Positions 1 to 39,250 of a DNA stretch of 39,250 nucleotides are shown piece after piece. Both the position numbers and the translations under genes were made by a program. Source of the stretch: Sulfuricurvum sp. PD_MW2 (lineage in GTDB: Bacteria > Campylobacterota > Campylobacteria > Campylobacterales > Sulfurimonadaceae); the NCBI RefSeq assembly GCF_002633015.1, contig NZ_NSIU01000021.1:1-39250 (forward strand), given 5' to 3'. Positions within the stretch are counted from its first letter, which is position 1, and each line of letters opens with the position of its first letter. The notes beneath the pieces were generated by a model that saw nothing but the letters and a program-made list of their open reading frames with translations, was not told the origin of the DNA and searched no databases.

Positions 1-1078
1 GATATATTTTTCAGAGATGTATCAAGTGTGTTCGAATTCTTGCAATACTGATAGTGAAAAAAGATATTTATTTTCAGCTTCTGCCCCTATTTTGGATTAT
101 GATAATAAATTGATTGGCGTTGTCGTTATCGAATTTTCGGCTAATTTATTTTTTAATCAGATACAAGATTATTCCGGATTAGGAGAGAGCGGTGAAACAC
201 TTTTAGGCAAGCAAATCGGAGATAAGGTTATATTTTTAAATCCGTTGAGACATGATCCAAATTCGGGTATGAAACGGAGTGTCCCAATCCATGGGACGCT
301 AGGTCGACCTGCTATTTTAGGTGCAACCGGTCATGTAGGTAGTGGAGAATCGATTGATTATCGTGGGGTAAAGGTTCTTGCCGCATGGCGATATGTTCCG
401 ATTGTCGGATGGGGAATGGTTGCAAAAATCGATGAATCTGAAGCTTTTAAGGCATTAGATATTATTCGAAATAGTATTTTATCAACCGTTTTGATCATAT
501 TTTTGATCGGATTGATCCTATCGCTAAGAATGACAAAGCACATGATAACGCCGGTCGATGTATTAGAAATGGAAGCTCATATGGATGCTTTGACCGGTTT
601 GCCGAATCGCAAAATGTTGATGCATTTTTTGGAACAATCGCTTAATGAAGCACGATTAAAAGAGGCAATGGTAGCTATCATGTTTTTGGATCTTGACGGT
701 TTTAAAGGGGTGAATGATTGCCATGGGCATGATATGGGTGATCAGCTTTTGAAAAATGTGGCATTGCGGCTTGGCAACGCTGTTCGGCAAAGCGATACGG
801 TAGCCCGATTGGGCGGAGATGAATTTATCATATTGCTCCCCGGTGCCCAAGATACTAAAAATATTGAAAAAATAGCTAGAACGATTATCAATACCTTGAA
901 TGAACCCTTTATCATTAATAAGCAAACGATCACAGTAGGGGTCAGTATTGGAATCAGCGTATTTCCGGATAATGCGTTGGAAGCCGTTACAATGATTAAA
1001 CAAGCCGATAAAGCAATGTATGAAGCAAAAAACGGCGGGAAAAACAATTATAAATTTTCAGAGGAATCAGAATCATAA
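1..1078 (+). CDS. Cache-domain sensor diguanylate cyclase, 5' end cut by the window
   Basis: Inner-membrane enzyme expected to make cyclic di-GMP from two GTP in response to a periplasmic ligand. The frame is open to base 2, so the ATG at 17 is probably internal and the N-terminus lies outside the window. Numbering from that ATG, residues 1-145 look like the end of a periplasmic Cache domain. A membrane helix follows at about 150-170 and then a GGDEF domain from about 185 to 345. The active-site GGDEF is intact (in RLGGDEF). RQSD stands exactly five residues before it, matching the RxxD product-inhibition I-site, so an active, feedback-inhibited cyclase is likely. No EAL domain follows. The next gene starts within about 50 bases, but I see nothing that ties the two functions together. 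The ligand is unknown. Confidence 0.88.
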   Translation, partial: IYFSEMYQVCSNSCNTDSEKRYLFSASAPILDYDNKLIGVVVIEFSANLFFNQIQDYSGLGESGETLLGKQIGDKVIFLNPLRHDPNSGMKRSVPIHGTLGRPAILGATGHVGSGESIDYRGVKVLAAWRYVPIVGWGMVAKIDESEAFKALDIIRNSILSTVLIIFLIGLILSLRMTKHMITPVDVLEMEAHMDALTGLPNRKMLMHFLEQSLNEARLKEAMVAIMFLDLDGFKGVNDCHGHDMGDQLLKNVALRLGNAVRQSDTVARLGGDEFIILLPGAQDTKNIEKIARTIINTLNEPFIINKQTITVGVSIGISVFPDNALEAVTMIKQADKAMYEAKNGGKNNYKFSEESES

Positions 1079-1123
1079 ATAGAATTGGATAAAATATCTC
1101 ATAATGCTTCTAAGGATAAAAGT

Positions 1124-2542
1124 GTGTTGCAAAAGCAAATGAGATCGGTACGTTTAGATGGAACTGACGTCGAGGGTAAACGTTCAGAATTGAGAGCGTA
1201 TTTTCATCAAAGTTTTGATCTGTTTGAATCATTGTTTGAATTATTTAAAAACGATAATGTTTATTACCTGCAATCCGAACCGACCCGTCATCCGATGATT
1301 TTTTATTATGGTCATACGGCGATTTTTTATATCAATAAACTGGTTGCTTCGGGGGCACTCAAAGAGAGGGTTAATCCTCACTTTGAGCAGTTGTTTGCTG
1401 TCGGTGTGGATGAGATGACATGGGATGCGTCGAGTGATTCGCTGACATGGCCTGCATTGGATGATGTCCGAGCCTATCGACAGAAAGTGCGTCAATTGGT
1501 TGATGAGATGATTATGACTCTTCCGATGACTCTTCCGATTATTCAAAGTGATCCATTGTGGGCGATATGGATGGGGATCGAGCATGAGAGGATTCATATC
1601 GAGACTTCCAGTGTATTGCACCGTCAGATGCCGCTGGAGTTTGTAGCCTCGCATGCGGATTTTCCGATATGTCCTGTACAAGGGGACGCCTTGGAGAATA
1701 CGTTGATTGATTTCCCCGCTTCCGTGGTGAGTATGGGCAAAGGCGCTGAAAACCTTGGACTCTATGGATGGGACAACGAATACGGTGAGCAAACAATACG
1801 TGTTGAAGAGTTTCAAACCTCCAAATATTTGGTCAGTAATGGCGAGTTTATGGATTTCGTTGCTGCAAACGGATACGGTATTAGCCGCTGGTGGGATGAA
1901 GAGGGATTGCGCTATTTAGAGATACGCAAAGCGACATGTCCGCCGTTTTGGGTATTGCAAGAGGATGGATGCTACAAACTCCGAACGTTGAGCCAAGAGA
2001 TCGAGATGCCCTACAACTGGCCGGTTGAGGTGAATGCGCTCGAAGCAGAAGCATTTTGCCGATGGAAAAGTGCACAAGATGGACAGACGTATCGTCTCCC
2101 TACCGAAGCAGAATGGAGAGCGATGGTGAATGCAGGCGGTATGAATGAGGCGATCTTTGATGATCAACGTGCCAATATCAATCTCGCCCATGCAGCTTCA
2201 TCTGTCCCTGTAGATACCTTTGCACACGGAGATCTGTATGATGTTGTCGGGAACGTATGGCAGTGGACACAAACTCAGATGGATGCGTATGATGGGTTCT
2301 TTACCCATCCGTGGTATGATGATTTTTCGCTCCCGACGTTTGATGGGAAACACAATCTCATCAAAGGGGGATCGTGGATCTCTACCGGAAATGAGATCAT
2401 GAGAGAGTCACGTTACGCTTTCCGTCGACATTTTATCCAGCATGCGGGATTTCGGTATGTCATCGGCGAGGGAGAGAATGAAACTGAAAAATATGCGCGG
2501 ATAGAGCGGATGTTTGATACATGGAAAAAACGATATGGATGA
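1124..2542 (+). CDS. ovoA: OvoA-type 5-histidylcysteine sulfoxide synthase lacking the methyltransferase domain
   Basis: Non-haem iron enzyme expected to join cysteine and histidine oxidatively into 5-histidylcysteine sulfoxide, the first step to ovothiol or 5-thiohistidine. An N-terminal DinB-like domain carries the likely iron ligands: H64 in YYGHTAIFYINKL and the HxxxHxE motif in EHERIHIE (H154, H158, E160). The second half is an FGE-sulfatase/EgtB-type fold with GWDNEYG, RLPTEAEW and GNVWQW. The N-terminal stretch LDGTDVEGKRSELRAYFHQ is the OvoA type rather than EgtB. Characterised OvoA proteins also carry a C-terminal SAM methyltransferase; this protein stops after the FGE domain. The start is uncertain: GTG at 1124 has TAAGGA seven bases upstream, TTG at 1085 and ATG at 1139 are also possible. 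The following lyase gene overlaps its end, as expected for an OvoA-OvoB pair. SenA-like selenoneine synthesis is a less likely alternative. Confidence 0.82.
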   Translation: MLQKQMRSVRLDGTDVEGKRSELRAYFHQSFDLFESLFELFKNDNVYYLQSEPTRHPMIFYYGHTAIFYINKLVASGALKERVNPHFEQLFAVGVDEMTWDASSDSLTWPALDDVRAYRQKVRQLVDEMIMTLPMTLPIIQSDPLWAIWMGIEHERIHIETSSVLHRQMPLEFVASHADFPICPVQGDALENTLIDFPASVVSMGKGAENLGLYGWDNEYGEQTIRVEEFQTSKYLVSNGEFMDFVAANGYGISRWWDEEGLRYLEIRKATCPPFWVLQEDGCYKLRTLSQEIEMPYNWPVEVNALEAEAFCRWKSAQDGQTYRLPTEAEWRAMVNAGGMNEAIFDDQRANINLAHAASSVPVDTFAHGDLYDVVGNVWQWTQTQMDAYDGFFTHPWYDDFSLPTFDGKHNLIKGGSWISTGNEIMRESRYAFRRHFIQHAGFRYVIGEGENETEKYARIERMFDTWKKRYG

Positions 2543-3710
2543 GTTTCGCTTTATCGATCGTTCTTTGAGCAACGCCGAAAAATATGTATTGAGAGAAAAG
2601 CTTTTTCATACCGATGCGGTTCAGCCGCTATGGGTTGCCGATATGGACATTGCAACGCCTGAATGTGTGATTGATGCAGTGAAAAAACGATTAGAACATC
2701 CGATACTTGGCTATGAGATCATGAGCGACAGTGCGTATAGGGCACAGATCTCTTGGGTATCGGATCATCACGGTTTTGAGATGAAACGAGAGTGGCTCAG
2801 TTACTCCCCCTCGGTAGTTGCATCGATCGGATGTGCGATCAGAGCTTTGAGTGAAGAGGGGGATGAGGTGATCGTTATGGATCCGGTCTATCCTCCATTT
2901 TACTCGATGGTCAAAGAGAATAACCGTGCATTGATTCTCCATTCGCTGAAACAAGATAGCTCAGGAATCTACCACTTCGATCTGGAATATCTCACTACTC
3001 AGACTACCCCTAAAACAAAACTTTTATTGTTCTGTTCGCCTCATAATCCGATTGGTAGGGTATGGAGCCGTGATGAATTGAGTGCACTTGGGGCATGGTG
3101 TTTGAAAAACGGTATCCGTATCATCAGTGATGAAATTCACTTTGATATTGTATATGCTCCGCATAAGCATATCCCTCTGGCAACGTTATCCTCTGCTTTG
3201 TTAGAGAATACAATCACTTTGATGGGACCTGGGAAAACGTTCAATATGGCTGGATTCTCGATTTCGACGGTGTGCATTGCCGATGAGACGATCCGAAAAG
3301 CGTATATGCAAGAGGCGCATCGTATCCATATTGGTGAGGGGGCGGTGTTGTCTCATGTCGCTTTTGACGCGGCCTACAGCGAGGGTGGAGTGTGGCATCA
3401 AAAACTTTTAGAGCATTTGTACGCCAATATTCGTATGATCGAAGAGTGGATCATCAACTATCCACAAATCCGATTCTACCCTCCAGAAGGGACCTATCTG
3501 GCATGGTTGGATTGCAGAGGACTTGGATTGGGGGATCGTGAACTCAGAGCCTTTTTTGTCGAAAAAGCACATCTCGGATTGAGTCCTGGGCTTAGCTTCG
3601 GCAAAGAAGGATCGGGCTTTATGCGGCTCAATTTCGCGGTTCCGAAATCTGTATTGGCTGATGCATTAGAGAAGTTAGGGCGGGCATTGGACCATGATCG
3701 AAAAAATTGA
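2535..3710 (+). CDS. PLP-dependent PatB/MalY-type C-S beta-lyase, probable OvoB partner
   Basis: Fold-type I PLP enzyme of 391 residues, close in pattern to PatB/MalY cystathionine beta-lyases: LWVADMDIATPE near the N-terminus, SPHNPIGRVW for substrate binding, SDEIHFDIVY with the PLP-binding Asp, and GPGKTFNMAGF with the lysine that should form the Schiff base. From its position it probably cleaves the 5-histidylcysteine sulfoxide made by the preceding enzyme, releasing 5-thiohistidine, which is the OvoB role; ordinary cystathionine or cysteine lyase activity cannot be excluded. I chose ATG 2535, which overlaps the upstream stop by eight bases and has GGAAAA just before it; a TTG at 2514 would add seven residues. 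The downstream flavin-type gene overlaps its 3' end, so three genes form one transcription unit. Confidence 0.83.
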   Translation: MDEFRFIDRSLSNAEKYVLREKLFHTDAVQPLWVADMDIATPECVIDAVKKRLEHPILGYEIMSDSAYRAQISWVSDHHGFEMKREWLSYSPSVVASIGCAIRALSEEGDEVIVMDPVYPPFYSMVKENNRALILHSLKQDSSGIYHFDLEYLTTQTTPKTKLLLFCSPHNPIGRVWSRDELSALGAWCLKNGIRIISDEIHFDIVYAPHKHIPLATLSSALLENTITLMGPGKTFNMAGFSISTVCIADETIRKAYMQEAHRIHIGEGAVLSHVAFDAAYSEGGVWHQKLLEHLYANIRMIEEWIINYPQIRFYPPEGTYLAWLDCRGLGLGDRELRAFFVEKAHLGLSPGLSFGKEGSGFMRLNFAVPKSVLADALEKLGRALDHDRKN

Positions 3711-4101
3711 ATCGTTTATTTGCCAGCATCACTTGCTTAGTCTTGCCACAATGGGAGAGAGACTGTGGTGCTGTTCGATGTTTTATGCGTATGACCCGCA
3801 TAGTATATCGTTTGTTGTAGCCTCTGAGGAGACGACAGAACATATGCGAAATGCTCTGCAAAATTCCCATGTCGCAGGGACGGTTGCGCTGGAGACCAAA
3901 ACGGTAGGGAAAATTCAGGGGATACAGTTTAGCGGAGAGATCGAAGCGTGTCCGGACACACTGAAAAGTCTCTATTTCAAAGCATTCCCTTATGCCCGAG
4001 TTATGAATCCGACTCTTTGGTCTATTCGGCTTGATGATGTGAAGATGACCGATAATACCCTAGGATTCGGAAAAAAGATTACTTGGAAACGGGGGCTTTG
4101 A
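3694..4101 (+). CDS. Pyridoxamine-5'-phosphate-oxidase-like flavin-fold protein (YhbP/UPF0306 type)
   Basis: Small split-barrel protein of 135 residues that resembles the YhbP/UPF0306 branch of the PNPOx-like flavoproteins. It opens with an N-terminal helix followed by HHLLSLATMGERLWCCSMFYAYD, then strands such as SISFVVASEETTEHMRN and GTVALETKTVGKIQGIQFSGE, and ends in a basic tail. The family is thought to bind FMN or a related cofactor; the reaction is unknown. Its ATG lies 17 bases inside the lyase gene, so it is translationally coupled to the ovoA-lyase pair and might act in redox handling of the thiol product, but that is only inferred from position. A convergent small gene overlaps its last 23 bases. 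Confidence 0.7.
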   Translation: MIEKIESFICQHHLLSLATMGERLWCCSMFYAYDPHSISFVVASEETTEHMRNALQNSHVAGTVALETKTVGKIQGIQFSGEIEACPDTLKSLYFKAFPYARVMNPTLWSIRLDDVKMTDNTLGFGKKITWKRGL

Positions 4102-4255
4102 GTTGAAATAAAGTACATGGCTTTCCGCTCGAACTTTGGACAACCATGGAGGGGATCATTTTACTTTTGAAACCGTATGCCTTGCATCCGTGCGGCTGAT
4201 GTGCTTCCCAGGTAACAAAATAGTGAATACATTTTTGACAGATAATTTTTTGCAT
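4079..4255 (-). CDS. Small four-cysteine conserved-type protein of unknown function
   Basis: This 58-residue reading frame was found by translating the gap between two plus-strand genes. It begins MQKIICQKCIHYFVTWE and continues PHGCKAYGFKSKMIPSMVV, then SSSGKPCTLFQLK. A CxxC pair (C6, C9) with C24 and C47 suggests one zinc- or iron-binding site. The pattern CxxCxHYxVTW...PHGCKAxGFKSxxxPSxVVxxSSGxPC is one I recall from short Campylobacterota proteins, which strengthens the case that it is real; database labels for such proteins vary and none is supported by a known activity. The gene ends inside the 3' end of the flavin-fold gene (23-base overlap) and starts divergently from dUTPase. No strong ribosome site is visible. 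Function unknown. Confidence 0.72.
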   Translation of the reverse strand: MQKIICQKCIHYFVTWEAHQPHGCKAYGFKSKMIPSMVVQSSSGKPCTLFQLKAPVSK

Positions 4256-4297
4256 AGGAAATTTTACCTATAATTTGAGACTTTGAAAAGGATAGCC

Positions 4298-4978
4298 ATG
4301 AATAAATTACTCTGTATGCTTGAATTACAACAAAAATTAAATGATGCGACCAACGGCACAGGATGGGAAAAAGGGGTCACCAAAGATGGCAAACCGATCA
4401 ACTGGCGCCGATGCATCTACATGGAATCGGCGGAGATGATTGATTCCTTCGGTTGGAAACATTGGAAAAGTATTGCTCAGCCGACCGACTACGATAACCT
4501 TCAAATTGAGATTGTCGATGTATGGCATTTTGTGATGAGTTTGGTCTTGGAATTTTCGAACAAAGCCGAAAGTATTGAGGAACTTTCAGAGCGTATGTCG
4601 CAAACGCCTGAATACCAAAAACTCAATACTTCGATTCCCCTTACATTCGGAAGTGATGTGCTGTTGATGACAAGAATCGAGAATGTTATGCGCCTCTCAT
4701 TGATCCCTGTTTCGGCGGAGATGGTAGGGGCTTTGGTCGAGGAGTTTTTTGACTTAGCGTATTTGGGAGCACTAAACGCTACGGAACTGTACCGCTTGTA
4801 TGTCGGTAAAAACATCCTCAACCAATTCCGTCAGGATCACGGTTATAAAGAGGGAAGCTACATTAAAATCTGGAATGGTTTGGAAGATAATGCAGTGATG
4901 AAAAATGCGTGGGAACTGAATCCGGATATGAGTCCCGAAGAGCTCTATGACGCTTTAAAAGAGGCTTATCCCGCATAA
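4298..4978 (+). CDS. dut: Dimeric all-alpha dUTPase (MazG-like fold)
   Basis: Hydrolyses dUTP to dUMP and pyrophosphate, keeping uracil out of DNA and supplying the thymidylate precursor. The 226-residue protein has the features of the dimeric dUTPases used by Campylobacterota in place of the trimeric form: a nucleotide-binding N-terminus (LELQQKLNDATNGTGWEKG), the acidic metal-binding segments ESAEMIDSFGWKHWK and QIEIVDVWHFVMS (the ExxE and ExxD pairs), and a later KNILNQFRQDHGYKEGSY motif. The ATG at 4298 has AAAGGA seven bases upstream; a TTG at 4283 would add five residues. Its end overlaps the convergent acyltransferase gene by 13 bases. It pairs functionally with the two uracil-type DNA glycosylases elsewhere in the window. 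Confidence 0.86.
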   Translation: MNKLLCMLELQQKLNDATNGTGWEKGVTKDGKPINWRRCIYMESAEMIDSFGWKHWKSIAQPTDYDNLQIEIVDVWHFVMSLVLEFSNKAESIEELSERMSQTPEYQKLNTSIPLTFGSDVLLMTRIENVMRLSLIPVSAEMVGALVEEFFDLAYLGALNATELYRLYVGKNILNQFRQDHGYKEGSYIKIWNGLEDNAVMKNAWELNPDMSPEELYDALKEAYPA

Positions 4979-5847
4979 ATTTCTTTGTACTCTTCTTTCC
5001 ACCGTTTGTGACACCAGAACCAAAATTTAGGGTTCGCTCGGATCACTTTTTCGAGTGCGTCAACCTGACGCTGGGTGGCTGCGACAATAGAGGCTTCATC
5101 ATCCCCTTTGACTTCAATCGGTTCTTCAAACGTAATGGTATAGTTCTCTTCATCGTCGGTATAAATGTATAGCCCTACGATAGGGGCGTCGTATTTGCGT
5201 GACAATATAGCGGGTGTGGAAGAATGATAGGTCGGATGGCCGAAAAAATCAACTTTGACACCGCTTCGTGCATTGCTAGCCTGATCGATCATCAAGGAGA
5301 CAGATTCTCCCTTTTTGAGCGCTCTGGAGAGATGTTTCAACGCTCCCGATTTTTCATACATATCCATCCGGTGATTGGTTCTAGCTTCGAGCAAATAAGG
5401 TTCGAATGCTTTGTTATTGAGTGTTTTGTAAATAGAGAGGGTCGGGGTGATCAAATCGGCCAGGGCTGTTGCTCCGATCTCCCAATTTCCGTAGTGGGCA
5501 GAGATAAAGATAATCGCCTTTTTTTGCTCTAGCAGACGATCCACTACCTCTTTGTTTTTAAACGTCACTTTACTGCGAAGGTCCGCTTGGGTATTTCGTC
5601 GGTTTTCCATTACTTGCAAAAAATTCAATGCAAGATTTTTATAACAATAGCGCTCGATTTCGGTACGTTGAGCATCACTCAAGCCCTCCTGGAAAGCAAA
5701 ATTAAGGTTTTGGTGAATGATCCGTTTTCGCTTTCGATCTAAACTGCATGCGAGATATGCCAAAAAAATAAAAAAGTTTTTGCGCCATCGTGCAGGAAGA
5801 GCCATTAGCAGTGAGTCCAATAGTAAAAAAAGACGAAATCCGATCAT
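4966..5847 (-). CDS. lpxL: Lipid A biosynthesis acyltransferase (LpxL/HtrB family)
   Basis: Inner-membrane acyltransferase that adds a secondary acyl chain from acyl-ACP to the lipid A precursor. The 293-residue protein begins with a hydrophobic anchor (LFLLLDSLLMALPARW, FFIFLAYLACSL) and carries the catalytic HxxxxE motif in SAHYGNWEIGA. Further family signatures include SLMIDQASNARSGVKVDFFG and RVI-type basic residues at the C-terminus (FWFWCHKRWK). Its ATG overlaps the waaC stop by four bases (ATGA), so the two are co-translated. The waaC-htrB order is also the start of the lipooligosaccharide locus in Campylobacter, but here no further glycosyltransferases follow. Confidence 0.9.
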   Translation of the reverse strand: MIGFRLFLLLDSLLMALPARWRKNFFIFLAYLACSLDRKRKRIIHQNLNFAFQEGLSDAQRTEIERYCYKNLALNFLQVMENRRNTQADLRSKVTFKNKEVVDRLLEQKKAIIFISAHYGNWEIGATALADLITPTLSIYKTLNNKAFEPYLLEARTNHRMDMYEKSGALKHLSRALKKGESVSLMIDQASNARSGVKVDFFGHPTYHSSTPAILSRKYDAPIVGLYIYTDDEENYTITFEEPIEVKGDDEASIVAATQRQVDALEKVIRANPKFWFWCHKRWKEEYKEIYAG

Positions 5848-6839
5848 AATAATTCTTGAGCCTTTCGAGAGATGGTTTCAGGGGATATGAGACGGATACT
5901 AAAATCGTGCCGATTGATTTTGAGGATATTAACCTCTGAGGGAGATTTTATACCTAGATTTATCGTTGTCGGATAGATCATCCGCTCATTCGTTGGACCG
6001 AATAGCGTTATCGAAGGGCGATTCATCGCCCAAGCCATATGGGTCGGTCCGGTATCGTTTCCAATGATCAGATTACAATGGGAGATAAAATTGACCAGCT
6101 CACTGAGGGTCATTTTGGGTGCGACGATGGCATTAGTGGTATGTTCTGCTATCCACTGTGCATCAAGCCGTTCTGCTTCGCTTCCCCAAATGAGATAGAT
6201 CGGATGTGGCAATGTCGAGCAAAGAGTGGCAAATTGTTCTTTCGGATAGCATTTGCTTGGCCAGGACGCACCGATCACACAAGCTATATTTTTTTCTTCT
6301 TCTTTGAGGAAAGAGGGGCGTTCTTTTTGGACAAAGAGGGGCTCTTTTTGGAGAATATCGTTTTCGTTGTAGGGGATATGCAATGCTTCGGTAATTACGA
6401 GAACATTGCGCTTGATCACATTCATTTCATAGGGTACGCTAGAGGTAGTAGCGTAAAACACTGCAGCTAATTTTTCTCGGATACTGTTTCGATCAAATCC
6501 GTGCACTTTTCCCCTGATGAGAGAAGCTACAATAGCCGATTTTAGAAGCCCCTGGGCATCGATGATCTGATCGTAACGTTCACGGGATCGGAGATTTCGG
6601 ATAGTCTCTCGAAGAAGCTGAAAGTTTTTGGTTTTTTTAATCCGTTTGATAGGGACACGAATCACTTCATGAATGAGAGGATGATTCTGCAGTATCGGTG
6701 CAAACGCCTCTTCGACATACCAATCGATCTGTGCATTCGGATAGTATTTGTACACGATTTGCAACGCTACAGCGGTGTTGACGATATCTCCCAATGCACT
6801 GAGGCGAACAATAGCGATACGAAGTTTGGCTGAATTCAT
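5844..6839 (-). CDS. waaC: Lipopolysaccharide heptosyltransferase I
   Basis: GT-B glycosyltransferase (family GT9) that transfers the first L-glycero-D-manno-heptose from ADP-heptose onto Kdo of the inner core. The N-terminus IAIVRLSALGDIVNTAVALQ is the classical heptosyltransferase start, and IDAQGLLKSA marks the acceptor side. The nucleotide-sugar site is visible at GASWPSKCYPKEQF and GNDTGPTHMAWAMNRPSITLFGPT. Length (331 residues) is normal. No clear ribosome site precedes the ATG, and TATAGT lies only about 13 bases before it, so a very short leader is possible. It diverges from the PDC-sensor gene and is coupled by a four-base overlap to lpxL. Confidence 0.9.
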   Translation of the reverse strand: MNSAKLRIAIVRLSALGDIVNTAVALQIVYKYYPNAQIDWYVEEAFAPILQNHPLIHEVIRVPIKRIKKTKNFQLLRETIRNLRSRERYDQIIDAQGLLKSAIVASLIRGKVHGFDRNSIREKLAAVFYATTSSVPYEMNVIKRNVLVITEALHIPYNENDILQKEPLFVQKERPSFLKEEEKNIACVIGASWPSKCYPKEQFATLCSTLPHPIYLIWGSEAERLDAQWIAEHTTNAIVAPKMTLSELVNFISHCNLIIGNDTGPTHMAWAMNRPSITLFGPTNERMIYPTTINLGIKSPSEVNILKINRHDFSIRLISPETISRKAQELL

Positions 6840-6862
6840 AAGCGTAACTATAGCGCAACTAA

Positions 6863-6870
6863 GCTACAAT
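6863..6870 (+). promoter_or_regulatory. Extended -10 box GCTACAAT for the sensor-hisH-hisA operon
   Basis: GCTACAAT lies 36 bases before the sensor gene ATG in the 67-base divergent gap. The same box recurs before several other genes in this window. No convincing -35 is visible, which is usual for sigma-70 promoters in Campylobacterota. Confidence 0.5.
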
Positions 6871-6906
6871 CACTATCAAAATATATGGGAGAAGGAATTA
6901 GAAAAT

Positions 6907-7815
6907 ATGGTTGTTCAAGACATTCAACAGTTTGCTGAAATTCGTCCGAAAGCGCGTGCTTATTTTTGTTATCTTTTCCATAAAAATCTTCCAAATCATC
7001 TCCCTTCTGTTTCGATAGAAACATTGACCGCTCGGTTATTGAAAATTCGGGGTGATTTGCAAGGACTTGAAGCGGCCTATTTACTCGATGCAGCCGGAAA
7101 TCAGGTCTCTCCAACGTATCTTAAAAATGGAAAAAAAGAAGAAGATATAGGGATAAGCCGTTCAACGAGAGCTTATTATTATCGTGCGATGCATGAGAGA
7201 CGATGTACGATCACCGATCCGTATCCCTCTTTGCTCAATGATGAACTCACCGTTACGGCATCCGAGCCTATTTTTGATGAGAATGGTGAAATCGTTTACG
7301 TCGCATGTATCGATATGCCCTTAGCGGAAGTATTGAAAATTGCTCATCCAATGGCGCTTGAATCGACGGCAGGGCGCTTTTTTAGAGTAGCATACGGGGC
7401 TTTTACCGTTGTGTTGGCTTTGGTATCACTGCTGCTATTCGTCAAAGGGATTGAGGGATTCTTGGCATACGGGATGGGGCAATACGATAAGATCGAGATC
7501 AAAGATGTCTTTGAAGCGACGATTTTGCTCACCTTATCTTTGGCGATACTGGATTTGGTCAAAACTCTCTTTGAAGAGGAAGTTTTAGGGCGTCCCAAAC
7601 ATGACCCCGATTCAAGTATCCATAAAACCATGGTACGATTTTTGGGCTCTATCATTATCGCCCTTTCTATCGAAGCACTCATGCTTGTCTTTAAATTCGC
7701 GATGACCGAACCGGATATGTTGGCCAATGCGATTTACATTATCGGAGGGGTTTCAATGCTTTTAGTGGGGCTTGCAATCTATATCCGCTTTACCAACTTA
7801 GGAGAACGTCGTTGA
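6907..7815 (+). CDS. PDC/Cache sensor protein with a C-terminal multi-pass membrane domain and no output domain
   Basis: Residues 1-150 look like a PDC/Cache ligand-binding fold (AAYLLDAAGNQVSPTY, STRAYYYRAMHE, LTVTASEPIFDENGEIVYVACIDM). After it come about four membrane helices (FRVAYGAFTVVLALVSLLLF, VFEATILLTLSLAILDLV, FLGSIIIALSIEALMLVFKF, AIYIIGGVSMLLVGLAIYI), an arrangement slightly like PsiE proteins. There is no kinase, GGDEF or methyl-accepting domain. The ATG at 6907 has GGAGAAGGAA about ten bases upstream; a longer frame back to 6748 would run through waaC and its promoter and is unlikely. The stop overlaps the hisH start, so it is co-translated with histidine biosynthesis genes. 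The role is unknown; a sensing membrane protein is the most I can infer. Confidence 0.72.
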   Translation: MVVQDIQQFAEIRPKARAYFCYLFHKNLPNHLPSVSIETLTARLLKIRGDLQGLEAAYLLDAAGNQVSPTYLKNGKKEEDIGISRSTRAYYYRAMHERRCTITDPYPSLLNDELTVTASEPIFDENGEIVYVACIDMPLAEVLKIAHPMALESTAGRFFRVAYGAFTVVLALVSLLLFVKGIEGFLAYGMGQYDKIEIKDVFEATILLTLSLAILDLVKTLFEEEVLGRPKHDPDSSIHKTMVRFLGSIIIALSIEALMLVFKFAMTEPDMLANAIYIIGGVSMLLVGLAIYIRFTNLGERR

Positions 7816-8423
7816 TAGCTATTGTTGATTATAACATGGGCAATTTGGCCAGTGTTAAAAATGCTTTTGATCTGCTCGGAGAAAAAGTGGTTGTTGAGTC
7901 GAACCCGGATAAATTAGCTCAATACGATCGTATTATTTTACCGGGGGTAGGGGCTTTCGGTGATGCGATGGAACATTTGCGCGAACGCGGTATGGATGAG
8001 GCGGTTCGTGAGTATGCCAAAAGCGGAAAATATCTTTTAGGGATATGTCTGGGGATGCAGTTGTTGTTTGACTCAAGCGAAGAGTTCGGACTTACCGAAG
8101 GGCTTGGTTTGATTGAGGGGCGAGTCGTCGCGTTTGACACCAGCCGCTTTCACACACCGCTGAAAGTCCCTCATATGGGATGGAATCGAATGTTTACCAA
8201 AGAGCATCCGTTGTTTAGCGGGTTGGATGAAGCTCATTATCTCTATTTCGTCCACTCGTATCATGCTCTGACAGCAAATGCGGCGGATACCATAGGCGAA
8301 TCGGTCTATGGGTACCGGTTTACGAGTGCTGTGGCACACGAAAACGTAATGGGAATTCAGCCCCATCCTGAGAAGAGCCACCAAAATGGGCTCACCATTC
8401 TCAAAAATTTTATTAACCTCTAA
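7812..8423 (+). CDS. hisH: Imidazole glycerol phosphate synthase, glutaminase subunit
   Basis: Class I glutamine amidotransferase subunit that releases ammonia from glutamine and channels it to HisF for imidazole ring formation in histidine synthesis. The 203-residue protein opens with IAIVDYNMGNLASVKNAF. It has the nucleophile Cys in GICLGMQLLFDSSEEFG, the oxyanion segment ILPGVGAFGDAM, and the His-Glu pair in GIQPHPEKSHQNG. The start is TTG 7812, overlapping the upstream stop as TTGA with AGGAG just before it. HisA follows 15 bases later. HisF is not in the window, so the other histidine genes lie elsewhere. Confidence 0.94.
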   Translation: MIAIVDYNMGNLASVKNAFDLLGEKVVVESNPDKLAQYDRIILPGVGAFGDAMEHLRERGMDEAVREYAKSGKYLLGICLGMQLLFDSSEEFGLTEGLGLIEGRVVAFDTSRFHTPLKVPHMGWNRMFTKEHPLFSGLDEAHYLYFVHSYHALTANAADTIGESVYGYRFTSAVAHENVMGIQPHPEKSHQNGLTILKNFINL

Positions 8424-8438
8424 AAGGATGTATGAATT

Positions 8439-9137
8439 ATGACTATTTTTCCGGCGATTGATCTAAAAGACGGCAAAGCGGTACGCCTCACCAAAGGATT
8501 GATGGAGAGCGCTAAAATCTACTCTGATACCCCGTGGGAGCTTGTTAAAACGTTCGAAGAAATGGGTGCACAATGGGTCCATTTGGTAGACCTTAACGGA
8601 GCATTTGCGGGAGAGCCGAAAAATTTGGAGCAGATTCGTTTAATCCGTGAAAATTGCAATGTCAAACTCCAGCTTGGGGGCGGTATCCGCGATGAAGCAA
8701 CAATTCAACGCTATTTGGAGTTGGGAATTGATCGACTTATTTTAGGCTCTATCGCCCTTCGCGATCCGGAGTTTGTTAAATCAATGGCATCTAAATATCC
8801 AATCGTTGTCGGTATCGATGCGATAGATGGGTATGTCGCGGTTGAAGGTTGGGGTGAAGTGAGTAACATGAAAGCGACCGATTTGGCTCGCGCTTTTGCG
8901 GATGCCGGAGTCGAAGCGATTATTTGTACCGATGTTGGACGTGACGGTACACTTTCTGGCGTAAATGTCGATTTTACACTTGAAATTTCTCGTGCTTCGG
9001 GGATACCTACCATTGCGAGCGGTGGAGTTAAAGATGAGAGCGATATTCATGCTTTGTTAGCAAGTAATGAAGTATCCGGTGTCATTGTTGGAAAAGCATT
9101 TTATGAGGGGAGAATTGACCTCAAAAACTTTTTTTAA
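8439..9137 (+). CDS. hisA: ProFAR isomerase (phosphoribosylformimino-AICAR-phosphate isomerase)
   Basis: TIM-barrel isomerase that opens the ribose ring of ProFAR to PRFAR, the fourth step of histidine synthesis. The start [19 protein letters not shown] contains the catalytic Asp of the first strand. The phosphate-binding [17 protein letters not shown] and the second half with [14 protein letters not shown] (the catalytic Asp of strand 5) and [12 protein letters not shown] are all intact. The length of 232 residues is typical. AAAAGGA precedes the ATG. The operon appears to end here; cheY starts 72 bases later with its own leader. Confidence 0.94.
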
Positions 9138-9209
9138 ACTTCCCGCAAACTTGGTTAGGTTATTATTGGGAATTAATTCTGTAAAAATGTATCAATTAAA
9201 GGACATACT

Positions 9210-9584
9210 TTGAAATTATTGGTTGTAGATGATAGCTCAACAATGCGCCGTATTATCAAAAATACACTTTCTCGTCTCGGATATGAAGACGTTCTAGAAG
9301 GTGAAGACGGGTTACAAGGATGGAATGTTCTTGATAGCAACCCTGATATGGGAATGTTGATCACTGACTGGAACATGCCGGAAATGAATGGTTTGGAATT
9401 GGTCAAAAAAGTACGTGCAGATGCACGATTTACTGATCTTCCAATTATTATGGTAACGACAGAAGGTGGTAAAGCAGAAGTTATTACAGCATTAAAAGCG
9501 GGTGTAAATAACTATATTGTTAAACCGTTTACTCCACAAGTCCTTAAAGAAAAACTTGCTGCCGTACTTGGTACTGAGGGTTAA
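9210..9584 (+). CDS. cheY: Chemotaxis response regulator CheY
   Basis: Single receiver domain of 124 residues that carries the chemotaxis signal from CheA to the flagellar switch. The acidic pocket is DD at residues 7-8, the phosphoacceptor Asp is in LITDWNMPEMNG, the conserved Thr is in MVTTEGG and the Lys in IVKPFTP. It starts at TTG 9210 with AAAGGA about eight bases upstream. Its stop overlaps the prmA start (TAATG). The order cheY-prmA-ftsH-psd-like-pssA is one I recall from both Campylobacter jejuni and Helicobacter pylori, which supports the name CheY rather than another receiver. Confidence 0.93.
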   Translation: MKLLVVDDSSTMRRIIKNTLSRLGYEDVLEGEDGLQGWNVLDSNPDMGMLITDWNMPEMNGLELVKKVRADARFTDLPIIMVTTEGGKAEVITALKAGVNNYIVKPFTPQVLKEKLAAVLGTEG

Positions 9585-10420
9585 TGCAAGATCACTATTA
9601 CATGTTGGTGGTAAAACCATCATCACACTTTGAACTTTTTAGTGATTTTCTTGTTGATGTTTTACCGGTTGGATTTGAAGAGATCGATGAGGGTTTCATT
9701 ATCCGAAGTGAAGAAGATCTTGAAACGGTCATGTGGGGGATCGAACAGTTCTCCGAAGCATTGCAACGTGCTGTCGGCGAAGTTATCGATGTTGAAATGA
9801 CTCTCACTAAAGAAAAAAATGACGATTGGATCGCACAATATCAACAAGGTATTGCTCCGGTTGAAATCGATCCGTTTTATATCCACCCGACATGGGAAGC
9901 TCCGAAAGAGGGGATGTTAAATATCGCTATCGATCCGGCACTCGCTTTTGGAACGGGGCACCATCCTACTACGGCATCATGCCTTCGCGGTATTGCGAAA
10001 TATGTTAAAAATGGCGATGAAGTGATGGATGTCGGATGTGGCAGTGGAATCTTGGCAATAGCGGCAATTAAAAAAGGTGCTATTGTCGATGCATGCGATA
10101 CCGATCCTCTATCGGTTGAAAATGCTATAGTGAATGCCACACAAAACAATATCGATTATCGCCGTTTATGGGAAGGCCCTATTAACGAAACGAATGAAAC
10201 ATATGATGTGATCATTGCCAATATTGTCGCGGATGTATTGGTATTTATTGCAAGTGATTTGAGAAAACGGCTACGTGCGGGCGGAGTATTGATCCTTTCA
10301 GGGATTATGGACAAATACGAAGAAAAAGTTCTTCGTGCATATAAAAATTTTGAATTGACTGAACGTTTTGTTGAAAATGAATGGGTAACCCTTGTCGTAA
10401 CACAAAAAGGAACTGAATAA
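9584..10420 (+). CDS. prmA: Ribosomal protein L11 methyltransferase
   Basis: Cytoplasmic SAM-dependent enzyme that methylates lysines and the amino terminus of ribosomal protein L11. The N-terminal half (to about residue 110) is the substrate-recognition domain. The Rossmann methyltransferase domain follows, with DPALAFGTGHHPTTASCL leading into the SAM motif DVGCGSGILAIAA, the acidic CDTDPLSVENA, and the catalytic-region motif DVIIANIVADVLV. At 278 residues it is normal for the family. It overlaps cheY by one base and is followed one base later by ftsH, so the three are tightly coupled. Confidence 0.92.
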   Translation: MQDHYYMLVVKPSSHFELFSDFLVDVLPVGFEEIDEGFIIRSEEDLETVMWGIEQFSEALQRAVGEVIDVEMTLTKEKNDDWIAQYQQGIAPVEIDPFYIHPTWEAPKEGMLNIAIDPALAFGTGHHPTTASCLRGIAKYVKNGDEVMDVGCGSGILAIAAIKKGAIVDACDTDPLSVENAIVNATQNNIDYRRLWEGPINETNETYDVIIANIVADVLVFIASDLRKRLRAGGVLILSGIMDKYEEKVLRAYKNFELTERFVENEWVTLVVTQKGTE

Positions 10421-10421
10421 T

Positions 10422-12380
10422 ATGGCTAATAATGAACCGAATCCAAACTCTTCACCGGATAAAAACGGTAATTTCTTCAATAAAAATCCTCTAATCACTT
10501 TTGCATTATTCTCGATTGTCGTTATCCTCCTTTTTAAAGCTGTAATCGGGGATGAAAATGAACTTTCCGGCAAACTAGCGGGGCAAAATGTCACCCGTAC
10601 GCAAGAGATCAGTTATGCTGATCTTAAACGCTTGATCAATGAAAAACAGGTCGAAAAAGTTTCTATCGGGCAAACGTATATCCGCGCAATCGGGAATGAC
10701 GGCAATGGAAAAGTTGCGTATACAACCCGTATTGTCGGACAAGATTCGACCTTGATCCCATTGCTTGATGCCAAAAAAATCAACTATGTCGGTTTCAGTG
10801 AAACCAACTGGTTCACCGAGATGTTCGGATGGTTGTTTCCATTTTTGATCATCATCGCTATTTGGATGTTTTTTGCCGGTCGTATGCAACGGAATATGGG
10901 TGGCGGAATTTTGGGAATGGGTAACTCAAAAAAACTTATCAATTCTGAAAAACCGAAAACGAAGTTTGATGATGTTGCGGGTGCACAGGAAGCAAAAGAA
11001 GAGGTTCATGAAATTGTCGATTTCTTGAAATTCCCGGATCGCTACGTAGAACTCGGTGCGAAAATCCCAAAAGGGGTTTTACTTGTCGGTAGCCCGGGAA
11101 CAGGTAAAACGCTTTTGGCTAAAGCGGTTGCGGGAGAAGCGGAAGTACCGTTTTTCTCAGTTTCAGGTTCAAGCTTTATCGAAATGTTTGTCGGTGTGGG
11201 TGCGGCGCGTGTTCGCGATTTGTTTGAGCAAGCCAAAAAAGATGCCCCTTCTATTATCTTTATCGATGAGATCGATGCGATCGGTAAAAGTCGTGCAGCC
11301 GGCGGTGTGATGGGCGGTAACGATGAACGTGAACAAACTCTGAATCAGCTTCTTGCAGAGATGGACGGATTTGGTACGGATACGCCGATTATCATTTTGG
11401 CAGCGACCAACCGTCCTGAAATTCTTGATCCGGCATTGTTGCGACCGGGACGATTTGACCGTCAGGTATTGGTAGATAAACCTGATTTCCAAGGGCGTAT
11501 CGATATCCTCAACGTTCATGTCAAAGGGGTCAAGCAAGACGCAGATGTCGATCTTGAAGAGATTGCCCGTCTTACTGCAGGTTTAGCAGGTGCCGATTTG
11601 GCAAACATCGTGAATGAAGCGGCACTTTTGGCGGGACGGAAAAATCAAAAAACCGTTCGACAAGCCGATATGCGTGAAGCGGTTGAACGTGCTATCGCCG
11701 GACTTTCTAAAAAAAGCCGCCGTATCGATGAAAAAGAGAAACGGATCGTGGCGTATCATGAAAGCGGTCATGCACTGTTGGCTGAGACAACCAAAGGGGC
11801 TAAAAAAGTTTCAAAGGTTTCCATTGTACCTCGCGGTTTAGCAGCGCTTGGGTATACCCTCAATACCCCAGAAGAAAACAAGTATTTGATGCAACGCCAC
11901 GAATTATGGGCTGAAGTGGATGTATTGCTTGGTGGTCGGGCTGCTGAAGAGGTATTTATCGGTGAAATCTCTACAGGGGCGGCAAACGATTTGGAACGCT
12001 CTACCGATATCATTAAAGCAATGGTACAAATGTACGGTATGAGTGATGTAGCTGGATTGATGGTGCTTGAGAAACAGCGCAGCAGTTTCTTGGGTGGCGG
12101 TATGACCCAGGCACGTGAATACAGTGACAAAATGGCTGAAGATATGGATACGTTTATTAAACGTTCTCTTCAAGAGCATTATGAACGGGTAAAAGCCAGA
12201 TTAGAAGAATATCGCGATGCGATTGAAAAAATTGTTGAACTTTTATATGCCAAAGAAAATATCTCAGGAGAACAAGTTCGCGAGATTATTGAAGCCTATG
12301 AGGTAGAGCATAATATCCCAACAAAACTAGAGCCACGTAAAAAGATTCCGGATAGTCCAAAAACCGTAATTGATGAATAG
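10422..12380 (+). CDS. ftsH: ATP-dependent membrane zinc metalloprotease FtsH
   Basis: Hexameric inner-membrane protease that unfolds and degrades misassembled membrane proteins and selected regulators. Two membrane helices flank a small periplasmic domain ([20 protein letters not shown] near residues 25-45, [20 protein letters not shown] near 130-150). The AAA domain has Walker A GSPGTGKT, Walker [16 protein letters not shown] and the second region of homology [21 protein letters not shown]. The protease domain has the zinc motif HESGH and the downstream Asp-containing [12 protein letters not shown]. Its 652 residues are full length. The ten-base gap to the psd-like gene contains GGAG, consistent with one operon from cheY to pssA. 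Confidence 0.97.
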
Positions 12381-12389
12381 GAGCAAAAA

Positions 12390-13037
12390 ATGAGTATACA
12401 AAATGACACGTTTATCCTCTCAAACCGAGGATGGTTATTATCGGGCGTTTTGGGCGCTCTGTTTTTGTTTTTTACGATGACGGGACTGCATCTGTTTCAA
12501 TTTGTATTCGGGGGATTGCTTCTTGCGGTATTGATGATTTTCAGAAACCCTGAACGCAATACTAATGAAGCAGAAGAGGATGCTGTTATCAGCAGTGTTG
12601 ATGGGATTGTCCTTTCAATTGAAGAGAGTGTTGTAGATGAGCAAAAAATGTCAAAAATTACGATCATGAATTCACTTTGGGATGTTTCGATGCTGCGTGC
12701 TCCGTTTGATTCTGAGGTTGAAGGATTTAAAATTCGTCGTGGTGCCTCTTTGCCGCTTTATAATCCGCTATCCGATACATTGAATGAGAAAGCGGTCATC
12801 TCTTTTCGCTCTAAAAAAGGGGATGAAATTTATATTGAACACCTCAGTGAGCAAAATTGTTTTCCGATCGGGATTGAACTAGAAAAAAGTCAAAAATTCA
12901 AAGAGGGTGCGCGATACGGGTTTTTGGGAAAAGGGCGTAGTATTATTTATCTCCCCTCAACTGCTCGTGTTTCGGTTAATGCAGGAGCTTCGGTTCGTGC
13001 GGGCGAGAGTGTTATCGGATATTTAAACGCGGCGTAA
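12390..13037 (+). CDS. Phosphatidylserine-decarboxylase-related membrane protein, catalytic residues apparently missing
   Basis: A 215-residue protein with an N-terminal membrane hairpin (about residues 14-50, LLSGVLGALFLFFTMTGLHLFQFVFGGLLLAVLMIF) followed by a short Psd-like domain: FRNPERNT, VISSVDGIVLSIEE, LRAPFDSEVEGF, NEKAVISF and a lipoyl-like C-terminus with GASVRAGESVIGYL. In active Psd enzymes a Gly-Ser bond near the C-terminus is cut to form the pyruvoyl group. Here the matching stretch reads FLGKGRSIIYLP and the whole protein contains no Gly-Ser pair; the His of the DVHVNRAP motif is also replaced (WDVSMLRAP). It may therefore be a non-enzymatic partner of FtsH or PssA rather than a decarboxylase. 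The position between ftsH and pssA is conserved in relatives. Confidence 0.78.
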   Translation: MSIQNDTFILSNRGWLLSGVLGALFLFFTMTGLHLFQFVFGGLLLAVLMIFRNPERNTNEAEEDAVISSVDGIVLSIEESVVDEQKMSKITIMNSLWDVSMLRAPFDSEVEGFKIRRGASLPLYNPLSDTLNEKAVISFRSKKGDEIYIEHLSEQNCFPIGIELEKSQKFKEGARYGFLGKGRSIIYLPSTARVSVNAGASVRAGESVIGYLNAA

Positions 13038-13041
13038 TACG

Positions 13042-13764
13042 ATGCGCCAAACTCCTCCGCCGATCGCCTATCTTCTTCCAAACTTTTTCACCGCTGCTTC
13101 TATATTTTCCGGTTTTTATGCAATTGTATTAGCTTTGGAAGGGGCATTCGATTCTGCACCCTGGTTTATCTTTTTAGCGCTCATTTTTGATGGGTTAGAT
13201 GGGCGGGTTGCCCGTTTGACGAACACGGCAAGCCATTTTGGCGTAGAGTTTGATTCCTTAGCGGATATCGTAGCCTTTGGTGTAGCTCCTGCTTTTATAC
13301 TCTATCTGTATGCGGGTGAATCTTATGGACGTATCGGTATCGTCGTCAGTGCCCTTTTTATCATTTTCGGCGCGGTTCGGTTGGCACGATTTAATGTAAC
13401 CACATCACGGATTGAACCGAGTGTTTTTATCGGGCTTCCTATCCCTACGGCAGCTATTATGATTTCGATTGCTATCCTAGTGATGGAGCGGTATCATGCG
13501 TTGAGCAGTTATAAAGTTTTTATTCTTCCTCTTGCGTTGATTTTGGCAATTTTGATGGTAAGTAATATACGTTATCCGAGTTTTAAAAAAATGAATGTGA
13601 AGACATTCCACTTTACCCGATTTTTAATCGGCTTTATTACTGTCGCGATGGGTATTTTTGTCTATCCGATCGAAGGTATGGCTATTCTTGCGGCAGGATA
13701 TCTGCTCTATGGCCCTTTACGGGCCTCTTTTTATATGTTGCGGCGTCTTTTTCACAGAGGGTGA
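13042..13764 (+). CDS. pssA: CDP-diacylglycerol-serine O-phosphatidyltransferase
   Basis: Integral membrane enzyme that makes phosphatidylserine from CDP-diacylglycerol and serine, the precursor of phosphatidylethanolamine. The complete CDP-alcohol phosphotransferase motif DGx2ARx8Gx3Dx3D is present in DGRVARLTNTASHFGVEF followed by DSLAD. The rest is a set of hydrophobic helices (SALFIIFGAVRLARF, IPTAAIMISIAILVM, VFILPLALILAILMV, ILAAGYLLYGPL), giving the usual multi-pass topology over 240 residues. It is the last gene of the cheY-ftsH operon, and its 3' end overlaps the convergent pflB-like gene by 13 bases. Confidence 0.93.
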   Translation: MRQTPPPIAYLLPNFFTAASIFSGFYAIVLALEGAFDSAPWFIFLALIFDGLDGRVARLTNTASHFGVEFDSLADIVAFGVAPAFILYLYAGESYGRIGIVVSALFIIFGAVRLARFNVTTSRIEPSVFIGLPIPTAAIMISIAILVMERYHALSSYKVFILPLALILAILMVSNIRYPSFKKMNVKTFHFTRFLIGFITVAMGIFVYPIEGMAILAAGYLLYGPLRASFYMLRRLFHRG

Positions 13765-16094
13765 TAGTTTTTAGGCTCTTTGGCTAGTTTTTCGGTATCG
13801 ATTTCAAAGTCAAAATTTTGTGATTTGAATCCCGTATTTCCCATTTTATCAAGCTGAATAACCGCGGCAGGATTATTTCGGCTTTGCATATACAAGAGTG
13901 ACAATGCATACAGCGTATCAGGATATGTAGGATTTTGCATTTTCGAAAGTTCCAAAAGAGCAATCGCATTCTCATAATGACGCGCGCCGATGGAAGCAGA
14001 TGCCCCCATGAAGAGTGTTTTTTCATCACGGATTTTATGGGTATCGATGAGCTGGTTATAAAGCGAATACGATTTTTCAAATTCTTGATTGTAAAAATAC
14101 GATTGCGCTAACGCACCGATAATATCGGTTGTATGATCGGTTGTGACTTGTAGTCTTGTTTCAAGCCGTTCAATAAGCGGGGCCAATTGTCCGGTCATAG
14201 CAGACATTAAAATCATTCGATTACGTGTAATCTGCGGGCCGTAGTACAAATCGTCGTAATGAAACGATATCTTTTTGAGATAGTTGATTGCTGCACCTGC
14301 AAACGCTTTTGGTTTTTGATCACTGAAATGGGTATCTATCACCATCAAATGAGGCAAAATATCGTTCGGTTGTAGTGCAGCCAAACGTTTTGCATATTTA
14401 CGTGCTTCTTCTTTTTGCCCGGTTTCAGATGCAATTTCCAAATTTAGGGCAAGATAGAATGGACGCTCTTTGTATTTTTTATCGAGCCATTTTGAAGCAC
14501 CCGGTACATTGTTTTGGGCAATTTCCAAAAGGGTTCGATACAGTTCAAACTCCTCTTTATCGCTCTCTTGAGTTAGATTTTCTTTGATGATCGCAGAAAG
14601 TTTGGTGGTGTCTTTGCCGATCAAATTTCCACTCATGATCGCGAAAATCCCGGCAATATAGTTATTGGCATCCAGGTGATAAGATCGAAGAAAATGTTCA
14701 TGCGCTTTTGGCGTATCCCCGAGCTGAGCATAGGTGAGCGCCAAGTCATAATGCAAGATAGAGTGCTGAGGATTACGTTTTAGTAAGGCATTTAGCTGTT
14801 GATTGGCATCTCGGAGCCGGAATTTCAATGCTTTTTGTACGGCTAGAGCAATACCGTAGTCTACGCTTGATGCACGTGTACTGGTTTGGAGATACTCTTT
14901 TGCTCCGGCAATATCGTCAATATACATGTTCGCAGCACCCTTGCGAATATAGTTGAGTGTTTGATCTGCATTGAAAATTTTATAAGGAGCAAAATAAAAG
15001 AGTGTTTGGATGATTTTTGGTTGATCGTTTTGTTTATGTTCGCGATAAATGCGTTGTAATTCATCTGGATTGTACAAAGAGGGTTTTAAAAAGATACGAA
15101 GAGGATACGGTGTGTAGGCAAGATCGGCATTTAAATCGGTTGCCTCTTTGATCAGCCCAGAAGCTTCACGGTGCTGACCTGCTTTGAGATCGACGAATGC
15201 CAAGGCAAGTTTCTCTTGAATCGGCGTATCGTTTTGTAAAATTGCATCGTGAAGATATTTTTTGGCCTTTTCGACATTTCCTAAATTGGCATATAAAAGA
15301 CCGAGTGTAAATGAATCTTGTTCCTGCAATGGATTTTCCATTGCATTGATTGCATCGTTATATCCGCCGAAGAGTGAGCTGATTTTTGTACGCAATTGAT
15401 TTTGAGTGGTTTGATACTCATCGGTTGTTGGGTGTTTTAGGGCACTAAGCGCTTCTAGATAGTTCCCTTTGTAATAGTTGATGAGTGCGTAATAATACGA
15501 GTACATCGGAGAACTGCTCTCTTGCGGGAGATACGTTTGGGCCATATTGATGTAGTAGTTGAAATCTTTTTCACGCTTGAGATTTAAACAGCATACGGCG
15601 GCGTTGATCGCACTGACACATCGGTTTTCACTGCTGGCAATAGAGCGTTTGAAATTGCTTAGAGCTTGCTCAAATTCCCCCTCTTTGAGTTGAACGACAC
15701 CAAGATTATATTGACTGATCGCTTCAGAATAGAGGGCAATTTTTTCATACAGTTTGAGCGCTTCGGTTGCGTTCCCGTTGGCATAAAGATAGTTCGCCCG
15801 CTCAATCATATTCTCTAATTCGCTGGGTTCTATGATCTCTTCCGTTGCTACCTCAGTTGTGTTTGATTCTACAGCGGCAGCTCCTTCTTTACCATGTCCT
15901 TTGAGGAAGAAGAATGCTCCTCCACCTGCCGAAAGCAGTAAAACAAGCACACCCACACCTATTAAAATCATCTTTTTCTTTTTAGAAGATCCGGGTGACT
16001 CCTCGGCAGTTTCGTTGGTGCTTTCGTCAGATTTCGCGACACCTGCGGCATCGGATTCTTCAATGATGATTATCTCTTCTTGCTCTTCAGCCAT
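13752..16094 (-). CDS. pflB: PflB-like flagellar-motor disk protein, membrane-anchored TPR protein
   Basis: A 780-residue bitopic protein: a very acidic cytoplasmic N-terminus (residues 1-38), a lysine cluster, one membrane helix at about 42-64 (MILIGVGVLVLLLSAGGGAFFFL), and a large periplasmic part built of TPR-like repeats such as AISQYNLGVVQLKEGEFEQALSNF, HSILHYDLALTYAQLGDTPKAHEHF and TLYALSLLYMQSRNNPAAVIQL. PflA and PflB form the extra periplasmic disk of Campylobacterota flagellar motors that carries the stator ring. The name rests on topology, length and on position directly downstream of serS, the order I recall for C. jejuni Cj0389-Cj0390. Only 16 bases separate it from serS. Without a database match a generic TPR protein remains possible. 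Confidence 0.75.
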   Translation of the reverse strand: MAEEQEEIIIIEESDAAGVAKSDESTNETAEESPGSSKKKKMILIGVGVLVLLLSAGGGAFFFLKGHGKEGAAAVESNTTEVATEEIIEPSELENMIERANYLYANGNATEALKLYEKIALYSEAISQYNLGVVQLKEGEFEQALSNFKRSIASSENRCVSAINAAVCCLNLKREKDFNYYINMAQTYLPQESSSPMYSYYYALINYYKGNYLEALSALKHPTTDEYQTTQNQLRTKISSLFGGYNDAINAMENPLQEQDSFTLGLLYANLGNVEKAKKYLHDAILQNDTPIQEKLALAFVDLKAGQHREASGLIKEATDLNADLAYTPYPLRIFLKPSLYNPDELQRIYREHKQNDQPKIIQTLFYFAPYKIFNADQTLNYIRKGAANMYIDDIAGAKEYLQTSTRASSVDYGIALAVQKALKFRLRDANQQLNALLKRNPQHSILHYDLALTYAQLGDTPKAHEHFLRSYHLDANNYIAGIFAIMSGNLIGKDTTKLSAIIKENLTQESDKEEFELYRTLLEIAQNNVPGASKWLDKKYKERPFYLALNLEIASETGQKEEARKYAKRLAALQPNDILPHLMVIDTHFSDQKPKAFAGAAINYLKKISFHYDDLYYGPQITRNRMILMSAMTGQLAPLIERLETRLQVTTDHTTDIIGALAQSYFYNQEFEKSYSLYNQLIDTHKIRDEKTLFMGASASIGARHYENAIALLELSKMQNPTYPDTLYALSLLYMQSRNNPAAVIQLDKMGNTGFKSQNFDFEIDTEKLAKEPKNYHPL

Positions 16095-16110
16095 GGGCTC
16101 TCTCTAACCT

Positions 16111-17355
16111 TTAGAGGTATTTTTGCAATACGGCAGGGATGACAATCGAGCCGTCTTCTTGTTGGAAGTTTTCCATAATAGCTATCATCGTCCGACCAAC
16201 TGCTAAACTTGAACCGTTTAGAGTATGGGCGAGGATATTTTTTCCTTCGTCTTTATAGCGTATGCGAGCACGGCGTGCTTGGAAATCGCGCGTATTGGAG
16301 ACGGAGCTGATTTCACGGTAGGTATTTTGTCCTGGAAGCCATACTTCAAGATCGACCGTTCGTGCCGCACCAAATCCCAAATCACCGGTACAGAGAGTGA
16401 CGAGGCGGTGTGGAAGGCCGAGTGCTGAGAGGAGATCAGAAGCACACGCAACCATCTCGTCAAAGACTTTATCGCTTTGATCTTGGGTTGTGATAGCGAC
16501 GAGTTCGACTTTGTGAAACTGGTGCTGACGGATCATACCGCGTACATCACGTCCACCGCTTCCGGCCTCTTTACGGAAACATGAGGTGTATCCCGTCATC
16601 TTGATTGGAAGGTCGGAAGCGTTGATGATTTCATCTTGGAAAAGGTTTGTAAGAGGCACTTCTGCTGTCGGGATCAAAAAGAGTTCTTCTTCTTCAACTT
16701 TGAAAAGGTCGTCTTCAAATTTTGGAAGCTGTCCTGTTCCTTCCAATGCACGGCGGTTGACGAGCATCGGCACGCTAAACTCTTCAAATCCCCGTTCGCG
16801 GTTGAAATCGAGCATGAAATTAATCAGCGCGCGCTCTAAACGTGCACCCATCCCACCGACGACACTGAAGCGGCTTTTGGCAAGTTTGACACCGCGCTCA
16901 AAATCGATCCAGCCGTTTTTCTCTGCCAGTTCCCAATGCTCTTTTGGAGTGAATGCAAAGGTCGGAGGGGTGAGAACTTTACGAAGCTCGACGTTACTCT
17001 CTTCATCTTCACCATCAGGTACATCGGTATCGGGGATATTCGGGACGCGCATGATGATAGCATCGAGGGCTTCTTCAGCGGCACGTTGTGCTTCCAAAAG
17101 ATCGTTTAGGGTTATTTTATTGGTGTCAACTTCGATTTTCAGCTCGTCAGTGCTTTTTCCCTCTTTTTTGTATTGTCCGAAAAGTTTGCTCAACTCATTT
17201 TGTTTGGCTTGAAGGGTTTCAAAGGATTGTTTTGCGCTTTTGAGGGTCTCATTGGCAGATTTTAGTTCAGCGATGGTATCAGCGGAGACTTTTTTGCGCA
17301 TCAGCGCTGCTGCGGTTTCGTCAAAATTTTTCTGGAGAAGTTTTACATCGATCAT
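16111..17355 (-). CDS. serS: Seryl-tRNA synthetase
   Basis: Class II aminoacyl-tRNA synthetase that charges tRNA-Ser. Residues 1-105 form the antiparallel coiled-coil arm that holds the tRNA variable arm (runs of Lys and Glu around [19 protein letters not shown]). The catalytic core shows motif 2 ([30 protein letters not shown]) and motif 3 ([20 protein letters not shown]), and [10 protein letters not shown] for serine binding. The length of 414 residues is normal. The ATG is followed downstream by the pflB-like gene. A -10 box with the GCTATAAT form lies 33-40 bases upstream. Confidence 0.97.
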
Positions 17356-17387
17356 AAAAGCTCATTTCATGGATTTAATAATGATCG

Positions 17388-17395
17388 ATTATAGC
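17388..17395 (-). promoter_or_regulatory. Extended -10 box GCTATAAT for serS
   Basis: On the minus strand GCTATAAT lies 33 bases upstream of the serS ATG. It matches the extended -10 form seen before several other genes here. The rest of the 222-base gap up to 17577 holds only the promoter of the next plus-strand gene. Confidence 0.55.
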
Positions 17396-17529
17396 CAAAA
17401 GAGGCTGAAATTAGCTCAAAAATCTTCCGTATCCTCCTCCATCCGCCCTGTGTTTGTCGAAGGGTAAATTCATGCTTGGACAAGCTTACCAAGAATGGAA
17501 GTCATATATTGTAAAATAAACATTGAGTG

Positions 17530-17537
17530 GCTATAAT
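17530..17537 (+). promoter_or_regulatory. Extended -10 box GCTATAAT for the four-TM protein gene
   Basis: GCTATAAT lies 40 bases before the ATG at 17578 in a strongly AT-rich leader. A short imperfect inverted repeat CTTGG/CCAAG at 17475-17493 is upstream of it; I do not assign it a role. Confidence 0.5.
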
Positions 17538-17577
17538 TATTATAAATTAATTAAAAATGTTAGATTGAGATGTAAAA

Positions 17578-17958
17578 ATGCAAACTGTTACAGTACCAAA
17601 AGAAGTTATATGGGTTACGAGGTTAACTTGGATATGGTTAATAGTTAATGTTATTGTTAACTACACGTTAAGTGGTCATGATAATCTTATCGCTGCATTA
17701 ATTTATTTAATGGTTGCTTCAACAATCATTCCGATTATTTGGGTAATAAACTATTTTCTAAAAAAAGCAAATAAATGGATTATGTGGATTTTTTTAATAG
17801 TTTCGGTGCTAGTTATACTTTTGGATATATCTACATTGTTATTTCCTTCATTACTGACAACTGAGGAACTTGAGGGAATGCCTTCTCGTATCATTCGTAT
17901 TATATTTGGATCGCCAATTGTATATTTATTGCTAAAAAAGAGAAGTTTTTTTAAATAA
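17578..17958 (+). CDS. Small four-TM membrane protein of unknown function, copy 1
   Basis: I do not recognise this 126-residue protein. It begins MQTVTVPKEVIWVT and has about four hydrophobic helices (WIWLIVNVIVNYTL, LIAALIYLMVASTIIPIIWVI, WIMWIFLIVSVLVILLDI, IIFGSPIVYLLL), with a conserved-looking linker NYFLKKANKWIM and a basic tail KKRSFFK. A second gene at 28513-28914 encodes a protein with the same start, linker and tail, so they are paralogues. The gene is visibly richer in A and T than its neighbours, and it sits 81 bases upstream of a YefM-YoeB pair that has its own promoter. The AT-richness and the toxin-antitoxin neighbour suggest acquired DNA. No ribosome site stronger than GAG is visible. 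Confidence 0.75.
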   Translation: MQTVTVPKEVIWVTRLTWIWLIVNVIVNYTLSGHDNLIAALIYLMVASTIIPIIWVINYFLKKANKWIMWIFLIVSVLVILLDISTLLFPSLLTTEELEGMPSRIIRIIFGSPIVYLLLKKRSFFK

Positions 17959-17979
17959 TATTTTTATATTGCCAACATC

Positions 17980-18008
17980 TTGACAAAACTACATTTATTC
18001 GACATAAT
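17980..18008 (+). promoter_or_regulatory. Sigma-70 promoter of the yefM-yoeB operon
   Basis: TTGACA (17980-17985), a 17-base spacer and CATAAT (18003-18008) form a good promoter, with transcription expected to begin near 18015. TGACA recurs at 17981, 18008 and 18019 and could be part of the autoregulatory operator that YefM-type antitoxins use; this last point is a guess. Confidence 0.6.
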
Positions 18009-18039
18009 GACAATATATTGACAAAAAAAGGAGTGTGTG

Positions 18040-18291
18040 ATGCAAGCCATGTTTTATTCTGCGGCACGCAACAATCTGCGAAGCATGATTGACAGTGTCT
18101 GTAATGACTGTGAAGAGTACATTATTACGACCAAAGATAACCAAAGTGCGGTACTGATCTCTTACGAAGAGTATGCATCGATGAAAGAGACGATGTATCT
18201 GCTCTCGTCGAAAACAAACCGTGATCGACTGCTGGATTCCATCGATGAGATCGAAAACGGTGAATTTACTGTCCGTGAGATAGCGAGTTGA
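18040..18291 (+). CDS. yefM: YefM-type antitoxin (Phd/YefM family)
   Basis: An 83-residue type II antitoxin that should bind and neutralise the YoeB RNase and repress its own operon as a complex. The N-terminus MQAMFYSAARNNLRSMIDSV is the Phd/YefM DNA-binding fold, followed by the family signature SAVLISYEEYASMKETMYLL and an acidic toxin-binding tail (RDRLLDSIDEIENGEF). I chose ATG 18040, with AAAGGAG six bases upstream; a GTG one codon earlier is possible. Its stop overlaps the toxin start by one base (TGATG), the usual coupling for this pair. Confidence 0.92.
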   Translation: MQAMFYSAARNNLRSMIDSVCNDCEEYIITTKDNQSAVLISYEEYASMKETMYLLSSKTNRDRLLDSIDEIENGEFTVREIAS

Positions 18292-18542
18292 TGATTGCGT
18301 TTTCGACCCACGGATGGGAAGACTATCTCTATTGGCAAAACAACGATAAAAAGATACTCAAACGGATCAATATTCTTTTAGAAGATATACGTCGAAACCC
18401 CGATGAGGGATTGGGGAAGCCTGAACGGCTCAAAGAGAATTTATCGGGCTATTTGTCCCGCCGGATTACGGCGGAGCATCGTCTCGTCTACACGATCAAA
18501 AATGATCTCATCATTGTGGCACAGTGTAGATTTCACTACTAA
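18291..18542 (+). CDS. yoeB: YoeB-type ribosome-dependent mRNA interferase toxin
   Basis: RelE-superfamily toxin of 83 residues that cleaves mRNA in the ribosomal A site when free of YefM. The sequence follows E. coli YoeB closely: FSTHGWEDYLYWQ, GLGKPERLKENLSGYLSRRIT, EHRLVYTI and the end CRFHY. The residues known to be catalytic in YoeB are present: Glu in the PERLKENL helix, Arg in SRRIT, and the C-terminal His-Tyr. The toxin therefore looks intact. Its stop overlaps the last bases of the convergent MetF-family gene. Confidence 0.94.
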   Translation: MIAFSTHGWEDYLYWQNNDKKILKRINILLEDIRRNPDEGLGKPERLKENLSGYLSRRITAEHRLVYTIKNDLIIVAQCRFHY

Positions 18543-19441
18543 GACAAAATCGCCTTGGCTAACTCAAACTGATTGGCAGTCATGATGTGGATTTTCGGAT
18601 GGAGCGCTTTGAGCTCTTCGAAAAGGTTTTTGCTGAGTTCAAATCCTATACGATATTCTTCATCTGGGCTGATGAGTGACGCCGTTTCAAGTGCTTCGAC
18701 CCACGTGTGCGGTACAAAAATTCCCGGAACATTCTCATCCAAAAATCGGGCGGTTCGGAGTTTTGTGATTGGGAAATAGCCCAAAATGAGAACGCATTCT
18801 GCATTATTTTCACGGTTGGCTTCTTCCATCATTGTTAAAAGCTTTTGAGCGTTTTCGAGATCGTAAACAGGTTGAGAGATGATGCCGATTGCTCCGTGAG
18901 CTACCTTTTTTGTCATCTTTTTTTGCAGCGTTGCAGCACTTTTGGCATAGGCGTCAATGACGGCGAAAGGATAAATCTCTTGGACTGGGGCAAGAAGCTT
19001 TTGTTCTGCCATATCGGTTCCGCTGTTGAGTGTCGTGATGATGTCGAGGAGGAGTTTACTGTTCCCCTCAAATACCCCTTTGGCATGCGGCTGATCAGAG
19101 TAGTGGGCACTGTCACCCGTGAGGGCGAGAATCGTGCGGACATTCGACTCGTTGGCACCGAGGAGATCGGATTGCAATGCGATACGGTTACGATCGCGCA
19201 TACTCATCGTCGCCAATGCCGGTTTTCCAAAACGATCTTGCAGCTTCATTGCGGCAAAGAGGGCGTTGTATTTGAGTTTAGCCAGCGGATTATCGGTGGT
19301 GCTGAAGCCATCGACGAGCTGATCCAAACCTAGCGCGGCAATTTTTTCAATCGTCGGAGCGAACTGGGCAGAGCGTGAGGGTGTCGTCTCGAGGGTAATA
19401 TAGGTGCTGTTACGTAGTTTATCGATAAAGGTTTCGAACAA
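18539..19441 (-). CDS. Methylenetetrahydrofolate-reductase family protein
   Basis: TIM-barrel flavoprotein of 300 residues resembling MetF, which reduces 5,10-methylene-THF to 5-methyl-THF for methionine synthesis. Family-like segments are ITLETTPSRSAQFAPTIEKI at the N-terminus, ATMSMRDRNRIALQSDLLGA (the substrate-site HxTxRDxNR region, with Met in place of His-Thr/Cys) and TILALTGDSAHYSD (the flavin-site GDP-like motif). Several canonical residues are altered, so it may be a second, specialised member rather than the main MetF. It starts at TTG 19441. It diverges from serB over 53 bases and converges on yoeB with a four-base overlap. Confidence 0.75.
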   Translation of the reverse strand: MFETFIDKLRNSTYITLETTPSRSAQFAPTIEKIAALGLDQLVDGFSTTDNPLAKLKYNALFAAMKLQDRFGKPALATMSMRDRNRIALQSDLLGANESNVRTILALTGDSAHYSDQPHAKGVFEGNSKLLLDIITTLNSGTDMAEQKLLAPVQEIYPFAVIDAYAKSAATLQKKMTKKVAHGAIGIISQPVYDLENAQKLLTMMEEANRENNAECVLILGYFPITKLRTARFLDENVPGIFVPHTWVEALETASLISPDEEYRIGFELSKNLFEELKALHPKIHIMTANQFELAKAILS

Positions 19442-19455
19442 AAGGTGCCTTTGGA

Positions 19456-19473
19456 TATAATTGCGTCATTATA
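19456..19473. promoter_or_regulatory. Facing -10 boxes of the serB and MetF-family promoters
   Basis: In the 53-base divergent gap TATAAT at 19456-19461 reads toward serB, and TATAAT on the minus strand (19468-19473) reads toward the MetF-family gene. The two promoters overlap, so the polymerases would compete. Confidence 0.45.
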
Positions 19474-19494
19474 ACAAAATGTGGGAAATCTATT

Positions 19495-20121
19495 TTGATA
19501 AAATTAGCTGTATTTGATTTTGATTCGACGTTGATGGATGGTGAAACAATCGATTTTTTTGCCGAAGCGCTTGGAATCGGAGAAAAAGTAAGTGCCATTA
19601 CGGAACGGGCGATGAACGGAGGACTCGATTTTTTTCAGAGTCTTCAAGAACGCGTCTCTCTTCTAAAAGGGTTGGAATTTGGTCTGGTGGAAGAGATTTG
19701 TCAAAATCTCCCCTATATGCCCGGCGCTGTTGAAACGATTGCCGAGTTAAAAAAGCGAGACATCAAGGTGGTCTGTTTTAGCGGCGGATTTCGCACCGCT
19801 ACCTCGTATGCCAAAAATATCCTTGGGTATGACGCCGATTTTTCAAACGTATTGCACGCAAAAGAGGGGAAACTCACAGGGCTTGTCGGCGGGGATATGA
19901 TGTTCGATTTCTCCAAAGGGGATATGTTGGTTCGACTGCAAGGGCTTTTTGGTATCACAGAAGAGGAGACTATGGTTGTCGGAGATGGTGCGAATGATCG
20001 ATCGATGTTTGCCCATGCAGGGACACGAGTCGCATTTTGTGCCAAAGAGATCCTCAAAAAAGAGGCAAATGTTATCGTTGATACCAAAGATCTCACTCAA
20101 ATTATTACAAAGGTGTTTTAA
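19495..20121 (+). CDS. serB: Phosphoserine phosphatase (HAD family)
   Basis: Haloacid-dehalogenase phosphatase that removes phosphate from phosphoserine in the last step of serine synthesis. The motifs are complete: DFDSTLMDGE (nucleophile Asp in DxDxT form), VCFSGGFRTAT (motif II Ser), the Lys in the FSKGD region and GDGANDRSMF (motif IV acidic pair). At 208 residues it matches the compact Campylobacterota SerB. It starts at TTG 19495, with GGGAA upstream. The next gene overlaps its stop by one base (TAATG). A related HAD phosphatase with another substrate is possible. Confidence 0.84.
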   Translation: MIKLAVFDFDSTLMDGETIDFFAEALGIGEKVSAITERAMNGGLDFFQSLQERVSLLKGLEFGLVEEICQNLPYMPGAVETIAELKKRDIKVVCFSGGFRTATSYAKNILGYDADFSNVLHAKEGKLTGLVGGDMMFDFSKGDMLVRLQGLFGITEEETMVVGDGANDRSMFAHAGTRVAFCAKEILKKEANVIVDTKDLTQIITKVF

Positions 20122-20459
20122 TGCTAGAAAATTCTTTATGGTTGCGTTACAACCCTAATAAAACAATTCGTGAAGTATTGGCTCGTATTTATGAATGCAG
20201 TGCTGTTGAGATCGGTGAGGATGAGAGATCCCTGTATGCATCACTAAAGCGTCACTTAACCAAAAAAGAGTTTCGTATGGTGATGATGAATGAAGCGGGA
20301 CTTTCACCTGAAGAGATTGGTGAAGAAGTTGGTCTAAATGGTGCTGAACTCAAAAAAGCACAGTATAAAGCGTATCGAAAAATCCGTCAGGAGAAGATCC
20401 GTCGCGAAGTACAGGTGAGTATGGTAAAAGAAGAACTTGCTGAAGATGATGGTGAATAA
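20121..20459 (+). CDS. Small helix-turn-helix protein, sigma-region-4-like
   Basis: A 112-residue hypothetical protein coupled to serB by a one-base overlap. I do not recognise a named family. Residues 50-90 (FRMVMMNEAGLSPEEIGEEVGLNGAELKKAQYKAYRKIRQ) have the spacing of a helix-turn-helix of the sigma-70 region 4 / LuxR kind: a hydrophobic first helix, a glycine turn and a recognition helix rich in Lys and Arg. The C-terminus is a charged helix ending in acidic residues. It could be a DNA-binding regulator or a sigma-like accessory protein; no RpoD region 2 is present. A weak inverted repeat (TTGATAC/GTATCAA, 20460-20497) follows directly. Confidence 0.68.
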   Translation: MLENSLWLRYNPNKTIREVLARIYECSAVEIGEDERSLYASLKRHLTKKEFRMVMMNEAGLSPEEIGEEVGLNGAELKKAQYKAYRKIRQEKIRREVQVSMVKEELAEDDGE

Positions 20460-20616
20460 TTGATACATTTTTGATAAAAAAGCCAAAAAAGTATCAAATT
20501 TAGAATTTGTTAAACCATTGTTTATTGTTTATCCGATATCATGTTATCCGTATCAAGACATCTCCATCTGTTTTTAAAATAGTGAAAGTGTCTTACAATT
20601 ATCCAAGGAGAATGAT

Positions 20617-20949
20617 ATGAAAAAGTCAACATCACTTTTTCTTGCGGCAGTAGTTGCTGTAGGTATGATGAGTTCAACGGTTTCAGCTGATGACAAAAAA
20701 GGTCAAAAAACGTATTTGAAAACATGTAAAAACTGTCATGGTAACGGTACAAAAGGTGCAGCGATGCATACACAAGATGAGTGGGATGACCTTTTTGCAA
20801 AAGGTGGTGCTGTAATCATCAAGAAACATGCCGGTACAAAAGCTGAACCATATTTCAATGGTGATGCATTCAAAGATCAAGCTCAAGATCTTCGTGATTT
20901 CTTATTCATGTACGGTTCTGACTCAGGAAACGTCCCTTCTTGCGGCTGA
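20617..20949 (+). CDS. Periplasmic monohaem cytochrome c
   Basis: A 110-residue exported class I-like cytochrome. Residues 1-24 form a signal peptide (MKKSTSLFLAAVVAVGMMSS, then a VSA cleavage-type site before DDKK). The single haem site CKNCH lies near residue 37; candidate axial Met residues are in KGAAMHTQ and LFMYGSD. The protein ends PSCG, leaving one unpaired Cys. It would carry electrons in the periplasm for a respiratory or sulfur-oxidation chain, but its partners are not in the window. AAGGAG lies six bases before the ATG and a strong terminator follows, so it is probably transcribed alone. Confidence 0.87.
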   Translation: MKKSTSLFLAAVVAVGMMSSTVSADDKKGQKTYLKTCKNCHGNGTKGAAMHTQDEWDDLFAKGGAVIIKKHAGTKAEPYFNGDAFKDQAQDLRDFLFMYGSDSGNVPSCG

Positions 20950-20956
20950 TTCTTTC

Positions 20957-20988
20957 ATACCCCTTTTGATAGGGGTATCCTCTTTTCT
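20957..20988 (+). terminator. Rho-independent terminator after the cytochrome gene
   Basis: ATACCCC (20957-20963) pairs with GGGGTAT (20972-20978) around an eight-base loop, and a T-rich run follows. It begins eight bases after the stop codon. Confidence 0.82.
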
Positions 20989-21093
20989 CTTACATTTATC
21001 CCTCTTTTATTTTTTTATTTCAAGCGTATACCATTAGGATTGGTTTAAGTCTGAAAACCAGTTATATCTTTAAACTTTTCGTACGTTCAATAA

Positions 21094-21101
21094 GCTACAA
21101 T
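21094..21101 (+). promoter_or_regulatory. Extended -10 box GCTACAAT for the epimerase-like gene
   Basis: GCTACAAT is 24 bases before the ATG at 21125. The preceding T-rich stretch from 20989 holds no gene that I can see, only an imperfect TGGTTT/AAACCA stem near 21040-21059. Confidence 0.48.
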
Positions 21102-21124
21102 AGTTTTGACTTAAAGGGATGAAT

Positions 21125-21988
21125 ATGAAAATAGCAATATGTGGAATGAGTGGATTTGTCGGTAGTGCTTTGAAAGCTTTTTTTGAAAAGCAGGGGGATG
21201 AAGTTATTGCTCTTAGTGTTCGTAGTGATACTTCGGTAGAAAATATAGCTAAAAAACTCAATGGCAGTGATGTTCTGATCAATCTTGCAGGGGCGAATAT
21301 TCTAGGGCGGTGGACACAAAGTTATAAATCACTTTTGCGCCAAAGCCGTTTGGAAACAACGAAAAAACTGGTTGATGCCATTGCATTGTGTGATGCTCCT
21401 CCCCATACATTATTAAATGCTTCAGCCGTTGGCGTGTATGATGCTGATCATCAACATGATGAATTTTCTTCGCATTTTAGTAACGATTTTCTGAGCCAAT
21501 TGGTTCAAGATTGGGAATCAGCCGCATTTCGTGCCCAATCCGAATTGACCCGAGTCTGTGCAATGCGTTTTGGAGTGGTGTATGGAAGAGGGGGCGGTGC
21601 TATGGCTAAAATGCTTCCTCCGTTTAAAATGGGATTAGGCGGAAAAATGGGAGACGGGTTTCAGATGATTTCATGGATTCATCTCGAAGATTTGGTTCGT
21701 GCCGCTGCTTTTTTGATCGATCATCCCCAAATACAAGGTGTTGTGAATTTGACTTCACCCGAACCGATCAGCAATTTGGAACAAACCAAAGCGATGGGAC
21801 GGATATTGCATCGTCCCGCTTTCTTTGATCTTCCCGAGTGGGTTGTTAAATTGGCATTTGGAGAAGGCTCTTCGGTAATGCTAGAATCCAAAGAGGTTTA
21901 CCCCCGTGTCTTACAAGAAGGTGGATTTGTATTTCATTATCCTACATTTGACAGTGCGATGGAAGAAATTGCTCACGCCCAAGGCTGA
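21125..21988 (+). CDS. NAD(P)-dependent epimerase-like protein, TIGR01777/YfcH type
   Basis: Extended short-chain dehydrogenase of 287 residues. The nucleotide-binding glycine motif is MKIAICGMSGFVGSAL, and VLINLAGANILGRWTQSYKSLLRQSR is the signature of the YfcH/SulA-type subgroup rather than of sugar-nucleotide epimerases. ALLNASAVGVY and CAMRFGVVYGRGGGA follow in their usual places. The substrate of the family is unknown. ATG 21125 fits the AAAGGGA site better than ATG 21119, which is too close to it. The last 47 bases overlap the convergent pfkA gene, an unusually long tail-to-tail overlap. Confidence 0.85.
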   Translation: MKIAICGMSGFVGSALKAFFEKQGDEVIALSVRSDTSVENIAKKLNGSDVLINLAGANILGRWTQSYKSLLRQSRLETTKKLVDAIALCDAPPHTLLNASAVGVYDADHQHDEFSSHFSNDFLSQLVQDWESAAFRAQSELTRVCAMRFGVVYGRGGGAMAKMLPPFKMGLGGKMGDGFQMISWIHLEDLVRAAAFLIDHPQIQGVVNLTSPEPISNLEQTKAMGRILHRPAFFDLPEWVVKLAFGEGSSVMLESKEVYPRVLQEGGFVFHYPTFDSAMEEIAHAQG

Positions 21989-22922
21989 GGAGTTCTTTAT
22001 CAAGTTGATAAGGATTTAATGCCACTTCATCAATGGTTTTGAAATTGAAATGACTTTTATTGTAGCAGATGATCGAATGGTTATTTCCCTCCAAAAGTGC
22101 ATCGAGGGCATAGGTGACGAATTTATATGCCATCAAACGGTCATATACGCTAGGATTTCCTCCTCGTTGAATATGTCCCAATACGGTTACTCGTGATTCA
22201 AATCCTAACTCATCTTCAAACCATTTTGCCACTTTGTCGCTATCCAACGCTTCCGAAACGATAGCAATAAAATAATCCCGCCCTTTTGCTACTTGTGCTT
22301 TAAAACACCCTTTGTATTCATTGATATCGATGGGAATTTCGGGGATAAGACACATCTCTGCACCGGATGTGATGGCCGTGATCAACGCAAGATAACCGCA
22401 GTCACGTCCCATGGTTTCAATGATAAAAGCTCTGCGAAACGAGGAAGCGGTATCGCGTATTTGGTCAATTGCATCGCGTATCACTCCCAAGGCGGTATCG
22501 ACTCCCAGACAATAATCGGTACCGTTAATATCGTTATCGATTGTTGAGGGGATTCCGCAAAAAGCGATTCCGCTTTCGTGGTAGAACCGCTCCATTCCCC
22601 TAAAGCTTCCGTCTCCTCCCATCACGATCAGTTTGTCAATACCGTGAGATCTAAGATTCTCTGCGGCGATGGCGCGATACGATGCTTCTTTGAACCGTGC
22701 TGAGCGTGCTGAACCGATTTTGGTTCCGCCACGGGTAATAATGCCTGCTACATCGTGGTAATCAGCGGGGATGATGAGATTATCGATAAGTCCTTCATAG
22801 CCGTTTCGGACAAAATAGGGTTGCAGACCTTTTGCAAAAGCGTATTCGACAAACCGCTTGAGTGCCGGATTCATCCCCGATACGTCACCGCCGGAGCAGA
22901 GGATAGCAATTTTTGAATTCAT
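21942..22922 (-). CDS. pfkA: ATP-dependent 6-phosphofructokinase
   Basis: Phosphorylates fructose-6-phosphate to fructose-1,6-bisphosphate, the committed step of glycolysis. The 326-residue protein has ILCSGGDVSGMNPALK at the ATP site, MGGDGSFRG (Gly at the position that separates ATP-dependent from PPi-dependent enzymes), the catalytic PSTIDNDINGTD, and ETMGRDCGYLA and GHIQRGGNPSVYDR for fructose-6-phosphate. It is the last gene of the mla-type operon, its ATG overlapping the lipoprotein stop by four bases. Many Campylobacter species lack this enzyme, so its presence suggests a complete upper glycolysis or glycogen use. Confidence 0.92.
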   Translation of the reverse strand: MNSKIAILCSGGDVSGMNPALKRFVEYAFAKGLQPYFVRNGYEGLIDNLIIPADYHDVAGIITRGGTKIGSARSARFKEASYRAIAAENLRSHGIDKLIVMGGDGSFRGMERFYHESGIAFCGIPSTIDNDINGTDYCLGVDTALGVIRDAIDQIRDTASSFRRAFIIETMGRDCGYLALITAITSGAEMCLIPEIPIDINEYKGCFKAQVAKGRDYFIAIVSEALDSDKVAKWFEDELGFESRVTVLGHIQRGGNPSVYDRLMAYKFVTYALDALLEGNNHSIICYNKSHFNFKTIDEVALNPYQLDKELLSLGREQFLPSHCQM

Positions 22923-23518
22923 CGGTTCTCCTTGATATCGGCGCTAAGCCATTGGAGCGATTGCCTGTTTAGCTCCAGAAGGGCATTTTTGAGTGCTTCT
23001 ACCCCTCCGGCTGCATCAGGGGTTGGTGCAGGGGTAGTAATGATGAAGCGTTTGGTTTTGATGGTATGCTTTGTTTTTGGATCAAGCAAGCGATAGGTAA
23101 TATCGATGTATCCTTCACTCATCGAGCCGATAAATCGATGATGAAACGCGTTTAAATCCGATTCCAAAATCCAATCGGATTGGACAAGAGACGATGTCGG
23201 AGCAACAGTCGTAAAAAGGTGTTCGGCTTCAATCGACTGGATTAAAGAGCGTTGAATGAACGATGATGGGGTGTCATTCCATCGACTGTAAAGATAGTTT
23301 CCGGTTTCAGTGTCTTCACGAAGATAGAGGATATTTTTTCCGATCAATGAAGGGAGTGCTTTCGGTGATGCGATGGAAAGCGATTTAGAAGCAATCAGGG
23401 TGTTTTGTCTCTCTTTTGTCGGCTGTAAAAGAAGGGTGTACTCACGGATGGATGGAGTTGAGGATGAACATCCCATCAAAAAGAAAAGAGTAAGAATAGC
23501 AAATAAAAAAAATCGCAT
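22919..23518 (-). CDS. ABC-transport auxiliary lipoprotein (PqiC/YmbA-like)
   Basis: A 199-residue exported lipoprotein. The signal peptide ends in the lipobox LMGC (cysteine at about residue 17), which would be acylated and kept in the inner or outer membrane. The mature part follows the auxiliary-lipoprotein pattern: REYTLLLQP, SLSIASPKALPSL, NILYLREDTETGNYLYSRWNDTP and SLIQSIEAEHLF. Such proteins accompany MCE-type lipid transporters, as PqiC does with PqiAB. It lies four bases after mlaD and overlaps pfkA, so the set works as one operon. Confidence 0.84.
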   Translation of the reverse strand: MRFFLFAILTLFFLMGCSSSTPSIREYTLLLQPTKERQNTLIASKSLSIASPKALPSLIGKNILYLREDTETGNYLYSRWNDTPSSFIQRSLIQSIEAEHLFTTVAPTSSLVQSDWILESDLNAFHHRFIGSMSEGYIDITYRLLDPKTKHTIKTKRFIITTPAPTPDAAGGVEALKNALLELNRQSLQWLSADIKENR

Positions 23519-23521
23519 GAA

Positions 23522-24484
23522 TTATTCTCCCGGTCCTGGTTTTGGAGTAGATTTTTTGAACAATAAATCCGATGGGCTCTCTCGCAAGGAGCGTAATGTT
23601 GTCTCCATCTCGGTTGTTAGTGAGCGTGTTTGTTCCAAGAGTGTATTGATCTCACCCGTAGCAGAGAGGGTTCGAAGATCGTAATCGCCGCGTTCAAGGT
23701 TGGTTTCGAGTTTTTTGATGAGGGCGTGACTCTCTTTGGAGGTAGTTTCAAGAGATTGAAGCGTTGAGGTCATCTTGGTTTGGATGAGCGTATTGAAATT
23801 GGCAGAGGTGTTTTTTACATTGCCTGCAGCGTCTTTCATCATGGAAAGTGAACGGCTTGCATTATTTTCGAGTACGATACTTTGGGCTAAAAGCTGTTTG
23901 ATTTGGACTTGGTAGTCATCGATTTGTGCGGTTAATGATCGTAAATGTTCCAGTGATTGGGAGACGTTTTCAACGTTTTGATCACTAAAGAGACGATCGG
24001 CGTGATCAAGTGTTTTGGAGAGTTTTGAGGCAACATTGCTGAGTGATTCATCGAGACGTTGAATCAAGGAGGGGCTAGAGGGGATGATGGCGATCGCATC
24101 ATCATCTTCGGATAGGAGAGGCGCACTTTTAGAACCTCCTGCAATTTCAATAAAAGCTAACCCCGTGATACCGTAAAATTTGAGAAGTGCACGTGAATCG
24201 GTTTTGATCGGGGTGCTCTTTTTGATTTTCAGGGTTAATTCTACCTCTTCGCTGTTCTTTGGATTAATTTGAATGGATTCGACTTTTCCGACATCGACGC
24301 CGTGAAATTTCACAGCCGCTTCAGGAGCTAATCCGGAGACCGATTCAGTAATAAAAACTTTATAGCGGCGATACTGTGCATCGTCTTGGTTGTGTTTTCC
24401 CAACCAAAAGGCAAAGGCTACAAGACAGACGCCAAAGAGGATGACAAATACCCCAACTGCTGTGTAGTTAACGCGTGATTCCAT
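23522..24484 (-). CDS. mlaD: MCE-domain substrate-binding protein of a lipid transporter (MlaD family)
   Basis: A 320-residue protein anchored by an N-terminal helix (YTAVGVFVILFGVCLVAFAFWLG) with one periplasmic MCE domain (about residues 40-115: FITESVSGLAPEAAVKFHGV, VELTLKIKKSTPIKTDSRAL, GITGLAFIEIAGG). The rest, to the C-terminus, is a long helical region with heptad-like spacing, longer than in E. coli MlaD and more like the needle-forming MCE proteins. MlaD-type hexamers carry phospholipid between the permease and periplasmic partners. Its start overlaps mlaF by 17 bases. Confidence 0.88.
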   Translation of the reverse strand: MESRVNYTAVGVFVILFGVCLVAFAFWLGKHNQDDAQYRRYKVFITESVSGLAPEAAVKFHGVDVGKVESIQINPKNSEEVELTLKIKKSTPIKTDSRALLKFYGITGLAFIEIAGGSKSAPLLSEDDDAIAIIPSSPSLIQRLDESLSNVASKLSKTLDHADRLFSDQNVENVSQSLEHLRSLTAQIDDYQVQIKQLLAQSIVLENNASRSLSMMKDAAGNVKNTSANFNTLIQTKMTSTLQSLETTSKESHALIKKLETNLERGDYDLRTLSATGEINTLLEQTRSLTTEMETTLRSLRESPSDLLFKKSTPKPGPGE

Positions 24485-25223
24485 GCGATCCCTTTTGAAA
24501 GAAATAGTCGATAATCGGATGATCGACTTGCAGAACCTCTTTTAGAGTCCCCTCGGCAATTGCTTTTTTGTTACCCAAAAGGGTAAAGCGATCGATAATA
24601 TGGTGAATTGTATCCAAATCATGCGTTACCATTATCACCGTCAATCCTAAAAGATCGCGTAGTTGCAAAATCAGTTCATCAAACTGCCGTGCACTCAGAG
24701 GATCAAGCCCCGATGTAGGCTCATCTAAAAAAAGGAGTTTCGGATCGAGTGCGAGAGCTCGGGCGAGGGCAGCGCGTTTCACCATTCCGCCGCTAAGTTC
24801 GGAGGGATAAAGATGTTTCGCGTGCAAAGGTAAACCGACGAGATTTATTTTGAGATTGACAAGCTCCTGAATGAGGTTTGGAGGCAGATCGGTATATTCT
24901 TTGTACAAAAGTGCGATATTTTCCCCTACTGTGAGCGAAGAAAATAGTGCGCCAGACTGGAATAGTACTCCCCATGAGCGACGCAACTTTAATGCTTCGA
25001 TCGGTGTGATCGTTGAAAGATCCTGTCCGAAAATACGGATTGTTCCGCTATCGGGGCGCTCTAGCAAAATCATCTCCCGCATCAGAGTTGATTTCCCCGA
25101 TCCGCTTCCCCCTAGGAGTGCATAGATTTCATTTTGATAAACCGTACAGCTGATGCGATCATGAATCAGATTCTCTCCAAACGAGGTTGACACATCGCGG
25201 ACTTCAAGTGCTATCGAACTCAT
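24468..25223 (-). CDS. mlaF: ABC transporter ATPase of the lipid transporter (MlaF family)
   Basis: Cytoplasmic ATPase subunit, 251 residues, powering lipid movement by the MlaE permease. Walker A is GGSGSGKST, the signature is LSGGM (in SELSGGMVKRAALARAL), Walker B is LLFLDEPTSGLDP and the switch His is in VTHDLDT. The LSGGM form of the signature is typical of MlaF and Ttg2A ATPases. The start overlaps the permease stop by four bases. Confidence 0.93.
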   Translation of the reverse strand: MSSIALEVRDVSTSFGENLIHDRISCTVYQNEIYALLGGSGSGKSTLMREMILLERPDSGTIRIFGQDLSTITPIEALKLRRSWGVLFQSGALFSSLTVGENIALLYKEYTDLPPNLIQELVNLKINLVGLPLHAKHLYPSELSGGMVKRAALARALALDPKLLFLDEPTSGLDPLSARQFDELILQLRDLLGLTVIMVTHDLDTIHHIIDRFTLLGNKKAIAEGTLKEVLQVDHPIIDYFFQKGSHGITR

Positions 25224-26338
25224 AATTTCAGCTCCGTCAAGAGTACCGAAAATAAAGCGTCACACGCAATGACCAAAAAGATAGCATTGACGACACTTTT
25301 GGTGGTATATTGACCGATACTTTCGGTATTCATAGAGACTTGAAAGCCTCTGTATGTCCCGACAAATGCAATTAAAAATGCGAAAAAAGGTCCTTTTGCA
25401 ATACCGATGAGATAGTGTTTGAGAGCGAGTGCCCCTTGCAGACGGTGGAGAAATTCGGTAAAACTCAAATGTGACTGGGTTGCGGCAATAACCATACCTC
25501 CCAAAATCCCTACCATATCGGCAAAGAAAATGAGTAAAGGCATCACGATCATCAGAGCGATGACACGAGGCCATACCAAAAAAGTGAACGGGTCAAATCC
25601 CATTGTTTTCATCGCATCGATCTCTTGGGTCATTTTCATGGCACCGATTTGGGCGGTAAAGGCCGAACCGCTTCGCCCCGCAACGACGATGGCGGTGATG
25701 AGGGGGGCGAGTTCACGCGTGAGAGAGATTCCGATCATGTCAACGATAAAAATATCGGCACCGAATTTTTGGAGTTGTACGACACTTTGGTAGGCGACGA
25801 CCACACCGATCAAAAATGCACTGATGGCGATAATCGGGAGAGCCCGAGCACCGGTTTCGAGAATATGTGCACCGATAGAACGGTAACGGATGAGGTGCGG
25901 GTAACGAAGCGTATAGAAGAAGATTACGAATGCTTCACCGAAAAATGCCAAAAATGAGAGCAATCTTGTATAAATCCGATAGGATGCTTGACCAATGATG
26001 TAAATCCACGAGGGGTAAGTTCTAGGAGGTTCTTGATGTAGCGGCTCTGGATAAAGAAGCCGATATAAATGGGTATATTCCTCTCGTGCATTGATCGTAG
26101 AATAGTGATACCCTTGGCATTTGAATGCTTCATTACTCATGTGCCACAACGCAACTCCGGAGGAATCGATATCGCTGATTGCTGCGATATCCCAGATAAC
26201 ATTTGAGCGGGGGTGCAATCCTTCCAACGCTTCGGCTACTTCATGGAGGTACTCAATAGTCCATGAACCACTGCATACGAGAGTTGTTTTCTCTTTATCT
26301 TCAATGACGCTGAAAGATGCGGGGATTCTTGTTTGCAT
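25220..26338 (-). CDS. mlaE: Lipid-transporter permease with fused N-terminal STAS domain (MlaE family)
   Basis: A 372-residue fusion. Residues 1-100 form a STAS-like domain (TLVCSGSWTIEYLHEVAEAL, VIWDIAAISDIDSSGVALWH), the role played by separate MlaB in E. coli. From about residue 110 the MlaE permease follows, with its amphipathic helix and membrane segments ALPIIAISAFLIGVVVAYQS, ELAPLITAIVVAGRSGSAFTAQIG and VIALMIVMPLLIFFADMVGI. It begins the operon mlaE-mlaF-mlaD-lipoprotein-pfkA and faces the D,D-peptidase gene across 123 bases. A minus-strand TATAAT lies only about eight bases before the ATG, so the true promoter or start is not certain. Confidence 0.9.
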   Translation of the reverse strand: MQTRIPASFSVIEDKEKTTLVCSGSWTIEYLHEVAEALEGLHPRSNVIWDIAAISDIDSSGVALWHMSNEAFKCQGYHYSTINAREEYTHLYRLLYPEPLHQEPPRTYPSWIYIIGQASYRIYTRLLSFLAFFGEAFVIFFYTLRYPHLIRYRSIGAHILETGARALPIIAISAFLIGVVVAYQSVVQLQKFGADIFIVDMIGISLTRELAPLITAIVVAGRSGSAFTAQIGAMKMTQEIDAMKTMGFDPFTFLVWPRVIALMIVMPLLIFFADMVGILGGMVIAATQSHLSFTEFLHRLQGALALKHYLIGIAKGPFFAFLIAFVGTYRGFQVSMNTESIGQYTTKSVVNAIFLVIACDALFSVLLTELKL

Positions 26339-26461
26339 ATTTTATTATAACGCATTCCTTTGTGTATCTTGGAGTGTTTAATTATTTTGGGAATAATTTT
26401 TGGCTGGTATGGAGTTTGCTTTTTCTCTTGCTTTACACTAAACATTTATAAGGAATATACT

Positions 26462-27262
26462 ATGATAAAACGTCTTGGTACGCTGATGCTCGGTCTTTCT
26501 GTCTCTCTTTTTGCACAAATTGACAAGCAAGAACTTAACAATATGAAAGTAGACGCTTTATTGGTTAAAGATATGACTTCAAAGCGGGTTCTTTATTCAA
26601 AAGAGCCGTTTAAGGAGTTGCATCCGGCAAGTTTGACAAAAGTGATGACGGTATTGCTCGCAATTGAACACGGAAAGTTGAGTCAGCCTGTCACGATTAC
26701 ACGAGAAATGACCAAAGTGGAGCCGACGATAGCCGGGTATAAGCGTGGAGATGTGATTGTTTTGGAAGATTTGATCAAAGCGGCAATGATCAAATCGGAT
26801 AACGATGCGGCCAAAGCGATCGCGATTACTATCGGAGGTTCGGAAGAACACTTTATCGAGATGATGAATGCCAAAGCGAAAAAAATAGGGATGAATCATA
26901 CACATTTTATGAACCCGTGCGGGTATGATGACAAAAAACACTATTCGACTCCGCAAGATCTCTTGAAGTTAACCGAATATGCTATAAAAAATAGAAAGTT
27001 TAACGATATTAGCCGTATTAACGAATACACCTATTACTCTCTCGACAAGCACCGAAAATTTGTCGCGTATACCCATAACCGTCTTTTGAACCGCTATCAA
27101 TACGCGATCGGAGTTAAAACCGGTTATACCGCGAAAGCGGGAGCATGTTTGATAGCACGGGCAAAAAAAGACGGAAAAGATTGTGTCATTGTCATGATGA
27201 ATGCCAAAGGGGATCGCTGGAAGAGCGCAAAAAATATTTTTGAGCAGGTCCTAAACAGTTAA
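26462..27262 (+). CDS. D-alanyl-D-alanine carboxypeptidase/endopeptidase, S11 family
   Basis: Exported penicillin-binding protein of low mass, 266 residues, that trims or cuts peptidoglycan stem peptides in the periplasm. The signal peptide is MIKRLGTLMLGLSVSLFAQ. The three serine-peptidase motifs are present: SLTK (catalytic Ser and Lys) in HPASLTKVMT, SDN in IKSDNDAAKA, and KTG in GVKTGYTAKAG. The protein ends shortly after the KTG region, so it lacks the C-terminal beta domain and membrane anchor of PBP5 and is closer in layout to PBP7-type enzymes. ATG 26462 has AAGGA upstream. It overlaps the convergent glycosylase gene by 12 bases. Confidence 0.88.
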   Translation: MIKRLGTLMLGLSVSLFAQIDKQELNNMKVDALLVKDMTSKRVLYSKEPFKELHPASLTKVMTVLLAIEHGKLSQPVTITREMTKVEPTIAGYKRGDVIVLEDLIKAAMIKSDNDAAKAIAITIGGSEEHFIEMMNAKAKKIGMNHTHFMNPCGYDDKKHYSTPQDLLKLTEYAIKNRKFNDISRINEYTYYSLDKHRKFVAYTHNRLLNRYQYAIGVKTGYTAKAGACLIARAKKDGKDCVIVMMNAKGDRWKSAKNIFEQVLNS

Positions 27263-27742
27263 ATAGGTAGTTAAAAACCGTTTGTATATTTCCTCTTTTT
27301 CTTCCCGTTTCATTGCCGCATGAGCGGGTGATGTCGAGGGGAGGAGAACTCTCTCAACCGCCAAATCTTTAAAATACTTCTGAAACAAATCATAGCTTTT
27401 CTTTCCTGTAAACCCGAGGGCTTGAATATTGGGGTGATCAGCTAAAAGCTTTTCAAAATCATTGGGGATGCAGTTTTTGAGATTGGTATCGCTCGAATTG
27501 CTCCGTTCGCATGAGGCGATCACATCCCACAACCCAATCCCTTTTTCGAGACAAAAGAGTCTTTTTGCCTCATTCGATTCGAGTGTCACGCCAAATATCG
27601 ATTCCATAATCGGCCAGAATGTGTTGCGCTGATGGGCATAGTAAAAAGCTTTTTCAAATGAGGCGATACTGGGAAAACTACCGAGAAAGAGAACGCGGGT
27701 ATTGGCACCGAGGATGGGGGTAAAGGGGTGAGTGTAGGTCAA
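27251..27742 (-). CDS. Hypoxanthine/uracil DNA glycosylase, UDG family 6-like
   Basis: A 163-residue member of the uracil-DNA-glycosylase superfamily, pattern closest to the family 6 (hypoxanthine-DNA glycosylase) and Mug-like proteins: VLFLGSFPSIASF for motif 1, YYAHQRNTFWPIM, GIGLWDVIASCERSNSSD and the second motif LPSTSPAHAAM. It should remove deaminated bases from DNA. The gene overlaps the MazF-type toxin stop by four bases, so it is the third gene of the toxin-antitoxin operon, an unusual partner for one. The substrate cannot be fixed from sequence alone. Confidence 0.8.
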   Translation of the reverse strand: MTYTHPFTPILGANTRVLFLGSFPSIASFEKAFYYAHQRNTFWPIMESIFGVTLESNEAKRLFCLEKGIGLWDVIASCERSNSSDTNLKNCIPNDFEKLLADHPNIQALGFTGKKSYDLFQKYFKDLAVERVLLPSTSPAHAAMKREEKEEIYKRFLTTYLTV

Positions 27743-28074
27743 CCGATTAACTCACATAATGATTTTTGTATGATTTGAGCTTCTGCTTCACTAATAGAGC
27801 CGATTTTGTCTTTGATCCGTGTTTTAGAAAGTGCCCGTATTTCATATATACAAGCATCCGAAATTTTGTCGAGTTTATCACGCTTTGGAAGTGTTAAGCG
27901 ATAAGGGAGTGCGTCGGCTTCGATGTGAGTCGAGAGGGGGATGACAATCACGGTGGAGAGCATTTGATTATCATCATTTTGACTCATGATAATTGCTGGA
28001 CGGAGCTTTCCGATTTCTCCCCCTTTGGCAGGATTGAAATCAACGAGGCAAATATCATTTTTATTCAATTCCAT
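27739..28074 (-). CDS. MazF/PemK-type mRNA interferase toxin
   Basis: A 111-residue SH3-like barrel toxin that should cleave RNA at a short sequence. The typical motifs are KNDICLVDFNPAKGGEIGKLRPAIIMS at the N-terminus, with the catalytic Arg in KLRPAI, and STVIVIPLSTHIEADALPYRL in the middle with the conserved Ser/Thr. I chose the ATG at 28074, with GGTGGAG seven bases upstream; a GTG four codons earlier is possible. It overlaps the antitoxin gene by 14 bases and the glycosylase gene by four. Confidence 0.87.
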   Translation of the reverse strand: MELNKNDICLVDFNPAKGGEIGKLRPAIIMSQNDDNQMLSTVIVIPLSTHIEADALPYRLTLPKRDKLDKISDACIYEIRALSKTRIKDKIGSISEAEAQIIQKSLCELIG

Positions 28075-28315
28075 CGTCAACTCCACCCTCAGAGATAGGA
28101 TCGTTTTTTTGTGCTTTGGCTATTCGGGTTAATAAAGAGCGTTTTTTTGATTTTTCAATCGTATCGATAAATGCAGTGAACTCTTTAGCCATCGATTTTG
28201 GGACGAAAAATCCCACTTCTTCTTTTTTTCTGCCGTCGATGATATGGACGATTTCATCATGAAAACTGTAGAGGGTTTCGGGCTTTCGAAGTTCTGCTAA
28301 TGTTGCTTCAATCAT
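28061..28315 (-). CDS. Putative antitoxin of the MazF-type pair
   Basis: An 84-residue protein directly upstream of, and overlapping, the MazF-type toxin, the normal antitoxin position. The sequence is not the usual AbrB-like MazE: it has HIIDGRKKEEVGFFVPKSMAKEFTAFIDTIEKSKK, then a flexible acidic tail SEGGVDDGIE that could bind the toxin. The first half, with a strand pair around DGRKKEEVGFFVP, recalls the Phd-like strand pattern, but I cannot assign it. AAAAGGA precedes the ATG, and TATACT about 25-30 bases upstream could be its -10 box. Confidence 0.75.
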   Translation of the reverse strand: MIEATLAELRKPETLYSFHDEIVHIIDGRKKEEVGFFVPKSMAKEFTAFIDTIEKSKKRSLLTRIAKAQKNDPISEGGVDDGIE

Positions 28316-28392
28316 ACAAATCCTTTTGATAAAACTGATTGTAAAAATAGTATATCATAAGTTTTAAATATTTGGTTTTGTATTGTAGATTT

Positions 28393-28419
28393 CTTGTCAA
28401 GTAGATATAATCTTACAAG
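28393..28419 (+). promoter_or_regulatory. Possible promoter/operator between the MazF-type pair and the second four-TM gene
   Basis: TATAAT at 28406-28411 reads toward the four-TM gene. It lies inside an inverted repeat CTTGT/ACAAG (28393-28397 and 28415-28419). The position between divergent genes would suit a shared operator; this is a weak inference. Confidence 0.35.
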
Positions 28420-28512
28420 TTTAAAAATATGAATTAAAGTTAAAAAAACTATATATTCCCAAATTCTAGCTTAGAAGAAGAAAATATAGTGATGAAATGC
28501 GTAGGAGAAATT

Positions 28513-28914
28513 ATGCAAGATACAGTAATACCGAAAGAAGTCATTTGGGTAACAAAAATTTTATGGATTGATATTCTTCTTCGATTCATAGTCGTTCTTT
28601 TTATATTGCTTACTAGTTCATTTAGCGATGAAGAAATTTTAGTTCGATTATTGACTGTATCAATAAAGATTATAATATGGAGCATTGCAATTATAGGGAT
28701 AAATTACTTTTTGAAAAAGGGAAATAAATGGATTATGATTTTTTTCATGGTAATTGTAAGTTCGGTAGTAATATCTAATATTTTCTCAATTTACGGTGCT
28801 ACACAAGATATTTTATTGATTAGTAAAGTTCTTTATTTTATTCAAATACTAATAGGCTCTTTTATCATTTACTTATTGACTAAAGAAAGGAATTTTTTTT
28901 TAAATAAGCAGTAA
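28513..28914 (+). CDS. Small four-TM membrane protein of unknown function, copy 2
   Basis: A 133-residue paralogue of the protein at 17578. Shared landmarks are the start (MQDTVIPKEVIWVTK against MQTVTVPKEVIWVTR), the linker between helices two and three (NYFLKKGNKWIM against NYFLKKANKWIM) and the tail (YLLTKERNFF against YLLLKKRSFF). The helices themselves differ in sequence but keep the same spacing. The ATG at 28513 has TAGGAG six bases upstream; an ATG at 28489 would add eight residues not present in copy 1. The gene is AT-rich and diverges from the MazF-type pair, so both copies adjoin a toxin-antitoxin module. Function unknown. Confidence 0.77.
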   Translation: MQDTVIPKEVIWVTKILWIDILLRFIVVLFILLTSSFSDEEILVRLLTVSIKIIIWSIAIIGINYFLKKGNKWIMIFFMVIVSSVVISNIFSIYGATQDILLISKVLYFIQILIGSFIIYLLTKERNFFLNKQ

Positions 28915-28957
28915 TAAATAATAAGAGAGTTCTTTACCTTCCCCTAAACCACCATTT

Positions 28958-28965
28958 GCTACAAT
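28958..28965 (+). promoter_or_regulatory. Extended -10 box GCTACAAT for purH
   Basis: GCTACAAT is 44 bases upstream of the purH ATG, in a leader with no other gene. Confidence 0.5.
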
Positions 28966-29009
28966 TTCGCCATTAATTTATGGGGCTGAGACCCAATCAA
29001 AGGAACTGC

Positions 29010-30545
29010 ATGAAGCGCGCATTGCTAAGCGTCAGCGACAAAAGCAACATCGTTGAATTCGCCAAATCTCTGATCGGGAATGGATATGAGATTATCTCTA
29101 CCGGTGGAACGTATAAGATGTTAAAAGATGCGGGAATAGCCGCAATCGAGATCGATGAAGTGACCAAATTTCCTGAGTGCTTCGAAGGGCGCGTAAAAAC
29201 ATTGAACCCTTTTGTACATGGCGGAATCTTGCACCGACGTGACAAACAATCGCACCTTGACCAAGCCAAAGAGCTCGGTGTTGAAGCGATCGATCTTGTA
29301 TGTGTGAATCTCTATCCGTTCAAAGCGACGATTGAGAAAACCGACGATTTTGAAGAGATTATCGAAAATATCGACATCGGCGGACCTGCAATGGTACGTT
29401 CTGCGGCAAAAAACTTTGACAGCGTTATTATTGTCACCGATCCATCCGACTATTCATTGGTGCTTAACGCAATTGCTAACGGCGAAAACAGTGTCGAATT
29501 CCGCCGTGATTTGATGATCAAAGCATACGAACACACCGCGGCGTATGATAGCATGATCGCAAACTACATGAACAAACGTTTTAACAACGGTATGGGGAAC
29601 AAACAGTTTATCGTGGGTAATAAAGTGATGGATACCCGTTATGGCGAAAACCCGCATCAAAAAGGCGGATTGTACGAGTTTGACACATTCTTCAGCCAAA
29701 ACTTCAAAACTCTCAAAGGAGAAGCGAGCTTTAACAACCTCACTGACATTAGCGGTGCGGTAAAAATTGCAGCAGCTTTTGGAGGTGAAAATGCGATTTG
29801 TATTGTGAAACACGGTAATCCATGTGGTTTCGCGATCCGTGAGAATCTCCTCGATGCCTACACCGAAGCACTCAAATGTGATCCTATCTCGGCGTTTGGC
29901 GGTGTCGTGGCGGTTAACGGTGTTGTCACCAAAGCATTGGCGGAGAAAATGAACGAAATGTTCCTCGAAGTGATCATTGCAGGGTGTATTGATGAGGAAG
30001 CACGCGCGGTGTTTGAGCCGAAAAAACGTCTTAAACTCTTTGAATACGGTGCGGATAAAATACTCCTTAGCAACGATGCGATCGATTTCAAACATATCGA
30101 CGGCGGGTTTGTATTCCAAGATGCAGATAAAGTGACTTCCGAAGAAGTAGCGAATGCGAAATTGGTTACCAAGCATGTAGCGGATGCTGCAGCGATGAAA
30201 GATGCGGAGATCGCTTATAAAGTGGCGTCACTTACAAAATCCAACTGTGTCGTTTATGTGAAAGATGCGGCGATGGTCGCGGTCGGTATGGGTATGACAT
30301 CACGTGTCGATGCGGCTCGTTGTGCACTCAAAAAAGCTGAAGAGATGGGACTGGATGTAAGCGGTTCGGCTCTTGCTTCCGAAGCGTTTTTTCCATTCCG
30401 CGACTCTATCGATGCGGCGGCGGGTGCGGGTGTTAAAACCGTCATTCAACCGGGTGGATCAGTACGTGATGATGAAGTCATCGCGGCAGCGGATGAACAT
30501 GGTATGGCTCTTTATTTTACAGGTGTTCGCCACTTTTTACACTAA
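29010..30545 (+). CDS. purH: Bifunctional AICAR transformylase / IMP cyclohydrolase
   Basis: Catalyses the last two steps of IMP synthesis. The N-terminal cyclohydrolase domain (residues 1 to about 190) opens with [19 protein letters not shown] and includes [30 protein letters not shown] and VNLYPF. The transformylase domain follows, with [14 protein letters not shown], the catalytic KH pair in [13 protein letters not shown], and [13 protein letters not shown]; it ends in [12 protein letters not shown] and GVRHFLH. Its 511 residues are full length. ATG 29010 has AAAGGA upstream; an in-frame ATG at 28980 would add ten residues and lacks a ribosome site. A strong terminator follows. Confidence 0.97.
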
Positions 30546-30551
30546 AAACCT

Positions 30552-30577
30552 TTGCGCCGAGTCGGCGCAACTTTTTA
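30552..30577 (+). terminator. Rho-independent terminator after purH
   Basis: A near-perfect GC-rich palindrome, TTGCGCC (30552-30558) pairing with GGCGCAA (30564-30570), is followed by CTTTTTAT. It starts seven bases after the purH stop. Confidence 0.92.
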
Positions 30578-30617
30578 TCCCTTCTAAAACCCTTGTCTAC
30601 GAATTCTCCTTTTTAAC

Positions 30618-30638
30618 CTTGATTGACATTGACTCAAT
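30618..30638 (+). promoter_or_regulatory. HAIR-type HspR operator
   Basis: CTTGATT, seven bases, ACTCAAT: this matches the HspR-associated inverted repeat (CTTGAGT-N7-ACTCAAG) with one change in each arm and the exact spacing. It covers the -35 box of the cbpA promoter, so bound HspR would block transcription of its own operon. Confidence 0.82.
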
Positions 30639-30652
30639 GTTAGTGCTATAAT
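30623..30652 (+). promoter_or_regulatory. Sigma-70 promoter of the cbpA-hspR-ung operon
   Basis: TTGACA (30623-30628), an 18-base spacer and TATAAT (30647-30652, within GCTATAAT). It is the best-conserved promoter in the window, as expected for a gene held off by a repressor. The start codon is 43 bases downstream. Confidence 0.82.
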
Positions 30653-30694
30653 TTTCACCAAGAAAAACGATACTCTATGAATTAGGAATTGGAT

Positions 30695-31588
30695 ATGTCA
30701 AAAAGTTTATATACTACATTAGAATTATCTCCCGGAGCAAGTGAAGCGGAGATCAAAAAAGCGTACCGAAGACTTGCACGCCAATATCATCCTGATGTCA
30801 ACAAAGATCCTGCTGCGGAAGAGAAATTTAAAGAGATTAATGCTGCGTATGAGGTTCTCAGTGATAAAGAGAAACGTTCAAAATACGACCAATACGGCGA
30901 TTCGATGTTCGGTGGTCAAAACTTCCATGATTTTGCTCGAGGACAGGGGGGAAATGTTGATTTAGACGATATTCTCCGTAATATCTTCGGTCAAGGCGGT
31001 GGTGGTTTCGGCGGTGGCGGTTTTGGAGGCTTCGGCGGGTTTGGTGGAAATTCCGGCTTCGGTGGCGGCGGTTTTGGGGGGATGAACCTCGACATTGATG
31101 CCAATGTCACTGTACCGTTCGCTGTAGCGGTATTGGGAGGAAAACACTCGATCAGCCTCTCCGGAGAGAGTTTTGACATTAAAATCCCAGCCGGGATCAA
31201 AAGCGGCGAAAAGCTCCGTGTACGCGGAAAAGGAAAAAAACATGGATCACAAGTCGGTGATTTGTACCTACGGATCGATGTTGCTGCGAATCCTGAGTAT
31301 GAGCGCGAGGGGGATAATCTTGTCAAAACGTTTAATGTCCCTCTCTATGCAGCACTCTTTGGGGGAAAAGTAGCGATTCAAACACTCGAAAAAGAGGTGA
31401 CGTTAAAAGTTCCTGAAAATACGAAAAACGGTCAACGTTTCCGTCTTAAAGAGATGGGCGTTCTAAACCGTCAAAGTAACGTGCGAGGTGATCTATACCT
31501 CAAAGCGAACATTGTTCTCCCTCCAGTCGATAAAATTGATCCGGATTTGGTTGAAGCGATGAAAAAATCACTTCCGCAAGGAGAGTAA
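30695..31588 (+). CDS. cbpA: DnaJ-class co-chaperone CbpA
   Basis: Type II J-domain protein of 297 residues that stimulates DnaK ATPase and may bind curved DNA. The J domain occupies residues 1-68 with the HPD motif in [12 protein letters not shown] Gly/Phe-rich linker follows (about 85-130, repeats of GGGGFGG type), then two C-terminal substrate-binding domains ([36 protein letters not shown]). The zinc-finger domain of DnaJ is missing, which separates CbpA from DnaJ. ATG 30695 has TAGGA about seven bases upstream. With hspR three bases after its stop it forms the known Campylobacterota cbpA-hspR pair, under a HAIR operator. Confidence 0.93.
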
Positions 31589-31591
31589 GCC

Positions 31592-31978
31592 ATGCACCAT
31601 TTTGACGAACCGGTATACATGATCAGCATCGTAGCGAAGATTTTGGACATCCATCCTCAGACCCTTCGTCAATATGAACGAGAGAATCTCATTACCCCTT
31701 CACGCTCGGATGGACGGATTCGTCTCTATTCTCAGCGTGACATCGAAAAGATCAAGATGATTTTACGCCTCACACGTGAAGTAGGGGTCAATCTTGCAGG
31801 AGTGGATGTCGTCATTCGTCTCAAAGACAAGATGGAGGCAATGGAACAGGAATTAATGGAACTGCGCGCCGAAATCGCACGGATGCGAAGTTCCAGCACC
31901 GTTCCGCCGGAAAAGTCCCTTGTTACCAAGCGAAGTATTTACGAAATGGTCATTTTTGATGACGACATCCTCAAGTAA
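31592..31978 (+). CDS. hspR: Heat-shock repressor HspR (MerR family)
   Basis: A 128-residue repressor. The MerR helix-turn-helix is plain at residues 8-50: [31 protein letters not shown] and [16 protein letters not shown] dimerising coiled coil follows ([22 protein letters not shown]). HspR represses chaperone genes through HAIR sites and is released on heat shock; one such site lies before this operon, giving autoregulation. Its stop overlaps the ung start by one base (TAATG). Confidence 0.93.
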
Positions 31979-32658
31979 TGGCTACTAATCCGGTTATTCA
32001 TCCCAGTTGGAAAGAGGCGTTAAGTGCTGAATTCACCCATCCGTATATGGATGAGCTCAAAGCATTCTTGGTTGAAGAGAAAAAACACTATACGATATTT
32101 CCGCAGGGGAGTCATATCTTCAATGCGTTCAACTCTACCCCCTTTGATGCAGTCAAAGTTGTGATTTTAGGACAAGATCCCTACCATGGCCCGAATCAAG
32201 CACACGGTCTCTCATTCTCGGTTCAGCAGGGTATACCACTTCCTCCTTCTTTGCAAAATATTTTTAAAGAACTGGTTGATGACATAGGATGTACATGTCC
32301 AAAAAGCGGTGATTTGAGCTATTGGGCGCAGGAGGGGGTATTACTCCTCAACACCCTCTTAACCGTTCGTTCAGGGGAGCCGTTTTCGCATAAAGATCGG
32401 GGATGGGAGCGTTTTACGGATCAAGTGATCCGAACATTGAGTGCACAGCGTGAACATATCGTCTTTATCCTTTGGGGCGCACCGGCTGGAAAAAAGGCCT
32501 CTTTGATCGATGAAGGAAAACATTTGGTCCTTAAAGCACCCCATCCATCGCCTCTCTCTTCGTATCGAGGTTTTTTCGGTTCCAAACCTTTTAGCAAGAG
32601 TAATCGTTATTTGCAACAGTTTGGGATGCAACCGATAGAATGGTGTGGTATTAGTTAA
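31978..32658 (+). CDS. ung: Uracil-DNA glycosylase, family 1
   Basis: Removes uracil from DNA at the start of base-excision repair. The 226-residue protein has the water-activating motif [18 protein letters not shown], the uracil-site [15 protein letters not shown] with the specificity Asn, and the minor-groove loop [13 protein letters not shown]. It is full length. The start codon overlaps the hspR stop, so ung appears to be translated from the heat-shock operon mRNA and hence under HspR. Its end overlaps the convergent nuclease gene by eight bases. Confidence 0.95.
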
Positions 32659-33661
32659 TTCTTAGCGTCGCGAAAATCGGCAAATGATCCGAATACCCCT
32701 CTCCGAGGTGCTGTTTTGGATAACGACGACTTTGCTGCCATCGATACACTTTTCCTTTATAAAAAAGATAGTCGGGATCATATCGATTGAAACTTCCTTT
32801 GACGTATTCAATTCCGTGATTATCAGCTAAAGTGTGAGGAATAATGATGTTATCCAATCCTTCTCCTTTTCCTCGAAACTCATGACTCCATCGCTTTTCA
32901 GGACGTAGCTCATACCAAAGATTATAGAGAGCATCATTATTTTTCTGGAGTGACAGATAGGTGTTTGGATTTTCCTCTTCATCGATGGTACGAAGAATAT
33001 GGTTGATTCCCGTTATCCCCTCCGTATCGTTTAGTTTGCGGCTTTTGAGAAAGGTTTTATACTCTTCAAAGTGGGAATTGAAATCGCCGACAAGAATATA
33101 GGACTCGTCAGAAGAGAGCTCTTTAAGGCGTGTAAGAAGCCGTTTAGCACATAAAATCCGTTCGCTCTCCGGACCGCTTTTGGATTTCCAGTGATTGACG
33201 AAAACACGCAGAGCGGTTCCGTTGATCTTGATTTTGGCTTCAAGAATATCGCGATAATTGCCACTGTAGTTTACAGGATGTTTAAGAGCACTTTGAATCG
33301 GATAACGGCTTAGTAGAGCTACATTCACGGCAGAATTTCGGGTTTTTGCAAATGCATAATAGGGGTAATAGAACCCTTGACGGTTGATTTGGGCTTTGAG
33401 ATCTTTGAGTGCAGTCTCGGACTCAATCTCTTGCAGAGCGATAATATCAGCCCGAATCCCTGCTATCACTTGTGCGGTGTGGCTCAGTTTTGTGCGATAC
33501 ATTTCCTCGTTCCATCCCCATTCACCATTGGGAATATACTCTTCGTACTCTGTACCCTCACGTTGCATATCAAAAAGATTTTCGACGTTGTAACTTGCTA
33601 TTTTCACTTCTACTCCTCCAAGCATTGAGATTATCCATACCAACAGGAATAGAAAACGCAT
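32651..33661 (-). CDS. Exported endonuclease/exonuclease/phosphatase-family protein
   Basis: A 336-residue enzyme with a short signal peptide ([19 protein letters not shown]) and the DNase I-like fold of the EEP superfamily: [12 protein letters not shown] (metal-site Asn), IIALQEIES (catalytic Glu), [24 protein letters not shown] (the GDFN pair) and the terminal [10 protein letters not shown] (catalytic Asp-His). It is probably a periplasmic or secreted nuclease or phosphodiesterase; substrate cannot be told from sequence. It follows oligopeptidase A without a gap, so the two are likely co-transcribed. Confidence 0.83.
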
Positions 33662-35614
33662 TTACTCTATTCCGCTGAGACGAAGGAGATTTTTAGAGTC
33701 GCATTCACGCCCCATCATCTCGACAAAAAGCTCCTGCATACTTTGTGATCCGCCTTTTGAGAGGACGATGTCTTTGTAGCGACGGGCAAGCTTACTTCCG
33801 AAAATCCCCTCATCAACGATGGCGTAATAGGCATCGGCACTGAGTACTTCCGCCCATTTGTAGCTGTAATATCCTGCACTGTATCCGCCGCTGAAGATAT
33901 GGCTGAAGCCGTTTTGGAATTTGTTGTAAGAGGGTGGTTTGATAAGAGCTGTTTTCTCTCGGATTGAATCGAGAAGCGCTTGGATCTCTTCACCTTGATA
34001 GAGTTTTGAGTGCAACTCGAAATCAAAGAGGGAAAATTCGATCTGTCGGAGCATAAACATTCCGCTTTGGAAGTTTTTGGCTCGAATTAGTTTTTCGATC
34101 ATTTCATCACTAAGTACTTCACCGCTCTCGTGATGCGAAGCGAAAAGTTTTAACACTTTCGGCTCATAGGCGAAATTTTCCAAAAACTGGGATGGAAACT
34201 CCACTGCATCCCACTCGACACCGTTGACACCGCTCACTCCGTGTTCTTTGACCTTACTGAGTAAATGATGAATGGTGTGTCCCATCTCATGAAAGAGGGT
34301 GACGACATCGTCATGTCGCAACAGGGAGGGAGACGTTTCTGAAGATGGTGGGAAGTTACAAACCACAAATGCGCTGGAGAGGTGGGTACATCCTGTACTG
34401 TCACAGTGATGGGTTTGGAAGTTATGCATCCATGCGCCTCCCCGTTTGTCTTTGCGCGCTTCGAGATCGAAATAGACGCGTGCGGTAAGCTCTTCTCCCT
34501 CATAAATATCATAAGCACTCGCTTTTGGATCCCAAAGTTCGATCTCTTGATGAACAAAACGAAGCCCAAAAAGCTCATTTAAAAAGGTAAACATCCCCTC
34601 CATGACACTGTGTTGTTCAAAATAGGGACGATACTCCTCTTCGTCAATATCGTATTGGGCTTTTTTGAGGATTTCGCCGCAGTAGGCACTGTCATAGCTT
34701 TGCAGGTCAATGTCTGGAGCGATAGCACGCAGCTCTTCGAGTTCTTTTTGCCCCTGTCTGCGGGAGGCATCGACCAATTCGTTCAAAAACTTTAAAACGC
34801 TTTTTGTACTTGGTGCCATTTTGGAAGCGAGGGAGTACTCGGCGTAGTTCTCAAATCCCAGCAGCTTGGCACTCTCTTGACGAAGCGCCATCAATTCATC
34901 GATAATTGCTCCGTTTTGCGATGCTCGGGTGGTGTAGGCACGATAGAGCTCTTCACGGATGGCGCGATTTGGACCGTACGTCATATAGGCGACGTAGGAG
35001 GGCATTTGGAGGGTGAATCGGTATTTGGTGATACCATCCTCTTCGAAGCGTGCATTTTCCAAATCACTCTGCGGTATCCCATCTATATCGGCGGGATCGG
35101 TGATGATTTTTTCATACGCATTCGTTGCATCGAGGAGATTTTGGGAGAAGTCGTTGGTCAGGGTACTTTTTCGTAGATTAATTTCGGCCAAACGCTCTTT
35201 GGATGTATCATCCAGATGGGCGCCCGCAAGCTCGAAATGGAGGATATTGAGATCCAAAATTCGACGTTCTTCGGTAGTGAGTGCATCATATTCATTGGCT
35301 TTGATGGTCTTAAACGCTTCGTAAATATCGAGATTTTGCCCGACAAAAGTAGAGTAATCGGTGAGGATCGGGAGTGCATCCGCGTATACTCTTTGGGACT
35401 CTTCGGAGTTTTTAACGGCGTTGATATGAGAAAGGGGGGTAAATAACAGCTCTAAGTCTTCCTCCATGAGATCAAACGGGCGGACAAAATTATCATACGT
35501 TTTTTGCGGTATCGCTAAAAGGGTATCGATTGTTTGGTGATTGGTTTTGATCAAGGTCTTTAAATTAGTGATAAAAGTCTCTAAATTGAGTTTAAATTCG
35601 ACAAATGGGTTCAT
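33662..35614 (-). CDS. prlC: Oligopeptidase A, M3 family zinc peptidase
   Basis: Cytoplasmic metallopeptidase of 650 residues that degrades short peptides, including cleaved signal peptides. The zinc motif HEMGH is in VVTLFHEMGHTIHHLL with the third ligand Glu about 25 residues later in the GVEWDAVEFPSQFLE stretch. The M3 substrate loop GGYSAGYYSYKWAEVLSADAY is intact. The N-terminal part is the usual helical shell. Its ATG has AGGAG before it. The stop codon directly abuts the start of the nuclease gene. Confidence 0.93.
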   Translation of the reverse strand: MNPFVEFKLNLETFITNLKTLIKTNHQTIDTLLAIPQKTYDNFVRPFDLMEEDLELLFTPLSHINAVKNSEESQRVYADALPILTDYSTFVGQNLDIYEAFKTIKANEYDALTTEERRILDLNILHFELAGAHLDDTSKERLAEINLRKSTLTNDFSQNLLDATNAYEKIITDPADIDGIPQSDLENARFEEDGITKYRFTLQMPSYVAYMTYGPNRAIREELYRAYTTRASQNGAIIDELMALRQESAKLLGFENYAEYSLASKMAPSTKSVLKFLNELVDASRRQGQKELEELRAIAPDIDLQSYDSAYCGEILKKAQYDIDEEEYRPYFEQHSVMEGMFTFLNELFGLRFVHQEIELWDPKASAYDIYEGEELTARVYFDLEARKDKRGGAWMHNFQTHHCDSTGCTHLSSAFVVCNFPPSSETSPSLLRHDDVVTLFHEMGHTIHHLLSKVKEHGVSGVNGVEWDAVEFPSQFLENFAYEPKVLKLFASHHESGEVLSDEMIEKLIRAKNFQSGMFMLRQIEFSLFDFELHSKLYQGEEIQALLDSIREKTALIKPPSYNKFQNGFSHIFSGGYSAGYYSYKWAEVLSADAYYAIVDEGIFGSKLARRYKDIVLSKGGSQSMQELFVEMMGRECDSKNLLRLSGIE

Positions 35615-35662
35615 GAGTTCTCCTATAGTTGTGTTATTGTAGTGAAGTGTTTCAAAAAGTAT

Positions 35663-35670
35663 TCTATAAT
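35663..35670 (+). promoter_or_regulatory. -10 box TCTATAAT for the DUF502 gene
   Basis: TATAAT (35665-35670) predicts transcription from about 35677. That leaves no room for a ribosome site before ATG 35686 and supports the ATG at 35704. Confidence 0.5.
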
Positions 35671-35703
35671 TGCGTAATTTGTCGTATGAAAAAGGTTTCC
35701 TTA

Positions 35704-36309
35704 ATGGCTATGAAAATCAGATTATTATTGCGCTATATTTTTGTCGGGGCATTGTCTTTGTTTCCATTGATTTTGGTGATTATCGTCGTCAATTATCTCA
35801 AAAATCTAGGCGTTAGTGCGTATCTTTCACTTCATGATTACACGAATTCGTTTGGGGTTACATTAGCATTAATGGCAGGTGTTATTGCTATTTTTGCAGT
35901 GCTTGGATTTTCGATCGAGAAGTATGGGCGTTCCATTTTTGTTTCTATGATCGATAGTACGTTTGAAAAAATTCCTGCAATCCGTTCGGTCTATTCGGTC
36001 TCGAAAAAATTGGCAGCCATGTTGAGTGGAGGAGAAGACGGTACGAAAAAAGAGGTGGTATTGGTTGAGTATCCCAAAGAGGGATTATGGGTTCCGGCGT
36101 ATTTGTTGAACCGCCATGAAAATATTTGTGTACTTTTTATTCCTACTTCCCCGAATCCGACCAGCGGATATACCGTGTTGGTAGATGATACAAAAATCAA
36201 AAAAACAACGTTGAGTCTTCAGGAAGCTTCCTCGTTTATCATCAGTATGGGTGCTGATTTTCCTCAAAAAGAGGCCGTATCAGCCCTTATTCAAAGTCAT
36301 CAAAATTAA
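35704..36309 (+). CDS. DUF502 family inner-membrane protein
   Basis: A 201-residue protein with two N-terminal membrane helices (IFVGALSLFPLILVIIVVNYL and LALMAGVIAIFAVLGFSIE) and a soluble domain holding the DUF502 pattern IPAIRSVYSVSKKLAAMLSGG, VVLVEYPKEGLWVPAYLL and IPTSPNPTSGYTVLVDD. The family is shared with plant COV1-like proteins and has no proven biochemical role in bacteria. AAAAGG stands nine bases before ATG 35704. Earlier in-frame ATGs at 35629 and 35686 would lie at or upstream of the promoter. It converges on the kinase gene with a four-base overlap. Confidence 0.85.
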   Translation: MAMKIRLLLRYIFVGALSLFPLILVIIVVNYLKNLGVSAYLSLHDYTNSFGVTLALMAGVIAIFAVLGFSIEKYGRSIFVSMIDSTFEKIPAIRSVYSVSKKLAAMLSGGEDGTKKEVVLVEYPKEGLWVPAYLLNRHENICVLFIPTSPNPTSGYTVLVDDTKIKKTTLSLQEASSFIISMGADFPQKEAVSALIQSHQN

Positions 36310-36995
36310 AGAGATTGATCAATGCAGGTTTTTTGAAATTTTTCTTGTATAGAAACTATCGAATCAAATCGACGCATTATGGCATCACTCCGTAATGGAA
36401 AAGCACATATAATCTTTTTTGGTGCCCCAGTTTTTTGAAGTAAATAACGGATGAAACGGCTTGTTTCAATAATATCTTCTTCAATTGACGATTCTCTATG
36501 GAATGTTTCAGGAAATTTCATATCTATGATGGTTACATCACCATTTGAATCGACAATACAGTTGCTTACGGAGAGATCCCCGATAGATACATTTTGTTGA
36601 TGACATTCAAAGATAATAGCGAGATATTTTTCAATAATTGTATAAAAGCATTTATACGAAACATGCCGTTTCATCATAGCACGTATAGTCTCGCCTTCAA
36701 TATATGAAGTAATAAGATAATGAGCGTTAAGACTTTGATCATACCCACTCTCTTGAATTTGCACAATACCATTGATTCTTTTTAGTTGGCGTAATTTTTC
36801 AGAGATACTTTTAATAAAAATATGATCATTATTCTGCCGATAAAGAATTTTAATTGCAACTTTACTTCCCTGAAGAGTTAATGCTTCATAAACCTCACCT
36901 TCCCAACCTCTTCCTAATTGTCTAATAATACGATAAGAGCCGACATGCGTTCCTTGTGCAAGTTGAAAACTAGGTAAATAATCAGGTAAAAACAT
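36306..36995 (-). CDS. Minimal eukaryotic-like protein kinase with altered HRD and DFG motifs
   Basis: A 229-residue protein with a Hanks-kinase outline. The glycine loop is LGRGWEGEVYEA (residues 27-38), the ATP-binding Lys is K49 in VAIKIL, the catalytic loop is SIGDLSVSNC (D140 and N145) and the metal-site Asp is D158 in IIDMKF. Thus Lys, both Asp and Asn are kept, but HRD reads IGD and DFG reads DMK. The C-lobe is short and there is no membrane or sensor domain. It could be an active atypical kinase or a small-molecule kinase. AAAGGA precedes the ATG, and an operator-like palindrome lies 33 bases upstream. It is the last gene of the accessory island on the minus strand. Confidence 0.8.
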   Translation of the reverse strand: MFLPDYLPSFQLAQGTHVGSYRIIRQLGRGWEGEVYEALTLQGSKVAIKILYRQNNDHIFIKSISEKLRQLKRINGIVQIQESGYDQSLNAHYLITSYIEGETIRAMMKRHVSYKCFYTIIEKYLAIIFECHQQNVSIGDLSVSNCIVDSNGDVTIIDMKFPETFHRESSIEEDIIETSRFIRYLLQKTGAPKKIICAFPLRSDAIMRRFDSIVSIQEKFQKTCIDQSL

Positions 36996-37028
36996 AGTAT
37001 GTTCCTTTTTTTATAAAATGATATTTAT

Positions 37029-37052
37029 AAACATGGACATAATATGTCTAAA
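37029..37052 (-). promoter_or_regulatory. Operator-like palindrome, site 1 (before the kinase gene)
   Basis: On the minus strand the core is GACATATTATGTC, a perfect palindrome (37036-37048), flanked by TTTA and CATGTTT. The site begins 33 bases upstream of the kinase ATG, and TAGACA inside it could serve as a -35 box. It matches site 2 at 18 of 24 positions. Confidence 0.6.
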
Positions 37053-37062
37053 TGTGAAAAAA

Positions 37063-37422
37063 CTATATTACAGATACTGAGCTTTTAAATTGAAGATAAT
37101 TTTTGAGATACGATTTGATGTTTTCAGCACCAACAGGGTTTTGAGAATGAATATTGAATGAAAAATGATTCGGTATTTTGATAAGCCCATTCATATCCAT
37201 TTCAACAATCCATTTTGCCAAGTCATATCCAGTAGGAAGAATCTTCCCTGTATTATCCATGCCTAAATCATGGTCAAATGATATAAATATAGGAGCACCG
37301 TATTGCTGTATTAGAATTTGTGCTTCTGCTACAGTACGAGCAATAATATAGGTATTATTAGGCGGCATCCGAATATCATCAATATAAAGCTTCCAATCAA
37401 AATGTACATTAGAAGGGAACAT
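37063..37422 (-). CDS. Cyclic-phosphate processing receiver-like (cREC) protein
   Basis: A 119-residue protein that matches my picture of the cREC family: an N-terminal LYIDDIRMPP (D15, D16), an alpha helix RTVAEAQILIQQYG, the core IFISFDHDLGMDN (D50, D52) and a C-terminal half PNHFSFNIHSQNPVGAENI with the His-x-x-N-P-x-G motif. The fold is receiver-like but is proposed by comparative genomics to act on cyclic phosphates of RNA or nucleotides rather than in two-component relays. Its ATG overlaps the upstream acidic-protein gene by 14 bases, so the two are coupled. The biochemical role here is not established. Confidence 0.75.
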   Translation of the reverse strand: MFPSNVHFDWKLYIDDIRMPPNNTYIIARTVAEAQILIQQYGAPIFISFDHDLGMDNTGKILPTGYDLAKWIVEMDMNGLIKIPNHFSFNIHSQNPVGAENIKSYLKNYLQFKSSVSVI

Positions 37423-37714
37423 TTATACACTCGCAATCTTTTGGATAATGCTTTATGTATTTCTTCCAAAACGTATCACCGTCCACATGTCCGCTTTCAT
37501 TTTCATTATCATCATCACATACACTGATTAGTGCATAATCTAGATTTTCAGCATCACAATCACAATAAATTTCAAAACAACCAAAATCCATAAATGAAAA
37601 AATTACAATAACTTTACCGTCATTATCTATGCTAGCCATCGAATGTTCCATAAGCTGATTCAGTTGTTGAATAGTGAGTATTTTTAGGAGTTTGGAGTGA
37701 TAACAATGTTTCAT
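37409..37714 (-). CDS. Acidic cysteine-rich protein of unknown function
   Basis: I do not recognise this 101-residue protein. It starts MKHCYHSKLLKILTIQQLN, has a central strand pair IVIFSFMDFGCFEIYCDCDAEN and an acidic stretch CDDDNENESGHVDGD, and ends KDCECINVPF. Seven cysteines, several paired closely (CDC, CEC), suggest metal binding or disulfides. The ATG at 37714 has AAGGA eight bases upstream; a start 15 codons earlier would run into the promoter region. It is translated together with the cREC protein, so it may be its partner. An operator-like site stands 39 bases upstream. Confidence 0.65.
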   Translation of the reverse strand: MKHCYHSKLLKILTIQQLNQLMEHSMASIDNDGKVIVIFSFMDFGCFEIYCDCDAENLDYALISVCDDDNENESGHVDGDTFWKKYIKHYPKDCECINVPF

Positions 37715-37753
37715 TAAATGTCCTTCTGCGAATATATATACCATTATCACGAA

Positions 37754-37777
37754 AGACATAGACTTATTTTGTCTATA
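37754..37777 (-). promoter_or_regulatory. Operator-like palindrome, site 2 (before the acidic-protein/cREC unit)
   Basis: On the minus strand the core is GACAAAATAAGTC with outer arms ATAGAC/GTCTAT (37758-37776). It has the same flanks as site 1 (TAGACA before, ATGT after) and lies 39 bases upstream of the ATG, between this gene and the WYL regulator gene. Confidence 0.6.
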
Positions 37778-37782
37778 TGGAA

Positions 37783-38727
37783 TTATAGGAAGGATTCTTG
37801 TAAATACTGGGCGAGCGATTTATTGAAATTTTCTTGAATGTGTATTGGTTCGATCACACGTACTTTTGGCAACCAATATTTTAAAATGGGATATATCTCT
37901 TCATCATTTGTCACTTTAAGAACTAATTCGGCACTACCATCAGATTGTATGTATAACTTTTGATTTTTTGAGATAGGTTTACGTTCGAAATAAACGATTA
38001 TGTCTTCATCAATCCATAACCGTACCTCATAAGGCTTGATATCCGTCGAAAACCATATATTAATAGCACTTTCGAGGTAGTCCATAATTTTGGGATCGCG
38101 TTTGAACACTTTATCGGTCATAGTGCATTTGGCTATGGATTTGATATAAAACTTTTTTGTGTATTGTTTATGTTGTGCCAGAAGATACCAAAATCCCTCA
38201 TAAACGATCACTTTGAGGGGCTTCACATGAATATACTCTTTGGTAGTATTTTCACCGTATGGAATATATGAGAGAGACACTTCAAATTTTTTTTCGATTG
38301 CTTTTTCTAATTGCACCATGATGTTAAATTTACTGCCAACATCTTCAATATCTAAACGGGTATAAAATGGTGATTTAATTTGTCGTTGTAGCCGTTCTAA
38401 TAAGGGATGTGCTTTTTTATAAAAATCTACTCCTATATCTTTTACCATGCTTTCCAACATTTCAAGAACCATGTCTCCATCATTACGAGAATGTTTTGTT
38501 AGAGGTTTACGGTATCGTTTTTTATCCTCACTACGTTCAACTTTTTGTGGATACATTTGTTTGAGTTTATCGAAATCACGTTGGATAGTTTTTGGAGTAA
38601 CTTCCCACTCTTTAGCTAATTGACCGATAGAGAGTTCTTCACCATTATCCAGTCGCTCTAGTATTTCAGCGTGGCGCTTATGTTGAAGAGGGTTTCCACG
38701 CAATCCGGTTTCGGCTAGAATTGCCAT
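37783..38727 (-). CDS. WYL-domain transcriptional regulator with N-terminal helix-turn-helix
   Basis: A 314-residue DNA-binding protein. Residues 15-65 form a DeoR-type winged helix (RHAEILERLDNGEELSIGQLAKEWEVTPKTIQRDFDKLKQ). The WYL domain is at about 150-235 with HVKPLKVIVYEGFWYLLAQH, which contains the name-giving Trp-Tyr-Leu, followed by the WCX-like C-terminus (VLKVTNDEEIYPILKYWLPKVRVIEP). WYL regulators often control phage-defence islands and sense nucleotide or nucleic-acid ligands (for example BrxR, CapW). Here it is the only regulator of the island and the natural candidate to bind sites 1 and 2. The ribosome site is weak (AAAGAAC). Confidence 0.88.
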   Translation of the reverse strand: MAILAETGLRGNPLQHKRHAEILERLDNGEELSIGQLAKEWEVTPKTIQRDFDKLKQMYPQKVERSEDKKRYRKPLTKHSRNDGDMVLEMLESMVKDIGVDFYKKAHPLLERLQRQIKSPFYTRLDIEDVGSKFNIMVQLEKAIEKKFEVSLSYIPYGENTTKEYIHVKPLKVIVYEGFWYLLAQHKQYTKKFYIKSIAKCTMTDKVFKRDPKIMDYLESAINIWFSTDIKPYEVRLWIDEDIIVYFERKPISKNQKLYIQSDGSAELVLKVTNDEEIYPILKYWLPKVRVIEPIHIQENFNKSLAQYLQESFL

Positions 38728-38752
38728 AGTTGTTCTTTAATTTTATGGTATA

Positions 38753-39187
38753 TCATGGATTTTCCCAGCTTTGTTCTCGATCTTTCCATAAAGCTTGAGC
38801 ATCATCGTAATCAATCAGCCATAAACAAGCATTATTTGTAATGGGATCATGATGAGGATCACCGTATTTTTCACATAGTGCAAAATAAACATCACTTTCG
38901 ATATCGGCATCAATTGCAATACTTCCCAAATAAGGCCAAATGATATGGTCAGTAGATACCAGATCACCCACCTCTACAAGAGGTACTTTTGGAAAATAGT
39001 TTTTCATAAACATTAAAAATTCTTCTCTTGCATTCTCATCCGTTTCGTTTGCTTGAAGATATTTGTCCTGCATTTCATCTGTCAGTTCCAATTTAAACGC
39101 ATGAATGTCATTGTATGTTCGATTAAAGACCATCCAAATCGTATCTTTTTCCCGTATCGTTGCGGCATATTGTTCGATAACATACAT
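38753..39187 (-). CDS. Hypothetical acidic protein upstream of the WYL regulator
   Basis: A 144-residue protein with no family I recognise. It starts MYVIEQYAATIREKDTIWMV and contains several charged, Trp- and Tyr-bearing segments (FLMFMKNYFPKVPLVEVGDLVSTDHIIWPYLG, DVYFALCEKYGDPHHDPITNNACLWLIDYDDAQALW). There is no signal peptide or membrane helix, so it should be cytoplasmic. I chose ATG 39187, with GAGAGAG before it; a GTG at 39217 would add ten residues. It lies 25 bases upstream of the WYL gene on the same strand and may be co-transcribed with it. The promoter is outside the window or lost at the contig end. Confidence 0.68.
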   Translation of the reverse strand: MYVIEQYAATIREKDTIWMVFNRTYNDIHAFKLELTDEMQDKYLQANETDENAREEFLMFMKNYFPKVPLVEVGDLVSTDHIIWPYLGSIAIDADIESDVYFALCEKYGDPHHDPITNNACLWLIDYDDAQALWKDREQSWENP

Positions 39188-39224
39188 AGAAACTCTCTCT
39201 ACTATTAAGTTTTTCACATGACAG

Positions 39225-39250
39225 CTGGCTCTTATACAAATCTTACGCTT
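39225..39250. other. Probable sequencing adapter (Tn5 mosaic end plus Nextera primer start) at the contig end
   Basis: The first 19 of these bases, CTGGCTCTTATACAAATCT, differ at two positions from the Tn5 mosaic end CTGTCTCTTATACACATCT used in tagmentation libraries. The next seven (TACGCTT) match five of seven of the adapter continuation GACGCTG. The run ends exactly at the window end, so it is most likely adapter read-through with base errors and not genome. Confidence 0.72.

Follow-up and report, generated by a model that had tools for sequence, protein, structure and literature searches.

Two operator-like palindromes in an accessory island of Sulfuricurvum sp. PD_MW2 and their probable use by a DriD-like WYL activator

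The window, that is, the whole stretch of DNA analyzed here, is the entire contig C2 (39250 bases) of the 2.26 Mb draft genome of Sulfuricurvum sp. PD_MW2. An accessory island lies toward its right end, with the following genes:

36306..36995, minus strand: small Ser/Thr protein kinase (Pfam Pkinase), presumed target of site 1
37063..37422, minus strand: cREC_REC (PF20274), a cyclic-phosphate-processing receiver domain protein, second gene of the site 2 unit
37409..37714, minus strand: acidic protein, family unassigned, whose ATG (37714) is preceded by an AAGGA-type ribosome site; presumed target of site 2
37783..38727, minus strand: WYL regulator with wHTH, helical bundle, WYL and WCX parts (Pfam HTH_DeoR/HTH_11, WYL, WCX), the proposed operator reader
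38753..39187, minus strand: 154-aa protein of a family recurrent in such islands, of which genome G060 has a 78% identical copy immediately ahead of its WYL gene

The nearest defence models of the kinase are PD-T4-6 and MAD6, which cover the kinase domain only. The other 227 genomes of the family gave no homologue at E<=1e-25, so this gene is probably a recent arrival; it nevertheless carries the operator-promoter module described below. CapK/CapS (PMC13373217) was also considered for the kinase and dropped, as CapK resembles anti-sigma kinases and the protein of the window is of the Pkinase type. A relative of the acidic protein in G060 (locus L042) likewise stands behind an operator. The five window genes scanned gave no match to CBASS, and no BREX genes were seen here. 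At the right end, window positions 39225-39249 match the Nextera transposase adapter at 22 of 25 bases, so this end is read as a sequencing artefact and the GTG at 39217 is a doubtful start; the 154-aa protein probably starts at ATG 39187. The start of contig C72 of the same genome also looks like such an adapter.

The missing part of the island is probably carried by the left end of contig C29 (locus L050, G000:C29, positions 1-1368). A gene pair diverges there around a third operator (858-870): one member is a 269-aa fragment of a PD-(D/E)XK nuclease gene, and the other, of 150 aa, is a shortened relative of a 480-aa deacetylase-domain protein. The gene order in G060 (L042) is the 480-aa gene, an operator, a 297-aa PD-(D/E)XK nuclease, the 154-aa relative, WYL, an operator, the acidic protein and cREC. 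By comparison with this order, C29 most likely continues the island at the window's right end, so that transcription of the WYL gene would come from the C29 operator.

The original prediction had placed two palindromes, agreeing at 18 of 24 positions, in front of the kinase and acidic-protein genes. Both were found:

37036..37048: site 1 operator core, minus strand GACATATTATGTC, plus strand GACATAATATGTC; a perfect dyad with one central base (GACATA-A-TATGTC)
37761..37773: site 2 operator core, minus strand GACAAAATAAGTC, plus strand GACTTATTTTGTC; an imperfect dyad

The changed half-site of site 2 is the promoter-proximal arm, with AGTC in place of TGTC. Compared over 24 bases, the two sites agree at 18 positions in each of two registers, and at 19 when best aligned. 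The flanks immediately beyond the core are identical at only 5/12 and 4/12 positions, which argues against a recent duplication. The distances of 33 and 39 bases to the ATGs given earlier hold when counted from the edges of the 24-mers; from the core edge, there are 40 bases between site 1 and the kinase start (first base 36995) and 46 between site 2 and the acidic-protein start (37714).

The genome was searched by patterns, and matches within the window were ranked by a weight matrix of 29 columns, trained on 27 sites from 12 other loci with the window excluded. Site 1 (21.9 bits) and site 2 (16.6 bits) took the first two ranks, in this order, and the third-best match (7.9 bits) was no better than chance. 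Matches of 16.6 bits are expected 0.065 times per window in Markov random sequence, where none of 21.9 bits was seen. The pattern shared by the two sites, CATNGACN7GTCTANATG, which was chosen post hoc, has exact matches in the draft genome at sites 1 and 2 only. The motif is not frequent at random places in the genome. One motif match on C72 falls within coding sequence and was taken as chance.

Loci with relatives of the WYL gene (37783-38727) were gathered from 228 family genomes and further genome contigs. An unbiased count of dyads (256 four-base half-sites with 13 spacers of 0-12 bases) was made in 13 loci of the window's WYL clade, the window being excluded. The most enriched dyad was GACA-N5-TGTC, with 24 occurrences against 1.6 expected, a core that also reads as GAC-N7-GTC. 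This enrichment was found in Sulfuricurvum, Sulfurimonas and Sulfurovum loci of the clade; the motif is thus kept in relatives, around genes of the window's WYL clade. Of the 37 motif matches in 8 genomes, 17 lay <=10 kb from the WYL gene (~0.35 expected). The N5 sites were rarely inside ORFs (4/42, compared with 81% of random points) and mostly 40-60 bases before a start codon (36/42). A control pattern with a four-base spacer gave 0-6 matches per strand and genome, none at island sites. Most members of the genus without this WYL clade have 0-1 motif matches, and for this reason a reading as a general SOS box was dropped. That the palindromes are a chance resemblance in AT-rich DNA is exceedingly improbable: site 2 is imperfect and the shared pattern was picked after being seen, but a matrix trained without the window ranks the two sites first and second, the -10 rule given below holds at both, the dyad is enriched in relatives and the shared pattern is unique to them in the genome. 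On this sequence evidence, the observation is confirmed and palindromes 1 and 2 are genuine control sites.

Loci with more distant WYL proteins (n=21; 33-40% identity) gave a different top dyad, GACA-N6-TGTC (25 vs 0.6 expected), and GACA-N5-TGTC was absent from these 21 loci. We compared spacer and phylogeny after adding 60 further loci, using a tree of 70 WYL proteins. The window clade has N5, its sister clade has N6 in 17/17 cases, another large group is mostly N6, and a small clade around G044 is mostly N5 again. The spacer label changes 14 times on the tree compared with 24 when shuffled, and none of 200 shuffles was as low. G044 itself carries both classes. Within the 480-aa cargo family, the operators of L042, L050 and L052 are of the N5 class and those of L081, L082 and L086 of the N6 class. 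The WYL protein is therefore the likely reader, since spacer class tracks WYL phylogeny and the spacer of the cargo tracks the resident WYL. A half-site shared by the two classes would demand a conserved recognition helix, as is seen: [KR]46-T47-x-Q49-R50-D51 is kept in both, with T47, R50 and D51 invariant in 59/59 aligned WYL proteins. The earlier proposal of one regulator for both units, with the WYL protein as candidate, is well supported in that the motif follows the WYL clade across genera and the spacer follows its phylogeny. These correlations strongly support common regulation, with the WYL protein as the predicted reader of both sites.

The relatives' sites were oriented by their downstream genes and the distance from the near half-site to a -10 box was recorded. 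TAnnnT stood at offset 12 after TGTC in 36/53 N5 promoters (other offsets <=10/53) and in 35/72 N6 promoters (other offsets <=7/72), homologous promoters being non-independent samples in these counts. The peak is one base wide in both spacer classes. The near half-site is thus at a constant distance to the -10 box in N5 and N6, and the far half-site shifts with the spacer by one base. Following the offset-12 rule of the relatives, we were able to place two boxes in the window:

37018..37023, minus strand: TATCAT, predicted -10 box for the kinase promoter, exactly 12 bases past the TGTC half-site of site 1
37743..37748, minus strand: GATAAT, predicted -10 box for the acidic protein/cREC promoter, exactly 12 bases past site 2

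The C29 operator fits the rule both ways, with TATGAT and TATACT. Moreover, the composite GACA-N5-TGTC-N12-TATACT has about 62 matches in the 228 genomes, against 2 for a reversed control.

TGTC-N12-TAnnnT alone resembles a promoter, and some islands encode 67-aa proteins that look like sigma region 4 by eye, so that the composite element could be the promoter of an unusual sigma factor with the WYL gene as a mere neighbor. We think this improbable, as the far half-site is kept without a divergent gene (20/37 N5 and 71/79 N6 sites are non-divergent), its spacing tracks the WYL clade, and the sigma-like genes occur in three mapped loci only. The composite promoter was also checked in 26 genomes, of which 21 lack a close WYL match: about half of the matches lay <=25 kb from a WYL gene on the same contig, and 9/26 genomes gave no WYL match. 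The latter would be in keeping with a different reader, either another island protein or a chromosomal regulator. However, several of these MAGs are fragmented, the WYL gene alone among the island genes of the window is common to the relatives' loci, and the spacer follows the WYL tree, which leaves such a reader with little likelihood.

The WYL genes themselves are arranged differently from the cargo. In one N6 clade (L110-L133), a likely -10 box precedes the operator, which itself stands ~30 bases ahead of the WYL start. This position of the operator in some N6-class WYL genes suggests autorepression. Where an N5-class WYL gene has a site of its own, TATAAT stands at offset 11, not 12. Autoregulation of the WYL gene may therefore work otherwise than control of the cargo, and the protein may both activate and repress.

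The AlphaFold model of the WYL protein has a pLDDT of 85, with helices 83-118 lying between the HTH and the WYL domain, and a pTM of 0.59, which makes the relative placement of the domains uncertain. In a Foldseek search, the first eight matches were all DriD (best E 6e-15), followed by PafBC (3e-10), CapW (4e-8) and BrxR (1e-7). The DriD C-domain matched the model with Z 17.2, and identity to DriD over the fold alignment was about 17%. DriD was absent from the results of profile and single-sequence searches of the PDB, where other WYL regulators matched weakly, so the link to DriD stands on fold, operator and geometry. The WYL motif and Lys196 are nearly invariant among the aligned WYL proteins. 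The viral contigs searched held no WYL relative, and the plasmids searched held only relatives at <=37% identity.

DriD of Caulobacter is a homodimeric WYL activator induced by ssDNA (PMC12340889; PDB 8TP8), and its operator, ATACGAC-N7-GTCGTAT, spans the -35 of a bidirectional promoter, its distance to the -10 being constant (PMC12340889). DriD and the WYL protein of the window share wHTH, helical bundle, WYL and WCX as well as a GAC-N7-GTC operator, and the published DriD probe ATACGACAGTAACTGTCGTAT contains GACA-N5-TGTC. Both place the site over the -35 at a fixed -10 distance, and the C29 operator corresponds to the bidirectional promoter. They differ in that DriD targets scattered DNA-damage genes, whereas the targets here are clustered accessory operons, and in the -10 distance, which is 12 here and about 11 as read from the published CCNA_03891 promoter. 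The mycobacterial PafBC promoters (tTGTCRgtg-8nt-TannnT, that is, TGTC-N12-TAnnnT; PMC5656591) have the geometry found here, and the basic residues of the recognition helix are likewise four apart (R44/R48 in PafB, 46/50 here; PMC5656591, PMC11804915). PafBC is, however, a heterodimer that needs polymerase to bind a non-palindromic site, while the genome has one gene that matches the WYL query, and the site is a dyad. SiwR, another WYL activator, requires the -26 region (PMC10693628).

The original prediction had taken the repressors BrxR and CapW as its analogy, and a WYL protein of this type would block the promoters until released by a ligand. A defence island is repressed by BrxR through two boxes (PMC9122601). 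BrxR boxes have been described both past the promoter and over the -35 (PMC9122601, PMC9122589), and the Acinetobacter BrxR, which binds in the latter position, is also thought to repress. BrxR and CapW share the domain plan of our protein, and a further resemblance to BrxR is that an island has several boxes for its WYL regulator, with half-sites 5 bases apart. Compared with the two 10-11 base half-sites of BrxR, the sites here have the 5-base spacing, but a different half-site sequence and weak conservation past GACA. CapW is a homodimeric WYL repressor of CBASS whose palindrome overlaps the -10 (PMC9122588), and it is similar in its defence-gene targets, its palindromic operator and its bidirectional effect. 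The sites here, however, end 12 bases upstream of the predicted -10, over the -35, and do not cover the -10 as in CapW. A repressor needs no base-exact -10 distance, but here N5 and N6 promoters alike keep offset 12, and the fold is closer to DriD and PafBC than to CapW or BrxR. Repression, for which the operators downstream of the -10 in some N6-class WYL genes also speak, is thus unlikely at these promoters, and the analogy is unsupported as a working model. Activation is favored because the -10 distance is base-exact as at DriD and PafBC promoters and the fold is closest to DriD.

We therefore propose that a DriD-like WYL activator switches on a modular accessory island, a reading to which we give a probability of roughly two in three, its binding, activation and inducer being inferred. 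The neighboring WYL protein would bind both palindromes as a homodimer, with one wHTH per GACA half-site, and sit over the -35 region of each promoter. It would help RNA polymerase to start at promoters that have a -10 box 12 bases past the near half-site and no good -35, and in this way turn on the kinase gene and the acidic-protein/cREC unit. The third operator (C29) would drive the divergent pair, its right arm carrying the nuclease, 154-aa and WYL genes. By analogy, the trigger could be single-stranded DNA arising through damage or phage attack.

WYL regulators of defence islands have been described mostly as repressors. If this family activates islands, the operator-promoter unit would be a rigid -35 replacement module, providing GACA-N5/6-TGTC-N12-TAnnnT as a rule for finding regulons, and island expression would be tied to a DNA-damage-type signal. 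The first genes behind the relatives' operators encode PD-(D/E)XK nucleases, the deacetylase-domain protein, Sir2, DUF2779, double-AAA and FtsZ-like proteins, as well as Fic, HIRAN, DnaA-like, Cas12a and Cas1 proteins. Many of these operator-linked genes are typical of defence or mobile-element cargo, which would be their putative role. Tentatively, a Campylobacterota family of DriD-like, ssDNA-sensing WYL activators may run plug-in islands, in which unrelated cargo (nucleases, Sir2, Cas12a, kinases, double-AAA) joins by gaining an operator-promoter module, and a one-base change of spacer (5/6) separates paralogous regulons; we hold this possible, somewhat short of an even chance. If true, it would be a natural case of operator spacer coevolution, which may insulate neighboring regulons.

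Cas12a genes were found directly downstream of an N6-class WYL gene and operator in L117 (7048-10710) and L118 (2540-6133). The Cas12a promoters have AAAAAT as the offset-12 hexamer, a poor fit to the -10 rule. In addition, N5-class and N6-class WYL genes occur ~12-14 kb apart on one contig in G104:C26 (L043, L091) and in G208:C120 (L044, L094), and these contigs offer a natural test of regulon insulation. Finally, the Sulfurimonas-like genomes G084, G120 and G185 share another N5 sub-motif, GACANAASCTGTCA, followed by TATACT at offset 12, which perhaps represents a further WYL class.
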